From NCBI RefSeq assembly GCF_900112765.1, contig NZ_FOMZ01000002.1:1-64000 (forward strand): a stretch of DNA of 64,000 nt. Direction: 5' to 3'. Of the stretch, positions 1 to 64,000 are shown in pieces (positions within the stretch are counted from its first letter, which is position 1; the number at the start of each line of letters is the position of its first letter). Source of the stretch: Actinopolyspora alba (lineage in GTDB: Bacteria > Actinomycetota > Actinomycetes > Mycobacteriales > Pseudonocardiaceae). The notes below the pieces were generated by a model. That model ran no database searches, was not told where the DNA came from, and saw only the letters and a list, made by a program, of their open reading frames with translations. The translations under genes were made by a program, and so were the position numbers.

Positions 1-357
1 CTGCGGCTGGAAGAGGCCTCCTACGTGGACATGGCCTTGGGTGAAGGGGTGCGCGAGCGGGGCGCGTTCGCCGATCAGATCCCCGACTACATGCCCGGCG
101 TGGCCTACGTCAAAACCGAGGGCTCCCGCGAACCCCTGCGGGTGCGGGCGGCCTACACCAGCGATGACGACATCACCGAACTGGTCCGGTTCGCCACCAG
201 CCACGACGCCACCGTCCTCGACTTCCCCAACAGGGACGACGGCACCGAGTCCGCGGACTCTCCGGACACCGGCGGCGAGTCCGGCGAGACCGACGACATC
301 GAACACATCGAAGTCATCGACGACGGCGAAGACGACGACGACTTCGACGCGGCGTGA
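1..357 (+). CDS. FtsK/SpoIIIE-type conjugal transfer protein, C-terminal fragment (TraSA-like)
   Basis: The reading frame is open from base 1, so the gene begins upstream of the window; 118 C-terminal residues are visible. They fit the end of an AICE FtsK/TraSA-type DNA translocase, which moves double-stranded DNA between mycelial cells: a VYVDMALGEG-like patch, then 'IPDYMPGVAYV' and 'PLRVRAAYTSDDDI', followed by a very acidic D/E-rich tail (about residues 78-118). The ATPase motifs lie outside the window, so the call depends heavily on context: SpdB, RepSA, Xis and Int follow in the usual AICE order. A strong intercistronic hairpin separates it from the next gene. Confidence 0.6.
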   Translation: MRLEEASYVDMALGEGVRERGAFADQIPDYMPGVAYVKTEGSREPLRVRAAYTSDDDITELVRFATSHDATVLDFPNRDDGTESADSPDTGGESGETDDIEHIEVIDDGEDDDDFDAA

Positions 358-372
358 CCCGAACACGTAAGC

Positions 373-414
373 GGCCCCGCTCCTCCCTCCGGCAAGAGTT
401 TCAGGAGCGGGGCC
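373..414 (+). terminator. 12-bp perfect hairpin between transfer gene and GGDEF gene
   Basis: GGCCCCGCTCCT at 373-384 pairs perfectly with AGGAGCGGGGCC at 403-414 around an 18-nt loop. There is no T tract. It may end the transfer transcript, act as an mRNA processing or stabilising stem, or terminate in both directions. Confidence 0.5.
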
Positions 415-439
415 TACCTCACCCATGGAGGCAGGTTTC

Positions 440-997
440 ATGTTGGCAGAACTCGCCCTGGGCGCAACCACCCTGTCCACCACCGGCTGCGGCCTGTGGG
501 CGCACCGGCTGTGGCGCCGGTTACACACCGACCCGCTGACCGGGCTGGCCAACCGCGCCCGAATGCACCGCACCTTCCACCGCACCCGGTGGTTACGCCG
601 CCGCACGGGCACTCCGCTCGGGCTGCTGCTGCTCGACGTGGACCGGTTCAAACAGGTCAACGACACCCACGGGCACCGCGTCGGCGACCAAGTGCTCGGC
701 CAGATCGCGGCCGAACTCGCAGACTGCACCCACTCCGGTGAATTACCGGTGCGGCTACACGGCGACGAACTGGCCGTCCTCCTCACACGACCCGACGCGG
801 GCGAGATCACCGAAACACGAGCGGAACAGATCCGCCGAACCATCCACGGACCACGGCCCATCGCCGGACACACCATCCACCTGTCCCTCTCGGTCGGCGC
901 GGCCACCACCGAAGACGGGTCACTGTCCGACCTGCTCGCCCTGGCCGACCAACGGATGTATGCCACCAAACCCGCACGAAAGGCGGTCACGTCATGA
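440..997 (+). CDS. Minimal GGDEF-domain protein with variant HGDEL signature
   Basis: A 185-residue protein that is almost only a GGDEF (diguanylate cyclase) domain behind a short hydrophobic N terminus. 'DPLTGLANRARM' opens the domain and 'LLLLDVDRFKQVNDTHGHRVGD' carries the metal and nucleotide-binding Asp/Asn/His residues. The signature loop reads RLHGDELAVLL, i.e. HGDEL instead of GGDEF. The RxxD product-inhibition site is absent (HSGE at that position). The start at 440 follows a GGAGG at 427-431; an in-frame ATG at 425 overlaps that site and is less likely. It sits inside the AICE between transfer and spdB genes. Whether it makes c-di-GMP is unknown because the first Gly and last Phe of the signature are changed. 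Confidence 0.8.
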   Translation: MLAELALGATTLSTTGCGLWAHRLWRRLHTDPLTGLANRARMHRTFHRTRWLRRRTGTPLGLLLLDVDRFKQVNDTHGHRVGDQVLGQIAAELADCTHSGELPVRLHGDELAVLLTRPDAGEITETRAEQIRRTIHGPRPIAGHTIHLSLSVGAATTEDGSLSDLLALADQRMYATKPARKAVTS

Positions 998-1179
998 TCC
1001 TGTTCCACCTCACCGGCCGTAGCCTCCTCGGACTCCTGGCGGCCACCCTGCTCGTCCTCGCTGTGCTGGCGCTGCTGTGGGCCCTGGCCGGTCCCGCCTG
1101 GTCCATCGGCCTCGGCCTGGTGCTGGTGCTGCTGGTGCGCGGGGTGCTGGCCCTGTTCTCACCCGGCGACAGCGAATAG
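994..1179 (+). CDS. Small two-helix membrane protein of the AICE
   Basis: 61 residues starting on an ATGA overlap with the stop of the GGDEF gene, so the two are translationally coupled. Two hydrophobic segments (about residues 9-31 and 36-54) are separated by a short Gly/Pro turn; the tail is short and acidic. No family recognised. Its position just before the SpdB-like gene suggests a plasmid-spread (Spd) accessory membrane protein, as in other AICEs, but that is inference from order only. Confidence 0.65.
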   Translation: MILFHLTGRSLLGLLAATLLVLAVLALLWALAGPAWSIGLGLVLVLLVRGVLALFSPGDSE

Positions 1180-1190
1180 GGAGGCCAGTC

Positions 1191-2210
1191 GTGGCGAAAT
1201 CTGACTTCGATTCCGAGTCGGGGCGTACGCGCAGGGTCAGTGATCTGGAGCGGCGTATCGCCGAATCCCGACATCTGCGGTCGTTGGTGCGGGATCCGGA
1301 TTTGGTGGCGGTGCGGATGGAAACCTCGCGGCGTCGCACCGTGGCCGGGCTGTGGGTCTTCCTGGCTACCGGGCTGGTGTTTACCACCACCGGGGTCCAC
1401 GACTTCCTCGCCGGAAACCGCGCGATCGGTGACCCGATGTGGTGGGCCGCCTGGACCGTGGAACCCATGTTCGCGGGACTGCTGATCGTGCTGCTGAACT
1501 TCGAGGCCACCATCCTCGCCCACGGCATCGCTCCGGAGGCGGCCTGGTGGTCCCGGATCAAGCACGTGCTGCTCGGGTCGACGCTGTTCATGAACGTCGT
1601 GCCCCAACTCGCACCCCTGCTCGGGGCGGGCTCGGTCAACCTGGGATCGCTGGCCGTGCACGCCATCATCCCCGTCATCGTCTACGGCCTGGCCGAAGTC
1701 ATCCCCATCATCCAAGCCCGCTCCCGCGCGGTCATCCTCGCCAGCTACGAGACCGCCGACCAGCACACCCCGACCGAGACCACACCGGCCGAGCCTCCCC
1801 CGAAACCACCGGAACCGGAGCCCTCCGCTCCCGCACCGATCGAGGCGGAACCGATGCTGGCCCCTCCCGCTCCTACCGAGTCCGAAACGGAGCCGGTCCA
1901 GTCCGCGGCTTCTTCGCTCGATTCCGGTGCGGACACCAGGGAGCACACGGACCCCTCGGAGGTCTCCGGCGAGCCCGAACCGGCCGCTGGCGACTCGGCG
2001 GTGTTGGGGCGGGTGCGGCCCTCCTCGATGCGGCTGCCCGAGCACGTGGTGGACAAGCTGTCCGAGGCCCGCGAGCACGCCTACCGCACCGAAGGCCGGT
2101 CCCTCACCGCTGCGGATGTGCAGGACATCGTGCGGCTTCCCGACACCCTGGCGACCACGCTCGTCGCCGAACTCGCGGTACCGGACACCAACGGGCACCC
2201 CGTGTCCTGA
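1191..2210 (+). CDS. spdB: SpdB-like DUF2637 membrane protein
   Basis: 339 residues starting with GTG at 1191, six bases after GGGAGG. Residues about 45-190 hold four transmembrane segments of the DUF2637 type: 'LWVFLATGLVFTTTGVHDF', 'VEPMFAGLLIVLLNFEA', a third in 'VLLGSTLFMNVVPQLAPL', and 'VHAIIPVIVYGLAEVIPII'. A long Pro/Glu/Ala-rich cytoplasmic linker follows (about 200-280), then a compact helical C terminus beginning 'SSMRLPEHVVDKL'. DUF2637/SpdB proteins are associated with intramycelial spread of AICEs and actinomycete plasmids. An upstream in-frame extension to 1077 has no ribosome site and overlaps the previous gene. A classic terminator follows directly. Confidence 0.8.
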   Translation: MAKSDFDSESGRTRRVSDLERRIAESRHLRSLVRDPDLVAVRMETSRRRTVAGLWVFLATGLVFTTTGVHDFLAGNRAIGDPMWWAAWTVEPMFAGLLIVLLNFEATILAHGIAPEAAWWSRIKHVLLGSTLFMNVVPQLAPLLGAGSVNLGSLAVHAIIPVIVYGLAEVIPIIQARSRAVILASYETADQHTPTETTPAEPPPKPPEPEPSAPAPIEAEPMLAPPAPTESETEPVQSAASSLDSGADTREHTDPSEVSGEPEPAAGDSAVLGRVRPSSMRLPEHVVDKLSEAREHAYRTEGRSLTAADVQDIVRLPDTLATTLVAELAVPDTNGHPVS

Positions 2211-2231
2211 TCGTCCGACTGCTCACTTCTC

Positions 2232-2282
2232 GGCGGAAACCCCCGTTGTGGCCTTGCTGCCCTGGGGTTTCCGCCCTTTTTT
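2232..2282 (+). terminator. Rho-independent terminator after the SpdB-like gene
   Basis: GGCGGAAACCCC at 2232-2243 pairs with GGGGTTTCCGCC at 2264-2275 and is followed by six T residues (2277-2282). The clearest terminator in the window; it separates the transfer genes from the replication-integration module. Confidence 0.9.
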
Positions 2283-2309
2283 CGTGCTCTCTGTAGGGAA
2301 AGGGCAAGT

Positions 2310-3770
2310 ATGGTTCTTGCGGTTGACCCCACGGTGGATCGGCTCACGCGCCGGATACAGGCCACCGACTTCGACACGTGGAAGGCCAAGGTCCGCTCGG
2401 TGGCCGGCTGCACCCGCCCGGTGCACCTGTCCGGCCGGTGGGCCATCCATCACGCTCACAGCGGGGCGGAGCTGGCCTCCCGCACCGGCGCGGTCATGAG
2501 CCCCTGCGGCAACCGACGCGAGGCCGTCTGCCCGGCCTGCTCCGACCGCTACGCCGCCGACGCGTTCCACCTGCTCCGCGCGGGCCTGTCCGGCGGCAGT
2601 AAGGACGTTCCCGAAACCGTGGCCGAGGCACCCCGGCTGTTTGTCACCCTCACCGCACCGAGCTTCGGACCCGTCCACAACCGACGCGTGAGCCCCAAGA
2701 CCGGTAAAACCATGCCGTGCGGGTGCGGGTCGTTTCATCACGAGCACGATCCGGCACGCGGACAGCCCCTCGACCCCGACTCGTACGACTACACCGGCCA
2801 CGTCCTCTGGCAAGCCCACGCCGGGGTGTTGTGGAGCCGGTTTCGCACTTACCTCCTACGTCACCTCGCCGGGCTGGTCGGGCTGCGGGTCCGCGAGATC
2901 GGCGACCACGTCCGCCTGTCGTATGCCAAAGTCGCCGAATACCAACGGCGCGGCATCATCCACTTCCACGCCGTGATCCGCCTCGACGGCCCCGCGGGAC
3001 CGGCCGACCCACCCCCGGCCTGGGCTACTAGCGAGCTCCTCGACCACGCTGTTCGCACAGCGTCCCGAGCGGTCTCAGTCACCGCGTGCGACCGGGACGG
3101 CAACCCGCACGTCCTCAGGTGGGGTGAGCAGATCGACGTGCGCCCCATTAAGGCGGGCAACGCCTCCCAGGTCGAAAACGAGCACGGCGAGATCACCGAC
3201 GACCGGCTCGCGTCCTACGTGGCCAAATACGCCACCAAAGGCACCTCCACCAGCGAGGCCGTGGACAAACCCATCCGGTCCCAAGGCCACCTCGACCTAC
3301 TCGACATCAACCCGCACCACCGGCGGATCATCCAAACCGCCTGGGACCTCGGGGCACCCCAACGCTGTGCGGACTGCCATCCGCACGGCGAGCACACCCC
3401 CGACGGCTGCCCCTGCCAACAGCGGGCCACCTGCGGCACCTGCGGCGGAAGCGGATCCCTCGCCGGGCCGCTGGAACATCTCAACCTGCGCCGCTGGGCC
3501 CACATGCTCGCCTTCCGCGGGCACTTCCTGTCCAAGTCCAAGCACTACAGCACAACGTTCCAGCGCATCCGTGATGACCGGCGCCAGTACCGGCACGACC
3601 AGGTGCTCGACGAGCTCGGCGTGGACGAGGACGACATCACCGTGGTCAACCACTGGGCCATGACCCACGTGGGTCACGACTCGCCTGAGGAAACCGAACT
3701 GGCCGAAGCCCTCGCCCAGCAGATCCGCCACGACCGCAAACAACGCTACGAACACGAGAAACGGAGCTAG
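2310..3770 (+). CDS. repSA: AICE replication initiator (RepSA-type rolling-circle protein)
   Basis: 486 residues. An N-terminal Cys cluster (around 'CPACSDRYAADAFHLLRAGL') is followed by the HUH nickase core: 'HFHAVIR' places the metal-binding His pair at 218 and 220, and 'YVAKYATKGT' supplies candidate catalytic tyrosines Tyr303 and Tyr307. A second CxxC-rich stretch lies at about 350-390 ('CADCHPHGEHTPDGCPC', 'CGTCGGSG'), followed by 'LNLRRWAHMLAFRGHFLSKS', typical of RepSA proteins. The family nicks the element origin for rolling-circle replication after excision. xis and int follow immediately, as in pSAM2-type elements. The double-strand origin was not located. Confidence 0.9.
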   Translation: MVLAVDPTVDRLTRRIQATDFDTWKAKVRSVAGCTRPVHLSGRWAIHHAHSGAELASRTGAVMSPCGNRREAVCPACSDRYAADAFHLLRAGLSGGSKDVPETVAEAPRLFVTLTAPSFGPVHNRRVSPKTGKTMPCGCGSFHHEHDPARGQPLDPDSYDYTGHVLWQAHAGVLWSRFRTYLLRHLAGLVGLRVREIGDHVRLSYAKVAEYQRRGIIHFHAVIRLDGPAGPADPPPAWATSELLDHAVRTASRAVSVTACDRDGNPHVLRWGEQIDVRPIKAGNASQVENEHGEITDDRLASYVAKYATKGTSTSEAVDKPIRSQGHLDLLDINPHHRRIIQTAWDLGAPQRCADCHPHGEHTPDGCPCQQRATCGTCGGSGSLAGPLEHLNLRRWAHMLAFRGHFLSKSKHYSTTFQRIRDDRRQYRHDQVLDELGVDEDDITVVNHWAMTHVGHDSPEETELAEALAQQIRHDRKQRYEHEKRS

Positions 3771-3772
3771 CC

Positions 3773-3952
3773 ATGCGCAACCTTTGGACCCCGGCCGACG
3801 TGGCCGACTACCTCGGCGTACCCACCAACACCATCTACCAATGGCGCAGCCGCGGCAGCGGACCCCCCGGACGCAGGCTCGGCAAACACCTGCGATTCAA
3901 ACCCGACGACGTCGAAGCCTGGTTCGACGCCCAAGCCACGGAGGTCAGCTAA
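3773..3952 (+). CDS. xis: Excisionase (MerR-type helix-turn-helix, AlpA/Xis family)
   Basis: 59 residues, shorter than most gene callers accept. It starts at ATG 3773, two bases after the repSA stop, with GGAG just upstream (3762-3765). 'LWTPADVADYLGVPTNTIYQWRSRG' is a standard winged helix-turn-helix; 'GPPGRRLGKHLRFKPDDVEAWF' is the usual excisionase wing. The stop overlaps the integrase start by one base (TAATG), so the two are coupled. Family members bend att DNA and direct the integrase toward excision. Confidence 0.9.
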   Translation: MRNLWTPADVADYLGVPTNTIYQWRSRGSGPPGRRLGKHLRFKPDDVEAWFDAQATEVS

Positions 3953-5127
3953 TGCCACGACCACCGCTGCCGTTGGGGACGCACGGAAAGATCCGGTGCT
4001 ACCGGACTTCCTCCGGTTGGCGTGCTGTGGCGAAGTACCGTGACTTCGACGGGGTCACTCGCACGGTGGAACGAACGGGCAGCACAAAAGGGAAGGCTGA
4101 GCGGAATCTGAAGGCGGAGCTTCGAGACCGGCAAACCCCTGCGGGACAGTCGGAATTTTCCGGTAACAGTCGGTTCCGTGAATTGGCCTCCTGGTGGCTG
4201 AGTGAGGTCGAGCGAGCTGTGGAGTCTGGTAGCCGCTCCCCAACGACGCTGGACACCTACCGGCAGCGACTGGAGTCGTTGGTATTGCCCGCTCTCGGTG
4301 AACTACGGATGCGCGAGATCACAACATTGCGGGTCGAACAGTTATGCCAGACGGTGCGGACGAATCAGAGCGTGGACTCGGCCCGAACGGTGCGCAACAT
4401 CGTTTCCGGAGTGTGTTCCCTCGCCGTTCGGCACAAAGTCTTGTCCGCGAACCCGACTCGGGAAATGGCTCCCCTCGAAGGCCGCAAGAAGCCTTCTCGA
4501 GCCCTGGAGCCTTCCGAAATGCAAGACCTACTGGACAAGCTTGATCAAGACGAGCGAGCGATCCGGCATGACTTACCGGACTTGGCCCGGTGGTACGCGG
4601 GCACCGGGTTTCGGACAGGTGAAGCTCTCGCGGTGCACTGGCACCACCTGGACCTCGACCAAGGGACGGTCACTTGGGCGGGCAACCTGATCCGAGCTCG
4701 CGGAACCGGCAACATGATCAACCAGGGCAAGACCGAGGTATCGGAACGCTCGCTACCGTTGCCGGAGTGGTTGATCACCATGTTGAAGAGTCGACTTGTC
4801 ATGCTCGCTGAGCGATTCGGGGTACCCGAGAGTGAGGTAGCGGGGCCGGTCTTCCCCAACACGGAAGGCGGCCTCCGCGACAAGCACAATACCGGGGCTC
4901 GCTGGCGGGAGTTCCGCGAGCGTGCCGGATACCCTTGGGTGACTTTCCGGACGTTCCGGCGCTCGGTCGCGACAATCCTGGATGACGCCGGATTGAGTGC
5001 TCGGCAGATCGCCGATCAGCTCGGGCACTCGAAGGTTTCGACGACACAGGATGTGTACATGGGCCGTAAGGTCACGAGCCGCGAGGCTGCCGAGGCGTTG
5101 AACAAGGTTACGTGGTTCGAGCAGTAA
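3952..5127 (+). CDS. int: Tyrosine site-specific integrase of the AICE
   Basis: 391 residues. The N terminus ('KIRCYRTSSGWRAVAKYRD') is an AP2-like arm-binding domain; residues about 65-165 form the SAM-like core-binding domain; the catalytic domain follows. Visible active-site residues: Arg221 in 'TGFRTGEALA', the second Arg in 'FRTFRRSVAT' (Arg336), His in 'LGHSKVSTT', and nucleophile Tyr369 in 'DVYMGR'. The His of the canonical HxxR box is Arg333, a substitution I associate with actinobacterial AICE integrases. The start uses the TAATG overlap with xis. The gene ends 65 bp from the 3' end of a tRNA gene, the usual int-attP arrangement. Confidence 0.95.
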   Translation: MPRPPLPLGTHGKIRCYRTSSGWRAVAKYRDFDGVTRTVERTGSTKGKAERNLKAELRDRQTPAGQSEFSGNSRFRELASWWLSEVERAVESGSRSPTTLDTYRQRLESLVLPALGELRMREITTLRVEQLCQTVRTNQSVDSARTVRNIVSGVCSLAVRHKVLSANPTREMAPLEGRKKPSRALEPSEMQDLLDKLDQDERAIRHDLPDLARWYAGTGFRTGEALAVHWHHLDLDQGTVTWAGNLIRARGTGNMINQGKTEVSERSLPLPEWLITMLKSRLVMLAERFGVPESEVAGPVFPNTEGGLRDKHNTGARWREFRERAGYPWVTFRTFRRSVATILDDAGLSARQIADQLGHSKVSTTQDVYMGRKVTSREAAEALNKVTWFEQ

Positions 5128-5139
5128 AGTGTGGCAAAA

Positions 5140-5173
5140 GTGTGGGGAAGATCTTGGTACGGTTTCCCCACAC
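5140..5173 (+). terminator. Inverted repeat after int
   Basis: GTGTGGGGAA at 5140-5149 pairs with TTCCCCACAC at 5164-5173. It lies 12 bases after the int stop. It can serve as the int terminator; because a related GTGTGG also occurs at 5129-5134, integrase arm-binding sites are an alternative. Confidence 0.5.
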
Positions 5174-5192
5174 CCTCGCTGTGCTGCTGTTT

Positions 5193-5240
5193 TGGTGGGA
5201 CGGGTGGGACTTGAACCCACGACAAGACGAATTATGAGTT
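5193..5240. other. Probable element attachment site (att) in the 3' half of tRNA-Met
   Basis: AICE integrases recombine within the 3' part of a tRNA gene and restore it with an identical segment from the element. Here int ends 65 bp from the 3' end of an intact tRNA-Met, marking the int-proximal chromosomal junction. The partner repeat would be left of the window and cannot be seen, so the exact core is unknown. Confidence 0.5.
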
Positions 5241-5270
5241 CGCTGCTCTGACCTGCTGAGCTACCGCCCC
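5193..5270 (-). tRNA. tRNA-Met (anticodon CAT), elongator type
   Basis: On the minus strand the sequence folds into a complete cloverleaf: 7-bp acceptor GGGGCGG/CCGTCCC (one G-U), D arm GCTC/GAGC, anticodon stem GCGAA/TTCGT with loop CTCATAA, T arm GTGGG/CCCAC with TTCAAGT, discriminator A and an encoded CCA at 5193-5195. Anticodon CAT in this context is elongator Met; an Ile(CAT, lysidine) reading cannot be excluded. Its 3' end faces int and is the likely integration site of the element. Confidence 0.92.
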
Positions 5271-5351
5271 GTTACAGACGTTGCCGATCATACCGGCCAC
5301 GTCCTCCAGTATGACCGCCGGGTCGGCCGGACGGTACCACCGGGACGAAAA

Positions 5352-5382
5352 GGGTCGGCGCACCACGGCGGTGCACCGACCC
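5352..5382 (-). terminator. Hairpin downstream of the 70-residue membrane protein gene
   Basis: GGGTCGG (5352-5358) pairs with CCGACCC (5376-5382), extended after one mismatch by GCACC/GGTGC around loop ACGGC. It lies 3' of the minus-strand gene ending at 5438. Confidence 0.55.
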
Positions 5383-5406
5383 GGCGTTGTCGAACACTGG
5401 TCCGCT

Positions 5407-5436
5407 CGCAGCGAGCCCGTTCGCAGCGAGCCCGTT
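5407..5436. repeat. Two tandem copies of a 15-bp unit at the gene 3' end
   Basis: CGCAGCGAGCCCGTT occurs at 5407-5421 and 5422-5436. A partial third copy (CTCAGCGAGCG) runs from 5437 into the stop and last Arg codon of the neighbouring gene, so the duplication extends outward from the coding end. Confidence 0.75.
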
Positions 5437-5437
5437 C

Positions 5438-5650
5438 TCAGCGAGCGATGAAGGTCGCGATGTCGAATGATCCGGTCAGCTGGCCGACGATGACGATGCT
5501 GGCCAGCAGCGCCCCGACTCCAGCGACGGTCAGCACCGCGAGCATGACCAGGTAAACCATCGCCTTCAATGGTTTGGGCAGCCGCGTCACAGCCGAAAGA
5601 TCCGGCATGGACAGCTGCCTAGGGTTCTTACCGATACCAGGTGCGGACAT
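5438..5650 (-). CDS. Small single-pass membrane protein, unknown function
   Basis: 70 residues: a Pro/Lys-containing N terminus 'MSAPGIGKNPRQLSMPDLSAV', then a hydrophobic helix (about residues 31-55, 'AMVYLVMLAVLTVAGVGALL'), then a short tail. No known domain. Such small proteins are common beside tRNA genes in Pseudonocardiales. Coding is supported by frame-consistent third-position GC and a terminator 3' of the stop. Confidence 0.55.
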   Translation of the reverse strand: MSAPGIGKNPRQLSMPDLSAVTRLPKPLKAMVYLVMLAVLTVAGVGALLASIVIVGQLTGSFDIATFIAR

Positions 5651-6244
5651 GATATCTCCCCCGTCCTCTGCGATCCCCTGTCATATTCCGCCGTCCCGGG
5701 GACGAAGAGCGGCGGAACCGCGTTGTGTATCAGCGGCAACGAATTCGATCGCGCTTTCAGCCTACCGAGGGCCGAAAATCGGCCATGATCGCACGATCAA
5801 GCCTTGAGCTGCACAAACATGGAGTACGGCGTCTTCCGTACACTCCGATGATCGCCAACGGAGCATGGATCGTTACCGGAGCCTGACCTCGCCGACACCA
5901 AACCACACCTTCAGGTGAAATGTCGGCCTTGGCCGTTCAGGGACACCACGCGCCAGGACGCCACGCGACTCCACCGGACCCAACGTGGCTCCACCGGACA
6001 CGGCGAAGCGGCTCGATGGCGCACTCGACGAACATCGGACTTCGGCTGCCGGTATCCGCTGCCATCGTAACGTGCGTGATCGGAACTATCGAGAAGATCG
6101 AACGGGTGATTCACGACAGCATTCCGAACGGACTCCCACTCCAACCATAATGTGTCGCGACACACATTCGACGCGATGCGCGGCAACATCCGGGACAACC
6201 GACGAAAAAAGCCCGAATCCGGTGAACGGATCGGGCTTTACCTG
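5651..6244. other. Non-coding stretch between membrane protein gene and tRNA-Asn
   Basis: About 590 bp without a convincing gene; open frames on either strand lack ribosome sites and recognisable domains. GC is lower than in neighbouring coding DNA. It holds a 14-bp perfect palindrome TGTGTCGCGACACA at 6151-6164, an imperfect duplication of an 'ACTCCACCGGACC' phrase near 5966-6000, and the tRNA-Asn terminator at its right end. Confidence 0.5.
6205..6240 (-). terminator. Rho-independent terminator of tRNA-Asn
   Basis: Read on the minus strand, AAGCCCGA pairs with TCGGGCTT (6231-6238 with 6209-6216), with an inner CCG/CGG extension, and is followed by a T run (complement of the A tract at 6205-6210). 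It lies directly 3' of the tRNA. Confidence 0.85.
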
Positions 6245-6316
<72 letters not shown>

Positions 6317-6424
6317 ATGTTTTGTTTTCCGCAACGCCGCCGCGCTGACAACGACAACTCTAGCGCATACCGCGAAGCCTTCGAACACCCCCTCCCCCTT
6401 GTGCGGAAACACCTGGCCAGAAGC

Positions 6425-7186
6425 TCAATTTCGGTGAGCGACCAGGAAGATCCGCCGAAAGGGCAACCAGGTGGATCCGTCCGCGCGGGGCGGGTATGCC
6501 TCCCGCAGCCGTGGGGCGAGTTCCGCAGTGAAACGCCGCCAACGGTGGTCGTCGAGCAGGGCACGGATCGGGCGCAGCGCGGTTCCGGACAGCCAGGCCA
6601 GGACGGGCTCCTCGCCGTGGAGCCGATGCACGTAGGTCGTTTCCCAGGCATCGATCTCCACGTCGAGCTCGGCCAACGCCTCCGCGTATTCGACGGGTTC
6701 GGATACCCGGTTCGGATCGCGCGGAACCTCCCCGAGCTCGGACCGCCACTCCGGTTCCTCGACGAGCTGGTAGCAGATCCGGTGCGCCGGAGCGGCGAAG
6801 TTACCGGGAAGCTGCATCCCGAAGCAGGCTCCCGGTGGGAGTCGGGACAGCCACTTCCCGACCAGTTCGAGATGGCCCGGAATCCATTGCAACACCGCGT
6901 TGCAGACGACCACATCGGTATCGGATCTCGGCATCCACTCCCGGACGTCGGCGATCTCTGCGGGGACTCCGGACCGCACGGCGGCGGCGACCATCTCGGG
7001 CGAGGAGTCCAGGGCCTCCACTTCGGCGCGGGGCCAGCGCTCGGTCAGCAACGGTGTGAGGTTTCCCGCACCACACCCCAGATCGACCACGCGCCGCGCC
7101 GAGGTGGCGCGCATTCTGGCGAGCAGATCGCGCATCGGTCGCTCACGCTGCTCGGCGAAAGCCAGATACGTTCCCGGGTCCCACAT
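6425..7186 (-). CDS. tam: Trans-aconitate 2-methyltransferase-like SAM methyltransferase
   Basis: 253 residues when started at the ATG followed by 'WDPGTYLAFAEQRERPMRDLL', the family's typical beginning; GGAG lies seven bases upstream of it. Longer in-frame starts up to 7270 only add a low-quality leader. 'VVDLGCGAGNLTPLL' is SAM-binding motif I, 'EALDSSPEMV' motif II and 'VVCNAVLQWIPGH' motif IV; 'GACFGMQLPGNFAAPAH' and the WLSGTALRP region match Tam. Tam methylates trans-aconitate, a spontaneous inhibitor formed from cis-aconitate, protecting aconitase. It is last of a minus-strand group that includes dnaG. Confidence 0.85.
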   Translation of the reverse strand: MWDPGTYLAFAEQRERPMRDLLARMRATSARRVVDLGCGAGNLTPLLTERWPRAEVEALDSSPEMVAAAVRSGVPAEIADVREWMPRSDTDVVVCNAVLQWIPGHLELVGKWLSRLPPGACFGMQLPGNFAAPAHRICYQLVEEPEWRSELGEVPRDPNRVSEPVEYAEALAELDVEIDAWETTYVHRLHGEEPVLAWLSGTALRPIRALLDDHRWRRFTAELAPRLREAYPPRADGSTWLPFRRIFLVAHRN

Positions 7187-7266
7187 TCGCGGCTCCAACC
7201 GAGAAGTGAACGGTACGAACGTACCGTATCCACTCGCGTCGAGCCGCGAAACGCCGAACGGCGGAC

Positions 7267-7815
7267 TCACTCGCCGCTTTCGGCCAGGCTCTCCAACCGG
7301 CGTGCCACTTCCCGCGCGTACTCGACCAGGGCGGCCTCGTCCGCCCCAGGATCGGCCCTGACCTGCAGTACCGTGCCGTCCCGCCCGGGAACACCGCGAC
7401 GCACGAACCGTGCCCCGCCCACGTCGGGGAGTTCGCGGTACTGGGTGGATCGGATGGAGCGCGTCACCCTGCTGTGCACCACGTCCGGCAGCTTGCCGGC
7501 GGCGTTCAGTCGGAAATCACGACGAGGTCGGTCCCGGAGGAGCACCGCGCCGTCGACCCACTGCCACTCGTCGGCCTCGACGATCCCGATAACCCCGTTC
7601 TGCCAGCGCACATGGCTCAGCAGGTGCCAGCCGACCCGACGCGCACCGGACTCCTCCGGTAGCCACAGCCCGTGGTTGGTGGCCACCAGCGGCCCGTGCG
7701 TGCCGGTCGCGGTGGCCAGCACACGCTCCTCGCCCTCCAACTCACCGTCGAACCCCGTGGGCAATTCGTGCGCACCGGTCAACAGCGCACGCACACGTCT
7801 GAGCAACGAAGTCAT
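7267..7815 (-). CDS. Conserved hypothetical protein coupled to dnaG
   Basis: 182 residues, soluble, no recognised catalytic motif. Its ATG overlaps the dnaG stop by four bases (ATGA), so it is translated with primase. The pattern of short beta-like stretches ('LVATNHGLWLP', 'VRWQNGVIGIVEADEWQWV', 'DFRLNAAGKLPDVVHSRV') resembles a PH-like or beta-rich fold and I associate it with an actinobacterial family found next to dnaG, but no function can be given. Confidence 0.75.
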   Translation of the reverse strand: MTSLLRRVRALLTGAHELPTGFDGELEGEERVLATATGTHGPLVATNHGLWLPEESGARRVGWHLLSHVRWQNGVIGIVEADEWQWVDGAVLLRDRPRRDFRLNAAGKLPDVVHSRVTRSIRSTQYRELPDVGGARFVRRGVPGRDGTVLQVRADPGADEAALVEYAREVARRLESLAESGE

Positions 7816-9713
7816 ACGACACCGTCCGCGGCCTGTTGCTGCAACGATCTGTGATACTGCTCCAGCGCCACCAGGTCACCGAACAGCGCGTGGTACTCCT
7901 CGGCGTTCTCCAGCGGCGACAACCGCTGGACCCGCGACTTGATCTCGTCGATCTGGCGGGCCACCATCCGCTCGCGGAGCCTGGCGAGCACCCCACCTAC
8001 GTAGCGGTGGTCCTGCTCGGACTTGGTGTCCGGCGTCTCCACCGCGAGTTGGGAGAGCAGCCTGGTGGATCCCTCGTCGGGGCACTGCGTCCGCACCGCT
8101 TCCATCAGGGTAGAGCCGGACAGCCCCGACTGGGTGCCGCCCGCCTTGAGCAGTGCGGTGTGCAGCTTCGCATAGCCGGACTCGGTGAATGCCTCTTCCG
8201 GCAGCGAGTCGTACACCGGCCCCGCCAGGGCGGGCATCTGCAGCGCGGCCTTCAGCGCCTCCCGCTGCGACCAGCGCAGCTGATCGTGCCGTGGGGGACG
8301 TTCCGGCAACCGCTCCCCGGCCGGTTCCGAGTCGGGGTCGGCACGCCGCTGCTTCTTTCCCCGACGGTTCCCGTTCGCGGTCTCGCCGGAGTACTCCCGC
8401 ACCCGGCGTACCACCTGGTTCTCGTCGTTCCAACCGGTCCAGCCGGAGAGCTGCACGGCGTAGCCGTCCCTGCTCGCGGGATCCTTGATACGCGCCACCA
8501 GCGGTACGGTGCGCCGGAGCGCGGCGACCCGGCCGTCCACCGAGTCGAGGTCGTAGCCGTCGAGCAGGCTGCGGATGGCGAACTCGAAGAGCGGACGTCG
8601 CCGCGCGACCAGATCACGCACCGCGGCGTCCCCGCTGCGCTGTCGCAACTCGCAGGGGTCGTCCCCTCCCGGTGTGATGGCGACATAGGTCTGCGCGGCG
8701 AACCGCTGCTCGCCGTCGAACGCCTTCAGCGCCGCGTTCTGTCCCGCCTCGTCACCGTCGAAGGTGTAGATGACCTCCCCGCGAAAGGTGTCGTCGTCCA
8801 TCATCAGCCGACGCAGCACGGAGATGTGCTCGTCACCGAAGGCGGTGCCGCAGGAGGCGACCGCCGTGGGGACACCGGCGAGGTGCATCGCCATCACGTC
8901 CGTGTAGCCCTCCACCACCACGGTCTGGTGGCGCTTGGCTATCTCGCGTTTCGCGAGGTCGATGCCGAACAGCACCTGTGACTTGTTGAAGATCGGGGTG
9001 GCCGGGGTGTTGATGTACTTGGCCTCGATCGGATCGTCGTCGAAGATCCGCCGTGCCCCGAAACCGACCACATCGCCACCGAGATCCTTCAACGGCCAGA
9101 GCAACCGGCGGTGGAACCGATCCATGGGGCCGTGCCTGCCTTCCCTGGACAGCCCCGCCTTGTAGAGCTCCTCGGCCTCGAATCCCTGGTTGAGCAGGTA
9201 CTTGGTCAACCGGTCCCAGCCGCTCGGGGCGAAGCCGCAGCCGAATCTGGTGGCCGCCTCCTCCCCGAACCCCCGTTCGGTGAGGAACTCGCGGGCCTGG
9301 CGCGCCTCCTCGGAGCGCAGCCGCTCGGCGTAGAACGCGGCCGCGAGCCGGTTGGCCTCCACGAGCCGGGCTCTGGTGCCGGGTTCGCGACGACTCGTCG
9401 GGTTGCCGTCCTCGTAGCGCAGTCTTACACCGGAACGGTCCGCGAGCCGCTCCACCGCCTCGACGAAACCGAGGTGTTCGGTCTTCATCAGGAAGGCGAT
9501 GACGTCACCGCCCTCACCGCATCCGAAGCAGTGAAAGGTCCCGTGATTGGCGCGCACGTTGAAGGATGGGGTCTTCTCGTCGTGGAACGGGCACAGCCCC
9601 TTGAACGCGTCCCCACCGGAACGGCGCAACGCGACGTACTCACCGACGACATCGTCGATCCGGTTGCTCTCGCGTACTTCGGCGATGTCGCTTTCCCGGA
9701 TTCGTCCCGCCAC
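7812..9713 (-). CDS. dnaG: DNA primase
   Basis: 633 residues, normal for actinobacterial DnaG; starts with GTG. The CHC2 zinc ribbon uses Cys41, His44, Cys62 and Cys65 ('LCPFHDEKTPSF', 'FHCFGCGEGGD'). The RNA polymerase core runs through 'INTPATPIFNKSQVLFG', with the Toprim domain signature EGYTD at 268-272 and the acidic 'TFDGDEAGQ' further on. The C-terminal domain (last about 150 residues) would contact DnaB helicase. It makes RNA primers at the replication fork. dnaG heads a minus-strand operon with the 182-residue gene. Confidence 0.97.
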   Translation of the reverse strand: MAGRIRESDIAEVRESNRIDDVVGEYVALRRSGGDAFKGLCPFHDEKTPSFNVRANHGTFHCFGCGEGGDVIAFLMKTEHLGFVEAVERLADRSGVRLRYEDGNPTSRREPGTRARLVEANRLAAAFYAERLRSEEARQAREFLTERGFGEEAATRFGCGFAPSGWDRLTKYLLNQGFEAEELYKAGLSREGRHGPMDRFHRRLLWPLKDLGGDVVGFGARRIFDDDPIEAKYINTPATPIFNKSQVLFGIDLAKREIAKRHQTVVVEGYTDVMAMHLAGVPTAVASCGTAFGDEHISVLRRLMMDDDTFRGEVIYTFDGDEAGQNAALKAFDGEQRFAAQTYVAITPGGDDPCELRQRSGDAAVRDLVARRRPLFEFAIRSLLDGYDLDSVDGRVAALRRTVPLVARIKDPASRDGYAVQLSGWTGWNDENQVVRRVREYSGETANGNRRGKKQRRADPDSEPAGERLPERPPRHDQLRWSQREALKAALQMPALAGPVYDSLPEEAFTESGYAKLHTALLKAGGTQSGLSGSTLMEAVRTQCPDEGSTRLLSQLAVETPDTKSEQDHRYVGGVLARLRERMVARQIDEIKSRVQRLSPLENAEEYHALFGDLVALEQYHRSLQQQAADGVV

Positions 9714-9900
9714 GAGCCCAGTCTAGATGCACGCGCTCACGGGAGCGGTGACGGTCGCGTCGCACCGGGGTGATGCGACGTTCGACAGCGGCCCGAACCG
9801 TCGGGTACCGCACGCACCCCGGTCGGCCTCGGCGGCACGGCGCACAGCCGAAAAGGTTTCTCAGCAGGGCAACAGCGGATTGTTCGGGCACAATCGCGGT

Positions 9901-10845
9901 GTGCGATCGGTGGAGGAAACTTTCACGGCGGAGTCGGGCAGTCGGCACACGCGGCTGCTCGGTCTCGCCTATCGACTCACCGGCAGCATCACCGACGCGG
10001 AGGCGGTGCTGCGGCAGGCGCGCGTGCGGTTCGCCGGAACCGGAGACGTGGCGGACTCGCCCGGTCACTGCCCGAACGACGGGCTGAGCGGCGCGGTGGG
10101 GAGACTGTCGGTGGACCGTGCGCTGTCGGGGGCGACGCGCCGGGAGCACTACGTCGGCCCGTGGCTGCCCGAACCGATAGTCACGCTGGAAGTACCGGCA
10201 CGAACCACGGACCCGCTGGAGCGGATCACCCACGCCGAGGACGTGCGCATGGCGGCGTTGCGGGTACTGCAGCAACTCACTCCGGAACAACGGATCGCAC
10301 TGGTGCTGCACGAGAACTTCGCGGTGCCGTTCGAGGAGATAGCCGGAATGCTCGGCTGCACGGCCACGACCGCCGGACAGTACGCCTCCCGCGCACGGCG
10401 AGTCATGAACGAGGCACGGCCACCCCGCCGCGTGCCCGCCACCGAACAGCACGAACTCGTCGAGGCGATGCTCGCCGCGCTCGCGGCGGGGGACGAGTGG
10501 CGGCTGGCACGGTTGCTTCACCCGCACGTGAGCGTGCACGGCGACAGCGACGGCAAGGCCCGCACCGCGTTACGACCGGTCCACGGGCGGGACAAGGTAA
10601 CCCGTTTCCTGCTCAGCCTGATGCGCAAGTACCCGTCCCCCACCCCGTCGAACGTTCGATCGGTACTGGTCAACGGGGACCCGGGATTGCTGCTTCCCGG
10701 GACCTCGAGCGGGAACGTCTCGCGCGATTCGGCGGCGGTGCGCGTGGTGGGGTTCGCGGTACGCGACGGGTGCGTCGCGGAGATCCACGACATCGTCAAC
10801 CCGGACAAACTGACCAGGATCTCGTGCTCGACCCCCTACGGCTGA
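9901..10845 (+). CDS. ECF41/SigJ-like sigma factor with C-terminal SnoaL-like domain
   Basis: 314 residues from GTG 9901; a GTG at 9910 is also possible, and no strong ribosome site is seen. Sigma region 2 ('RLLGLAYRLTGSITDAEAVL') is followed by the family-specific 'YVGPWLPEP' linker, region 4 ('LTPEQRIALVLHENFAVPFEEIAGMLGCT'), and a SnoaL-like domain (about 190-305) ending 'DIVNPDKLTRI'. In ECF41 proteins this fused C-terminal domain takes part in control of activity. Region 2 is more degenerate than usual: the Glu/Asp of the DAEDVVQ motif is changed to DAEAVLR. No carboxymuconolactone decarboxylase/oxidoreductase partner gene lies beside it. Confidence 0.85.
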   Translation: MRSVEETFTAESGSRHTRLLGLAYRLTGSITDAEAVLRQARVRFAGTGDVADSPGHCPNDGLSGAVGRLSVDRALSGATRREHYVGPWLPEPIVTLEVPARTTDPLERITHAEDVRMAALRVLQQLTPEQRIALVLHENFAVPFEEIAGMLGCTATTAGQYASRARRVMNEARPPRRVPATEQHELVEAMLAALAAGDEWRLARLLHPHVSVHGDSDGKARTALRPVHGRDKVTRFLLSLMRKYPSPTPSNVRSVLVNGDPGLLLPGTSSGNVSRDSAAVRVVGFAVRDGCVAEIHDIVNPDKLTRISCSTPYG

Positions 10846-10871
10846 GCCGCTGTCGGCGGTCGAAACCGGCC

Positions 10872-10909
10872 GGATGAGCGAGTCCCGCCGGGATCAGTGA
10901 GTCCCGCCG
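10872..10909. repeat. 19-bp tandem duplication at the serpin 3' end
   Basis: GGATGAGCGAGTCCCGCCG (10872-10890) is followed directly by GGATCAGTGAGTCCCGCCG (10891-10909). The second copy contains the serpin stop and its last codons; the first is downstream, between the convergent sigma factor and serpin genes. Confidence 0.75.
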
Positions 10910-12015
10910 GGGTCGGTGATCCTTGCCAGGAAGTGAACGAACCCGCTCTGCCGGTGACGGAGCAGGAACAGGAACGGCCGATCCACCCGTACTCGCACGG
11001 GATCGTCGAACAACGAGGTCAACCGCATCATCACCGCGGTGGCTGCCGCTCCTTCCACACCGTGCTCGTCGACCCGCAGCACGGCCTCGTGCAGCGCGGT
11101 GGATATCCGCAGCGGCCGCGGGGTCAGGGGCGCGAAGTCCGCGGCGGGCGTGAACGCCCGGCGCACGCCCAAGGCCGCCAACGGCTCGTCCAGCTCGCCG
11201 GAACCGGACACGGCGAAGCGCGGCAACCGGAGTTCGACCGGACGCTCCTCGACCGCTTCGAGCAACCGGAGCAGCGTGTCGTGGTCGAGCGCCGGTTCCG
11301 CGGTGGCCAGCTCCGCGTCGGGCAACAGCACGAACGCGTCGAAGCCCCCCGCCAGTCCCGTCCGAACGACCTGCCAACCGTAATGATGGGCGTAGCCGAG
11401 CCGAGCGCTCACACGCATGAGTGAGACCGGTTGTTCCCCTGCCGGAGCAAGGAACGAACCGGACCTGGTCTCGTTCGGATCGAAGACCTCCTGCCACGGC
11501 GCCGTCAGGTACAGCGCGTTGACCAGCGCCGCGACCGTGTCCGAGTTCACCGCTCCCGGTTTGACCAGGTCGGGAATCAACTGCCGGGTCACGTCAGCCA
11601 CGTCCTGGTTGATCCGCTCCCGTGCCCGTTCCGGGGCGTCCCGGAACGGGGCGGTGCGAATCCCCGCGCCGAACCGCTGTTCGAGCGCCGCCGGGGAGTC
11701 CGTTTCGAGTGGTAGCCGCTCGTCGGTCCACAGCCGGTTGGCGACCGCGAGGGCGACGCTGTCGCGGGATTCGGCGCTGTCCCGGGATTCGGCCTCGGGA
11801 CGCGCTGCCGCGTTCAGCGATTCGACGAACTCCGGCTCGGCCGGGTCCGTTCCCAGGGCTTCGACGACCTCGGCGCGGGTCTGTCCCCGCGTGATCTCAG
11901 CGAGCAGCCCCAGTGCCGTCGTCACCGAGTACGGGGACCAGCAGTGGTTCTCACGGGGGTCGGGGGCTAGCCGCCGGTGCAGCCACCACAGGAATCGCAA
12001 CTCGGTGTTCACCAC
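10894..12015 (-). CDS. Serpin-family protein
   Basis: 373 residues, full serpin length, no signal peptide, so probably cytoplasmic. Conserved serpin landmarks: 'NHCWSPYSVTTALGLLAEITRGQT' (B/C helices), 'AANRLW'-like 'AVANRLWTDERLPLE', 'VNALYLTAPWQEVFDP' (shutter), 'VELRLPRFAVSGSGEL', and the reactive-loop hinge 'VDEHGVEGAAATAV' followed by 'DRPFLFLLRHRQSG'. Counting from the hinge Glu (P17), P1 falls near Thr in 'MMRLTSL', suggesting a protease preferring small residues. P14 is Val rather than Thr/Ser but P12-P8 are GAAAT, so loop insertion seems possible. Prokaryotic serpins inhibit serine proteases; the target is unknown. Confidence 0.9.
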   Translation of the reverse strand: MVNTELRFLWWLHRRLAPDPRENHCWSPYSVTTALGLLAEITRGQTRAEVVEALGTDPAEPEFVESLNAAARPEAESRDSAESRDSVALAVANRLWTDERLPLETDSPAALEQRFGAGIRTAPFRDAPERARERINQDVADVTRQLIPDLVKPGAVNSDTVAALVNALYLTAPWQEVFDPNETRSGSFLAPAGEQPVSLMRVSARLGYAHHYGWQVVRTGLAGGFDAFVLLPDAELATAEPALDHDTLLRLLEAVEERPVELRLPRFAVSGSGELDEPLAALGVRRAFTPAADFAPLTPRPLRISTALHEAVLRVDEHGVEGAAATAVMMRLTSLFDDPVRVRVDRPFLFLLRHRQSGFVHFLARITDPGGTH

Positions 12016-12158
12016 GACGCGGTACTCCGATCGGTCTCGCGAGGCGTTTACCGGAGGCGAGTCTGCCAGTGAGAGGCCGTACCGGGCGAACTTTCGGAGG
12101 GATTCCGCCGAGCCCGGCCGTCGGGCGGCCGAAGCGGCGAGGAGATCGCGGGAGGTGA

Positions 12159-12353
12159 CTACCCCAGTGTCTCCTCGATGTCGGCCAGCCCCATCAGGCG
12201 GAGCTCCTGGGCGATGTAGCCGGCCGCGCGCTCGGCGGCGGGATCCTGCCAGCGCAGGTCCGTCACCCAGTCGGCGACATTGTCCGAGTTGATGTAGGGC
12301 TCGCCGTCGACGACGACCTTCTGGATGTGATGCCGGTTCACGTCGTTGGACAT
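12159..12353 (-). CDS. Small conserved hypothetical protein
   Basis: 64 residues, charged and soluble; no domain recognised. The text 'INSDNVADWVTDLRWQDPAAERAAGYIAQELRLMGL' suggests a short helical fold. AGGAG lies a few bases before the ATG (complement of 'GGGGCTCCTGG' at 12356-12366). The 143-bp spacing to the serpin start leaves room for a separate serpin promoter. Confidence 0.6.
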   Translation of the reverse strand: MSNDVNRHHIQKVVVDGEPYINSDNVADWVTDLRWQDPAAERAAGYIAQELRLMGLADIEETLG

Positions 12354-12485
12354 CGGGGCTCCTGGCGGCTTATCGGGGACTGCCGCAGATTTTCACACGA
12401 AAGTTGGAATCATGACCAGTGAAAATCACGCTGCGTATTAGATTGCACCAACAGATGCGTTTTACGCTGCCTTGTCTGACATAGG

Positions 12486-13778
12486 TCACACTGAATAGCC
12501 GGTTTTAGTCACCCAGTGTGCATGCCAGGACACCGCTTGGGCGTCGGTGAACGACGCCACCTGATCGAGCAAGGCACGCAGTCGCCCGCAGTCGTCGGCG
12601 GCGGCCTGCCAGGCGACCCGCGCCGCCGGAGTCAACGAGGCGGGAGCGGCCCGCGCCAGCACGTTGACCAACTCGGTGAGGATCCGACGCTGCGACTCCT
12701 GCAGCCGCAACCGCTCCGGGTCGCTCATGACGTAGCGCAGCGCCGTGGCCTTGAGTACCGCCACCTCGGCGGCCACCTCTTCCGGCACCACCAGATCGGC
12801 CGCGTAACGCGTCAGCGGACCGGTCCCGAACTCCGACCTGGTGGCTCGTACCGCCGCGGCGACGAACCGCCCCACCAGTTCACTGGTCAGCCGCTTGAGC
12901 GCCACCTGCGCGGTGACCGAACCGTCGTAGTCGAGCACGGCCGCGAGAGCGGGGTTCGCCACCAGCTCGAGAGCCGCCGCCTCCAACGATCCGGTGTCCA
13001 GCGGTCGCTGCCCACGGAAGTACTTGCCCGCGATACGCAGGATCTCCCCACGCTCCTCGGGATCCAACAGAGCCCGCGGTGCGATCCGCCCGGTGTGCAC
13101 CCCGTCCTCCAAGTCGTGCACCGAATAGGCGACGTCGTCGGCCCAGTCCATGATCTGGGCCTCCAGACAACGCGTCCGGGAAGGCGCTCCCTGCCGCAGC
13201 CACCGGAACACGGTCGAGTCCGACTCGTAGACCCCGAACTTGCCGTACCCGTCGTGCGACAGCGGCCACGGGTACTTCGTGGCGGCGTCCAGGCAGGCAC
13301 GGGTGAGGTTGAGACCGCACTCGGTACCGTCCGGCCCCACCAGTTTGGGTTCGAGCCTGGTCAGGATCCGCAACGTCTGCGCGTTGCCCTCGAAACCACC
13401 GCAGTCCGCCGCGAGCTCCGCGAGCGCGTCTTCCCCGTTGTGCCCGAACGGCGGATGACCGATGTCGTGGGCCAGGCCGGCGGTGTCCACCACGTCGGGA
13501 TCGGTTCCCAGCTCCACCGCGATGGCTCGACCGATCTGTGCGACCTCCAGGGAATGGGTGAGCCTCGTCCTGGGGACATCACCCTCACCGGGCCCCATCA
13601 CCTGAGTCTTGCCCGCGAGACGACGCAACGCGGCCGAGTGCAGCACGCGCGCACGATCGCGCGCGAAGGGCGCACGCGGCAGCGGTTCCCCACCGGCCGA
13701 CTCGGAGACCTTGGGGGACTCGTCGACCAGCCGCTGTGAGTCGTGCTCGGTGTAACCCGGCGGCCGGAGTGCGGACAT
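12486..13778 (-). CDS. dgt: Deoxyguanosinetriphosphate triphosphohydrolase-like protein
   Basis: 430 residues starting at the ATG before 'SALRPPGYTEHDSQRLVDE'; an upstream in-frame start adds 11 residues. HD-domain metal site visible: 'RTRLTHSLEVAQIGRAI' (H), 'AGLAHDIGHPPFGHNGE' (HD) and 'IMDWADDVAYSVHDLEDGV' (final D). The family cleaves dNTPs to deoxynucleoside and tripolyphosphate, helping set dNTP pools. Located near dnaG as in mycobacteria. Confidence 0.92.
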   Translation of the reverse strand: MSALRPPGYTEHDSQRLVDESPKVSESAGGEPLPRAPFARDRARVLHSAALRRLAGKTQVMGPGEGDVPRTRLTHSLEVAQIGRAIAVELGTDPDVVDTAGLAHDIGHPPFGHNGEDALAELAADCGGFEGNAQTLRILTRLEPKLVGPDGTECGLNLTRACLDAATKYPWPLSHDGYGKFGVYESDSTVFRWLRQGAPSRTRCLEAQIMDWADDVAYSVHDLEDGVHTGRIAPRALLDPEERGEILRIAGKYFRGQRPLDTGSLEAAALELVANPALAAVLDYDGSVTAQVALKRLTSELVGRFVAAAVRATRSEFGTGPLTRYAADLVVPEEVAAEVAVLKATALRYVMSDPERLRLQESQRRILTELVNVLARAAPASLTPAARVAWQAAADDCGRLRALLDQVASFTDAQAVSWHAHWVTKTGYSV

Positions 13779-13860
13779 CGACCACAGCCTACGGAACGGG
13801 TCCGACAACACGCCGCGAACGAGTCAGCGCGTCGGCGGTGAGTCTATGAGACTCCTACCG

Positions 13861-14526
13861 CTAGCCGAGTCCGTATCCGGTGACGTCCGCCGAGGCGTGC
13901 ATGACGCGGTAGAACAGCATCGCGGCCGCCTCGCGCAGGATGTAGGCGGTCCGCACGTCCTCGGTCGGGCCGCTCCTGGTCGGCGAGACCATGGCCCGCA
14001 ACCCCTGGTCCTCGGCCATGGTCCGGCACCGCCAGGAGTGCCAGGGGTCGCTGACGATCAGCGCCGAGTCCCAGTCGCGGCGCTCGGCGACCTCGGAGAC
14101 GGCACGGATGCTGCGCAGCGTGTCACTGCCGACCTCGGCCTCCACCACGGCTCCCGGCGGCACCCCTTGCTCGATCAACCACATGCTGCCCGCCTGGGCC
14201 TCCGTGTAGTTGTCACCGGCCTGGTTACCGCCGACAGTGACGATGTGCTCGGAGAGCCCACTCCGGTAGAGCTCCAGCGCGTGCTCCAGCCTGCCGCGCA
14301 ACACCGGGGAGGGGTCCCCGTTGTACTGCGCGGCCCCGAGAACCACGATCATGTCGGCGCTGCGCCGGTGATCGACGAGCGCTACCTGCCAGACCCGGAA
14401 AGCGGTACCACCGAGCACCAGCGAGGCGACCAGCAGCGCACCGAGGACTGCTCGGCCTATCCAGACGGTGATGCGCCCACGGCGCCGTGCCTGACCGGTT
14501 TCGGGGTGATGGGTCACGTCACGCAT
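13861..14526 (-). CDS. YdcF-family (DUF218) membrane-anchored protein
   Basis: 221 residues. One N-terminal membrane helix (about 22-46, 'AVLGALLVASLVLGGTAF') precedes a DUF218 domain: 'ADMIVVLGAAQYNGDPSPVLRGRL', 'YRSGLSEHIVTVGGNQ' and 'LIVSDPWHSWRCRTMAED'. E. coli YdcF binds SAM and SanA/ElyC members act in cell-envelope processes; the substrate here cannot be told. GGCGGA lies about eight bases before the ATG. Confidence 0.85.
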   Translation of the reverse strand: MRDVTHHPETGQARRRGRITVWIGRAVLGALLVASLVLGGTAFRVWQVALVDHRRSADMIVVLGAAQYNGDPSPVLRGRLEHALELYRSGLSEHIVTVGGNQAGDNYTEAQAGSMWLIEQGVPPGAVVEAEVGSDTLRSIRAVSEVAERRDWDSALIVSDPWHSWRCRTMAEDQGLRAMVSPTRSGPTEDVRTAYILREAAAMLFYRVMHASADVTGYGLG

Positions 14527-14565
14527 CGTTGCAGATCCGCCACCGACGACGCGCGAGCCCCGGGA

Positions 14566-15951
14566 TCAGCAGCCGACCAGGCGAGCCGCCAGATACGCCT
14601 CCAGCTTGTCGATGGCCACCCGCTCCTGCTCCATCGTGTCGCGTTCGCGCACCGTCACCGCGTGGTCGGACAGCGAGTCGAAGTCGACCGTGACGCAGAA
14701 CGGGGTACCGATCTCGTCGTGCCTGCGATAGCGCCTTCCGATGGCGCCCGCGTCGTCGAAGTCGATGTTCCAGTTGCGGCGCAGCGTGGCCGCGACGTCC
14801 CGCGCCTTCGGGGAGAGGTCGGCGTTCCGCGACAGCGGCAGCACCGCGACCTTGATCGGCGCCAGCCTGCGGTCGAGCTTGAGCACGACGCGCTTGTCCA
14901 CCCCGCCCTTGGCGTTGGGGGCCTCGTCCTCGCGGTAGGCGTCGACCAGGAAGGCCATCATCGGCCTGCCGAGCCCGGCCGCGGGTTCGATCACGTAGGG
15001 ACGGTAGCGGGAGTTGCTGGTCTGGTCGAAGTACGACAGGTCCACCCCGGAGTGGTTGGAGTGGGTGGTCAGGTCGAAGTCCGTCCGGTTCGCGATGCCC
15101 TCCAGCTCACCCCACTCGCTGCCGCTGAAGCCGAAGCGGTACTCGATGTCGACGGTCCGCTTGGAGTAGTGCGAGAGCTTTTCCTTGGGGTGCTCGTAAT
15201 GGCGGATGTTGTTCGGATCGATGCCGAGCCCGGTGTACCACTCGGTGCGGTTGGAGATCCAGTACTCGTGCCAGGACTCGTCCTCACCCGGCTCGACGAA
15301 GAACTCCATCTCCATCTGCTCGAACTCGCGGGTGCGGAAGATGAAGTTTCCGGGGGTCACCTCGTTGCGGAACGACTTGCCGACCTGGCCGATCCCGAAC
15401 GGTGGTTTCTTGCGCGCCGTGGTCATCACGTTCAGGAAGTTGACGAAGATGCCCTGAGCCGTCTCCGGGCGCAGGTAGTGCAGCCCCTCCTCCGAGTCGA
15501 CAGGCCCCAGGAAGGTCTTGAGCAGGCCGTTGAACATCTTCGGCTCGGTGAACTGGCCGCGGTTCCCGCAGTTCGGGCAGGGCACCTCGGAGAGGTCGCT
15601 GTCGTCGACGTCCTTGCCGGTGCGCTCGGCGTACTCCTCGGCGAGCTGGTCGGAACGGTGCCGGTGGTGACAGGCGGTGCACTCGACCAACGGATCCACG
15701 AACTCCTGCACGTGCCCGGACGCTTCCCAGACCTCACGCGGCAGGATGACCGAGGAGTCCAGGCCGACGACGTCGTCCCGCCCCTGCACCATGCTGCGCC
15801 ACCACTGGCGCTTGATGTTGTCCTTGAGCTCCACCCCGAGCGGCCCGTAATCCCATGCCGACCGGGTACCGCCGTAAATTTCGCCGCTCGGGTAGACGAA
15901 GCCACGACGCTTGCACAGATTCACGATCGTTTCGATCTGGTCGGTGGGCAC
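14566..15951 (-). CDS. glyS: Glycyl-tRNA synthetase (homodimeric type)
   Basis: 461 residues from GTG 15951, with GGAG five bases upstream; a GTG at 15957 would add two residues but abuts the ribosome site. '[27 protein letters not shown]' is the class II N-terminal signature of bacterial alpha2 GlyRS; '[12 protein letters not shown]', '[16 protein letters not shown]' (motif 2 region) and '[16 protein letters not shown]' (motif 3) follow; the anticodon-binding domain closes the protein. A CxxC zinc-like insert ('CTACHHRHR', '[10 protein letters not shown]') is present. It charges tRNA-Gly. Confidence 0.97.
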
Positions 15952-16304
15952 GCTCACTCCACGCTTGTCGCTGGTTGCTCGGGCTCCGGCCGGAAGTCGG
16001 TTCGGTACTCGACGAATCGGCCGGGCTGGTCCCGCGGATTCCCGACGGTGAGTTTCCCAGCGTACCGAGGCAGCATCGAGGGCGGCGCGGCCCCACCCCG
16101 CAGTGCCGACACCCGCGAGCTCGGCTGCGCCCGCCGAAGTGGACGACGCCCGTAGGATGGACGGTGTTCCACGACCAACTCGCGACGAGGCGACGAAAGG
16201 ACCCCTTCGGCCACGACACTGCGCCGCGTGTGCCTCGGAGGACTCGTACCGCCGTGACCGGCGGACGGTCGGTCATCACGTGGTAGTGCCGCTGATCACC
16301 TCTC
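15952..16304. other. Divergent intergenic region between glyS and smtB
   Basis: About 350 bp with no credible gene. It must carry promoters for both divergent units. GGTCATCA (16269-16276) and TGATCACC (16291-16298) form an imperfect inverted repeat just before the smtB start, a possible metalloregulator operator; 'TAGGAT' near 16153 could be a -10 element on the plus strand. Confidence 0.4.
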
Positions 16305-16682
16305 ATGCGCAACGACGAAGAGCACTCCGGCGAACGAGCCGAACCGGCCACGGTCCCCGCCGGTGACCCGGACACCCTTACCGAGGCGGGTGAGTTGCTG
16401 CGGGCACTGGCCGCGCCGGTGCGGATCGCCATCGTGCTGCAACTGCGTGCCGGCGAACGCTGTGTGCACGAGCTCGTCGACGCGCTCGGCGTGGCCCAAC
16501 CACTCATCAGCCAACACCTTCGGGTGCTGAAAACGGCCGGTGTGGTGCGTGGCCGCCGCAACGGGCGCGAGGTGGTCTACCGGTTGGTCGACGACCATCT
16601 GGCGCACATAGTCGTGGACGCCGTAGCCCACGCGGAAGAGGATTCGGAGGACGAGAACGCCTCCACAGTGAACGCGCCCTAG
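16305..16682 (+). CDS. smtB: Zinc-sensing ArsR/SmtB-family repressor
   Basis: 125 residues. Winged helix-turn-helix: 'LAAPVRIAIVLQL', recognition helix 'VAQPLISQHLRVLKTAGVV', wing 'GRRNGREVVYRL'. Helix 5 reads 'DDHLAHIVVDAVAHAEE' and gives Asp96, His98, His109 and Glu112, exactly the D-x-H-x10-H-x2-E spacing of the SmtB alpha5 zinc site. The ArsR alpha3 CxC site is absent. It lies upstream of zur in the same direction, as the Rv2358-Rv2359 pair of M. tuberculosis, where zinc releases SmtB from the operon promoter. Confidence 0.92.
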   Translation: MRNDEEHSGERAEPATVPAGDPDTLTEAGELLRALAAPVRIAIVLQLRAGERCVHELVDALGVAQPLISQHLRVLKTAGVVRGRRNGREVVYRLVDDHLAHIVVDAVAHAEEDSEDENASTVNAP

Positions 16683-16796
16683 TCGATGACACGATTCGAC
16701 CGAAGGGTCGTCGACCTACCCGGAACGGGGCGGCACGCGAGAACGAGAATCCACTTGCAATCCCGTACACACACCCGAGCAGAAGACGGAGAAAGC

Positions 16797-17213
16797 GTGA
16801 CCTCCAGCGAGCGTCCCTCGGCCGCGATCCCGGGTCTGCGGTCCACCAAGCAGCGGGCCGCGGTGTCGCGTCTGCTCAGCGAGATCGACGATTTCCGCTC
16901 CGCGCAGGAGCTGCACGAGCAGCTGCGGAACCGCGGCGAGGGGATCGGGCTGACAACCGTCTACCGCACGCTGCAATCGCTGGCCGACGCGGGTGAGATC
17001 GACGTACTTCGCAGTGACTCCGGGGAAGCCGTCTACCGGAAGTGCTCCACCGACCACCACCACCATCTGGTCTGCCGGTACTGCGGCAGAACGGTCGAGG
17101 TGGCGGACCCCCCGGTGGAGGACTGGGCGGAACGGATCGCCACCGAGCACGGCTTCTCCGAGGTGGATCACACCGTCGAGATAATCGGCACCTGCTCCGA
17201 GTGCGGACTCTGA
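16797..17213 (+). CDS. zur: Zinc uptake regulator (Fur family, FurB/Zur)
   Basis: 138 residues from GTG 16797, five bases after GGAG (16788-16791). DNA-binding domain: 'RSTKQRAAVSRLLSEIDDF' to 'GIGLTTVYRTLQSLADAGEIDVL'. The metal-binding half has 'CSTDHHHHLVCRYCG', Asp/Glu/His around 'ATEHGFSEVDHTVEI', and the structural CxxC pairs CRYC and CSEC. In zinc excess it represses zinc uptake and alternative ribosomal protein genes. The 114-bp gap after smtB leaves room for its own promoter, though co-transcription is likely. Confidence 0.93.
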   Translation: MTSSERPSAAIPGLRSTKQRAAVSRLLSEIDDFRSAQELHEQLRNRGEGIGLTTVYRTLQSLADAGEIDVLRSDSGEAVYRKCSTDHHHHLVCRYCGRTVEVADPPVEDWAERIATEHGFSEVDHTVEIIGTCSECGL

Positions 17214-17220
17214 TCTCCAC

Positions 17221-17241
17221 CGGGCGGGCGACACCCGCCCG
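17221..17241 (+). terminator. Hairpin after zur
   Basis: CGGGCGGG (17221-17228) pairs with CCCGCCCG (17234-17241) around CGACA, eight bases after the zur stop. No T tract. Confidence 0.55.
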
Positions 17242-17344
17242 CGGCGGGCCATGCGGTGACCGGAGTCGCGAACGGCCACACACGGCCCCCGGAGAGCTCA
17301 CTGATCGGGCCCGTGCTCCCTGTGCCACCGGATCGAGGTCCCGC

Positions 17345-17794
17345 TCAGCCGGGATCGCCGAACCCGGCCACCACCTCGGAGCCGAACGCCTCGGCGAGTT
17401 CCCCCCGCAGCTGCGACCCGCCGGAAACCACGAGCATCAGCAACGTGGCCAACGGCTCCTCGGTCATCCCGTCCGCGGGGAACGCATAGCGCAGCGTGAG
17501 ATCAGTTCCTCCCTCGGTGCGCACCACACCGAGCGTGCCGAACATGCCCTGACCGGCGCGTTCGGCCACCCATCGGGCTATCGCGTCCTCCTGGGGCAGG
17601 TCCCAGGCGATTACGCAGGTCAGGCTCAGCACGGTCAGCCCCTCGGCGAGGCGCATCGCCTGCAACGCGCACGGCGTACCGGAGTGCAGGAAGGTCAGCG
17701 CGCCGTCGTCGTCGACCCGTACCTCGTAGTAGTTCTCCAGCGCGCGTTTGGCCACTGTCAGCAGATCGGCCGTCCCGGCGGCTTCACTCGACAT
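17345..17794 (-). CDS. YbjN/T3SS-chaperone-like conserved hypothetical protein
   Basis: 149 residues starting at an ATG that shares one base with the uppS stop (TGATG). Alternating alpha-beta text ('LLTVAKRALENYYEVRVDDDGALTF', 'LTVLSLTCVIAWDLP', 'GVVRTEGGTDLTLRYAFPADGM') resembles the YbjN/secretion-chaperone fold common in actinobacteria. Role unknown; coupling to uppS suggests shared expression. Confidence 0.65.
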   Translation of the reverse strand: MSSEAAGTADLLTVAKRALENYYEVRVDDDGALTFLHSGTPCALQAMRLAEGLTVLSLTCVIAWDLPQEDAIARWVAERAGQGMFGTLGVVRTEGGTDLTLRYAFPADGMTEEPLATLLMLVVSGGSQLRGELAEAFGSEVVAGFGDPG

Positions 17795-18639
17795 CAATGT
17801 TGCTCCCCATCGGGCTCGGCCGAGCTCGAATCCAGCTCGGTTCGGTCCACCGCACCGCCGAATCGACGATCACGGCGCGCGTAAGCGGCGCAGGCTTCCC
17901 AGAAGTGAGTACGGTCCACGTCCGGGAACAGCGTGTCCTGAAAGACCATCTCGGCATAGGCGGACTGCCAGAGCATGAAGTTGGAGGTACGGCGCTCCCC
18001 GGAGGGACGGATGAACAGATCCACATCCGGCATCTGGGGCTGGTACAGGTGGCGTGCCACCGTACGCTGGTCCACCTTGTCCGGATTGATCTTGCCCGCC
18101 GCGGCGAGTCTGGCGATCTCCCGCGCCGAGTCACCGATCTCCGCGCGCCCCCCGTAGTTGACGCACATCGTCAGGTTCATGACCTGGTTCTCGGCGGTAC
18201 GCCGCTCCGCGGTCCGCAGCTCGTCGACGACACTGCGCCAGAGCTTGGGACGCCGACCCGCCCAACGCACCCGCACACCGAGTTCGTCGAGCTCGTCCAC
18301 CCTGCGGTGGATCACGTCCCGGTTGAAGCCCATCAGGAACTTGACCTCATCGGGGCTGCGTTTCCAGTTCTCGGTGGAGAAGGCGTACAGCGACAGCCAC
18401 CGCACCCCCAGTTGGATCGCCCCGCGCGTCAGTTCCAGGACCACCGCCTCACCGCGTTTGTGCCCTTCGATGCGCGGCAGACCGCGCTCATTGGCCCACC
18501 TGCCGTTGCCGTCCATGACCACGGCGACGTGGTTGGGCACCAGCTCCGGTGGAAGTGAGGGGGGTTGTGCTCCGGAGGGATGCGGGTCGGGCGCCCGTAC
18601 GTTCGGCGCTTCCCTGTCCCGCCCGCGGCGTCGCAGCAT
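17794..18639 (-). CDS. uppS: Isoprenyl (polyprenyl) diphosphate synthase, cis type
   Basis: 281 residues from the ATG at 18639, eight bases after AAGGGG; an in-frame ATG at 18693 would add 18 residues without a visible ribosome site. '[13 protein letters not shown]' holds the catalytic Asp, 'GHKRGE' the phosphate-binding His/Arg, '[12 protein letters not shown]' the Ser/Asn/Trp loop, and '[19 protein letters not shown]' the pyrophosphate-binding end. It extends a short allylic diphosphate to the C50-C55 lipid carrier for peptidoglycan and arabinogalactan synthesis. Upstream relatives recO and era are on the same strand. Confidence 0.95.
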
Positions 18640-18712
18640 CGATGGGTCCCCTTCGTGATCGCTGGGCCGAGTCCTTCCCGAACCGTCGCCCATTCTCGCG
18701 AACGCGACGGCA

Positions 18713-19321
18713 CTACCCGCCCAGTGGTCGGCCGAACCGGATGGCGGGGCCGTCGTCCAACGGCAGGCGTGTCATCCCCATCGCACGGTAGAACGCGTGA
18801 GCGGCGGCATTGGTGGCCCGCACACCGAGCTGCACCCCCGGGGAACCGGCCTGTTCCAGCGCGGTGAACAGTGTACGCAGCAGCGCCGCGCCCAGTCCGC
18901 TACGACGGGCTCCGGAAAGCACGTTGATGTGCAGGTGCGAAGGATAGCTCCCCGACTCCGGCAGCAGCATTCGCAGCGGTCGATGCAGCAGCAACCGCAA
19001 GTGCTCGTCGGCGTCGTCGGACCGTTCCTCGGCACCGGTGAGCGGATGACTGGTCACGAACGCCGGGGTCCACTCCCGCTGCCAGCGGTGGTAGAACTCG
19101 GCCGAGTCCAGTGCCGTCACCACATAACCGAGCGGTTGTCCCGAGATCTCGGCCAGAAAGCACAGTCGCGGTTGCAGGGCGAGATAGGGTCCCGCGAAAA
19201 CGTGGGCCATCAGCTCCGGGTCACGCAGGATGTGACGCGAGTGCTCTCCCGCGTCCCCCGTGGCCACACAGATCCGGCGTACCGCCACGGCGTCCTCGGG
19301 ACGACAGGGGCGGACTATCAC
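18713..19321 (-). CDS. GNAT-family N-acetyltransferase
   Basis: 202 residues. '[18 protein letters not shown]' is the usual GNAT beginning and '[19 protein letters not shown]' is the acetyl-CoA motif A (RxxGxG/A); '[13 protein letters not shown]' is motif B. An insert at about 90-115 ('[17 protein letters not shown]') resembles GCN5 members acting on large or peptide substrates. Its ATG overlaps the recO stop by four bases. Confidence 0.85.
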
Positions 19322-20241
19322 GAATCCCCCGATCCGGTGACGGAATCGGGCTGGGCCGATCCGGGCTGGGCCGATCCGGGCTGGGCCGACTGGGTTGCCT
19401 CGGTCGGAGTGTCGCGCTCGACCGGGTCCTCGACCCCGCTCGCGCGTTGCCGGATGAGCTCGGGCACGGGATTCGGCGACTCGTGCTCGCGCACCTCCGG
19501 ATCAGCCGCCGCGTGCCGCTCGACGAGGGGCAACGACCGCAACCGGTGCTCCAGATGCCACTGCAGGTGTGCGGCGACCAACCCGCTGGCCTCGCCGCGT
19601 ACGGCTTCCCCCGAGTCCTCCGCCACTGCCCACTCACCGTTGAGCAGGGCATTCAGCAGTCGGATCGTCGTAGCGGCCGGACGAACCGCGCCCGTGGGCC
19701 TGCACTCGGCGCAGATCGTGCCTCCCGCGGCCACGCTGAACGCCGGGTGTGGCCCGGCGAGACCGCAACGGGCGCATTCGCCCAGCGCCGGTGACCACCC
19801 CGCGAACGCCATGGCCCGCAGCACGAAGGAGTCCAGCACCAGCGAGGGATCCCGGTCCCTGCCGCTGAAGGCGCGCAGCGCCCCGACGGTAAGCAGGTAC
19901 ACGCGCAGCACCGGTTCTCGTTCCTCCGCGACGATGCGGTCGACGGTCTCCAACGCGGCACAGGCCGTGGTGTAGCGCCGGTAGTCGCCGACTATCCCCA
20001 TCCCGAAGGCGTCCAGGGTCTGCACCTGGGTGATCACATCGAGCGTTCTTCCAGTGTGCAGCTGGACATCCACGTGTGCGAACGGTTCCAGCCTGGCGCC
20101 GAACCGGGAACCGGTGCGACGCACCCCCTTGGCCACGGCGCGCACCTTGCCGTACCGCCGGGTCAGCAGTGTGACGATCCGGTCGGCCTCGCCGAGCTTG
20201 CCCACGCGCAGCACGACACCGACATCCCGATACAGGCTCAC
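19318..20241 (-). CDS. recO: DNA repair protein RecO
   Basis: 307 residues from the GTG that gives VSLYRDVGVV, matching the MSLYRD start of relatives; a GTG six bases upstream (20247) is equally possible. N-terminal OB fold: 'LRVGKLGEADRIVTLLTRRYGK', 'AVAKGVRRTGSRFGARLEPF'. A zinc-binding quartet is in 'CARCGLAGPHPAF' and 'ICAECRPTG'. RecO loads RecA with RecR. The C terminus ends in three copies of a five-residue unit (GSAQP), from a 15-bp tandem repeat near 19350-19390. Confidence 0.93.
   Translation of the reverse strand: MSLYRDVGVVLRVGKLGEADRIVTLLTRRYGKVRAVAKGVRRTGSRFGARLEPFAHVDVQLHTGRTLDVITQVQTLDAFGMGIVGDYRRYTTACAALETVDRIVAEEREPVLRVYLLTVGALRAFSGRDRDPSLVLDSFVLRAMAFAGWSPALGECARCGLAGPHPAFSVAAGGTICAECRPTGAVRPAATTIRLLNALLNGEWAVAEDSGEAVRGEASGLVAAHLQWHLEHRLRSLPLVERHAAADPEVREHESPNPVPELIRQRASGVEDPVERDTPTEATQSAQPGSAQPGSAQPDSVTGSGDS
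19348..19390. repeat. 15-bp tandem repeat inside the 3' end of recO
   Basis: GATCCGGGCTGGGCC-type units repeat about three times and encode GSAQP repeats in the RecO tail. In-frame repeat length suggests slippage-tolerant, probably unstructured sequence. Confidence 0.8.
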
Positions 20242-20267
20242 GTTCACATCATCCCATCGCGGGGGAC

Positions 20268-20681
20268 TCAGGTGGACAGCGTCGTCAGGGGCGGCACGGG
20301 AATGTTGCGGAGGATCGTCCACAGCAGCAGCCCCACTCCCAGCAGGTACGCGCACACCATCCCGCCACGGCCCGCGGGCCAGATCCGCCGTGTTCTGCCC
20401 AGCTCGAAACGTGCCGCCGCCACGAACAGGGACAGCGCCACCGGGGACAACACCAGCAGCGCGAAGGCGTTGAAATCCAGGGCGAGCAACGGATCACCCG
20501 CCAGCAACGCCCGGAGCATGCGAGTACCTCCGCACATGGGGCCGTCCAGTCCCAGCATCCTGAACGGGCACGACGGCCCTACGGGTGAGATCAGCAACAC
20601 CGCGGCGATGACGCCGAGCCCGACGGCCACCGAGAGCGTACGGAGCGGCCCGAATCGACGGGACGCGGATCCGGTCCCCAA
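20268..20681 (-). CDS. DUF2752 membrane protein
   Basis: 137 residues with three hydrophobic helices (about 15-33, 72-92, 106-126). The DUF2752 core 'CPFRMLGLDGPMCGGTRMLRALLAGD' follows the first helix with two conserved cysteines, though the usual CPGCG reads PMCGG. The following 'PLLALDFNAFALLVLSPVAL' also matches. Function of the family is unknown. Confidence 0.85.
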   Translation of the reverse strand: MGTGSASRRFGPLRTLSVAVGLGVIAAVLLISPVGPSCPFRMLGLDGPMCGGTRMLRALLAGDPLLALDFNAFALLVLSPVALSLFVAAARFELGRTRRIWPAGRGGMVCAYLLGVGLLLWTILRNIPVPPLTTLST

Positions 20682-21037
20682 GAATCACCTCCGACGAGTC
20701 ACGGGCCGAGCACGCTTGTCCGATTTCGATGTCCGGCGAACGCGCGGATGTCCGGCTCGCGGCCACGACCGCGGGGCACGAAGGGCTCCCCCTCCTACGA
20801 TTTCGCGGCACTCGCGGGAGAGCGCCTCGGTACGGTTCTCGTACCGCACGATTTCTCCCACGGCGAGGAACCACAAGGGTGGGGTGCCGCATCGAATCCG
20901 CACTGCCCGCGACGGACGAGAGTCCACCGCGGACGCCGAGCGTGCAGGTCGTACCCACGGCTCAGCCGGTTCGGGACGGTGCGTCACTTCGGTCGTCCGG
21001 CGTGGTTGGATCTGGCCGACAACCCAGAAGGAGCAGC
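20682..21037. other. Divergent intergenic region
   Basis: About 355 bp between the DUF2752 and DUF4190 genes. No gene is supported. It should hold divergent promoters; I see no clear operator. Confidence 0.4.
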
Positions 21038-21535
21038 ATGAGCGATCCGTACGATCCGAACCCGCACAACCCGCCGTCGGACAGCGGTGGCTTTCCACAG
21101 CCCTACCAGGGCTCGCACGGGGGTGGTTATCCCGGTTACCAGCCGGACCAACCGTACCCCCAGTACCAGCAGTATCCCCAGTACCAGCAGTATCCCCAGT
21201 ATCAGCAGTACCCGCCGGCCCAGCCGGGCGGACCGGTTTATCCCACTGCGCGGCCTCCCCGGAACAACGGAATGGCGATCACCTCGATGGTGCTCTCGCT
21301 GTCGAGCATCCTGTTGACATGCATGTGGGGACTGGGACTCATACCGGCGATCTTGGGAGTAGTGTTCGGGCACGTGGCCAAGAAACAGATCCGGCGCGAC
21401 GGGACCGAGGGAGACGGCATGGCCACGGCCGGACTGGTTGTCGGCTACTGCGTGCTCGGACTGGCACTCCTGGTGATCGTGCCGGTGATCTTGCTCGGCA
21501 TCGCCACCCTACCGTTGATAGCGACGAACGCGTAG
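21038..21535 (+). CDS. DUF4190 membrane protein with PQYQQY repeats
   Basis: 165 residues; AAGGAG lies five bases before the ATG. The N-terminal 75 residues are Pro/Tyr/Gln-rich, including consecutive PQYQQY units from an 18-nt repeat (about 21155-21215). Two membrane helices follow ('ITSMVLSLSSILLTCMWGLG' and 'VVGYCVLGLALLVIVPVIL') with the DUF4190 phrase 'ILGVVFGHVAKKQIRRDG'. Such proteins are common in actinobacteria and may tie to the cell envelope, but no role is established. Confidence 0.85.
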   Translation: MSDPYDPNPHNPPSDSGGFPQPYQGSHGGGYPGYQPDQPYPQYQQYPQYQQYPQYQQYPPAQPGGPVYPTARPPRNNGMAITSMVLSLSSILLTCMWGLGLIPAILGVVFGHVAKKQIRRDGTEGDGMATAGLVVGYCVLGLALLVIVPVILLGIATLPLIATNA

Positions 21536-21693
21536 CGCGAAGAGCACCACTCGCGTGCGGACCAGCGCCGTGACGGCTGGAGACAACACTCGCGGGACCC
21601 CCCGCCGCCCTGCTGTGGACCGGACTCACACCGGAACGTCCCAACCCGGTCGAAGACACGATCGCGCGAGCCGAACGAACTCGCGCCGCGATT

Positions 21694-22602
21694 CTAGAAG
21701 CCCAGTTTGCGAAGTTGCTTGGGATCACGCTGCCATTCCTTGGCGACCTTCACCTGCAGATCCAGGAAAATCTTGCTGCCAAGCAGCGCCTGGATGTGCC
21801 GCCTGGCGGTCTCGCCGACCTCCTTGAGGCGTTCCCCGCTCCTACCGATCACGATGGCCTTCTGGCTGGAACGCTCCACGTACAGCGACGCGTAGATGTC
21901 CACCAGGTTGTCGTAGCCCTCCCTGGGTGCCATCTCGTCGATGGCCACCGCCAGTGAGTGCGGCAGTTCGTCGCGCACCCCTTCCAGGGCCGACTCGCGG
22001 ATGAGTTCGGAGATCAACGACTCCTCGGGCTCGTCGGTGATCTCGCCGTCCGGGTACAGCTGCGGTCCCTCCGGAACCTGCCGCACCAGCAGATCGGAGA
22101 GCACGTCCATCTGGAACCGGTCCACCGCCGAGACCGGAACGATCTCGGTGAAGTCCATGAGTTCCTGCATGGCGACCAGTTGTTGGGCCACGCGTGGTCT
22201 GCTCACCACATCGGTCTTGGTGACGACACCGATCACCGGGGTACGACGGGCGACCTTGGCGAGTTCCGCGGCGATGTGGCGATCGCCGGGGCCGATCTTC
22301 TGGTCGGCGGGCACGCAGAAGCCGATGACATCGACCTCGGACCACGTTTCGTGCACCAGGTCGTTGAGTCGTTCTCCCAGCAGGGTTCGGGGGCGGTGCA
22401 GTCCCGGCGTGTCCACGATGACCAACTGCGCGTCGGTCCGGTGCACGATCCCTCGGATCGCGTGCCGCGTGGTCTGCGGCTTGCTGGAGGTGATGGCCAC
22501 CTTCGTGCCGACGAGCGCGTTGGTCAACGTCGACTTGCCGGCGTTGGGACGTCCCACGAAGCAGGCGAATCCGGATCGATGTGTTTCGCTTGAGCTGGTC
22601 AC
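21694..22602 (-). CDS. era: GTPase Era
   Basis: 302 residues from GTG 22602. G1 'GRPNAGKST', G2 Thr in 'SSKPQTTRH', G3 'VDTPGLH', G4 'TKTD', G5 'SAVDRF'; a C-terminal KH domain includes 'VIGRSGERLKEVGETARRHI'. Era binds 16S rRNA near its 3' end during 30S maturation. As in mycobacteria it is downstream of the CBS-domain and deaminase-like genes, though clcA and marR intervene here. Confidence 0.96.
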   Translation of the reverse strand: MTSSSETHRSGFACFVGRPNAGKSTLTNALVGTKVAITSSKPQTTRHAIRGIVHRTDAQLVIVDTPGLHRPRTLLGERLNDLVHETWSEVDVIGFCVPADQKIGPGDRHIAAELAKVARRTPVIGVVTKTDVVSRPRVAQQLVAMQELMDFTEIVPVSAVDRFQMDVLSDLLVRQVPEGPQLYPDGEITDEPEESLISELIRESALEGVRDELPHSLAVAIDEMAPREGYDNLVDIYASLYVERSSQKAIVIGRSGERLKEVGETARRHIQALLGSKIFLDLQVKVAKEWQRDPKQLRKLGF

Positions 22603-22719
22603 GGCTCTATTCTGACGTGCCCGCCATCCCACCGACGTGTGGGGAGCCCGGTCGCCCCACCGCTGACCGCGGCGGGGCAAGCTGGACGGGCCCCGAGAAC
22701 ACGCCCTTGAAAACCGTTG

Positions 22720-24495
22720 TCAGCCGCTGTTGGTGGTCGTCCCCATGCAGCTCAACAGCGTTCGGTGACTGATCCAACCGACCGGTTGGGTGCCCTGCCC
22801 CTCCAGCACGGGAGCGGCGGTCACCTCGACGGAGACCAGCGAGTCGAGCGCGTCGACGAGCTTGGTCCCGGAAGCGATCGCCGGGGGAATCTCCAGCAGG
22901 TCGCCGACCTCGCCGTTGTCCACGGTGCCGTCCCCGAGCACTTCGGCCACGGCCCCAGCCGTGACACACCCCTTGTAGCGCCCTTCGTCGTCCAGCACGG
23001 GCAGCACGGAGTCAGCGCTCTGGGCCAGCCGTTGCGCGGCTTCGGAGAGCTTGGTCCTCGTGGTCAACGTTTCCGGCAACGGATCCATCACGTCGGCGAC
23101 CGTGCGGTCCGGCAACCGACCACGCCGTTGCCTGGCGTCGAGGTCGATGCCGCGCCTGCTCAGCTTGGTGGTGTAGATGGTGTCCCTGCTGAGCGTTCTG
23201 CTGATCAACGTCGCGACCACGACGGCGAGCATCAGTGGCAGGATGATCGAGTACTGCCCGGTCAGCTCGAACAGGATGATCACGGCCGTTATGGGTGCCC
23301 GTGCCGATCCGGCGAAGGCCGCCCCCATTCCGATGAGCCCGTAGGCTCCCGGCGATCCGGCGATCTCCGGGATCAGTCCGTGAGCGACGAGGCCGAACGC
23401 GGTGCCGCCCATGCCGCCGATGAACAGCGCGGGTGCGAACACGCCCCCGGATCCGCCGATGCCGATGGTGAGGCTGGTGGCGAGCATCTTGCCCAGCAGC
23501 AGTACCACCAGGAACCAGATAGCGTAGTTGCCGTTGATGGCGTTGCCCAGCACCGGATAGCCGACGCCGTACATCTGCGGCAGCACCAGCAACAGCAGGC
23601 CGAGGAACAACCCGCCGACGCCGGGACGCAACCACTCCGGGCCACGCCATATTCGGTCGCAGAGGTCCTCCATGCGGTAGAGGACCTTGGAGAACAGCAC
23701 CCCGGAGGCACCGATGAGCACGCCGAGCAGCGCGAACAGCAGGAATTCGCTCGGGTTCCGCAGGTGGAAGGCGGGCAGCGAGAGGAACGCCTCGTTGCCC
23801 ATCACGGCACGGCCGATCACGCTGGCGGTGACGCTGGACAGCACCACGGCGCCGAAGGACTCCACCGTGAAGTCGCGCAGGATGAGTTCCATCGCGAAGA
23901 ACGGTCCCGCCATGGGGGCGTTGAACGTGGCGGCGATACCGCCCGCCGCGCCGCAGGCGACCAGCACGCGCATTCTGCGCTCGGTGAGCCGCATGCCGCG
24001 TCCCATGGTCGAGCCGAGCGCGGAGCCGATCTGCACGATCGGACCTTCCCGGCCGACGGATCCGCCACCACCGATGCACAGCGCCGAGGCCAGAGCCTTA
24101 ACGAGACTGACCTGCGGTTTTATCCGGCCGCCGCGTTCCGACACGGCGTACATGACCTCGGGAACCCCGTGTCCCTTGGCTTCGGGAGCGAACCAGTAGA
24201 CCAGTGGGCCGTAGATGAGTCCCGCGACGGCGGGAACCAGCACCAGAAACCAGATTCCGAGTGCGGGCAACCAGGGGTGTGGCGCACCGGGCACGTCGGT
24301 GTATTCGGGACGTCCGGAGAACAGCTCGGTCGCGGACGTGATCAGCCACCGAAAGGCTATGGCGCCGAGCCCCGAACCGAGGCCGACCAGCAGTGCGAGG
24401 GCCATCAGGCCGCTGCCACGTTCGCGGAGCCAGATTCCGATCCGCCCACGTACCGCTACGGGCAGGGCTATCGATCGTTTTACGGCTTCCGCCAT
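22720..24495 (-). CDS. CLC-family chloride channel/antiporter with CBS domains
   Basis: 591 residues, about 10-12 membrane helices then a C-terminal CBS pair. Selectivity motifs: 'GHGVPEV' (GSGIP equivalent), 'GGSVGREGPIVQIG' with the external gating Glu, and 'GGVFAPALFIGG'. The internal proton Glu of the E. coli antiporter falls on Leu in 'FAMELILRD', which favours channel or uncoupled behaviour. CBS motifs start at 'VADVMDPLPETLTTRTKLSEA' and 'VGDLLEIPPAIASGTKLVDA', probable nucleotide sensors. The ATG at 24495 lacks a Shine-Dalgarno; a TTG 13 codons upstream is possible. Divergent from a MarR gene across a palindrome. Confidence 0.93.
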   Translation of the reverse strand: MAEAVKRSIALPVAVRGRIGIWLRERGSGLMALALLVGLGSGLGAIAFRWLITSATELFSGRPEYTDVPGAPHPWLPALGIWFLVLVPAVAGLIYGPLVYWFAPEAKGHGVPEVMYAVSERGGRIKPQVSLVKALASALCIGGGGSVGREGPIVQIGSALGSTMGRGMRLTERRMRVLVACGAAGGIAATFNAPMAGPFFAMELILRDFTVESFGAVVLSSVTASVIGRAVMGNEAFLSLPAFHLRNPSEFLLFALLGVLIGASGVLFSKVLYRMEDLCDRIWRGPEWLRPGVGGLFLGLLLLVLPQMYGVGYPVLGNAINGNYAIWFLVVLLLGKMLATSLTIGIGGSGGVFAPALFIGGMGGTAFGLVAHGLIPEIAGSPGAYGLIGMGAAFAGSARAPITAVIILFELTGQYSIILPLMLAVVVATLISRTLSRDTIYTTKLSRRGIDLDARQRRGRLPDRTVADVMDPLPETLTTRTKLSEAAQRLAQSADSVLPVLDDEGRYKGCVTAGAVAEVLGDGTVDNGEVGDLLEIPPAIASGTKLVDALDSLVSVEVTAAPVLEGQGTQPVGWISHRTLLSCMGTTTNSG

Positions 24496-24500
24496 CACCG

Positions 24501-24513
24501 TTGCATGATGCAA
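24501..24513. promoter_or_regulatory. Candidate MarR operator TTGCAT-G-ATGCAA
   Basis: A perfect 13-bp inverted repeat (TTGCAT, one-base spacer, ATGCAA) in the 54-bp gap between divergent clcA and marR starts. MarR proteins usually bind such palindromes next to their own gene. It lies just upstream of the clcA ATG, so binding would block clcA. Confidence 0.55.
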
Positions 24514-24549
24514 GTCTTGCCCTGTGCACGTCAATGTGAAAATGGCGAC

Positions 24550-25050
24550 ATGCGTAACGAAATGCCGCCGAACGGTGACGAGGTGGACGCGATCACCGAG
24601 GCGGTGCTGACCGCTTCCCGGTTACTGGTGGGAGTCTCGGCGAAATCGGTCGCCGCGGTCGCCGGACCGATCACGCTGCCGCAGTTCCGACTGCTGGTGG
24701 CCCTCGGGTCGCGGGGCCCGCTGAAGCTGGTCTCGCTCGCGGAGATGCTGGGAGTGAATCCGTCCACGGCGACCAGAACGGTGGACAGGCTGGTCACAGC
24801 GGGGTGGGCGCAGCGCAACAGCAATCCCGAGTCACGGCGGGAGATCACGGTCAGCCTCACCGAAGCGGGCCGCGACCTGGTGGATCGGGTCACCGAGTAC
24901 CGCCGTAGCGAGATCTCGGCCATCGTCGAACGAATCCCGCACGAGGATCGCGCGGGATTGGTGCGGGCGTTGCAGGCCTTCACCGAAGCGGGGGAGGAAC
25001 CACCACCACGTGCCTCCCCCTACGACGCGGGACTGACCGAGTGGCGTTGA
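24550..25050 (+). CDS. MarR-family transcriptional regulator
   Basis: 166 residues. Winged helix: 'LPQFRLLVALGSRGPLKLVSLAEML', recognition helix 'NPSTATRTVDRLVTAGW', wing 'NSNPESRREITVSLTEAG'. Helical ends form the dimer interface. It probably controls the divergent CLC gene and itself; the ligand is unknown. In-frame codons further upstream (from 24505) would also be possible starts. Confidence 0.88.
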   Translation: MRNEMPPNGDEVDAITEAVLTASRLLVGVSAKSVAAVAGPITLPQFRLLVALGSRGPLKLVSLAEMLGVNPSTATRTVDRLVTAGWAQRNSNPESRREITVSLTEAGRDLVDRVTEYRRSEISAIVERIPHEDRAGLVRALQAFTEAGEEPPPRASPYDAGLTEWR

Positions 25051-25078
25051 GCCACCCGACCGGCTCCGGCCGGATTCG

Positions 25079-25444
25079 TCAGGCCCCTCGCGAGAGCTCG
25101 ACGACCTCGCCGTCGCCGCCCGCCCGGAGCACCGGGGCCGTACTCGCCAGCTCCCGAACCGCCGCCACCGAGTCGGCGTCCACTTCACCCGCCTCAGTGA
25201 CAACGGCCGCCGCTTCCAGCCCCTCGGCCCCGCTGGAGACGGCGGTGGCCACCGCCACCTGCAACGCGGTCAGCCGCAGCGCGGTCAATCGCACGGTGCA
25301 ACCGGTGTAGGTTCTGCCGTCGGTGTCGCGCACGGCGGCGCCCTCCGCCGCGCCGATGCGCGCCCGCGCCGACCGTGCCAACGTCACGATCTTGCTGTCC
25401 TCGGGATCGAGCTGCTCGGTCACGGTCTCGGTGCGTTCAGCCAT
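25079..25444 (-). CDS. Degenerate cytidine deaminase-fold protein (Rv2365c-like)
   Basis: 121 residues, AGGA about nine bases upstream of the ATG; overlaps the CBS gene end by eight bases. The text '[24 protein letters not shown]' aligns with the deaminase phrase F-x-V-G-A-A-x-x-x-x-G-x-x-x-x-G-x-N-V, but the catalytic CAE helix is replaced by '[15 protein letters not shown]' and the zinc-binding PCxxC by '[12 protein letters not shown]'. No zinc site therefore remains. Position between the CorC-like gene and era matches the M. tuberculosis locus. It is probably a structural or binding relative, not an active enzyme. Confidence 0.7.
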
Positions 25445-26768
25445 GCTGCGAATTCCTTTCGTCATCAGCGGCGTTGTGCCCGTTGGACTCACTCGCCCTG
25501 CGAACCAGCAACGCGTTGATCCGGATACGACCGCGATGGTCCTTGCCCCCCTCGGCACGCAACCGGAGTCCGGATATCTCGGCCTCGGCCCCGGGGAGGG
25601 GGACACGGCCGAGGCGCTGCGCGAGCAGCCCTCCCACGGTCTCGACTTCGGAATCGTCGAGCTCCACCTCGAACAGGCTCGCGAGATCGGCCACCGGCAA
25701 TCGTGAACTGACCCGAACCAGTTCCTCGTCGAGCCACTCGACCGGACGGTGTTCCTCCCGGTCGGACTCGTCGGTGATCTCACCGACGATCTCCTCGATG
25801 ATGTCCTCGATGGTCAGCAGTCCCGCCGTGCCGCCGTACTCGTCCACGGCTATCGCCATGTGACTGCGCGAGAGCTGCATCTCCTTGAGCAACTCGTCCA
25901 GCCGCTTGGAGTCCGGCACGAAACTGGCCTCCCGCATCAGCTCGGAGACCCGGACGCTCTCGGAATCGGTGGACTCACCGCGCTCGGTGGTCATCCTGGC
26001 CAGTTCCTTGAGCGTGACGACCCCGACGATGTCGTCGACACTGTCACCGATCACGGGAATACGGGAGAAACCGGAACGCAGGGCGAGCGCCAGTGCTTGC
26101 CGGGGAGTCTTGACGCGCTCGATCCAGATCATCTCGGTGCGCGGCACCATCACCTCGCGTGCCGTGGTGTCGCCGAGCTCGAAGACCGAGTGGATCATCT
26201 CGCGCTCACCGGCGGCGACCACGCCGCGCTCCCCGGCCAGATCGACGAGCTCCCGCAGTTCCACTTCCGAGGAGAACGGCCCCTCACGGAAACCACGGCC
26301 GGGGGTGATGGCGTTTCCCACGAAAATCAGCAACCGCGTCAGCGGGTTGAGCAGACGGGCCAACACGGCTACCGGTCCCGCCACCACGAGTCCCACCCCG
26401 TAGGGATGCTGGCGACCTATGGTTCGCGGTCCCACGCCGACGAGCACGTAGGAAACCACCAACATGATCAGCACGGCGAACAGCACCGACCAACCCGGCG
26501 TGGCGCTCACCTCGAGCACCATGACGGTTACCAGCACCGTCGCGGTGAGCTCGCAGGTCAACCGCAACAGCAGCAACAGGTTGACGTGCCTGGGGCGGTC
26601 GGCCAGCACCCTGGCGAACTGTGCCGCTCCGGCCCTCCCCTGCCGCAGCAGCTCCTCGACCCTGGCGTGCGAAGCCGTTCCGATGGCCGCGTCGGCAGCC
26701 GCGAACACACCGGCCGCCAACACCAACGACACGGCCCACACCAGCAGCGCCATGATCCCGGTGAACAC
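25437..26768 (-). CDS. CorC/HlyC-family membrane protein with CBS pair
   Basis: 443 residues: DUF21/CNNM transmembrane domain (about 1-190, three to four helices beginning '[20 protein letters not shown]'), CBS pair (about 205-325; '[18 protein letters not shown]', '[17 protein letters not shown]', '[20 protein letters not shown]'), and a C-terminal CorC_HlyC domain with '[18 protein letters not shown]'. The family is linked to magnesium/cobalt transport. Directly downstream of ybeY by 14 bp. Confidence 0.92.
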
Positions 26769-26782
26769 GATGAGAAAGTCCG

Positions 26783-27349
26783 TTACCGTTCGGAATCGCC
26801 GTCGGCCGTGGCCTCCTGGGACTCGTCGAGCCCCACCACGCCCAGCACTCGTGAATCGGCGTCGCGTTGCTGCGCGGCGCGATCGGCCTCCGTCTTGGCC
26901 TCGCGGAACTCGGCGAGCAACCGGTTCTGCAACGCGAACATCTCGCGTTCCTCCTCCGGCTCGGCGTGGTCGTAGCCGAGCAGATGCAGCACCCCGTGCA
27001 CCGTGAGCAGGTAGAGTTCGTCCTCCATCCCGTGACCGGCCTTACGTGCCTGATCCCTGGCGAACTCGGGACACAGCACGATGTCACCGAGCAGTCCCGG
27101 GCTGGTCTCGGTGGAGTCCTGCCCGCGTGGCGCCTCGTACTCCTCCATGGGAAACGCCATCACGTCGGTGGGACCGGACAGGTCCATCCAGCGTTCGTGC
27201 AGGTCGGCCATCACGTCGAGCTCGACCAGCACGATGGACAGCTCGGCCAACCTGCTCACGCCCATGCGGTCCAGCGTGAAGCGGGCAACGGAGACGATGG
27301 TGGTCTCGGGCACCCGTACGACGGACTCGTTGGCTATCTCGATACTCAT
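26783..27349 (-). CDS. ybeY: Endoribonuclease YbeY
   Basis: 188 residues, with a longer, charged C terminus than E. coli YbeY. The metal motif '[17 protein letters not shown]' is intact (three His). '[10 protein letters not shown]' and '[11 protein letters not shown]' are also family hallmarks. It trims the 16S rRNA 3' end and checks 70S quality. ATGA overlap with the phoH stop shows coupling. Confidence 0.96.
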
Positions 27350-28482
27350 GCCTGCTCGTGCGCCCGCCCCTCGGAAAGTCGTGTCCTTCGCGCAGGATTG
27401 CCGCCCTCACCGTCCTGGTGTTCCTGCCAACGGTCGTACGCGTTGACGATCTCACCGACCAGGCGATGCCGCACCACGTCCTTGCTGTCCAGGGTCGAGA
27501 ACAGGATGTCGTCGATCCCCTCCAGGATCTCGCGGACGACCTTGAGCCCGCTGCGCTGACCACCGGGCAGGTCGATCTGCGTCACGTCACCGGTAACCAC
27601 GATCTTGGAGCCGAAGCCCAGCCTGGTCAGAAACATCTTCATCTGTTCCGGCGTAGTGTTCTGCGCCTCGTCGAGGATGATGAAGGCGTCGTTGAGGGTA
27701 CGCCCGCGCATGTAGGCCAGCGGGGCGACCTCGATGGTTCCGGCCTGGGTCAGCCTGGGGACCGATTCGGGGTCGATCATGTCGTACAGCGCGTCGTAGA
27801 GCGGCCGCAGATAGGGATCGATCTTCTCGTAGAGACTTCCCGGCAGATACCCCAACCGCTCCCCGGCCTCCACGGCGGGCCGGATGAGGATGATGCGGTT
27901 GACCTCCTTGGCCTGCAGGGCCTGCACGGCCTTGGCCATCGCCAGATAGGTCTTGCCCGTTCCGGCCGGTCCGATGCCGAAGACGACCGTGTTCTCGTCG
28001 ATGGCGTCGACGTAGCGCTTCTGGTTGGCGGTCTTCGGACGGATACTGCGCCCGCGACGGGACAGCACGTCCATGGTCAGCACGTCACTGGGCGAGTCCC
28101 CGTTACTGGTGGAAAGCATCGTCACGCTGCGACGCACGATGTCGGGTGTGAGCTGGTTGCCCTTGGAAACCAACTCGATGAGTTCGTCGAACACCCGCTC
28201 GGCGAACGCGACCTCGGTGGGCTCCCCGGAGATGCTCACCTCGTTGCCCCGTACGTGGACATCGGCGTCGAGTGCGTCCTCCGCGGTCCGAAGGTTCTCG
28301 TCCTTCGAGCCGAGCAGGGCGAGCACCGCCGTGTCGGGCACTGTTCGGGTGGACTGTGCCTTCTGGGGCTGGGACGACTCGTTTCCCGAACGAGCCGCCG
28401 CCCCGTCCGCTGCGGTTCCGGCCACGCTGTTACCGGCCTGCTTCCTGCGCTGGAGCGCGATTTCGGTACTGGATCCTGTCAC
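27346..28482 (-). CDS. phoH: PhoH-family ATPase
   Basis: 378 residues from GTG 28482. The N terminus is low-complexity (about 1-50), then a KH-like segment ('[22 protein letters not shown]') and the PhoH ATPase: Walker A '[13 protein letters not shown]', '[15 protein letters not shown]', Walker B '[15 protein letters not shown]', sensor '[12 protein letters not shown]'. PhoH (PhoH1/YbeZ) pairs with YbeY and may act in RNA processing. Confidence 0.93.
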
Positions 28483-28588
28483 TGTCAATGGTAGAGCAAC
28501 GAACAACTGGATTAGCGCCGATGCTCGTTCCCCGGGACGCGCCGAGCACACCCGCGTGCCACGCTGCCGGGCTGGTCAGGTCGGCCGG

Positions 28589-28939
28589 TCAGGCCAACGG
28601 CCCCAACTGGCGCCCGCCGAGCAGGTGCAGATGCACGTGGAAGATGGTCTGCCCGGCGTCGGAGTTGGTGTTGAACAGCAGGCGGTACCCCGATTCCGCG
28701 ATCCCCTCGCTCTCGGCGATCCGCCCCGCCACCCGGACGAGTTCGGACAACAGCTCCGGATCCGCCGCGGCCAGCTCGGCGGCGTTGCGGTACCGCTCGC
28801 GGGGGACCACCAGCACGTGGACCGGTGCCTGCGGACTGATGTCGCGGATCGCGATCGTGCGCTCGTCGGTGTGCACGAAATCGGCGGGGATCTCGCCCGC
28901 GATCATCCGTTCGAACAGGGAGGGTTCGCTATCGGTCAT
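28589..28939 (-). CDS. HIT-family nucleotide-binding protein (HinT-like)
   Basis: 116 residues starting at 'MTDSEPSLFERMIAGEIP'; an ATG six codons upstream is possible. The His triad is 'FHVHLHLLGG' with 'AGQTIFHVHLHLLGGR' complete. Family members hydrolyse AMP-lysine or related phosphoramidates. Sits between rsmE and phoH, as in other actinobacteria. Confidence 0.93.
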   Translation of the reverse strand: MTDSEPSLFERMIAGEIPADFVHTDERTIAIRDISPQAPVHVLVVPRERYRNAAELAAADPELLSELVRVAGRIAESEGIAESGYRLLFNTNSDAGQTIFHVHLHLLGGRQLGPLA

Positions 28940-28998
28940 ACCCGCGAGACTATCCACCGCCGATCACGCCGTGACCGGGTGCTCCGCCCGATCCCCGA

Positions 28999-29739
28999 TC
29001 ACCGCCAGCGGGGCGTGAGCGCGCCCAGCGCTCCGAGCGCCACGGCACCCGCGGTGGAGGCTCGCAGCACCTCGTGCCCCAGCCGGACCGGCCGGACACC
29101 CGCCGCACGCAGTGTCGACAGCTCCTGATCGGTGATGCCGCCCTCCGGGCCGACGACCACGGCGATCTCACCGGCGGTGGGCAGCTCGACGTCGGCCAGT
29201 CCGAGCTCTGCGGACTCGTGCAGCACGAAAGCGGCCTCGCTGCCACGCAGCGTATCCGCGACCTCCGATGTGGAGCAGGGCTCGGTCACCGTGGGGGTCC
29301 AGGCCCTGCGTGCCTGTTTGGCGGCCTGCAGCGCGGAATTGCGCCACCGCGCCAGTGCCTTGGCGCCACGAGGACCGTCCTCCCAGCGCGCCACGCAACG
29401 CTCGGCCCGCCAGGGAGTGACGAGATCGACCCCCGCCTCCGTGGCCAGTTCGACGGCGAGTTCACCGCGGTCACCCTTGACCAGCGCCTGGACCAGTCGA
29501 ACCCGGGGTTCGGCGGCGGGGACCCTGTCCCGCCGCACCACCTCCAGGTCCAGGGCGTCCCTTGCGACGTCGGTCACCAGGCACTCGGCCACACCGCCCC
29601 GCCCGTCCGACAGCAACAGCCGGGCGCCGGAACGCATCCGGCGCACTGTGGCGGCGTGCTTGCCCTCGGGTCCGTCCAGCCGGGCGAGCTCGCCCGTGGG
29701 CAGCTCCTCGACCGAGAAGACCGGGAGGGTGGATGACAT
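28999..29739 (-). CDS. rsmE: 16S rRNA (uracil(1498)-N(3))-methyltransferase
   Basis: 246 residues. N-terminal PUA-like domain ('LDGPEGKHAATVRRMRSGARLLL') then a SPOUT domain: 'LVQALVKGDRGELAVELATEAGV', 'IAVVVGPEGGITDQEL' and 'VRPVRLGHEVLRASTAG', the trefoil-knot SAM site. Methylates U1498 of 16S rRNA. Next to dnaJ2 as in many bacteria. Confidence 0.95.
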   Translation of the reverse strand: MSSTLPVFSVEELPTGELARLDGPEGKHAATVRRMRSGARLLLSDGRGGVAECLVTDVARDALDLEVVRRDRVPAAEPRVRLVQALVKGDRGELAVELATEAGVDLVTPWRAERCVARWEDGPRGAKALARWRNSALQAAKQARRAWTPTVTEPCSTSEVADTLRGSEAAFVLHESAELGLADVELPTAGEIAVVVGPEGGITDQELSTLRAAGVRPVRLGHEVLRASTAGAVALGALGALTPRWR

Positions 29740-29859
29740 CTCGCTAACCCCTTCCGGGAGACGAGCCGAGACACGGTGGACCGCCGAGCCGCGCGGGAAC
29801 CGTGTCCCGTTCCGACCCCGCGAGAACGGGGCCGGGCGGAATCAGCGGTGCGGGCGGAA

Positions 29860-31038
29860 TCAGCGGTGACCGAAGCCGCGGAAGCGGGAGAAGATGCCGT
29901 TGCGATGCCCGTTGCCACCGGCGCTGACGGTGGGTTCCGGCTGCTCCTCCTCACGCACGGTGGCCAACTGCCGCAGCAGGTCGGCCTGGTCCTCGTCCAG
30001 TTTCGTCGGCACCCGTACATCCAGGTGAACGTGCAGGTCGCCGTGGCCGCTCACCCGTCCGTTGGAACGCAGCTTGGGCAGCCCGCGGCCGTCGAGCACG
30101 TACTCGGTACCCGGCTGCGTGCCGGGCTCGACCGTCAGCTCCTCCTCGTCCTCGAGGGTTGGGATGTTGACCACCGTGCCCAGCGCCGCCGCGGTCATGG
30201 GCACCTGAACGTGGCAGTGCAGATCGGCACCGTCGCGGACGAACCGCTCGTGTTGCAGTTCCTCGACCTCGACGAACAGGTCGCCGGCGGGACCGCCGCC
30301 GGGACCGACCTCGCCCTCACCGGCGAGCCGGACACGCATCCCGTCACCGACACCGGCCGGGATCTTCACCGTGATGGTGCGCCGGGAGCGAACCCGCCCG
30401 TCACCGCCGCACTGCTGGCAGGGATCCGTGATCACCTCGCCGAAGCCGCGGCAGACGGGGCAGGGACGCGAGGTCATGACCTGCCCGAGGAAGGAGCGCT
30501 GCACCGACTGGATCTCGCCGCGGCCCTCACAGGTGTCACAGGTGGAGGGAGCGCTCCCCGCACTGGAGCCGCCTCCCTCACAGTTGTCACAGACGACAGC
30601 CGTGTCGACGGTGACATCGCGGTTGACTCCCTGGGCGCACTCCTCCAGCGTCAGCTCCAGCCGCAGCAGGGCGTCGGATCCCTGCTGCATCCGGCTGCGC
30701 GGTCCACGTCCGCCGGCGCCGCCGGATCCGCCACCGAAGAACGCGTCCATGATGTCGCCGAGGCCGCCGAATCCGGCGAAGGGGTCGCCACCGGCGCGAC
30801 CGCCCGCGGCACCTCCCCCGCTGTCCATCGGGTCCCCGCCCAGGTCGACCATCTGGCGCTTCTGGGGATCCGAAAGAACTTCGTAAGCAGTGCTTACCTC
30901 TCGGAAGCGCTCCTGCGCGCCGTCCTCCTGGTTGACGTCGGGATGGAGTTCCCGCGCAAGCTTGCGGTAAGCCCGCTTGATCTGATCCTGGGTCGCGTCC
31001 TTCGATACCCCGAGGATCCCGTAGTAGTCCTTGGCCAC
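29860..31038 (-). CDS. dnaJ: Chaperone DnaJ (DnaJ2 type)
   Basis: 392 residues. J domain (1-70) with HPD in '[10 protein letters not shown]'; Gly/Phe-rich linker (about 72-120); four zinc-binding repeats 'CDNCEGGG', 'CDTCEGRG', 'CPVCRGFG', 'CQQCGGDG'; C-terminal substrate-binding beta domains. Works with DnaK and GrpE. Located 91 bp after hrcA, as usual for DnaJ2. Confidence 0.96.
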
Positions 31039-31129
31039 CTTGTGCGCTCTTCCTCTGCTCGTCTAGCGGGTACATGCCGAAGAGTTCCGAAGGGCCGGTC
31101 GTGGCGCGCCACACGTGCCGACGCGGACG

Positions 31130-32152
31130 TCACCGCCCCGCCAGGATCTCTCCCACGTAGGACGCAACGGCACGAACCGCTGCCATCGTTCCCGGATAAT
31201 CCATCCGAGTGGGGCCGACCACGCCCATCCCCCCCAGTACCGTCCCATGCGAACCGTAACCGGTGGAAACGACCGAGGTCGTCTGCATCTCCTCGGCCTC
31301 GTTCTCCATCCCGATACGAACCGTCACACCGTCCGAGTCCCGTGCCGCCGCCAGCAGCCGCAGTACGACCACCTGCTCCTCGAGCGCTTCGAGCACCTGG
31401 CGCAACGAGCCGGGGAAATCGGCGACGTTGCGGGTGAGATTGGGGGTTCCCCCGAGCACCATGCGCTCGTCGGGGTGTTCCACCAACGTCTCGATGAGCA
31501 CCCCGCACACCCGGGACATGGTCTCCCGCAGTTCCGGGGGAGACTGCTCCGGGAGTTCGGCCACCGAAGCGGATGCCTCGGCGAGCCGCTTGCCCGCCAT
31601 CGCCGAGTTGAGCACGGTTCGCAGCCGCGAGACGTCCTCCTCGCCGATGACGTCGCCCAGGTCGACCATACGCTGATCGACCCGCCCGGTGTCGGTGATC
31701 AGCACCAGCATGAGCCGTGCCGAGGTGATGGTCACCACCTCGACGTGACGTACGGTGGACTGGGTCAGCGTGGGGTACTGCACCACGGCCACCTGCTGTG
31801 TGAGCTGGGCCAGCAGCCGGACGCTCCGCCGCATCACGTCGTCGAGATCCAGCGCGCCCTCCAGGAAGGCGTGGATGGCACGGCGTTCCGGTGAGGTGAG
31901 CGGTTTGATCTCGTGCAGCCGGTCGACGAAGGTCCGGTACCCGTGGTCGGTGGGAATCCGTCCCGCACTGGTGTGCGGCTGCGCGATGAGCCCTTCCTCC
32001 TCGAGAACGGCCATGTCGTTGCGTACCGTGGCACTGGACACACCGAGATTGTGCTGCTCGACGAGCGTCTTGGAACCGACCGGCTCGTTGGTGGACACGT
32101 AGTCGGCAACGATCGCGCGCAGCACCTCGAACCGGCGCTCGTCCGCATTCAC
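31130..32152 (-). CDS. hrcA: Heat-inducible transcriptional repressor HrcA
   Basis: 340 residues from GTG 32152, eight bases after GGAGG; a GTG at 32161 overlaps that ribosome site. '[26 protein letters not shown]' and '[21 protein letters not shown]' form the winged helix; '[15 protein letters not shown]' is the family hallmark. HrcA represses CIRCE-controlled chaperone genes. No CIRCE inverted repeat is visible upstream here, so its own operon may be constitutive. Confidence 0.95.
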
Positions 32153-32457
32153 CAGCGTCACCTCCTCGTTCGGCGCGCCCCGGGATGGACACGTCCGACT
32201 CGGCAGACACGCGTCCCGTGCCTGCGGTCCACCGTCCGAGTTTACGGTGTTTCGACCGCTGAGCCGAGGGCCACGAGGACGGTGGCGGGCAGGCGGCGGT
32301 CGTGAGCACCGCGAAACCCGCTCTCACCGGTGTGCGGGCCCGGGCCCGCACCGTAAGCGCCCGACGTGGCCGGCCCGGTCGGGAGGCCCCGACGAATCTC
32401 CGTTCCCGATGAACCGCCGGAAGCCGCACCTCCGGGACGCGGGGACAGGTGTGGGTA
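32153..32457. other. Intergenic region between hemW and hrcA
   Basis: 305 bp without a gene. It contains the 20-bp perfect palindrome at 32332-32351 and must include the hrcA promoter nearer 32160-32300. No CIRCE element was found. Confidence 0.45.
32332..32351 (-). terminator. 20-bp perfect palindrome downstream of hemW
   Basis: GTGCGGGCCC at 32332-32341 directly abuts its complement GGGCCCGCAC at 32342-32351. It is 107 bp after the hemW stop; probably terminator, or a cruciform/protein site because there is no loop. Confidence 0.5.
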
Positions 32458-33687
32458 TCACCCGACGAGTCGACGGACCACCCCGTCGGCCAGCAGTCTG
32501 CCGCGATCGGTGAGCACGCAGCGTCCCGCACGCAACTCGTCGTCCCGCAGCAGGCCGTCGGTCACGGCGCGCCGAGCCTCGGCGACCCCGGCGTCGTCGA
32601 GCACCTCCGTGGTGAGTCCCTCCCGCAGCCGCAGTTCCAGCATGACGCGTTCGACCCGCCGGTCCTCCGCGTCGAGCACCTCTCGCCCCGCGGCAGGCGA
32701 GGTCCCCTCTCCCAGGGCGGCCGCGTAACGGCTCGGGTACTTGAGGTTCCACCACCGCACGCCACCGACGTGACTGTGCGCGCCGGGTCCCGCACCCCAC
32801 CAGTCACCACCACGCCAGTAACCGATGTTGTGCGCGCAGCGTGCCGCTTCGCCGGTGGCCCAGTTGGAGACCTCGTACCAGTCGAATCCGGCCTTGGAGA
32901 GAATCCCGTCGACGAGCTCGTAATCGGCGGCCAACACGTCCTCGTCAGGCATCGGCAGCTCGCCACGGCGGACCCGCCGAGCCATGGCGGTGCCGTCCTC
33001 GACGATCAGGGAGTAGGCCGAGACGTGGTCCACCCCGGCTTCCAGCACCGCTTCCAGCGACCCCCGAAGGTCGTCGGTGCTCTCGCCGGGGGTGCCGTAG
33101 ATGAGGTCGAGACTGACGTGTTCGAACCCCGCCGCCATCGCCTCACCCGCGGCGGCGACGGCGCGGCCCGGCGTGTGCTTGCGGTCCAGCACCCGCAGTA
33201 CGTGCTCTGCCGCGGACTGCATCCCCAGCGAAACCCTGGTGTAGCCCGCCCCGAGCAGGGCGGTGAACAGCTCCGGGGAGGTGGACTCCGGATTGGCCTC
33301 GGTGGTGACCTCGGCGTTCGGGGCGAGCCCGAAGGAGGCACGTACCGCGTCGAGCACCTCGCCCAGCCCCTCGCCACCCAGCAGTGAGGGGGTTCCGCCG
33401 CCGACGAAGACGGTCTCGGCGCGGGGAACCGCACGGTCGCCCTCCCCCAGCACCCGAGCCCCTAGCTCCAGTTCGGCCTTGAGAGCGTCGAGCCAGCCGC
33501 GGAAACTGCCGCCGCCGGCGAGCTCGTCGGCGGTGTAGGTGTTGAAGTCGCAGTAACCGCACCTGGTGGCGCAGAACGGCACGTGCACGTATATCCCGAA
33601 CGGCCGCTGTCCCACGCCGCGCAGCGCGGTGGCGGGCAGCGTGCCCTGTTGCGGTGGTTGTTGGCCGGTCGGTGGATGCGTGCTCAC
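32458..33687 (-). CDS. hemW: Radical SAM protein HemW (HemN-like)
   Basis: 409 residues from GTG 33687, eight bases after GGGAG; an ATG at 33696 abuts that site. The radical SAM cluster is 'PFCATRCGYCDFNTY' (CxxxCxxC with the F typical of HemW rather than the fourth Cys of HemN). 'VFVGGGTPSLL', 'EANPES', 'SLGMQS' and 'CAHNIGYWRGGDWWG' with the HNxxYW box support HemW, a heme chaperone, not coproporphyrinogen dehydrogenase. Confidence 0.93.
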   Translation of the reverse strand: MSTHPPTGQQPPQQGTLPATALRGVGQRPFGIYVHVPFCATRCGYCDFNTYTADELAGGGSFRGWLDALKAELELGARVLGEGDRAVPRAETVFVGGGTPSLLGGEGLGEVLDAVRASFGLAPNAEVTTEANPESTSPELFTALLGAGYTRVSLGMQSAAEHVLRVLDRKHTPGRAVAAAGEAMAAGFEHVSLDLIYGTPGESTDDLRGSLEAVLEAGVDHVSAYSLIVEDGTAMARRVRRGELPMPDEDVLAADYELVDGILSKAGFDWYEVSNWATGEAARCAHNIGYWRGGDWWGAGPGAHSHVGGVRWWNLKYPSRYAAALGEGTSPAAGREVLDAEDRRVERVMLELRLREGLTTEVLDDAGVAEARRAVTDGLLRDDELRAGRCVLTDRGRLLADGVVRRLVG

Positions 33688-34075
33688 GACACACATTCTC
33701 CCAGCGGGCGTTCGAGGGCCGACAGGAGCGCGGACTCGGCCTCATCCCGCCGGGACTTCGTCTACCCGGTTCTCGGAGCCGTTTCCGTGGCGGAACCCGC
33801 CGGGGGTCGCCGGGGCGCACGGAGGGTCCACGCCGACCACCGATTCCGCCGACCCGCGGTGACCACGCGACGGCGATCGACTACAGTGCTCCGCGAGTGT
33901 GAGGTTGCTCCCACCGGAGGGGAACGGATCCCGCGGCGGGCCGCCGGTACCACGCCGGGCACCCGCTGTGTGCGGGTGTGTTCGCCCACGGGAGTCGCCA
34001 ACGGACGGGTGACGCGCTGTCCCAGCATGCGGATGATCCTGGACCACCCGATACGTGCGTGGCACGCTGACGACC
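33688..34075. other. Divergent intergenic region before the sulfate assimilation operon
   Basis: Nearly 390 bp with no supported gene between hemW and the leader peptide. It should hold the hemW promoter and the sulfur operon promoter. No clear -10/-35 pair was identified. Confidence 0.4.
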
Positions 34076-34171
34076 ATGGACGCGACCCCCACCGAGCTGC
34101 TGCTGGTCGCCCGGCGTTACCTGGATCTACGGCGGGTCTCCAGCGCGCTGTGCCGGAGCACGGACTGTTGA
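34076..34171 (+). CDS. Putative sulfur-operon leader peptide
   Basis: A 31-codon frame, MDATPTELLLVARRYLD..., then 'LRRVSSALCRSTDC' and stop. The Arg-rich 'LRRVSSA' with Cys near the end matches a family of actinobacterial putative leader peptides found upstream of sulfur-metabolism genes, in which Cys codons are thought to gauge Cys supply. Cys is at residue 26 and at the last codon (31). No Shine-Dalgarno precedes it, so a leaderless mRNA is likely. It sits 234 bp before sirA. Confidence 0.65.
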   Translation: MDATPTELLLVARRYLDLRRVSSALCRSTDC

Positions 34172-34405
34172 GGTTTCCCGTTCGCACCTGACGGGTGCTC
34201 GCTCGGCGAATCCGCCGCGGTTTCCGCTTCCGGAAGCACGGTGCCGAGTGGTCGCCCGCGTCGGTCCGATCGGAAACTCCCGGTATTTCCTGTCGCGTTT
34301 CGTGTCCGCATCCGATCCGATGTGTCGGCAACCGGATCGTGAGCGTTCTTTTCCCGTAAAACTCTCGCGGCGTAGTCACGCCATGTCATCGCGGAGGTCG
34401 GACGA

Positions 34406-36118
34406 ATGGTCCCCCCGACGGAAGCACCGAGCCCCACACAACGCCGCGCACCCGCACGTAAGGGCAAGGGCCGCGCGGAGGGCCAGTGGGCGCTCGGTTA
34501 CCGCGAACCGCTGAACGGCAACGAGCAGTCCAAGAAGGACGACAACCCACTCAACGTCCGCGGGCGCATCGAGAACATCTACGCGCAGCGTGGTTTCGAC
34601 TCCATCGACCCCTCCGACCTGCGCGGTCGGTTCCGCTGGTGGGGCCTCTACACGCAACGCGCTCCCGGCATCCCGGGCGCGCGGACGGGAACCATCGAGC
34701 CGGAGCAGCTGGACGACTCGTACTTCATGCTGCGCATCAGGATCGACGGCGGCGCGCTGACCACCGAGCAGCTGCGGGTGATCGGTGAGATCTCGCAGAC
34801 CTACGCCCGCGACACCGCCGACATCACCGACCGGCAGAACGTCCAGCTGCACTGGATCCGGGTGGAGGACATGCCCGCCATCTGGCAAAAGCTGGAGTCC
34901 GTCGGGCTGTACACCACCGAGGCCTGTGGTGACTGCCCCCGCGTCGTGCTCGGCTCCCCGGTCGCGGGCATCGCCGCCGATGAGATCGTCGACGCCACCC
35001 CGGCGATCAGGGAGATCACCGAACGCTACATCGGTGACGAATCACTTTCGAACCTGCCGCGCAAGTTCAAGACAGCCATCTCGGGTTCCCCGCGCCAGGA
35101 CGTGGTTCACGAGACGAACGACATCTCGCTGATCGGGGTCGAGCACCCCGAGCACGGCCCCGGCTTCGACCTGTGGGTCGGCGGTGGCCTGTCCACCAAC
35201 CCCAAGCTCGCGGTACGCCTGGGAGCCTGGGTTCCGGTGGAGGAGGTCGCGGAGGTCTGGAACGCCGTTGTGCAGATCTTCCGCGACTACGGTTACCGCA
35301 GGCTGCGCAACCGGGCGAGGATGAAGTTCCTGGTGTCGGACTGGGGCGCCGAGAAGTTCCGCGAGGTGCTGGAGAACGAGTACCTCGGCCGCGCGCTCAC
35401 CGACGGCCCGGAACCGCCGTTGCCGGACGGCCCCCGTGATCACGTGGGGGTGCACGAGCAGGTCGACGGCAACTACTACGTCGGCGTGACCTCCGTGGCG
35501 GGAAGGGTCGACGGCTCCAAGCTGATCGAGGTCGCCAAGGCCGCCGAACGCGCGGGATCGCGCCGGATCCGCACCACCGTGGAGCAGAACCTGCTGGTGC
35601 TCGACGTCCCCGGCTCCGAGGTGGAAAGCCTCGTCGGCGACATGGACCGGCTCGACCTGCGGGCACGGCCCTCGTCCTGGCGACGCAGCGTCATGGCGTG
35701 CACGGGAATCGAGTTCTGTAAGCTGGCGATCGTCGAGACGAAGAACCGTGCCATGGAGCTGGTCGAGGATCTGGAGCGCAGGCTCGAGGACGTGCAGGGC
35801 GACATCGACAAACCCGTCACGGTCAACCTGAACGGCTGCCCGAACGCATGCGCCCGCACCCAGGTCGCCGACATCGGCCTCAAGGGCCAGCTGGTGCAGG
35901 ACGAACAGGGCAACCAGGTCGAGGGCTTCCAGGTGCACCTGGGGGGCGGTCTCGGCAGGGACGCGGGCTTCGGACGCAAGATCCGGGGGCACAAGGTGAC
36001 TTCCGCCGAGGTGGGTGACTACGTGGAACGCCTGGTGCGTCGTTACGTCGAGCAGCGCGGCGAGGACGAGACCTTCGCCGAGTGGACGAAACGCGTCGGT
36101 GACGAGGCGCTAACGTGA
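34406..36118 (+). CDS. sirA: Ferredoxin-dependent sulfite reductase (SirA/NirA family)
   Basis: 570 residues, GGAGG seven to eight bases upstream. Siroheme/[4Fe-4S] ligands: 'CTGIEFCKLA' and 'NGCPNACARTQ'. Tyr82 ('GLYTQR') and Cys174 ('TEACGDC') are 92 residues apart, the same spacing as the covalently linked Tyr69-Cys161 of M. tuberculosis NirA, supporting sulfite rather than nitrite as substrate. Six-electron reduction of sulfite to sulfide; cysH, cysD, cysN and a sirohydrochlorin chelatase follow in the same operon. Confidence 0.95.
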   Translation: MVPPTEAPSPTQRRAPARKGKGRAEGQWALGYREPLNGNEQSKKDDNPLNVRGRIENIYAQRGFDSIDPSDLRGRFRWWGLYTQRAPGIPGARTGTIEPEQLDDSYFMLRIRIDGGALTTEQLRVIGEISQTYARDTADITDRQNVQLHWIRVEDMPAIWQKLESVGLYTTEACGDCPRVVLGSPVAGIAADEIVDATPAIREITERYIGDESLSNLPRKFKTAISGSPRQDVVHETNDISLIGVEHPEHGPGFDLWVGGGLSTNPKLAVRLGAWVPVEEVAEVWNAVVQIFRDYGYRRLRNRARMKFLVSDWGAEKFREVLENEYLGRALTDGPEPPLPDGPRDHVGVHEQVDGNYYVGVTSVAGRVDGSKLIEVAKAAERAGSRRIRTTVEQNLLVLDVPGSEVESLVGDMDRLDLRARPSSWRRSVMACTGIEFCKLAIVETKNRAMELVEDLERRLEDVQGDIDKPVTVNLNGCPNACARTQVADIGLKGQLVQDEQGNQVEGFQVHLGGGLGRDAGFGRKIRGHKVTSAEVGDYVERLVRRYVEQRGEDETFAEWTKRVGDEALT

Positions 36119-36306
36119 GTGGGGGGCGTTCGGCAGAACCGGGTCCCGAGGGCAGGGCCGTTCCGTTCTACTGCCCGTACTGCGGTGACGAGGAACTCAC
36201 ACCGGAGGCTGAACCCGTGGGCGCGTGGAAATGTCAGGCGTGCCGTCGCGTGTTCACGGTGCGACTGGCCGGGTTGGCGTTGACCGAGGAGGACGAAGAA
36301 CCATGA
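36115..36306 (+). CDS. Small zinc-ribbon protein of the sulfate assimilation operon
   Basis: 63 residues; GTG start overlaps the sirA stop (GTGA) and its stop overlaps the cysH start (ATGA), so three genes are translationally chained. One zinc ribbon: 'FYCPYCGDEEL' and 'WKCQACRRVF' (two CxxC). I associate an equivalent small gene with sirA-cysH in Streptomyces. A rubredoxin-like electron carrier or a protein-protein adaptor are possible; no function is known. Confidence 0.8.
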   Translation: MSGGRSAEPGPEGRAVPFYCPYCGDEELTPEAEPVGAWKCQACRRVFTVRLAGLALTEEDEEP

Positions 36307-37028
36307 CCACTGACAGCACCTCCCGAATCGGCTTTCGACGTGGTGACGACGAACTCCGCGCTCTGGCGGAGGACGCCTCCGAGCGACTCGCCGGGTCGAG
36401 CACATCGGAGGTACTCGACTGGGCCGCACGCACGTTCGGCGAGAACCTGATCATGGCCTCCAACATGGAGGACGCCTCGTTGATAGACCTGGTCTCGAAG
36501 GTCCAGCCGGGCGTGGACGTGCTGTTCCTGGAGACCGGTTACCACTTCGCCGAGACGCTCGGCACTCGTGACGCGGTCGCGCAGACCTACGACGTCAACA
36601 TCATCAACGCGATGCCCGAACAGACGGTCGAACAGCAGGACGCCACCGAGGGGGCGAGGCTCTACGAACGGGACCCCGGCCGGTGCTGCCACCTGCGCAA
36701 GGTTCTTCCGCTGCGCAACACGCTGGCCCGCTACGAGGCCTGGATCACCGGTCTGCGACGCGTGGATTCGCCGAGCAGGGCCGACACTCCCCTCGTGACC
36801 TGGGACGAACGCAACAACCTCGTGAAGGTGAATCCGCTCGCGGCGTGGACCGACGAGGACATGGACAATTACATCGCCGAGCACAATGTGCTGGTGAACC
36901 CCCTGGTCCCCGCCGGCTTTCCCTCGATCGGGTGTCAGCCGTGCACCGCCAAGCCCGCGCCGGGCGCGGACCGGCGCAGTGGCCGCTGGGCCGGTAGCAC
37001 GAAGACGGAGTGCGGATTGCACGCCTAA
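36303..37028 (+). CDS. cysH: Adenylyl-sulfate (APS) reductase
   Basis: 241 residues. 'NLIMASNMEDASLIDLV' is the PP-loop-like start and 'LETGYHFAET' the substrate loop. Iron-sulfur cysteines are in 'RDPGRCCHLRKVLPL' and 'SIGCQPCTAKP'; this CC...CxxC pattern marks the [4Fe-4S] APS reductase rather than PAPS reductase. The catalytic Cys is in the C-terminal 'KTECGLHA'. It makes sulfite from APS using thioredoxin. Confidence 0.96.
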   Translation: MTTDSTSRIGFRRGDDELRALAEDASERLAGSSTSEVLDWAARTFGENLIMASNMEDASLIDLVSKVQPGVDVLFLETGYHFAETLGTRDAVAQTYDVNIINAMPEQTVEQQDATEGARLYERDPGRCCHLRKVLPLRNTLARYEAWITGLRRVDSPSRADTPLVTWDERNNLVKVNPLAAWTDEDMDNYIAEHNVLVNPLVPAGFPSIGCQPCTAKPAPGADRRSGRWAGSTKTECGLHA

Positions 37029-37125
37029 GCCCGCGGACTCGGGAACTCCGGGGGAAAATGCCGGCACGACCGGCACCAGTGCATCACCCGATGGGATGAA
37101 CTGGTAACTGTGTAAGGGCACGCTG

Positions 37126-38088
37126 ATGACGACGGAAGCGATCATGGATCAAAATCTCGACCTACCGGAAGATCCGGCGACATCCGAGGCACCACCACAA
37201 GTGGACAACCTCGATGCGCTGGAATCCGAGGCGATCCACATCTTCCGGGAGGTCGCTGGGGAGTTCGATCGCCCGGTGATCCTGTTCTCCGGAGGCAAGG
37301 ATTCCACGGTGCTGCTGCACCTGGCACTGAAGGCGTTCCGGCCCGCACCCGTGCCGTTCCCGCTGCTGCACGTGGACACCGGGCACAACTTCGAAGAAGT
37401 GCTGCGGTTCCGCGACGAGCTGGTCAGCCGCCACGACCTGCGACTGGTCGTGGCCAGGGTCCAGGACTGGATCGACGACGGCAGGCTCAGCGAACGGCCG
37501 GACGGTACCCGCAATCCGCTGCAGACGCAGCCGCTGCTGGAGGCGATCGAGCAGAACCGCTTCGACGCCGTGTTCGGCGGCGGCAGGCGTGACGAGGAGC
37601 GTGCCCGCGCCAAGGAGCGCGTCTTCAGCCTGCGCGACGCCTTCGGCCAGTGGGATCCGCGCAGGCAGCGCCCCGAGCTGTGGAACCTCTACAACGGCAA
37701 GCACCGGGCCGGCGAGCACATGCGGGTGTTCCCGCTGTCCAACTGGACCGAACTGGACGTGTGGCGCTACATCCAGCGCGAGAAGATCGAGCTCTCCAAC
37801 CTCTACTACGCCCACCGCAGGGAAGTCTTCCATCGGGACGGCATGTGGCTGACCTCCGGCCCGTGGGGCGGGCCACGCGAGGACGAGGAAGTCCACGAGA
37901 AGACGGTTCGCTACCGCACCATCGGGGACGGCTCGTGCACCGGCGCGGTGGAGTCCGAGGCGTACACGGTGGACGACGTGATCGCCGAGGTCGCCGCCAG
38001 TCACCTCACGGAGCGAGGGGCGACCCGAGCCGACGACAGGATGTCCGAGGCAGCCATGGAGGACCGCAAGCGGGAGGGCTACTTCTGA
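37126..38088 (+). CDS. cysD: Sulfate adenylyltransferase subunit 2
   Basis: 320 residues; AAGGG six bases before the ATG. 'PVILFSGGKDSTVLLHLALKAF' is the PP-loop, 'LLHVDTGHNFEEVLRFRDE' and 'DAVFGGGRRDEERARAKER' are family phrases. With CysN it makes APS from sulfate and ATP. Stop shares a base with cysN start (TGATG). The 97-bp gap after cysH holds no gene. Confidence 0.97.
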   Translation: MTTEAIMDQNLDLPEDPATSEAPPQVDNLDALESEAIHIFREVAGEFDRPVILFSGGKDSTVLLHLALKAFRPAPVPFPLLHVDTGHNFEEVLRFRDELVSRHDLRLVVARVQDWIDDGRLSERPDGTRNPLQTQPLLEAIEQNRFDAVFGGGRRDEERARAKERVFSLRDAFGQWDPRRQRPELWNLYNGKHRAGEHMRVFPLSNWTELDVWRYIQREKIELSNLYYAHRREVFHRDGMWLTSGPWGGPREDEEVHEKTVRYRTIGDGSCTGAVESEAYTVDDVIAEVAASHLTERGATRADDRMSEAAMEDRKREGYF

Positions 38089-39443
38089 TGAGCAACGAGA
38101 CCGAAACCCTCACCCGGTTCGCCCCCGACAGCGGAACCGAAGTGGCACTTCCGGTGCACACCGATCTGCTGCGGCTGGCCACGGCGGGCTCGGTGGACGA
38201 CGGCAAGAGCACGCTGGTGGGACGGCTGCTGCACGACACCAAGTCGGTGCTGGCCGACCAGCTCGACGCGGTACACCGTGCCAGCGCCGACCGCGGACTT
38301 AGCACTCCGGACCTGTCGTTGCTGGTCGACGGGCTGCGCGCGGAGCGCGAGCAGGGCATCACCATCGACGTCGCCTACCGCTACTTCGCGACCGGCAAGC
38401 GCACTTTCGTGTTGGCCGACACCCCCGGTCACGTGCAGTACACCAGGAACACCGTCACCGGTGCCTCCACCGCGCAGCTCGCGGTGCTGCTGGTCGACGC
38501 CCGCAAGGGTGTGGTGGAGCAGACCAGGAGGCACGCCGCGGTGCTGGCGCTGCTCGGCGTACCGCGACTGGTGCTGGCGATCAACAAGATCGACATGGTC
38601 GACTTCGACGAGTCGGTGCACACCGCCATAGCCCAGGACTTCGCGCGGCACGCCAGGGCCCTGGGGTACTCCGACGAGGACGTGGTCACGGTCCCGGTGT
38701 CGGCGCTGCACGGTGACAACGTCGTGGAACGTTCCGAGCGCACGCCCTGGTACGAGGGCCCCGCCCTGCTGGAGCACCTGGAAACGGTTCCGGTCGCTCC
38801 GGACCCGCACGACGTTCCGTTCCGGTTGCCGGTGCAGTACGTGATCCGGCCGCGTACCGCCGACCACCCGGACTACCGCGGTTACGCGGGGCAGGTCGCC
38901 GCGGGAGTGGTCAACGAGGGCGACGAGGTGGTGGTGCTTCCGAGCGGAGCACGCAGCAGGGTCTCCATGGTGGACACCCCGGACGGTCGGGCGCAGAGCG
39001 CGGCGGCCGGACGTTCGATCACCGTGCTGCTGGAGGACGACCTGGACATCGCACGCGGCGACGTCATCGTCTCGGCGGCGGAACAGCCCCGGGTGACCGA
39101 CGAGTTCGACGCCACGGTCTGCTGGCTCGCCGAGAAGCCCCTCGCGCCGAACGCGAAGGTGCTGATCAAGCACGGCGCCCGAACCGTGCAGGCCATGGCC
39201 ACCGAACTGTCCACCCGCTTCGACGAGCAGGAACTGTCGAGCGTGGACGCCCCGGACAAGCTGGAGCTCAACGAGATCGGCAAGATCCGGTTCCGCACCT
39301 CGGAGTCGTTGCCGATCGACGACTACGCGGACAGCAGGCGCACCGGTTCGTTCATCGTGCTCGATCCCTCCGACGGTTCCACGCTCGCGGCGGGCCTGAT
39401 CGGTGTTCCGCTGGCCCCGCTGGCCTCGGCGGTGACTCGATGA
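38088..39443 (+). CDS. cysN: Sulfate adenylyltransferase subunit 1 (GTPase)
   Basis: 451 residues. GTPase motifs: 'GSVDDGKSTLVGRLL' (G1), 'EQGITIDVAYR' (G2), 'DTPGH' (G3), 'NKID' (G4). Beta-barrel EF-Tu-like domains follow. No CysC kinase domain is fused, and none is nearby, consistent with direct APS reduction by CysH. Confidence 0.97.
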   Translation: MSNETETLTRFAPDSGTEVALPVHTDLLRLATAGSVDDGKSTLVGRLLHDTKSVLADQLDAVHRASADRGLSTPDLSLLVDGLRAEREQGITIDVAYRYFATGKRTFVLADTPGHVQYTRNTVTGASTAQLAVLLVDARKGVVEQTRRHAAVLALLGVPRLVLAINKIDMVDFDESVHTAIAQDFARHARALGYSDEDVVTVPVSALHGDNVVERSERTPWYEGPALLEHLETVPVAPDPHDVPFRLPVQYVIRPRTADHPDYRGYAGQVAAGVVNEGDEVVVLPSGARSRVSMVDTPDGRAQSAAAGRSITVLLEDDLDIARGDVIVSAAEQPRVTDEFDATVCWLAEKPLAPNAKVLIKHGARTVQAMATELSTRFDEQELSSVDAPDKLELNEIGKIRFRTSESLPIDDYADSRRTGSFIVLDPSDGSTLAAGLIGVPLAPLASAVTR

Positions 39444-39479
39444 CGACCCCAGCGACTCGATGACGACCGGAGTTCCCGG

Positions 39480-40238
39480 ATGAGCGCACCGCTGGTCGCG
39501 GTGGCGCACGGCAGTCGGGACCCACGTTCGGCAGCCACGATCCAGGGGCTGCTGGACGTGGTCCGCTCCGTCCGCCCCGAACTCGACGTACGAACCGCGT
39601 TCCTGGAACTGTCCGCGCCACGGCTCGGCGACGTGCTCGACGCCGTGCACGCCGACGGCAACAGGCGGGCCGTCATCGTTCCGCTGTTGCTCGGCCACGC
39701 CTACCACGCGAGTGTGGACATCCCGAACGCGGCGCGGGAGGCCGAACGCCGCAATCCGCTGCTGCGGCTGTGCACGGCCGAAGTGCTCGGACCGGACCCC
39801 AGGTTGCGGCAGGCCGCGTGGCGGCGGCTGACCGAGAGCGGTGCCGATCCGGATGATCCGGAACTCGGTGTCGTACTGGCCGGTGCGGGATCGGCGCACG
39901 CTTCCGCCAACGGGCTGGTCTCCGAGGTGGCCGGAATCTGGCAGCGGCACAGCCGTTGGGCCGGTACCGTGGCGGCGTTCGCCGCCGCTGCCGAGCCCGA
40001 CGTACCCGCCGCGCTGGAACTGCTGCGTGCGCGGGGAGCACGGCGGTTCGCCGTCGGCTCGTGGTTCCTGGCTCCCGGCAGACTGCCCGACCGGGTACTC
40101 GAACGGGCCGCCGAACACGCCGAGCACCCGCTGCTGGCGGACACGATGGGAGCGGCACCGGAACTGGCCGAGCTGGTGATCGAGCGGTACGAGGCGGCGC
40201 TGGCCGCCAGGCCCGGGTCGCTGGCACACGCCACTTGA
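39480..40238 (+). CDS. Sirohydrochlorin chelatase (CbiX/SirB type)
   Basis: 252 residues: two tandem CbiX-like halves. 'LVAVAHGSRDPRSAATI' has the catalytic His and 'IVPLLLGHAYHASVDI' the second; the C-terminal half has 'GSAHASANGL' and 'FAVGSWFLAPGRLPDRV'. It inserts iron into sirohydrochlorin to make siroheme for SirA. M. tuberculosis Che1 is the counterpart next to cysH. 36 bp after cysN. Confidence 0.92.
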   Translation: MSAPLVAVAHGSRDPRSAATIQGLLDVVRSVRPELDVRTAFLELSAPRLGDVLDAVHADGNRRAVIVPLLLGHAYHASVDIPNAAREAERRNPLLRLCTAEVLGPDPRLRQAAWRRLTESGADPDDPELGVVLAGAGSAHASANGLVSEVAGIWQRHSRWAGTVAAFAAAAEPDVPAALELLRARGARRFAVGSWFLAPGRLPDRVLERAAEHAEHPLLADTMGAAPELAELVIERYEAALAARPGSLAHAT

Positions 40239-40270
40239 GAGCGCACGGCAGCGTTCGCCCGACGGCCCGG

Positions 40271-40366
40271 CGATTTCGCGAGAAATTGACGCCCGGCGCC
40301 ACACAGTGCCCACCGGGGCGACGATTTCCCGAGAAACTGACGGCGGTACGAGAAACTGACGGCGGT
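40271..40366. repeat. Cluster of short 'CGATTTC...GAGAAACTGAC' repeats
   Basis: CGATTTCGCGAGAAATTGAC (40271-40290), CGATTTCCCGAGAAACTGAC (40322-40341) followed by GGCGGT, then ACGAGAAACTGACGGCGGT (40348-40366). Each first arm is nearly self-complementary (TTTC with GAAA). They fill the gap between the convergent chelatase and FkbM genes. Confidence 0.75.
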
Positions 40367-40377
40367 GTCGCGGGTGG

Positions 40378-41172
40378 TCAGACTCCCCGTCTCGTGGTGA
40401 AGAGGTAGTTCCGCTTGTGAGTGGTCACCCTGTCGACGGGCACCCACCGTTCGGCGTGCCAGACGTACATGCCGTATCCCATCTCGCGGAGCCAACGAGT
40501 GATTTTGTCCGGTTCGAACCCGTATCTGGCCAGGTGGCGTTGTTCGATTTCCAGCAGCAGATTCGGCTCGCAGTCCGCGAGCGTCCGTTCGGCGCCTTCC
40601 AGCACGAACGGTTCGTACCCCTCCACGTCGATCTTGAGGAAATCCACGCGGTCGAGGCCGCGTGAGCGCCGCACCTGATCCACCGAGAGCACGTCGACGG
40701 TATGGGTTCGCACCCGCCGCACCTCATCGTGCTCACCGGGTGCGGGTCCTCGATCGTCGATATGGGCGTGGCCGTGCACCGGGAAACCGAAGCGGCGGGG
40801 GACCACGAGCCCGCGGGGCTCCGAGCGACTCCCGATCGCGGCACGAGTGGTCCGCAGCTGGGGCAGCTGAACGAGCCGCTGCAACCCGGTGAGTATCCGA
40901 TGTGGCTTACGCTGCGGTTCGAAGGAATGCACCATCCCGTGCTCGCCGACCAGCTCTGCCAGTGAGAAGCTGTACATGCCGTAGGCCGCACCGATGTCGA
41001 AGCACACGTCACCGGTACCGACCACACTCGGCAGACCTCTCGTCTCGGGCTCGAACAACGATCCGGCCGAAGCCGTCCGCAGCAGAGCGGCCAGCCGCGA
41101 TCGACGCCGTCCCGAAGCCGCGTCCCCCTCGACAACACGTTTCCCCTCGGCTCGCTCGAACTGCCCCGACAC
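40378..41172 (-). CDS. FkbM-family methyltransferase
   Basis: 264 residues, GTG start. 'VGTGDVCFDIGAAYGMYSFSLAELVG' is the SAM loop, 'VHSFEPQRKPHRIL' motif II and 'RVDFLKIDVEGYEPFVLEGAERTL' the FkbM hallmark. O-methyltransferases of this family modify sugars, lipids or natural products. No biosynthetic cluster is evident beside it. Confidence 0.88.
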   Translation of the reverse strand: MSGQFERAEGKRVVEGDAASGRRRSRLAALLRTASAGSLFEPETRGLPSVVGTGDVCFDIGAAYGMYSFSLAELVGEHGMVHSFEPQRKPHRILTGLQRLVQLPQLRTTRAAIGSRSEPRGLVVPRRFGFPVHGHAHIDDRGPAPGEHDEVRRVRTHTVDVLSVDQVRRSRGLDRVDFLKIDVEGYEPFVLEGAERTLADCEPNLLLEIEQRHLARYGFEPDKITRWLREMGYGMYVWHAERWVPVDRVTTHKRNYLFTTRRGV

Positions 41173-41311
41173 GGAAACTCGCTTTCGGTAGGTATTCGGT
41201 CACCGTCGCCGACCCGGCACGTCACTTTTTCACTTTCAGCGTCCGATCGATTACCCAACGTAGGATAATCGATGCGCCGAATCGCACCGCGAGGCGCGTG
41301 GCGCAGTAACA

Positions 41312-41344
41312 GGGCCGATACGGACAAGCGGTCCGTATCGGCCC
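41312..41344 (-). terminator. 14-bp perfect hairpin terminator
   Basis: GGGCCGATACGGAC (41312-41325) pairs perfectly with GTCCGTATCGGCCC (41331-41344) around AAGCG. It lies 3' of the minus-strand secreted protein gene (stop at 41445), separating it from fkbM. Confidence 0.8.
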
Positions 41345-41444
41345 TCGGACCCGTCACAGCGGTACCGATCGGCTCTCCGGAGCGTGCGACCGACGGGAAG
41401 ATCTCGCTCCGGCCCGCGCTTTCGGAGCGCGCGGGAAATCTCGG

Positions 41445-42371
41445 TCAGGAGGCCGCGAAGGTCACCTCGCGTCCGGCGTCACGGCAGGTGTAGTCGTAGC
41501 CACCCAGCTCGCTGTCCGCCTCGGTCGCGGAGCACTCGAAACCGTTGCTGCGGTAGTCCTGCCCGATCCGCCCCTCGGCGTCCGCCGCCACGTCACGGGC
41601 GGTGTCGCAGTCGGCTCCGCTCGCCTCGATGCCGAAGGCACCGTTGTCCGAGTTGGGAGTGAACGGCACGTCACCGCAGGAACGCGTGGCCGCGTACTCG
41701 GTGGAGACGGTGGTGTCACCGTTGACAACGACGGTGTTGTCCCGCTGGACGACGCTCTGCGGGTGGATCACCTCGCGTGGTCCCACCACGCTGTTGCCGA
41801 CGGCGATACGCGCGACGACGCGCTGACCGGTTCGCAGTCTCACCGGTGCGGAGTAGACGCCGTCACCGTCGTTGTCACGCAGCGCGATCGCACCCAGCTC
41901 GTCGATGTCGGCGACCTCGTCACGCGGGTTCGCACCGGGAGTTCCGAACAGGCCGTAGAACGTCGTGCTGCCGCTCACGGAGCCGTCGGTACGCACCCGG
42001 AAGTTCAGTCGCGTGGTACCGCGCTCGGGCAACGATTCGCCGCGTGCGACCGGTTCCACCGTTCTGACCGCGAGCCGGTCGGTTTCCGAGGTCTTGCCGG
42101 AATCGCTCCCGGTCACCTTGACCCGTTCACCCGCATAGGGCAGCAGCATCCCCGGCGCGCCGGTGAGCCGGTAGCGCGTGCCGTCGCTTTCCGCCGTAAG
42201 GGCGTATCCCTGACCGCCGCGTACGAGCGTTCCGGTGGCACTTGTGAACAGCCCTGCCGCGCTCTGGCCGTTCCGGGGGGACTGCGCGTCGGATTTCTCC
42301 GCGGCGGCAGCGGTGCCCGCACCACCCAGTACCGTCAACACCGCGGCGGCGATCGCGAAAGTCTTGCGCAT
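41445..42371 (-). CDS. Secreted protein of unknown function
   Basis: 308 residues with a Sec signal peptide ('MRKTFAIAAAVLTVLGGAG' then 'TAAAA' cleavage region). The mature protein has beta-rich text and four Cys that could form two disulfides in 'SCGDVPFTPNSD', 'ADCDTARD', 'FECSATEAD' and 'YTCRDAG'. 'GDGVYSAPVRLRTGQRVVARI' suggests an Ig-like sandwich. No family recognised. AAAGGTGG is about 11 bases upstream. Followed by a strong terminator, so monocistronic. Confidence 0.75.
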   Translation of the reverse strand: MRKTFAIAAAVLTVLGGAGTAAAAEKSDAQSPRNGQSAAGLFTSATGTLVRGGQGYALTAESDGTRYRLTGAPGMLLPYAGERVKVTGSDSGKTSETDRLAVRTVEPVARGESLPERGTTRLNFRVRTDGSVSGSTTFYGLFGTPGANPRDEVADIDELGAIALRDNDGDGVYSAPVRLRTGQRVVARIAVGNSVVGPREVIHPQSVVQRDNTVVVNGDTTVSTEYAATRSCGDVPFTPNSDNGAFGIEASGADCDTARDVAADAEGRIGQDYRSNGFECSATEADSELGGYDYTCRDAGREVTFAAS

Positions 42372-43070
42372 CGTTGTCGAGCCACCTTTCGTTCGGGATC
42401 GCTTCGATGAACCTTTCGCCCCGGGAGACGTCGCGGGGGACTTCGGGTTGCCCCGAAACGGTCATCGATTCGTATCGAGTTGTGAGCACCCCGGGTACAG
42501 TGCCGACACCTCGGAACCGGGGCGGGAGCGACCGATGGTCGGCCCGACCGAGAGCCGAGGGGTACCGCGACGCGGCCGATGCCCTGTGGCTACCACCACG
42601 TGGCGAGACCGCCCAGACTGCCACTTCCGAAGAGGTTTCGCACCCGATCGGAGTAACGAAAGGCGCCCCGACTGGGTCTTTCGGAGCAATTCGGACCCAC
42701 TCGCCCCATCGGTAACGGAACCAGGAGCATGATTTCGGCAGCAGGAGTCGGAAGTGGCATCCAACGAGCGGGGAACGACAACTCCACGGACGTCCACTCC
42801 CCGCGCACCGGTAGCTGCCCACAACGGAAGCGGTTCACCACATTACGAATCCGAACAATCACTCCTGGCAAACAGGAGATACCGAAATTCACTCCGTGAG
42901 ATCATGAGACAGTAACGATTGTGCGGACACACACCGGAACCGATCGCTCAACGCGTCGCGTCCGATCGTCGTAGCCAGCCGAGGGCGCGTTCCGCCAGGT
43001 GGTCGCCGACCGGAAAATCGCAGGTCGAACCCTGCGCATCGACGAACCGGAAATGGGAAGCAGCGGGGAG
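42372..43070. other. Intergenic region before the DraG-array genes
   Basis: About 700 bp with lower GC than the genes around it and no convincing frame on either strand. It must contain promoters for the divergent secreted protein gene and for the DraG-array operon. If translation began at GTG 42999 instead of ATG 43071, the region would be 72 bp shorter. Confidence 0.45.
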
Positions 43071-46000
43071 ATGAACAGTCAGCAACCGAGCCGACCGGTG
43101 ATTACGCCCGCGATGCGGGAGCAGGCCGCGCAACAGCCGAACAGCTGGCTCTACGTGGTGGATCCGATCTTCACCGATCCCAACGCGGAAGTCCCGCCCT
43201 GGGGGTTCATCGGCGGATTCCGAGTCGACGAGCACGGGGAGATCACCGCGGACTTCTCCCCGAACCCGAACTACCGCCCCTCTCCCGTGGCGTTGCGTCT
43301 TCCCGCCCCCACCAACGACGTGGAGCGGGCACTGCAACTGACCACCACCGGCTACGCCCCCTCCCAGACGCTGCTCGGCTCCCTGCTGGAAGCCGAACTC
43401 ATCCTGTTCGCCCAGCCGCAGGGCGAAGGACTGTTCACCTTCGAACACCCCTCGGGACGCAACCAGCTGCAGGTTTTCACCTCGGAAGGCCATCTGCCGC
43501 GGAACTGGACCAGCTGGCAGCGCATGACCGGCAGGTCACTCGCGGAGCTGCGCCCGCTCGGCACCGATATGCAGGTGAACCCCGCCAGCCCGAGCAAGGT
43601 GCGTGTTCCCTGCGAGGATCTGATCCAGGCCGCGGGCATCCCGCTGCGGACCAACGACGCGGCATCGCGCAACGGTTCTGAGGCGACCACGGTGGTCACG
43701 GGACTCGGAACCCGCCACCGACCGGACCGATCCGGAGGAACGACACAGTCGGTCCCGGCACAACAGTCGGTCCCGGCACAACCGACCGCGTCGCAGCGAG
43801 CCCCCGCCGCGACAGCGGCTCCCGAGACACGATCGACCGGCGCGCCGAACGTCGCGGCGGGTAGCGCCGCGCCACCCGGAACCACGCCCGCACCCGCCGA
43901 TACGCGGAACGACGAAACCGGCCAACGCCTGCTCGGCAGCCTGCTCGCCGCCGCTGCCGGTGACGCGCTCGGCGCACCGGTGGAGTTCTATCCGCTGGAG
44001 CAGATCCGCAACCGGTACGGCAGCGCCGGGGTGACCGACTACGACCGGGACAACCAGCAGGGCGGCTCGTTCACCGACGACGGCCAGCTGATGCTGTTCG
44101 CGCTCGAGGGATTCGTCCGAGGTCACATCGCGGTGCGCCACGGGACGGCGGAGACACCGCTTCCGGCCGTACAGCTGGCATTGCAACGCTGGCTGCACAG
44201 CCAGGGATACTCCTGGTCCCGTGTGGCCGGGCCGTTCTCGGAGACCCACCCCGAACCGGACGGCTGGCTCGTGGAGCGGCCGGAGCTGTTCGCGGTGCGC
44301 TCGCCCGCCAGCGGCTCGATCAGCGCGCTGCGCGAGTTCGCGGCCTCGGGCAGGGCGGGCACGGTCGAGGAACCACTGTACTATTCGGACACTCATGGCG
44401 CGGTGCTTCGCGGAGTCGGTGCCGCGCTGTGGTCGGACGACGCCGCGGAGGTCTTCCGAACGGCCGCCTGCGCCGCCGCGCTGACCCACGGCGAGCCGGA
44501 CGGTTATCTGCCCGCGGGTACGTTCGCGGTCCTGCTGCGGGAACTGCTGTGGGAAACCCCGGCTCCGGAGGCACTCGCGCGGGCCCGGAGCGTACTCGGT
44601 GAACACGTCGCGGGCTCGGCCACGGAGCGGGCGCTGGCCGCTGCGGTGAACCTGGCCGAGCACGGGCGTCCCACCCCGGAACGGCTCAAGGACGTGCTGG
44701 GCGGTGGCTGGACCGGCCCCGAGGCACTGTCGATCGCCGTCTGCGCCCTGCTGAGTACCGAAAGCCTCGCCGATGCCGTACTGCTGGCGGTCAACCACTC
44801 CGGGGACAGCGACTCCACGGCGGCGATCTGCGGCGCCCTGGCGGGCGCCCGATACGGCAGGGACGCCCTCCCGGGCACCTGGCTGCGCGACCTGCGGGGA
44901 CGAGAGACGATCGAGGCCCTGGGGCGGGACGCGCTGCTGGAGTTCGGCGCCGAACCGCCGGACGACCCGACGTGGTGGCACCGCTACCCGGGCAGGCGGG
45001 ACGGTTCCGAACTCGGATTCAGCACCGACTTTCCCGTGACGGTTCCCGACCACTCAGAACCGTCCACGGCGGAACAGCCGACCGCCGAGGAACCGGCTAC
45101 CGAGGAACCGGCCGAAAGCGCCGACGAGAACGCGGGTTCGTCGACGGAGGAGGCAAACGACGCCGAAGGACGTCCCGGTGCGGCGGACACTTCCCGGAAA
45201 CCGGTGCTCGGCTGTCTGCTGGGCGGAGCGGTCGGTGACGCGCTGGGGTACCCGGTGGAGTTCGACTCGCTGCGCACGATCCGTGACCGGTTCGGCCCCG
45301 AGGGGGTCACAGGCCTCGAACCGAGCGGATCGGACACCGCTCCGATCAGTGACGACACCCGGTTGACGCTGTTCACGCTGGACGGACTCATCCGCGCCGG
45401 TCACAGCATGCGCCGTGGGCTGGCGACCGATCCGGTCGAGCTGGTGCAGCACTCCTACCAACGCTGGCTGCACACCCAGGGTTTCGAGAGCGAGGAGGTC
45501 ACCGGTCCCGGCTGCACCGAACCGGACGGTTGGCTGCTCTCCCGGTCCGAGCTGTTCGACCGGCGAGCACCGGGAACGACCCGTATCGAGGCGCTGCGGG
45601 GATTCGCCGCGGGCGAGAGGCCCGGTTCGTCGCACAACCCGCTGAACGAGTCCAAGGGATGTGGCGCGGTCATGCGTGCCGCACCAGCGGCGCTGTGGTC
45701 GGCCGATGTGGACGAGGTGTTCCGGCTGGGCGCCGAGACGGGGATGCTGACCCACGGCCATCCCAGCGGGTCTCTGCCCGCCGGGACACTGGCCGTGCTG
45801 GTGCGTCGGCTGCTGGAGGGGGACACGCTGCGGCGGGCCCTCGACACCGCGTTGGCGCGACTGGCGACCTGGGACGGGCACGAGGAGACGACCGAGTGCC
45901 TGCTGCGGGCGGAGGAGCTGGTCTCGCTGGGCGAGCCGGGCCCCGAGGTGATCGAACAGCAGCTCGGCGGTGGCTGGGTGGGCGAAGAGGCGCTCGCCAT

Positions 46001-48272
46001 AGCGGTCTACGCCGCGCTGAGTCACCCCGACTCGTTCACCGACGCGGTGCTGTTGGCGGTCAACCACTCCGGCGACAGCGACTCCACCGGGGCGATCTGC
46101 GGCAGCATCATGGGCAGCGCGTCGGGTGCCGAGCGAATTCCCGCGGAATGGCTGGAACCGCTGGAACTGCGCGAATCGATCGAGCGGCTCGCGCGGGACG
46201 CGGAGCTCGAGTTCGGCGCGGAGACGCCGCCCGAGCGTGACTGGGCGGAACGGTATCCGGTGGCCGACGGCGGAAAGGCCGGTGCGGTGGCGCCGAGGTG
46301 GCCGTTGCGGGAACGGGCGCTGGCCACGGAGCCGGGAACAGGTGCGGCGGACGAAGCCGGGCAGTCGAACGAGGCCGAGCACTCGAACGAAGCGGGAGCG
46401 TCGGAAGAACCCGCCGAGGAGACGGTCACGGCGGTGCCGAACGAGGACGGGACCGAGTCGGACGGTATCGAACAGGGCGGTGGGAAACCGGACGACGGGG
46501 AATCGTACGACGGGGACGAACGAGCCACGGTGGACGTGGAAAGCACGGACGGACAGCGGGACGCGGTCGGATCCGAGAGCACGCCCGTGGAGACGGCGGC
46601 CGTGGCGGACACGGCCGAGGAAGAAGCGGACGGGGTGGCCACCGCGGCGGACTTCGCGGGGAGCGACCTCCCGGCCACGGATTCCGTCCCCGAACCGGAG
46701 CAGGACGCCACGCTGGAGGCCGACGCCGCGTCGACGAGCGCGCGAACGGCGGAGTACCTGAACGCGGCGGAGCAGGCCACGGTGGATGATGAATTCCCCG
46801 ACGACGAAGAAAGCCGCACCGGCGAGAGCGCGGAAGACGGGGACGAGCGCGGTCGCCTGCCGTCGGAGAAGACCAACTCCGAGGGAACGTACGACCCGCC
46901 CCCCGGAACCCCGGCGCCGACGGGAGCCGCACCAGCGCCGGAAGCCGACGGTGCCGAGGGAACGAGCTCACCGGGGGAATCACCGGGAACGGAACTCTCC
47001 GCGGAGGAGACGCGGCTGCTGGCCGCTTGGCGCAAGCTCAGGGAGAGCCCCGAGGAGGTTCCCGCCGAGCTCGCCGGGGAGCTCCGCGAGCTGACCGCGC
47101 GGGCCTTCGGCGACGAACGGGCCGCGCTGCTGTTCGGTGAGCAGCCCGATGAATCCGCCGACTCCGGGGTGCTGGTGCGGGAAACCCCGCTGACCCTGGA
47201 CTTCGACGAGCGGCTGGCGGGGTGTGTGCTGGGGGCGGCCTGTGGTGACGCGTTCGGAGCGCCCTGGATGCTCGGACCGGCGGACCGGCTGCGACGTCCG
47301 GAATCGATCGGGTTGGCCGAGGCGTTCGGTGGCAGCGGGCGTGTCACGGCGGCGACGCAGCAACTCGCCTTCGTGCTGGCGGGAACGATCCGCGCCGACC
47401 TGCTCGGACGCGGGAGCGGAACCGGCTACGTGACCGACGTGCGGGAGGCGCTGCGGCACTGGGTCCGTACGCAGGGCGTGGCCATCGACCCGCCCGTCAC
47501 GACCGACTGGCTCTCGCACTGTTCCGAGCTCAACGCCCAGCGCTTCCCCGATCACGCCGGGACGGCCGCGTTGGTCGAACCGCGTGACGAGGACGAACTT
47601 CCCGGCCCGGCGGACCCGCCCAACGACTCGGCCGGATACCTGGCCACCGTGCGCGCGGCTCCGCTGGGTCTGCTGGCCGACGACACCGGCGCGGCCTTCA
47701 CGCTCGGCGCGCGAACGGCCGTGCTCACCCACGGCGCTCCGGACGGCTATCTGCCGGCGGGTGCGCTCGCCGCGCTGAACCACGAGCTGTTGGGGGGAAC
47801 GACGCTGGCCGAGGCCGTGGCCGCCGTGCTGACCGAACTGGACAAGTACGACGGCTGCGAGCACACGGCGGACGCACTTCGCTCGGCCGTTCGAGTGGCA
47901 CGGCGGGGAACACCGAGCGCCTCGGCGCTGCGTTCGTTGGGAACGGGATGGCACGGCCCGAGTGCGCTGGGAATAGGTGTGCTGGCGGCACTGTCGTACC
48001 CGGACTCCTGGCGCCGAGCCGTGGTGCTCGCGGCGAGCCACGCGGGTAACAGCGCCGCCACGGCGGCGGTCTGCGGTGCCGTGGTGGGGGTTTCCCGGGG
48101 GAGCAGCGCGCTGCCCGCGAAGTGGCTGGACCGCCTGGAGGTGCGCGAGGTCGTGGACCGGCTGCTCGCCGATCGCCGAGGTGTCGCTGACATCGCGCCG
48201 AACGGAAGCCTTCCGGCCTGGGCACGCGCCTACGTCACAGAAAACGAACGATCTTCACACCGTCAGCGGTAA
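43071..48272 (+). CDS. Giant T7SS-associated protein with three ADP-ribosylglycohydrolase (DraG) domains
   Basis: 1733 residues. (a) N-terminal domain resembling type VII secretion-associated proteins: 'ITPAMREQAAQQPNSWLYVVDP' and 'PNPNYRPSPVALRLPAP'. (b) SseB-like segment, 43370-43640. (c) Gln/Pro/Thr linker. (d) DraG domain 1 (about 43920-44950): 'AGDALGAPVEF', 'FTDDGQL', 'NHSGDSDSTAAICG'. (e) DraG domain 2 (about 45200-46225): 'VGDALGYPVEF', 'ISDDTRL', 'NHSGDSDSTGAICG'. (f) about 260 residues of E/D/T/A-rich linker. (g) DraG domain 3 (47210-48190) with metal motifs changed: 'VTAATQQL', 'SHAGNSAATAAVCG'. DraG enzymes remove ADP-ribose from proteins using two metal ions. Alternative start GTG 42999. 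No signal peptide, so cytoplasmic unless exported by T7SS. Confidence 0.85.
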   Translation: MNSQQPSRPVITPAMREQAAQQPNSWLYVVDPIFTDPNAEVPPWGFIGGFRVDEHGEITADFSPNPNYRPSPVALRLPAPTNDVERALQLTTTGYAPSQTLLGSLLEAELILFAQPQGEGLFTFEHPSGRNQLQVFTSEGHLPRNWTSWQRMTGRSLAELRPLGTDMQVNPASPSKVRVPCEDLIQAAGIPLRTNDAASRNGSEATTVVTGLGTRHRPDRSGGTTQSVPAQQSVPAQPTASQRAPAATAAPETRSTGAPNVAAGSAAPPGTTPAPADTRNDETGQRLLGSLLAAAAGDALGAPVEFYPLEQIRNRYGSAGVTDYDRDNQQGGSFTDDGQLMLFALEGFVRGHIAVRHGTAETPLPAVQLALQRWLHSQGYSWSRVAGPFSETHPEPDGWLVERPELFAVRSPASGSISALREFAASGRAGTVEEPLYYSDTHGAVLRGVGAALWSDDAAEVFRTAACAAALTHGEPDGYLPAGTFAVLLRELLWETPAPEALARARSVLGEHVAGSATERALAAAVNLAEHGRPTPERLKDVLGGGWTGPEALSIAVCALLSTESLADAVLLAVNHSGDSDSTAAICGALAGARYGRDALPGTWLRDLRGRETIEALGRDALLEFGAEPPDDPTWWHRYPGRRDGSELGFSTDFPVTVPDHSEPSTAEQPTAEEPATEEPAESADENAGSSTEEANDAEGRPGAADTSRKPVLGCLLGGAVGDALGYPVEFDSLRTIRDRFGPEGVTGLEPSGSDTAPISDDTRLTLFTLDGLIRAGHSMRRGLATDPVELVQHSYQRWLHTQGFESEEVTGPGCTEPDGWLLSRSELFDRRAPGTTRIEALRGFAAGERPGSSHNPLNESKGCGAVMRAAPAALWSADVDEVFRLGAETGMLTHGHPSGSLPAGTLAVLVRRLLEGDTLRRALDTALARLATWDGHEETTECLLRAEELVSLGEPGPEVIEQQLGGGWVGEEALAIAVYAALSHPDSFTDAVLLAVNHSGDSDSTGAICGSIMGSASGAERIPAEWLEPLELRESIERLARDAELEFGAETPPERDWAERYPVADGGKAGAVAPRWPLRERALATEPGTGAADEAGQSNEAEHSNEAGASEEPAEETVTAVPNEDGTESDGIEQGGGKPDDGESYDGDERATVDVESTDGQRDAVGSESTPVETAAVADTAEEEADGVATAADFAGSDLPATDSVPEPEQDATLEADAASTSARTAEYLNAAEQATVDDEFPDDEESRTGESAEDGDERGRLPSEKTNSEGTYDPPPGTPAPTGAAPAPEADGAEGTSSPGESPGTELSAEETRLLAAWRKLRESPEEVPAELAGELRELTARAFGDERAALLFGEQPDESADSGVLVRETPLTLDFDERLAGCVLGAACGDAFGAPWMLGPADRLRRPESIGLAEAFGGSGRVTAATQQLAFVLAGTIRADLLGRGSGTGYVTDVREALRHWVRTQGVAIDPPVTTDWLSHCSELNAQRFPDHAGTAALVEPRDEDELPGPADPPNDSAGYLATVRAAPLGLLADDTGAAFTLGARTAVLTHGAPDGYLPAGALAALNHELLGGTTLAEAVAAVLTELDKYDGCEHTADALRSAVRVARRGTPSASALRSLGTGWHGPSALGIGVLAALSYPDSWRRAVVLAASHAGNSAATAAVCGAVVGVSRGSSALPAKWLDRLEVREVVDRLLADRRGVADIAPNGSLPAWARAYVTENERSSHRQR

Positions 48273-48296
48273 CGGCCCGCGACGGGTCCCGCTAGG

Positions 48297-50774
48297 ATGA
48301 CGAACGCTTTGGACGAGAACACCCTGGAAGACGACGAGAAGCGATTACTGACCGCTCTTCGCGCACGCGAGAGCTCGCGTCGGAAACGGGCGGAATCGGA
48401 CGCGGCAGCCGATCCGACCACGTGGCTGGTGCGGAGCTGGCGGGAACTCGTGGCCGACCCGGCGGCAACGCCGCTCTGGGCCACCGGCCTGCGTTACCGG
48501 CTCGCCGCGGAGACCGCATCGGTCGGGAAACCGGGCTCCGACGTCTCCGGGGGACTGTTCGACGTGGACGGCTTCGTGGCGCGCTCTCCCGGTCGACTGC
48601 TGGGGATGCTCTACGGCGGCGCGCTCGGTGAGAGCGTCGCGCGGCAGGACAACCGGGGCACGGAGCGCACCGCCGCCCTGCTGTGCGCGCTGGACGGGCT
48701 GATCCACGCCCATGCCGAACTGCGAGAACTCGGGCGGGCCGATCCGCTGCGAGCGGTGCTCGCGGGACAACAGCACTGGCTGCGCAGCCGAGGCGCCCCC
48801 GTGCATCCGCCCGCCGAGCGGCACGGATCCACGTCGCCCCGGCTGTTTCGGCCGGACGATCCGCTGCTGGTGGGTTCCGGCGGTGGCGACCCGGTGATGC
48901 TGACGGTGCTGGCTCGGCTCGCACCGGACGACACACCGGCGAGCCCGGAACACCCGGGCAACGACGTCGAGTCGGCGGCGGCCGTGCCGCTCGGCGCGAT
49001 CGCCGCGCTGTGGGCCGAGGACGACCGGAGCGCTTTCCGGCTGGGCTGCGAGATCGCCGCCGTCACGCACGGCGGGGCGCGGGGTCATCTGCCCGCCGGG
49101 GTGCTCGCCGTCCTGGTGTTACGGCTGTTACGCGGCCACGGACTCGCGGAGGCGGCGGAGCTCGCCATCGGACTGTGCCCGGACCAGGACATCGCGGCGG
49201 AGCTGTCCGAAGCGGTGCGGCTGGCCGGTTTCCGACCGGCGGGCAGCCTGCCCAGTGCGGGAAACCTGGCGGCCACGGCCGACGGCGGCACCGGCAGCGG
49301 GGTGCTCGCGATCGCGCTGCGGGTGGCGCTGTCGGCCCCCGAGGACTGCGTCGCGGCGATCGACGTCGCCGCCCGTCACGGCGGGGACGCCACCACCTCG
49401 GCGATGCTGTGCGGTCAGCTGCTCGGCGCCCTGCACGGACCGGAACGGGTGAACCGCACCGGCGAGACCTCGCCGTGGATCGGGCCGCTGCTGGAACGCG
49501 TGGTCGCCGCTGCCGTCGTCGAGTTCGGGCCGGGTCCGGCGGATGTCACTCCTGCGGATTCCCCGCAGCTCGCGGATGCCCGACCGCCGACGGAGAACCT
49601 TCCGGGAGCATCCCGGAAGGAGGAGTCGACCGAGGACGGAACCTCCGACTGGGCCGCCGACGACGAGAGCTCCGTCGAGGCGGCGTGGCGACCGCGTTTC
49701 GTGCGGGCCGTGCTGGGGTGCGCCGTCGGGGAAGCACTGGGCGGGGCCGTCACGTCCGACAGCTGGCGCGAGATCAGGGACCGCTACGGGGAGGAGGGCC
49801 TGCGGGAGTACGTACCGGCCGGGCATCCCTCGGGGCGGATCGGCAGTGACACCCAGCTGCTGCTGTTCACCCTGGAGGGAACGATCCGGGCCGGAGTTTC
49901 CCGGCGCACGCTCGGCGGGGTGCGGCGCCCCACGCGGCACGTGCAGCACGCCTACCAGCGGTGGCTGCACACCCAGCACCTGAGCTGGCCCCGCGCGGCG
50001 GGCGAGTTCCTGTCCACCGCGTCCGAACCGGACGGCTGGCTGGTGGGGTTGCGCGGGCTGTTCCAGACCCGCAGTCCCGGCAGGACCATGATGCGCACGC
50101 TGATCGCCTTCGCGAAGGGGCAGCAGGCCATGGGCTCGCCGGAGGAGCCGATCAGCGACTCGGACGGCAGCAGCGCGCTGCTGCGGGCGGTCCCGGCGAT
50201 GTTGTGGAAGCCCCGGGCGCACGAGACCTTCCGGGTGGCCACCGAGACGGCGGCACTCACCCACGGCCACCCCACCGCCTGGCTGAGCGCGGGCACGCTG
50301 GGGGTGGTCGTCTCGCGGCTGTCCCGGGGCGAGGGGCTCTCGGAAGCCGTCGACGCGGCCGTGACCGAGCTGGGGCGGCATCCGGAGCACGAGGCCGTGA
50401 CACGCAGGATCGATGCGGCACGCAAGCTCGCCGAGTCGGGCATCGTCGAGCCGGAACGGCTGGAACGCACCCTCGGCACGGGGTTCAACGCGGCCGAGGC
50501 GCTGGCGATCGGGCTGTACGCGGCGCTGGTGGCCGAGGGGGACTTCGCGGCCGGGCTGCGCACCGCCGTGAACCACTCCGGCAACAGCGGGGTTTGCGGC
50601 GCTGTGACGGGCACGCTGCTGGCGATGTCGGCCGAGGATGAGATCCCCGAGCACTGGACGCACCAGCTCGAACTCGGCGAAACCGTCCGATCGCTGGCCG
50701 AGGACGGCTGCCTGGAGTTCGGCCCGAACCCGCCGGAGACCCCGGAGTGGTTCGAGCGCTACCCCGCTTCCTGA
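48297..50774 (+). CDS. Second DraG-array protein, two degenerate ADP-ribosylglycohydrolase domains
   Basis: 825 residues, 24 bp after the giant gene, same strand, so co-transcribed. Domain 4 (about 48600-49530) keeps the fold text ('GMLYGGALGESVAR', 'AALLCALDGLIHA', 'THGGARGHLPAGVLAVL') but not the acidic metal ligands ('NRGTERTAAL', 'RHGGDATTSAMLCG'). Domain 5 (about 49690-50740) keeps 'GSDTQLLLFTLEG' and 'EPDGWL' but has 'NHSGNSGVCG' in place of the second metal motif. The start 'EDDEKRLLTALRARES' resembles the helical lead-in of domain 3 upstream. It may be a non-catalytic partner of the first protein. Confidence 0.82.
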   Translation: MTNALDENTLEDDEKRLLTALRARESSRRKRAESDAAADPTTWLVRSWRELVADPAATPLWATGLRYRLAAETASVGKPGSDVSGGLFDVDGFVARSPGRLLGMLYGGALGESVARQDNRGTERTAALLCALDGLIHAHAELRELGRADPLRAVLAGQQHWLRSRGAPVHPPAERHGSTSPRLFRPDDPLLVGSGGGDPVMLTVLARLAPDDTPASPEHPGNDVESAAAVPLGAIAALWAEDDRSAFRLGCEIAAVTHGGARGHLPAGVLAVLVLRLLRGHGLAEAAELAIGLCPDQDIAAELSEAVRLAGFRPAGSLPSAGNLAATADGGTGSGVLAIALRVALSAPEDCVAAIDVAARHGGDATTSAMLCGQLLGALHGPERVNRTGETSPWIGPLLERVVAAAVVEFGPGPADVTPADSPQLADARPPTENLPGASRKEESTEDGTSDWAADDESSVEAAWRPRFVRAVLGCAVGEALGGAVTSDSWREIRDRYGEEGLREYVPAGHPSGRIGSDTQLLLFTLEGTIRAGVSRRTLGGVRRPTRHVQHAYQRWLHTQHLSWPRAAGEFLSTASEPDGWLVGLRGLFQTRSPGRTMMRTLIAFAKGQQAMGSPEEPISDSDGSSALLRAVPAMLWKPRAHETFRVATETAALTHGHPTAWLSAGTLGVVVSRLSRGEGLSEAVDAAVTELGRHPEHEAVTRRIDAARKLAESGIVEPERLERTLGTGFNAAEALAIGLYAALVAEGDFAAGLRTAVNHSGNSGVCGAVTGTLLAMSAEDEIPEHWTHQLELGETVRSLAEDGCLEFGPNPPETPEWFERYPAS

Positions 50775-50901
50775 GCGGCGGAACTCACGGTGCGCACGCG
50801 GTCACGGCCGTGCCGCAGGGGTGTCCCACAGTTCACGGGAATCGGACCGCCGTTCGCGGGCGGATCAGTGGGAGAGCGAGACGACAGGAGCGTTTTCAGC
50901 G

Positions 50902-51144
50902 ATGCGGCGAACGAACCGCGGAACGAACCAGATCCACCTCTTCCTGCTGATCGCCGTAGGAGCGCTTTTCCCGCTGCTGGCGGAGTGGACGCTCGGCCCC
51001 GCGGAAAAGGCGCCCTGGTGGTCGCTCATCGCGCTGGCGACGCCGCTGTTCGGATGCTTCTCCCTGATTCTCCTGGGCACCACCAAAGCGATCCAGCGCA
51101 AGGATCAGAGCAAGAACACAGCTCACCGGGAGAGCCGTGCATAA
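50902..51144 (+). CDS. Small two-helix membrane protein downstream of DraG array
   Basis: 80 residues: two helices ('IHLFLLIAVGALFPLLAEWTL' and 'WWSLIALATPLFGCFSLILL') and a basic tail. AGGAG is upstream but spaced about 13 bases. 127 bp after the DraG gene on the same strand; may be in the operon. No family recognised. Confidence 0.6.
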   Translation: MRRTNRGTNQIHLFLLIAVGALFPLLAEWTLGPAEKAPWWSLIALATPLFGCFSLILLGTTKAIQRKDQSKNTAHRESRA

Positions 51145-51193
51145 CTCTCCGCATCGCCGAAGTACCACGAACCGTCGAATGCGAAGCCAGTCC

Positions 51194-52423
51194 TCACTCA
51201 TTCGCGCCGGAGAGGCGTCGTAGCCGGTGTCTGAGGTGCTGTCGCTCGGCGAGATTGACGGTGGCGGCGATGGCTCGCCGGTAAGCGTTCGCCGCGTCCT
51301 CGGGTCTGTTGGCCTGCTCCAGTAGGTGTGCTCGTACGGCGTTGAGCCGGGGAAGGCGGGAATGCTCGGCTTCCAGCACATCGATCTGAGCGAGCGCGGT
51401 GTCGTTTCCGTCGACCATGGCCTGGGCAACGATGCGGTTGAGAGTGATCGTGGGGTTGCCGTGACCTGTCACGAGTTCGAGGACCCGGTAGAGCGCGAGG
51501 ATCTCGTCCCAGTCCGTTGTCGCGATGTCGGGGGCTTCGGCGTGCAGGGCCGCGATGCATGCCTGGAGCAGGTAAGGGCCTGGTTCGGCACCTGGAGCGG
51601 CTTGTTCGACGAGCTCGGTTCCCTCGTCGATCAGTTCCCGGTCCCACAACGTACGATCCTGCTCGTCGAACGGCTTGAGGTTTCCGTCCGGCCCTACTCG
51701 GGAGGGGTGGCGGGACTCGCTGAGCAGCATCAACGCGAGGAGCCCCGCGACCTCGGTGGATTCGGGAAGGCTGCCGCGAAGGAGTCGGGTCAGGTGAATC
51801 GCCTCCGCGGCGAGATCCGCGTCGCGGGGTGGTGCGCCGGTGGTTGTGTGGTGTGCCTCGGTGAACATCACGTAGAGCACGTCGAGCACGGCGGTGACGC
51901 GCTCCGCGGCGTGTTCGGGGGACGGGACGGGCCGGCCGAGTTCGGAGACTCGCCGCTTGGCCCGTGTGATCCGTTGGGCGATGGTGCTCTCGGGGACCTG
52001 GTAGACATTGGCGATCTGTGCCGTGGTCAGTCCGGCGACGGCCCGTAGGGTCAACGCGACCTGTCCGGAGCGTGGCAGGTCGGGGTGGCAGCACAGCTGC
52101 AGCACCAGCAGCGAGTCGTCACGCTGGGCTGCCTCCGGCGCCACGGGAGGATGCGACGACGCGGCACGCGTCTCGCGATGGCGGCGCCGGGCGTCGCTGC
52201 GGGCGTGGTCGGCATAGCGACGGCGGGCGGTCGCCGTGAGCCACCCCAGCGGGTCGTCCGGGAGCTGTGTCGGCCATCGCTGGTACGCGTGCAGGATTGC
52301 CTCCTGGACGGCGTCTTCGCACAGGTCGAACCGGGCGCTGCCGTAGGTGCGCACCAGCCGGGCGAGGGCCTGTCGCGTGAGTTCACGCCACAGCCCCTCG
52401 CCCGTGCGGGGATCGGCAGTCAC
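51194..52423 (-). CDS. ECF42-family sigma factor with C-terminal TPR-like extension
   Basis: 409 residues. Region 2 'YGSARFDLCEDAVQEAILHAYQRWP' and 'DPLGWLTATARRRYADHARSD'; region 4 'LTLRAVAGLTTAQIANVYQVPESTIAQRITRAKRRV'. The last about 200 residues (DUF6596, TPR-like; 'LTRLLRGSLPESTEVAGLLALMLL', 'AVRAHLLEQANRPEDAANAYRRAI') mark the ECF42 group. Group members are typically paired with DGPF proteins instead of an anti-sigma factor; the partner gene is directly upstream with a 4-bp overlap. Confidence 0.92.
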   Translation of the reverse strand: MTADPRTGEGLWRELTRQALARLVRTYGSARFDLCEDAVQEAILHAYQRWPTQLPDDPLGWLTATARRRYADHARSDARRRHRETRAASSHPPVAPEAAQRDDSLLVLQLCCHPDLPRSGQVALTLRAVAGLTTAQIANVYQVPESTIAQRITRAKRRVSELGRPVPSPEHAAERVTAVLDVLYVMFTEAHHTTTGAPPRDADLAAEAIHLTRLLRGSLPESTEVAGLLALMLLSESRHPSRVGPDGNLKPFDEQDRTLWDRELIDEGTELVEQAAPGAEPGPYLLQACIAALHAEAPDIATTDWDEILALYRVLELVTGHGNPTITLNRIVAQAMVDGNDTALAQIDVLEAEHSRLPRLNAVRAHLLEQANRPEDAANAYRRAIAATVNLAERQHLRHRLRRLSGANE

Positions 52424-52788
52424 CCGTCCCCCAGGTCGGCGAACATCACCGGACGTAGCTCGAGCGCGAGGCCGGGGATGTTCGCATCGGGGATCCGCTC
52501 GGCGAGCTCCACCGCGCGGGCCTCGTCCGCGACATCGATGAGGTAGAAGCCTCCCATGAACTCCTTGCTCTCGACGAACGGCCCATCGGTCACCTCGGGC
52601 CCGCTCCCGGAGCTGCGAATGACCTTCGACTGACTGGGGTCGGCGAGGGCCTGAGTGGCGATGAACTCACCTCGCTCCTTGGCCTCGGCCATGAACGCGC
52701 CGTGTCCTTCCTGGAGCTGCCGCTGCTGCTCGTCGGTGAGCTGCTCCAGCACCGCCGGATCGACCTGCATCAGGATCAAGTACTTCAC
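52420..52788 (-). CDS. DGPF/YCII-family protein, partner of the ECF42 sigma factor
   Basis: 122 residues from GTG 52788, six bases after GAGGAGG. 'KYLILMQVDPAVLEQLTDEQ' and 'VTDGPFVESKEFMGGFYLIDV' are the DGPF-domain hallmarks. Overlaps the sigma gene start (ATGA). Such genes are usual targets and partners of ECF42 sigma factors; their biochemical role is not settled. Confidence 0.92.
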   Translation of the reverse strand: MKYLILMQVDPAVLEQLTDEQQRQLQEGHGAFMAEAKERGEFIATQALADPSQSKVIRSSGSGPEVTDGPFVESKEFMGGFYLIDVADEARAVELAERIPDANIPGLALELRPVMFADLGDG

Positions 52789-53029
52789 CGTTTCCTCCTC
52801 GGTAAGTGGACCGCCCTTGTGGCGACTCACCAGAGGGTCGTCACCGAGCCGGCGAACACGACACCACGCGATCAAGATTTTCATCCGGGAGTTTCCGCCA
52901 CCGCGCACCGCCCCGTCCGAGGGTTCGATCCCACGGCCGTGCTCCGGCTGACCCGCTCGTGAACGCTGACCGGCTCGTTCGACGAGCACACCGTGGTGAC
53001 ACACCACGAGTACGGCTAGGCTGCGGCGC

Positions 53030-53806
53030 ATGGCTGACGAACTCGTGCACCGCGAGGTGGCAGGCGGCATCGCCACGATCACGCTGGACTCGCCGCACAA
53101 CCGCAATGCGCTGTCCGCGCAGCTGCGCGGGGAGCTGCTGGCGGCGCTGCGGAACTCGATCGACGACGAGACGGTGCGGGTGATCCTGCTGACCCACACC
53201 GGCACCGTCTTCTGCGCGGGCATGGATCTCAAGGAGTCCCGTTCGGAGAGCGCGGAGAACCAGGGGATCAACGAGGTCCCCGGCCTGCTGGAGTGCGTCC
53301 GGAACAGCCCGAAGCCGGTGGTGGCCAAACTGAGCGGCCCCGCGCGGGCCGGTGGCATCGGGATCGTGGCCGCCTGCGACATCGCCGTCGCCGTCGAGGG
53401 CGCCACCTTCGCGTTCAGCGAGGTGCGGATCGGGGTCGTCCCCGCGGTGATCTCGGTGACCGTGCTGCCCAGGCTGCACGCCCGGCAGGCCCACGAACTG
53501 TTCCTGACCGGGGAGACCTTCGACGCGAAGCGGGCCGAGGCGATCGGACTGCTCAACGCGGCGGTTCCGGAGTCGGAACTGGACAGCGCCGTGGAGCGCT
53601 ACCTCGACATGCTGGCGAGGGGCGGACCGAACGCGATGGCGGCGACGAAGGAGATGCTGCGGCAACCCCGTCCGGACGACGTGGACAAGGCTTTCGCCGA
53701 CATGCTGCGGTTGTCCGCCGAGCACTTCGCGGGCGAGGAGGGCCAGGAGGGCATGCGGGCCTTCGCCGAGAAGCGCTCCCCGAACTGGGTCCCCGACCGG
53801 AGCTGA
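53030..53806 (+). CDS. Enoyl-CoA hydratase/isomerase-family protein
   Basis: 258 residues. 'DSPHNRNALSAQL' and 'VFCAGMDLKES' (oxyanion hole), 'GPARAGGIGIVAACDIAVAVEGATFAFSEVRIGVVPA' (second oxyanion and catalytic region). The position of one catalytic Glu is Ala/Gly and the other falls in SEVRIG, so substrate and exact reaction are open. It stands alone between divergent and convergent genes, not in the valine cluster 3 kb away. Confidence 0.88.
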   Translation: MADELVHREVAGGIATITLDSPHNRNALSAQLRGELLAALRNSIDDETVRVILLTHTGTVFCAGMDLKESRSESAENQGINEVPGLLECVRNSPKPVVAKLSGPARAGGIGIVAACDIAVAVEGATFAFSEVRIGVVPAVISVTVLPRLHARQAHELFLTGETFDAKRAEAIGLLNAAVPESELDSAVERYLDMLARGGPNAMAATKEMLRQPRPDDVDKAFADMLRLSAEHFAGEEGQEGMRAFAEKRSPNWVPDRS

Positions 53807-53877
53807 CCCCGCACCGGGACACCATAGGCCGAACTCCCACCACGCCCGCAGGGTGAATCACGACCGCTCACGCAATC

Positions 53878-54010
53878 GGCACCGCCGCGGGTTCTCCCGT
53901 GCGGCTCTCGCGAGGACGTCGGAGACGTTGTGTAGTACCTACCCGATGTCTCCGGCACCGCAGCGAGAGCCGTGCGAGAGGTTCCGCCAACTGAGCACCC
54001 ACGCAGCCGG
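53878..54010. repeat. Structured intergenic repeat, copy 1
   Basis: About 130 bp that folds into a long nested hairpin: outer CGGCTCTCGC (53902-53911) with GCGAGAGCCG; middle CGGAGAC with GTCTCCG; inner GTAG with CTAC, around the conserved GTTGTGTAG...CTACCCGA loop. A related phrase 'CGAACTCCCACCACGCCCG' precedes it from 53829. Copy 2 is at 55188-55313, same orientation. It lies after the enoyl-CoA hydratase gene and before the convergent barstar gene end. Confidence 0.8.
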
Positions 54011-54025
54011 AGCCGAGGAACCGTG

Positions 54026-54448
54026 TCAGTCCGTAGTGCAGACGGCGCGGAACACTCGTTCGCCGGACTCCTGCGCCGCGGCCACCAGCACCGAACCGAT
54101 GCCGCGATACGCCTTGGGGTCGTGCTCGGCCAGCACCCGGTGGCCGGACCAGATCAACACGTGCTCCCCCTTCGGGAGCCAGGACAGGTCGATCAGGCAG
54201 TCGTAGAGCGCGTCGAGATTACGTCCGGCCCATTCCGGGAACGAGAGCTGGGCGGCGATCGCGCACAGCATCATGCGCTTGTTGACCAGCTCGCTGCCGT
54301 CGACCACGTGGGGATAGCCCCCCTCCGAGCGGGCCTGCTCGACCGCCTGCGCGGTGGTGCCCACGACGGGCAGCGGGGCGGGCTCGATCACTGACGTGTC
54401 CTTCCTGGCGTGTCGCTTCAGGAAGCCTACCGCATTCATCATCATCAA
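54026..54448 (-). CDS. Barstar-family protein (orphan)
   Basis: 140 residues; the start is a run of ATG codons, and later starts are possible. The barstar core 'FPEWAGRNLDALYDCLIDLSWLP' and 'HVLIWSGHRVLAEHD' is clear. Barstar inhibits barnase-type ribonucleases. No barnase-like RNase gene is adjacent. It is third of a minus-strand trio with the two tiny membrane genes at 54495-54896. Confidence 0.85.
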   Translation of the reverse strand: MMMMNAVGFLKRHARKDTSVIEPAPLPVVGTTAQAVEQARSEGGYPHVVDGSELVNKRMMLCAIAAQLSFPEWAGRNLDALYDCLIDLSWLPKGEHVLIWSGHRVLAEHDPKAYRGIGSVLVAAAQESGERVFRAVCTTD

Positions 54449-54494
54449 CCGTGCGATTCAATCCTGCCGGATCGGTGCCTGGAGTCCACGACGC

Positions 54495-54587
54495 TCACAT
54501 TCCGTCGACGTACTGGCCCACCCAGCCGAGAACGACCAGTGCGAGCAACAGCACCAGGGTGCCGGTGATCCGAGCGCGCGAACTCAT
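54495..54587 (-). CDS. 30-residue single-helix membrane peptide
   Basis: ATG at 54587 is preceded by a strong GGGGGAGG six bases upstream. The product is MSSRARITG, then 'TLVLLLALVVLGWVG' and QYVDGM: one transmembrane helix with a basic N terminus (cytoplasmic side). Shorter than usual gene callers' limit. Lies between the 93-residue membrane gene and barstar with small gaps, same strand. Confidence 0.65.
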   Translation of the reverse strand: MSSRARITGTLVLLLALVVLGWVGQYVDGM

Positions 54588-54614
54588 CCACGCCTCCCCC
54601 GGAACGACACGTGA

Positions 54615-54896
54615 TCACGAAACACCGTGCCACTCCCGTTCGGAGCCGTCACGGTTCGAGCTCGTCCCCGCGGCGTCCGCGTGGCGCTCATAGCTCTCCT
54701 TGCTGCGCAACGGAGGTTCGGCGTCGCGAATCCTGCTCGCCTTGGCCGAGATCTCGTCGACGATGCGGTCGACGAGTCGCGCCACCAACCAGCACAGCGG
54801 CACGAGAACCACGAGTACCAGCGCCACCTGGAACGGGTAGGGAAGCAGCACGAGCCACGACTCGACCCCGTCCCACAACGCGACCAGCTCGCCCAT
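54615..54896 (-). CDS. Small membrane protein, unknown function
   Basis: 93 residues from the ATG at 54896 (GTG 54899 also possible). One membrane helix ('PFQVALVLVVLVPLCWLVARLVDRIVDEI' region) followed by a charged, Arg/Glu/Ser-rich cytoplasmic tail. Followed by the 30-residue peptide gene 27 bp later. No domain recognised. Confidence 0.65.
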   Translation of the reverse strand: MGELVALWDGVESWLVLLPYPFQVALVLVVLVPLCWLVARLVDRIVDEISAKASRIRDAEPPLRSKESYERHADAAGTSSNRDGSEREWHGVS

Positions 54897-55333
54897 CACG
54901 GACCGTCAGCGTACTCCCGGGGTGGTTCCAGCGTGCGCCGGGCACCCCGGGCGACGGAACGGCCCGCAGCACCGGGACTCACTGGACCGGTCCAGCCGGG
55001 TACTCCTGGATCGGACGTGAATCGGCTGCCGTACTCGGTCGCGTCGATTCCGACCAGACGCTCGCCCCTCACACCCGCGCCGAACTCCCACCACGCCCGG
55101 CAGGCCGAGCCCCCACCAACCTCGCAAGTCGCACTCCGACCACTCCCGCAGGCCGAGCTCCGGCCGCTCTCGCCACCGGCACCGCCGCGGGTTCTCCCGT
55201 GCGGCTCTCGCGAGGACGGTCCCGACGTTGTGTAGGTGTCGCTACCCGAGGTCGGGGCACCCGCGGCGAGAGCCGTGCGTGAGGTTCCGCCAAGCGACCA
55301 CCCAAGCAGCCGGACAGGAATGAAACCCCAAAG
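54897..55333. other. Intergenic region holding copy 2 of the structured repeat
   Basis: About 435 bp without a supported gene. It contains several near-copies of 'ACTCCCGCAGGCCGAGCTC'-like phrases between 55080 and 55165 and then the hairpin repeat copy 2. Downstream of mmsB on the minus strand. Confidence 0.5.
55188..55313. repeat. Structured intergenic repeat, copy 2
   Basis: Second copy of the element at 53878-54010. Outer arm CGGCTCTCGC with GCGAGAGCCG is unchanged; the middle stem is CCCGAC/GTCGGG here against CGGAGAC/GTCTCCG in copy 1, so both sides of the stem changed together. Inner GTAG/CTAC and GTTGTGTAG...CTACCCGA are kept. A preceding 'CGAACTCCCACCACGCCCG' (55081) is shared with copy 1. 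Confidence 0.8.
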
Positions 55334-56221
55334 CTAGCTTTCGGAGTGGCGCCGGACGGACTCGATCACGGCGCTGAAGTCGTAACCACCGCCGCCCTCC
55401 GAGTTGAACCGGTCGTAGATCCGCGCGGCCAACCGCCCCACCTCGGTGTCGGTGCCGCTCTGCTCGGCCGCCGAAACGGCGAGGTTGAGGTCCTTGAGCA
55501 TCAGCGAGGCCGCGAAGCCCGGCTCGTAGTCGTGATCCGCCCTGCTGGTCTCCACCATGCCCGGCACGGGGCAGTTGGTGGTCAGCGACCAGCTCTGCCC
55601 GGTGGACACGGAGGTCACGTCGTAGAGCGCCTGGTGCGGGAGTCCGAGTTTCTCCCCCAGCACGAACGCTTCGGCCGTGCCGAGCATGGCCGCCGCCAGC
55701 ATGAGGTTGTTGCACATCTTGGTGACCTGGCCGTTGCCGTCGCCACCGCAGTGGATCACCTTCCGCGCCATGGGTTCCAGGAAGGGCTGCGCGGCCTGGT
55801 AGGCCCGCTCGGAGCCACCGACCATGAACGTCAACGTGCCCGCCTCGGCACCGGCCGTGCCGCCGGAGACCGGGGCGTCGATCGCCTCCAGCCCCGCGGC
55901 CGCGGCCAGCTCGTGCGCCCTGCGCGAGTCGGCCACGTCCACGGTGGAGGAGTCGATCAGCAGCGTGCCCGGTGCGACCGAGCCCAGCATCCCGTCGTAG
56001 CAGTCCAGCAACTGCTTGCCCCCCGGCAACATCGTGATCACGGCGTCGGCGCCGGTAACCACCTCGGCCACCGAGTCGACCGTGGTCACCCCGTTCGCCG
56101 CCGCGCGCTCGATCACTTCCGGCATCAGGTCGAAACCCCGCACGGTGTGGCCGGCGTTGACCAGGTTCGTCGACATCGGGCCGCCCATGTGCCCCAACCC
56201 GATGAATCCGATGACTGCCAT
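55334..56221 (-). CDS. mmsB: 3-hydroxyisobutyrate dehydrogenase
   Basis: 295 residues. Rossmann start 'IGFIGLGHMGGPMSTNLVNAGHTV', substrate motif 'DAPVSGGTAGAEAGTLTFMVGG', catalytic Lys in 'GQVTKMCNNLMLAA', and the final 'LGLPHQALYDV' helix. Oxidises 3-hydroxyisobutyrate to methylmalonate semialdehyde in valine breakdown, using NAD(P). Last gene of the valine cluster. Confidence 0.94.
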   Translation of the reverse strand: MAVIGFIGLGHMGGPMSTNLVNAGHTVRGFDLMPEVIERAAANGVTTVDSVAEVVTGADAVITMLPGGKQLLDCYDGMLGSVAPGTLLIDSSTVDVADSRRAHELAAAAGLEAIDAPVSGGTAGAEAGTLTFMVGGSERAYQAAQPFLEPMARKVIHCGGDGNGQVTKMCNNLMLAAAMLGTAEAFVLGEKLGLPHQALYDVTSVSTGQSWSLTTNCPVPGMVETSRADHDYEPGFAASLMLKDLNLAVSAAEQSGTDTEVGRLAARIYDRFNSEGGGGYDFSAVIESVRRHSES

Positions 56222-56277
56222 GGTCGATTACCTTTCTCGCGATCCGACACTGTCACGAAAACCGGGGTGCGGGGAGA

Positions 56278-57336
56278 TCAGCCGGACAGACCGAGATCCC
56301 CGTTGGTGGGAGCGCGGAAGAAGGCGGCGACGTGCTCCTCGCCCACGTCCTCCAGCTGGGCCGGGGACCAGGCCGGGTTACGGTCCTTGTCCACGAGGGT
56401 GGCGCGCACGCCCTCCAGGAAGTCACCGCGGTGCACGCAGGCCAGCGAGACCCGGTACTCCTGGTCGAGCACTTCCTCCAGGGAGTTCAGCCGCGCGGCC
56501 GACCGCAGCGCGCGCAACGTCACCTTCAGCGAGGTGGGCGACTTCGTGGCGATGGTCTCGGCCGCCTCCCCGGCCTCCGGCTCGTCGCGGGAGCGGAGTT
56601 CGGTCAGGATTCCCTCCACGGACTCGGCCGCGTAGACCTCGTCGATCCAGCTGGCGGCGGCGCGCAGCCCGGACTCGGGAGCCGTCGTGGCGTACTTGTC
56701 CAGCACGGCCGAGGCGTCTCCCTCGGTGAGGGCGTTGACCAGTTCGTCGAGTTCGGAACTGTCGACGTAGTGGTCGGCCAGCCCGCAGTGGATCGCGTCC
56801 GCGCCGCTGACGGGAGCTCCGGTCAGCGCCATGTGGGTGCCGAGCTGCCCGGGGGCGCGGGAGAGCAGATAGGTGCCGCCGACGTCCGGGGCGAAACCGA
56901 TGCCGACCTCGGGCATGCCGACCTTGGAGCGCTCGGTGACCACGCGGTGCGAACCGTGCGCCGAGATGCCGACGCCGCCGCCCATGCAGATGCCGTCCAT
57001 GATGCCGACGACCGGTTTGGGGTAGTGCGACAGCGCGGCGTTCATCCGGTACTCGGCCGCCCAGAACTCCTCGGTGTGTTCGGGCTCGCCCGCCTTGACC
57101 GCGTCGTACATGGCGCGGATGTCCCCGCCCGCGCACAGTCCGCGGTCCCCGGCTCCCTCGATGAGCACCGTGCGCACCCGGTCGTCGGCGCGCCACTCCT
57201 CCAGCGCGTCCAGCACCGAGGTGACCATCTCCATGGTCAGCGAGTTGAGGGCCTTCGGCCGGTTGAGCGTGATCCGGCCGAGGGATCCCTGCACGTCGAG
57301 CAGCACCTGCTGCTGTTCGGCGGCGTGAGTTGTCAT
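56278..57336 (-). CDS. 3-hydroxyisobutyryl-CoA hydrolase-like (enoyl-CoA hydratase family)
   Basis: 352 residues, longer than ordinary hydratases and typical of HIBYL-CoA hydrolase. 'LNRPKALNSLTMEMV', 'AGDRGLCAGGDIRAMYDAVKAG', 'GIMDGICMGGGVGISAHGSHRVVTERSKVGMPEVGIGFAPDVGGTYLL' are hallmarks. It frees 3-hydroxyisobutyrate for MmsB. ATGA overlap with the acyl-CoA dehydrogenase stop. Confidence 0.9.
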   Translation of the reverse strand: MTTHAAEQQQVLLDVQGSLGRITLNRPKALNSLTMEMVTSVLDALEEWRADDRVRTVLIEGAGDRGLCAGGDIRAMYDAVKAGEPEHTEEFWAAEYRMNAALSHYPKPVVGIMDGICMGGGVGISAHGSHRVVTERSKVGMPEVGIGFAPDVGGTYLLSRAPGQLGTHMALTGAPVSGADAIHCGLADHYVDSSELDELVNALTEGDASAVLDKYATTAPESGLRAAASWIDEVYAAESVEGILTELRSRDEPEAGEAAETIATKSPTSLKVTLRALRSAARLNSLEEVLDQEYRVSLACVHRGDFLEGVRATLVDKDRNPAWSPAQLEDVGEEHVAAFFRAPTNGDLGLSG

Positions 57337-58514
57337 TGGTCCGACTCCAACATTCCACGGGAAATGATCAATCGCATGATCTCGTTCGTGCCCTCCAGGA
57401 TCTGATGCACCCGCAGGTCGCGAACGATCTTCTCCATGCCGTACTCGGCAAGGTATCCGTAACCCCCGTGGAGTTGAAGGGCTTCGTTCGCCACGTTGAA
57501 TCCGCTGTCGGTGGCGAGCCGCTTGGCCATGGCGCAGAGCTTGGTCGCCTCGGGGTCCTTGGCGTCCAGCGCGGCGGCGGCGCGCCACAGCAGGGTGCGG
57601 GCGGCCTCCAGTTCGGTGGCCATGTCGGCCAGTTTGAACCGGAGCGCCTGGAAATCGCCGATCCTGCTTCCGAATGCGGAGCGCTGTCCGACGTAGGCCG
57701 TACCGCGTTCCAGTGCGGCGCGAGCCCCGCCGAGCGAGCAGGCACCGATGTTGAGCCTGCCGCCGTCCAGTCCGGACATGGCGACGCGGAAGCCGATGCC
57801 CTCCTCGCCGAGCCGGTTGCGCACCGGAACCCGCACGTCGGTGAACACGACCTGGCGGGTGGGTTGGGCGTTCCAGCCCATCTTGTCCTCTTCGGGGCCG
57901 AACGAGATGCCCTCGCTGGCACCGTCGACGACGAGGGCGGAGATACCGCCGGGTCCGGGCTCGCCGGTGCGGACCATCACCACGTAGACACCGGAGTAGC
58001 CGCTTCCGGATATGAACTGCTTGACCCCGTTGACCACGTACTCGTCGCCGTCGAGTACCGCCCTGGTGCGCAGCGCGGCCGCGTCCGAACCGGCGTCGGG
58101 TTCGGTGAGGCAGTAACTGCCCAGACTCCGCATTGCGCACAGCTCGGGCAGCCACTGTTCGCGTTGCCGCTGGTCGCCGAACGCGTCGATCATCCAGGCG
58201 ACCATGTTGTGTATCGAGATGTAGGCCGCGATGGTGGGACAGCCGGTGGCCAGCTCCTCGAACACGAGGGCGGCGTCGAACCGGCTGAGCCCGGTGCCGC
58301 CGTACTGCTCGTCGACGTAGATCCCACCCATGCCGAGTTCGCCCGCCTCGGCCAGCACGTCCACGGGGAAGTGTTTCTCCCGGTCCCACCGCAGCGCGTC
58401 GGGGGCGATGCGTTCCGCGGCGAACTCGCCCGCCGTCTCCTTGAGCGCACGCTGGTCGTCGGTGAGCGCGAACGGGGATCGCGGTGTTTCGGAGGCGATC
58501 ACGGAAGCGGTCAT
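57333..58514 (-). CDS. Acyl-CoA dehydrogenase (isobutyryl-CoA dehydrogenase-like)
   Basis: 393 residues from the ATG with AGGAG six bases upstream; an upstream in-frame start at 58604 lacks one. 'CLTEPDAGSDAAALRTRAV', 'YVVNGVKQFISGSG', 'RQVVFTDVRVPVRNRLGEEG' and the catalytic Glu region in 'HQILEGTNEIMRLIISRGML'. Context with HIBYL-CoA hydrolase, MmsA and MmsB suggests isobutyryl-CoA as the substrate. Confidence 0.92.
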   Translation of the reverse strand: MTASVIASETPRSPFALTDDQRALKETAGEFAAERIAPDALRWDREKHFPVDVLAEAGELGMGGIYVDEQYGGTGLSRFDAALVFEELATGCPTIAAYISIHNMVAWMIDAFGDQRQREQWLPELCAMRSLGSYCLTEPDAGSDAAALRTRAVLDGDEYVVNGVKQFISGSGYSGVYVVMVRTGEPGPGGISALVVDGASEGISFGPEEDKMGWNAQPTRQVVFTDVRVPVRNRLGEEGIGFRVAMSGLDGGRLNIGACSLGGARAALERGTAYVGQRSAFGSRIGDFQALRFKLADMATELEAARTLLWRAAAALDAKDPEATKLCAMAKRLATDSGFNVANEALQLHGGYGYLAEYGMEKIVRDLRVHQILEGTNEIMRLIISRGMLESDQ

Positions 58515-58601
58515 GTGGGACTCCTGCTCGATCGGGGACGCCGGATCGCGGCGTCGGGCCTCTCGCGGTGGCGGCACCACCGGTTCGCGGTCCGTGGTGG
58601 T

Positions 58602-58634
58602 CACACCGCCGGTGGGGTCACCACCGGCGGTGTG
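58602..58634 (-). terminator. 14-bp perfect hairpin after mmsA
   Basis: CACACCGCCGGTGG (58602-58615) pairs with CCACCGGCGGTGTG (58621-58634) around GGTCA. Between mmsA (stop at 58690) and the acyl-CoA dehydrogenase start (58514), so mmsA may be its own transcript or the hairpin may be a partial terminator. Confidence 0.65.
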
Positions 58635-58689
58635 GACCGGTCGGCACGGTGGTGCGGCGGACGACCCACCGGCCCGCCGGCGGAACGGC

Positions 58690-60189
58690 TCAGTGCATGG
58701 TCGGGATCGTGAAGCTGGCCTCCTCCTTCCGACCGGAGGGCCAGCGCGAGGTCACGGTCTTGGTCCTGGTGTAGAACCGGATGGAGTCGGGACCGTGCTG
58801 GTTGAGATCGCCGAATCCGGAACGCTTCCAGCCGCCGAAGGTGTGGTAGGCGATCGGCACCGGGATCGGCACGTTGATGCCGACCATGCCGGTGTCCACC
58901 CGGCCCGCGAACTCGCGTGCGGCGTCGCCGTCCCTGGTGAAGATGGCGACACCGTTGCCGTACTGGTGCTGGCTGGGCAGCCGCAGCGCCTCCTCGTAGT
59001 CGGCGGCGCGGACCACCGAGAGCACGGGGCCGAAGATCTCCTCGTTGTAGATCCGCATGTCCGAGGTGACGTTGTCGAACAGCGAGGCACCGGTGAAGAA
59101 GCCGTTCTCGTGTTCGGGCATCCGGAAACCGCGGCCGTCCACCAGCAGGTCCGCGCCCTCCTCGATGCCGAGGCCGATGTAGTCGTCGACCCGCTGCTTG
59201 GCGGCGGCAGTCACCAGCGGGCCGAAGTCGGCGGAGTCGTCGAAGCTGGTGCCGATCCGGAGTCCGTTGACTCGTTCGGTGAGCTTTTCCACCAACGCCT
59301 CGGCCGTGGGTCGTCCGACGGGAACGGCCACCGAGATGGCCATGCAGCGCTCCCCCGCGGAGCCGTACCCGGCGCCGACCAGGGCTTCCACCGCCTGGTC
59401 GAGGTCGGCGTCGGGCATGATGATCATGTGGTTCTTCGCGCCGCCGAAGCACTGCGCCCGCTTGCCGTGGGCGGTGGCCGTGGAGTAGATGTACTCGGCT
59501 ATGTCGGAGGATCCGACGAAGCCGATCGCGGCCACGTCCTGGTGGGTCAGCAGCGCGTCCACCGCGGTCTTGTCGCCGTTGACCACGTTGAACACGCCGG
59601 GTGGCAGCCCCGCCTCGACGAACAGCTCGGCGAGGCGCAGCGGCACCGAGGGGTCGCGCTCGGAGGGCTTGAGCACGAAGGAGTTGCCGCAGGCGATGGC
59701 CGGGGCGGCCTTCCACAGCGGGATCATCGCCGGGAAGTTGAACGGGGTTATCCCCGCGGTCACCCCCAGTGGCTGGCGCATCGAGTAGACGTCGATGCCC
59801 GCGCCCGCGCCCTCGGTGTACTCCCCCTTGAGCAGGTGGGGAATGCCCGTGGCGAACTCGACGACCTCCAGGCCGCGCTGCACGTCGCCCTTGGCGTCGG
59901 GCACCGTCTTGCCGTGCTCGGAGGCCAGCAGCCGTGCCAGCGAGTCCATCTCCTCGCGGCACAGTTCGAGGAACCGCATCAGCACGCGTGCCCGGCGCTG
60001 GGGGTTCCAGTTCGCCCACTCGCGTTGCGCCTCGGCGGCGCCGCGCACGGCGGCGTCGACCTCTCCGGAGGAGGCCAGCGGCACCCTGGCCTGCACGCCT
60101 CCGGTGTTCGGATCGAACACGTCGTCGTGGTTACCGGAGGTACCGGCGACGCGCTTGCCGTCGATGAAGTGCTCCAGCTCGGTGGTCAT
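58690..60189 (-). CDS. mmsA: Methylmalonate-semialdehyde dehydrogenase (acylating)
   Basis: 499 residues from the ATG at 60189. 'GITPFNFPAMIPLWKAAPAIACGN' and 'FVLKPSERDPSVPL' NAD-binding, 'FVGSSDIAEYIYSTA', catalytic Cys in 'GYGSAGERCMAISVAV', 'EIFGPVLSVVRA'. Converts methylmalonate semialdehyde to propionyl-CoA. First gene of the valine cluster, divergent from the MazF-like gene. Confidence 0.94.
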   Translation of the reverse strand: MTTELEHFIDGKRVAGTSGNHDDVFDPNTGGVQARVPLASSGEVDAAVRGAAEAQREWANWNPQRRARVLMRFLELCREEMDSLARLLASEHGKTVPDAKGDVQRGLEVVEFATGIPHLLKGEYTEGAGAGIDVYSMRQPLGVTAGITPFNFPAMIPLWKAAPAIACGNSFVLKPSERDPSVPLRLAELFVEAGLPPGVFNVVNGDKTAVDALLTHQDVAAIGFVGSSDIAEYIYSTATAHGKRAQCFGGAKNHMIIMPDADLDQAVEALVGAGYGSAGERCMAISVAVPVGRPTAEALVEKLTERVNGLRIGTSFDDSADFGPLVTAAAKQRVDDYIGLGIEEGADLLVDGRGFRMPEHENGFFTGASLFDNVTSDMRIYNEEIFGPVLSVVRAADYEEALRLPSQHQYGNGVAIFTRDGDAAREFAGRVDTGMVGINVPIPVPIAYHTFGGWKRSGFGDLNQHGPDSIRFYTRTKTVTSRWPSGRKEEASFTIPTMH

Positions 60190-60512
60190 TCCGCTACGCA
60201 CCCTTCCCTCGCACCGGTCGCCGACTCCCGCTATGCGCTTGGAAGCCAAACTTTTGGTAGTCCAATCATTGCCCCAATGCAACACATCACAACAGGGTGT
60301 GCTGCGTCACAACACGATTGTGTGAGGTCAACGGCCGAACCGGAAGGAAGCGCGGCACCATAGTCCGCGCACTTCGCCACGCTCACGGCGACATCGAGCG
60401 TGCGTCCGGCACCCCGCCGACGCGCGAGACGGGGAAGCGGGGAAGATTCGACGGAAGAGCAGGTTCAAGAACCGTTCGCCACCATGCCGAGCAAGGAGAT
60501 TCGGGAGCTCAC
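60190..60512. other. Divergent region between mmsA and the MazF-like gene
   Basis: 323 bp. It holds the 13-bp palindrome at 60267-60279, several TCACAA/TTGTGA half-sites (60286-60325), and a short open frame (60400-60516) ending on the mazF start. The mmsA promoter must be here. Confidence 0.45.
60267..60279. promoter_or_regulatory. Candidate operator CATTG-CCC-CAATG upstream of mmsA
   Basis: Perfect inverted repeat CATTG/CAATG with a 3-bp spacer, about 78 bp before the mmsA ATG, in an AT-richer island. Position fits control of the valine cluster. The cognate regulator is not in this window. Confidence 0.45.
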
Positions 60513-60854
60513 GTGACCGCCCAACCGATCAGCCCCGGTGACGTCTGGATCGTCGATCACGATCCGGTGCACGGCGAGGAACAGGTCGGGCAGTGCCCGG
60601 TTCTCGTGGTCTCGTCGCGTTACCACCTGGAACTGACCAACAGCGCACTGGTCAACGTACTGCCGCTGACCCGCGAGGAACGGAGCGAGCGCTCGCAGCG
60701 CGTCCACGTGGCAGCCGCCGACAGCTGGGTCGTCACCGAGCGGGTACGCACCGTGTCCGCGCGAAATTTCCTACGGTTCGCCCCGGAACTGGCGCCCACC
60801 GAGGAAGAACTCTCCGAAGTGCGTCGAGCACTCGCCCGCACACTCGACATCTGA
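60513..60854 (+). CDS. MazF/PemK-family endoribonuclease toxin-like protein
   Basis: 113 residues from GTG 60513, about five bases after GGGAG. 'ISPGDVWIVDHDPVHGEEQVGQCPVLVVSS' is the MazF start, 'ALVNVLPLTREER' and 'ADSWVVTERVRTVSARNF' complete the fold. MazF toxins cut single-stranded RNA. No recognisable MazE antitoxin precedes it; only a short frame (GTG 60400 to stop 60516) overlaps its start by GTGA. Confidence 0.83.
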   Translation: MTAQPISPGDVWIVDHDPVHGEEQVGQCPVLVVSSRYHLELTNSALVNVLPLTREERSERSQRVHVAAADSWVVTERVRTVSARNFLRFAPELAPTEEELSEVRRALARTLDI

Positions 60855-60894
60855 GCCACGCACCAGCACAGCTAACCGCAAGCGGCGGGAACCG

Positions 60895-61521
60895 CTAACG
60901 AACCTTCGCGGCCCAGTACTCGGGCAGATCGGGCTCCGCCGCCGCCACGTGTTCGGTCAGTTCGGGCGTCGCGCGCCCCATCCGGAAGGCGAAGAGCTCG
61001 GCGATGGTCACACCGTGCTCCGGTCGGTACAGCACCTCGCGGGCATCGCCCGCCGTGATCTCACCGGGCCGCTCCACCGCCAGATAGGCTCCGGGCCTGC
61101 CGTGGTCGGTGAACCGCTTGATCAACCCCGGCATGTCCCAGAAGCCCGCGAAAACCCTGCAGGGAGTCCGCGGTCCGGTCACGCGCAGCACGGTCGTACC
61201 GATTCGCCAGCGCTCCCCGATCACCGCGTTGCCGCAGTCGCAGCCTTCCAGGGTCAGGTTCTCCCCGATATTGCCCGGTTCCAGCTCCCGCCCGGTCTCG
61301 CCGGACCAGTACCGCAGGTCCTCCAGGTCGTAGGCGTAGACGGCCTGGAACCAGCGGCCGTGGTTGTCGGTGTCGCAGACCGTGTCACCCACGACTCCCG
61401 AGACCTCGACCCGCGCCGGCCCCCGTACCGGTCGCTTGTCGATTCCGCTGGCACCGATCCGTCCCGTCCACTCCCCCGTGCTGGCGGTGGCTGCGAGGTT
61501 GACCTCGTTCACGCGACTCAC
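60895..61521 (-). CDS. MOSC-domain protein
   Basis: 208 residues, GTG start possible at 61521. 'GRIGASGIDKRPV', 'GDTVCDTDNHGRWFQAVYAYDLEDL', 'ENLTLEGCDCGNAVIGERWRIG', 'LRVTGPRTPCRVFAGFW' with the conserved MOSC Cys. MOSC domains carry sulfur to the molybdenum cofactor or, in YiiM-like members, act on N-hydroxylated purines. Precise role unknown. Confidence 0.88.
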   Translation of the reverse strand: MSRVNEVNLAATASTGEWTGRIGASGIDKRPVRGPARVEVSGVVGDTVCDTDNHGRWFQAVYAYDLEDLRYWSGETGRELEPGNIGENLTLEGCDCGNAVIGERWRIGTTVLRVTGPRTPCRVFAGFWDMPGLIKRFTDHGRPGAYLAVERPGEITAGDAREVLYRPEHGVTIAELFAFRMGRATPELTEHVAAAEPDLPEYWAAKVR

Positions 61522-61973
61522 GGGGCCAGCCTATGCGTCGCACGACTCCCGATCGAGCGGAACTCGAAATCCACTCGGGATGCGGCGCGCGGCCCGAGTG
61601 GAGCCACGGGAGGGAGCCGCTGGAGACGAGCCTGCCACTCATGAGCCGCCCCACGGACCCGAAACACAAGCATGGGCGGGAACCCACCGATCCGGGTTCC
61701 CGCCCACTCGCACCATCGCGATCATCACACCCCGCCACAGGGCCGCTGGTGCGTCTTGGTGAACGCCGCCGCAGGAGTACGGCGCTCACTGTCGTTGCCC
61801 TCCGCCGCGAACGCCGGGACGGCGCCTCACCGGCGCGCGGCGGAGGGGGTCTCGTGCCGTACCGCGGCTCACCACGGGCCGCGGCACGGTCGTCGCCACC
61901 CGACGTCTGGCCTGCCCGAGCGGTGGCCGGGAGGTTCGGGAAACCACTCGACAACCGGCCCGGGCGGGCGCCC
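61522..61973. other. Intergenic region between MOSC gene and aceA
   Basis: About 450 bp with no supported gene. It has the strong hairpin at 61674-61705, downstream of aceA, and the promoter of the MOSC gene is presumably near its left end. Confidence 0.45.
61674..61705 (-). terminator. 12-bp perfect hairpin downstream of aceA
   Basis: GGGCGGGAACCC (61674-61685) pairs with GGGTTCCCGCCC (61694-61705) around ACCGATCC. It lies about 270 bp 3' of the aceA stop on the minus strand. No T tract on that strand. Confidence 0.6.
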
Positions 61974-63296
61974 TCAGAACTGCGCGGTCTCGGTGGACCC
62001 GGCCAGCGCGGTGGTCGAGGAGTCCGGGTTGACCGCCATGCTGATCTGGTCGAAGTAGCCGGTTCCGGCCTCGCGCTGGTGCTTGGTGGCCGTGTAGCCG
62101 TCCTTCTCCGCGGCGAACTCCCTGTCCTGCAGGTCGACGTAGGCCGTCATGTCATCCGAGGCGTAGTTCTTCGCCAGGTCGAACATGCTGTAGTTCAGCG
62201 CGTGGAAACCGGCCAGCGTGATGAACTGGAACTTGTAACCCATCTGGCCGAGCTCACGCTGGAACTTGGCGATGGTGCTGTCGTCGAGGTTCTTGCGCCA
62301 GTTGAACGACGGCGAGCAGTTGTAGGCCAGCATCTTGTCGGGGTACTGCGCCTTGATGGACTCGGCGAACCGCTTGGCCACGTCGAGGTCCGGTGTGGAG
62401 GTCTCCATCCAGATCAGGTCGGAGTACGGCGCGTAGGCCAGCCCGCGGTCGATGCAGGGCTCGATGCCGTTGTTGACCTTGTAGAAGCCCTCCGAGGTGC
62501 GCTCGCCGGTGACGTACTTCTGGTCACGCTCGTCGACGTCGCTGGTCAGCAGGGTGGCTGCCTGCGCGTCGGTGCGGGCGACCACGAGGGAGGGAACCCC
62601 GGCGACGTCGGCGGCCAGCCGGGCGGAGTTGAGGGTCTTGACGTGCTGGCTGGTGGGGATGAGCACCTTGCCGCCGAGGTGGCCGCACTTCTTCTCGGAA
62701 GCGAGCTGGTCCTCCCAGTGCACACCGGCGGCGCCCGCCTGGATCATGCCCTTCATCAGCTCGTAGGCGTTGAGCACACCACCGAAACCGGCCTCGGCGT
62801 CGGCGACGATCGGGGCCAGCCAGTGCCGGTCCTCCTGCTCGACCTCGTTGGCCTCGGCGTCCAGCGCCTCGGCCCAGGCGACCTGGTCGGCGCGCTTGAG
62901 CGCGTTGTTGATCCGCCGAACCACCTGCGGGACCGAGTTGGCCGGGTACAGGCTCTGGTCCGGGTAGGTCTCACCGGCGAGGTTCGCGTCGGCGGCGACC
63001 TGCCAACCCGAGAGGTAGATGGCCTGCAGTCCGGCGCGGACCTGCTGGACGGCCTGGTTCCCGGTCAGCGCACCGAGCGCGTGGATGTAGTCGTTGTCGT
63101 GCAGCAGGTTCCAGAGCCGTTCGGCGCCCAGCCTGGCCAGGGTGTTGTCCTCCTGCACCGAGCCACGGAGTCGGATGACGTCACCAGCGGAGTAGGTGCG
63201 CTCGACGCCCTTCCAACGGGGGTTGGTCTCCCAGTCGCGCTGCAGGTCCTTGGCGGCCTGCAGGGCCTGTTCACGGGTACCGGGCTGAGGGGTCAT
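61974..63296 (-). CDS. aceA: Isocitrate lyase
   Basis: 440 residues starting at ATG 63296, nine bases after GAAGG. Catalytic '[13 protein letters not shown]' (KKCGH), metal-binding '[20 protein letters not shown]', '[12 protein letters not shown]', 'NCSPSFNW' are intact. First enzyme of the glyoxylate bypass (isocitrate to glyoxylate and succinate), needed on acetate and fatty acids. Divergent from a RamB-like regulator across a palindrome. Confidence 0.97.
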
Positions 63297-63375
63297 GGCT
63301 TTCACCTTCCGATCGCTTGCGGCCTGTTGACCCCAGTGTTGGTACCCGACCAAGAAAAAACGAGCCCCAATCTGG

Positions 63376-63387
63376 ACAAAATTTTGT
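63376..63387. promoter_or_regulatory. Candidate operator ACAAAATTTTGT between aceA and ramB
   Basis: Perfect 12-bp palindrome ACAAAATTTTGT in a striking AT-rich island (63340-63400), 80 bp upstream of aceA and 25 bp upstream of the RamB-like start. RamB-type regulators bind the aceA promoter in relatives, so this is a plausible site. Confidence 0.5.
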
Positions 63388-63398
63388 ATTTTTTCTGC

Positions 63399-63404
63399 TA
63401 GGGT
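63399..63404 (+). promoter_or_regulatory. Candidate -10 element (TAGGGT) of the RamB-like gene
   Basis: TAGGGT lies seven bases upstream of the ATG at 63412. A start of transcription at or next to the A of the ATG would give a leaderless mRNA, common in actinobacteria. No convincing -35 box at normal spacing. Confidence 0.4.
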
Positions 63405-63411
63405 GAACTGC

Positions 63412-64000
63412 ATGTCGGAGTTTACGGCTGAGTCGACGGAAGAACGCGGCACTTTTTCCAACGAGCAGGACCTGCTCGTCTTCGGGCAGCGGCTGCGCCA
63501 CATGCGCAAGGCGGCCGGGTTGACCCTCTCCGAGCTGGGACAACGGGTCGATCGGGCACCTTCGCAGCTCTCGCTGCTGGAGAACGGGCACCGCGAACCG
63601 AAGCTGTCGCTGCTGCGCTCGCTGGCCGTGGCGTTGAACAGCTCGGTGGACGAGCTGATGTCCAAGAAGCCGCCGAACCGGCGTGCCGAGCTGGAGATAG
63701 CCGTGGAGCAGGCACAGCTGGACCCGCTCTACCAACAGCTGGACGTGCCACCGCTGAAGATCGGCAAGCGGGTCCCCACCGAGGCGTTGGAACACGTGCT
63801 GGCGCTCTACGAGGAGCTACGGCGCAGGGAGACGAAACGGGTGGCCACACCCGAGGAGGCCCGGGCGGCCAACGCGGAGCTGCGCGGCATGATGCGCGAA
63901 CACGGCAACTACTTCCCCGAGATCGAGAAATCGGCGGGCGAGATCCTGCGGGGCGTCGGTTACCACGGCGGGCCGCTCTCCGAAGGGCTGATCCAGTCGA
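63412..64000 (+). CDS. ramB: RamB/ScfR-family transcriptional regulator, cut by window end
   Basis: 196 residues are visible; the gene continues past the window (family length about 470-500). XRE helix-turn-helix at about 25-80: '[19 protein letters not shown]', '[24 protein letters not shown]', followed by helical text '[21 protein letters not shown]'. In Corynebacterium RamB represses glyoxylate-cycle and acetate genes; divergence from aceA supports the same role. Confidence 0.85.

Follow-up and report, generated by a model that had tools for sequence, protein, structure and literature searches.

An ADP-ribosylglycohydrolase (Imm-ADP-RGHD or Imm-ARG) has been described as an enzymatic immunity protein for ADP-ribosyltransferase (ART) toxins of the R-S-E class (Zhang et al. 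2012; PMC3482391; descriptions here and below follow the accessible parts of the cited sources). It is proposed there to undo what these toxins do, and is reported to be catalytically active and to occur in acidobacteria, beta/gamma-proteobacteria and firmicutes, with a fusion to Imm35 mentioned. The same paper describes polyimmunity, in which a polypeptide carries several immunity-type domains and is encoded in a small operon; the published loci vary even among strains, and several adjoin recombinase genes (PMC3482391). Tri1, which provides immunity to the T6SS ART toxin Tre1, combines sequestration with ADP-ribose removal (PMC7827354, PMC10763514), and Tri1 genes without Tre1 have been reported (PMC10763514). 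PARG enzymes can shield E. coli from an ART toxin (PMC11833690), and ADPRHL1, a PF03747 member of the vertebrate heart, was judged a pseudoenzyme from a model, yet is retained (PMC4990356).

Like Imm-ADP-RGHD, the locus described here carries PF03747 domains, and its homologues adjoin ART toxins, but it differs from the protein in the accessible account by its five domains (three apparently inactive), its N-terminal NF033532, its conserved place in actinobacteria and the lack of an adjoining ART. It resembles polyimmunity loci in being a small same-strand operon of tandem immunity-type domains uninterrupted by toxin genes (of 38 genomes, one has an ART end close to the array), although the number and order of its domains are fixed across genera (33 genomes, with reduced forms in G044 and G022) and some of the domains appear to be pseudoenzymes, unlike the polyimmunity loci as described in the text available. 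It shares with Tri1 the ADP-ribosylglycohydrolase family and occurrence without a neighbouring toxin, whereas it is multi-domain, scores 130.7 bits against a Tri1 model cut-off of 490, and has toxin-side relatives that point to T7SS rather than, as in the accessible Tri1 reports, to T6SS. ADPRHL1 is likewise a retained PF03747 pseudoenzyme, but one described outside any toxin setting. A literature search that covered little subscription content returned no description of such an array among the matches listed. DraG immunity enzymes and polyimmunity proteins are already known, and the fixed array of likely erasers and pseudo-erasers is a new variation on them.

Organisation and genomic setting of the array

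The window, that is, the whole 64,000-base stretch analysed, comprises bases 1-64000 of contig C29 in a genome of 5.24 Mb. In a contig scan, its nearest named record was Actinopolyspora righensis, with 91% identity in the best segment (very close records may be absent). The array has the following features:

43071..48272, plus strand: ORF1, 1733 aa, an NF033532 domain followed by DraG domains D1, D2 and D3 with long linkers
43140..43628, plus strand: NF033532 N-terminal domain (marginally SseB-like), from profile matches
43935..44873, plus strand: D1, DraG/ARH domain (PF03747, 198.5 bits), full catalytic residue set
45210..46148, plus strand: D2, DraG/ARH domain (PF03747, 259.2 bits), full catalytic set in the window
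47220..48119, plus strand: D3, apparent pseudo-DraG domain (PF03747, 148.4 bits), catalytic residues lost
48297..50774, plus strand: ORF2, 825 aa, apparent pseudo-DraG domains D4 and D5
48660..49451, plus strand: D4, the most diverged apparent pseudo-DraG domain (PF03747, 87 bits, profile positions 49-284 only)
49707..50651, plus strand: D5, apparent pseudo-DraG domain (PF03747, 180.3 bits), catalytic residues lost

Conservation among relatives starts at the ATG of ORF1 (43071), and the two plus-strand genes are separated by 24 bp (48273-48296), the spacing given in the original prediction. Pfam PF03747 matched three times in ORF1 (577 bits for the whole protein) and twice in ORF2 (255.9 bits); scored singly on the genome, all five domains exceeded the curated cut-off of 26.2 bits, which bears out, domain by domain, the predicted five DraG-type domains over two genes. 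Residues 24-186 of ORF1 matched the NCBIfam model NF033532 ('type VII secretion system-associated') at 140.2 bits (cut-off 85), so the proposed T7SS-associated-like N terminus is confirmed; the SseB likeness claimed alongside it is present but marginal (21.1 versus 21.0 bits). PDB sequence searches with the NF033532 domain either came back empty or returned nothing better than E 1. Both proteins scored below the cut-offs of the DraG equivalog TIGR02662 (144.2 bits for ORF1 and 47.8 for ORF2; cut-off 337.05) and of the Tri1 model NF041672 (130.7 and 16.6 bits; cut-off 490). PADLOC anti-phage defence models gave no match at E 0.01, and scans with Pfam, NCBIfam and PADLOC found no signalling, DNA-binding or effector domain in either protein.

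The complete order (NF033532 and three DraG domains in the first gene, two in the second) was found in 16 of the genomes that carry our own handles, namely all ten of the genus plus G014, G021, G034, G054, G060 and G071, and in 26 of 27 named loci. Ten named loci coincide with these genomes, and the complete array is therefore carried by 33 distinct genomes, the named carriers belonging to Actinopolyspora, Saccharopolyspora and Halosaccharopolyspora. Halopolyspora algeriensis (G044, the same as L143) has ORF1 and lacks ORF2, and G022 has a reduced form with NF033532 and two DraG domains. In Halopolyspora algeriensis the place expected for ORF2, just after ORF1, is taken by a PKD-domain subtilase (L114 8452-10254). 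A contig scan with NF033532 peptide patterns, which served as the probe for spread beyond the family, returned 28 loci: the array is present in 27, and the other, a 3.6 kb Frankiales contig, has NF033532 alone. Coverage of 80% of ORF1 was reached by none of 59 plasmid and none of 15 phage matching records (ten of each listed).

The flanks of the array were constant across genera, with two genes on one side and an enoyl-CoA hydratase, a barstar and one more gene on the other. By eye, we take the pair to be cysN-like and chelatase-like genes, and the gene beyond enoyl-CoA hydratase and barstar to be mmsB-like. In G019 the same interval held a single NF033532-NF033532-DraG gene. NF033532 matched there twice in G055 and three times in G010, and DraG three and seven times, respectively; the G010 interval also has a 216 aa frame whose end is ADP-ribosyltransferase-like (a partial match, 26 bits versus a cut-off of 23.4). 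These three genomes (G010, G055 and G019; L119 15735-16514, L120 5530-6195 and L129 3914-4618) share a conserved gene family (57-79% identity) that no Pfam model matches; its members are placed between the chelatase-like gene and NF033532-DraG. The barstar gene (PF01337, 76 bits; window 54026-54448) is 3 kb past the array and stays near it in other genera. RHS-repeat genes or fragments, as we take them to be by eye, follow the array within a few kb in four of the ten genus genomes (G001, G004, G005 and G009; L099 68-2149, L102 2546-3103, L103 12056-13072 and L107 1239-2666) and are absent in the window; in three of the four they are adjoined by what is presumably, again by eye, an AbiEii-like gene.

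Catalytic residues, constraint and age of the duplications

Five residues were scored in each domain: the catalytic Glu, the Asp pair of (T/S)DD and the two Asp of SGDSDST, which we take to be the catalytic Glu and metal-ligand Asp residues of DraG/ARH, with the motifs placed by DraG alignment. The alignment contained the five domains of the window and those of the 27 named loci (the table of catalytic residues omits L166, and D4 and D5 of four loci were taken from six-frame translation). D1 had the complete set (E, D, D, D, D) in 26 of 28 arrays, the window included. D2 was complete in 10 of 28 under the strict definition and in 20 of 28 with Asp-to-Glu permitted at the second Asp; its set is complete in the window and drifting in other arrays. 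None of the arrays scored had a complete set in D3 (0/28), D4 (0/27) or D5 (0/27). Judged by these residues, the array of the window looks like two likely erasers (D1 and D2) followed by three pseudo-erasers (D3-D5). The original description of five ADP-ribosylglycohydrolase domains was correct as to family and overstated as to activity.

Median dN/dS (NG86, uncorrected for codon bias) over 45 within-genus pairs was 0.10 for NF033532, 0.24 for D1, 0.26 for D2, 0.36 for D3, 0.55 for D4 and 0.36 for D5, making NF033532 the slowest-evolving of the six domains and D4 the loosest. The lesser constraint on D3-D5 than on D1 and D2, with D4 the least constrained, may reflect drift of these three domains. 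D5 had 110 invariant columns, near the 112 of D1, which argues that it has been retained despite its lost active-site residues.

A quick maximum-likelihood tree, built from 130 domains, put every array position in a clade of its own that spans genera; it drew a long-branch warning, and where the D3 and D4 clades fall among outsiders is uncertain. Since each position forms its own clade and the array order is constant, the duplications are old. The five domains are thus paralogues, consistent with the common origin by internal duplication originally proposed, and are not recent copies of one another. D1 fell in a clade (SH-aLRT 98) with DraG domains from the toxin loci of G021, G034, G015 and G026, among others.

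Toxins beside the array and beside homologous genes

In the window the array had neither an ART nor a TNT toxin as a neighbour, and no ART was detected in the window's genome by PF03496, PF01129 or NF041404. With tblastn, seven ART ends were searched against 47 array loci plus the window, from 38 distinct genomes, and matched a single frame, the partial one of G010. Neighbour genes of other DraG clusters were scanned with Pfam and NCBIfam, and toxins were found at the following loci:

L121: ART (PF01129) and TNT; NF033532 above cut-off
L123: ART with T7SS signal, intact DraG; NF033532 above cut-off
L119: partial ART; NF033532 above cut-off
L130: 1338 aa toxin with XopAI-like ART region and glutamine deamidase; NF033532-like, below cut-off
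L126: TNT, deamidase, RelA/SpoT, Imm35 and DraG; NF033532-like, below cut-off
L127: TNT; NF033532-like, below cut-off (near-identical to L126, one genus)
L133: ADPrib_exo_Tox and TNT; NF033532 not found
L138: ART; NF033532 not found

The survey of neighbourhoods that had been proposed with the original prediction gave a divided answer, with ART toxins beside homologous DraG genes and, at the array itself, one partial ART in 38 genomes and no eccC beside it in the ten genus genomes. The L123 toxin has an N-terminal T7SS_signal domain (PF21725, 261 bits) and is accompanied by an intact DraG and by an NF033532 gene. In L130 the toxin is followed by a protein with an NF033532-like and a degenerate DraG domain (Imm35 below cut-off) and then by an intact DraG. 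One protein of L126 (5360-7849), beside TNT/deamidase toxins, is mixed and polyimmunity-like: it combines Imm35 with an NF033532-like domain and a stretch that matches DraG weakly.

Across the 44 family genomes, DraG lay within about 10 kb of 7 of 15 ART matches (PF03496 or PF01129), compared with a chance expectation of ~0.15 (207 DraG matches in 60 genomes, ~417 Mb); the remaining eight were without a nearby DraG. The 15 include two matches in open frames of >19,000 aa, which are probably false, and leave out those of two order-level genomes. A XopAI-only match in G038 also adjoins DraG; it and nine other XopAI-only matches stand outside this count. As a control, at least 7 of 120 TNT matches in the same 44 genomes were near DraG by hand count; all seven sit in clusters with an ART match, and TNT alone is thus not clearly tied to DraG.

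Toxin-side DraG domains were scored for the same five residues when they exceeded 100 bits in our own DraG profile, which places the weak or partial stretches of L121 and L126 and one L119 frame (found by tblastn only) outside the table. Eight of nine clusters had a domain with all five residues, eight had a domain with three or fewer, and no scored domain kept exactly four. Intact and degenerate DraG were mixed in seven of the nine; L123 had only an intact and L171 (G036) only a degenerate domain. The latter gene (L171 14142-15464) has a single DraG domain with 2 of 5 catalytic residues about 4 kb from an ART match, and is the sole DraG domain found in the ~20 kb around it. It speaks for a binding role of pseudo-DraG domains and against erasure being needed everywhere.

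Another gene with DraG domains lies on contig C36 of the window's genome, between rpoC and rpsL (L009 9885-14651; 1588 aa, two degenerate DraG domains). Its orthologues occupy the rpoC-rpsL interval in G044 and in three more Actinopolyspora, and one adjoins rpsL in G022 (the gene was read in four of the ten genus genomes, and the G022 stretch showed no rpoC; loci L009, L108-L110, L134, L136, L121, L122 and L138). The whole rpoC-rpsL interval of G034 contains an ART, four DraG domains and TNT; G021 has ART, DraG genes and TNT upstream of rpsL (in a stretch without rpoC); and G014 has rpoC, NF033532-DraG, the gene with two DraG domains and a TNT-like remnant of 41 aa (in a stretch without rpsL). 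In the four Actinopolyspora the gene stands alone and is doubly degenerate. An intact second domain is present in G021, G022, G034 and, with Glu in place of the second Asp, G014; this domain keeps four of five residues in G044 and none in the four Actinopolyspora. By gene content and residues, the sister locus looks like a case of toxin loss with immunity kept, or of toxin gain in the other lineages. The rpoC-rpsL site is a possible toxin-immunity hot spot in a ribosomal gene neighbourhood.

Candidate functions and a proposed link to type VII secretion

With confidence slightly above even, we read the locus as an orphan, domesticated polyimmunity array against R-S-E-class ART toxins of the T7SS-signal type exported by Pseudonocardiaceae-type actinobacteria. 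D1, together with D2 in this species, would hydrolyse the ADP-ribose-arginine bond put by an incoming ART toxin on its target in the cell, both activity and arginine specificity being presumed. D3, D4 and D5 would act, without hydrolysis, as binders of the toxin or of the ADP-ribosylated substrate, which they would thereby occlude or concentrate; occlusion and erasure, joined in single-domain Tri1, would here be split between domains. NF033532 might recognise a common feature of T7SS-delivered toxins or anchor the complex. Domain make-up, residue loss, conservation and the toxin neighbourhoods of homologues are observed, and from them we infer protection by the array.

Immunity to secreted ADP-ribosylating toxins, one of the options originally proposed, is the best supported through homologues: DraG genes, some with NF033532, adjoin ART-ended polymorphic toxins, with the T7SS signal of the L123 toxin beside an intact DraG and NF033532, and the proximity of ART and DraG exceeds the chance expectation. 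The reading is also favoured by the partial ART of G010 and the NF033532-DraG genes of G055 and G019 in the syntenic interval, by the grouping of D1 with toxin-locus DraG domains, by the mixture of intact and degenerate DraG in most toxin-side clusters, by the toxins that accompany the sister gene in G034 and G021 (and the TNT remnant in G014), by the constraint still acting on D3-D5 and by the occurrence of T7SS-signal ART toxins in the genus (G001). Against it stand the lack of ART or TNT beside the window's array and of ART of the three families in its genome, and a domain number and order fixed across genera, unlike the strain-variable published polyimmunity loci. Further points against it are the eight ART loci without nearby DraG, which include the T7SS-signal ART of G001, the lone degenerate DraG of G036, which suits a binder and not an eraser, the solely intact one of L123, the weaker constraint on D3-D5 than on D1 and D2, and the partial nature of the G010 match, seen in a single genome.

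A broader and more tentative proposal, which we consider rather less likely to hold than to fail, is that shields of this type pair active DraG erasers with inactive traps for toxin or substrate, and that in Actinopolyspora and Saccharopolyspora they have become a fixed gene pair against foreign T7SS-delivered ADP-ribosyltransferases. If so, catalytic and pseudo-enzyme copies would divide the work of toxin immunity between them, ADP-ribosylglycohydrolase immunity would reach beyond the published Tri1-like proteins and include large actinobacterial arrays, and pairs of ART toxin and eraser would help to find what such toxins modify. The seven mixed toxin-side clusters make this division of labour testable beyond this window.

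It is unlikely, but less so than the other alternatives, that the array is a housekeeping regulator that reverses ADP-ribosylation by an endogenous, unrecognised transferase, as DraG does on nitrogenase reductase, with D3-D5 acting allosterically on D1 and D2. Fixed synteny between the cysN-like and mmsB-like genes, completeness of the array in 33 genomes and low dN/dS in NF033532, D1 and D2 would suit such a role, but no ART of the three families was found in the window's genome, TIGR02662 gave 144 bits against a cut-off of 337, and the near relatives of D1 are found in toxin loci. An improbable further alternative is a reader or sensor in which D3-D5 bind ADP-ribosylated proteins or ADP-ribose and report an NAD-consuming attack while the intact domains reset the signal; three conserved domains without catalytic residues, and the near-equal invariant columns of D5 and D1, are consistent with it, but neither protein has a signalling, DNA-binding or effector domain in the scans used.

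Least probable is a T7SS accessory, in which NF033532 would link the protein to the handling of T7SS substrates, with the DraG domains keeping an ADP-ribosylating effector harmless before export: the model name, the L123 T7SS-signal ART adjoining NF033532 and DraG genes and the presence of eccC in all ten genus genomes agree with this, but eccC is not beside the array, the genome's other NF033532 copy lies near what we take, by eye, to be purM- and purF-like genes, and the window's genome yielded no ART effector. T7SS-linked control, as originally suggested, finds no support in the neighbourhood, eccC lying beside the array in none of the ten genus genomes. In the window's genome, eccC matches above cut-off are on contigs C36 and C35 and the array is on C29, outside the eccC neighbourhood expected of a T7SS locus component. 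The T7SS-signal ART toxin of G001 has no DraG nearby. Elsewhere, several genes with clustered NF033532 domains and no DraG were observed at G041:C55:348144-357662 (L125), a TNT match and a sub-cut-off NF033532 match share one 794 aa open frame at G036:C1:4892819-4893610, and in a member of the genus a weak XopAI-like ART match (G008:C1:725575-726210) lies ~3.6 kb from an eccC match.
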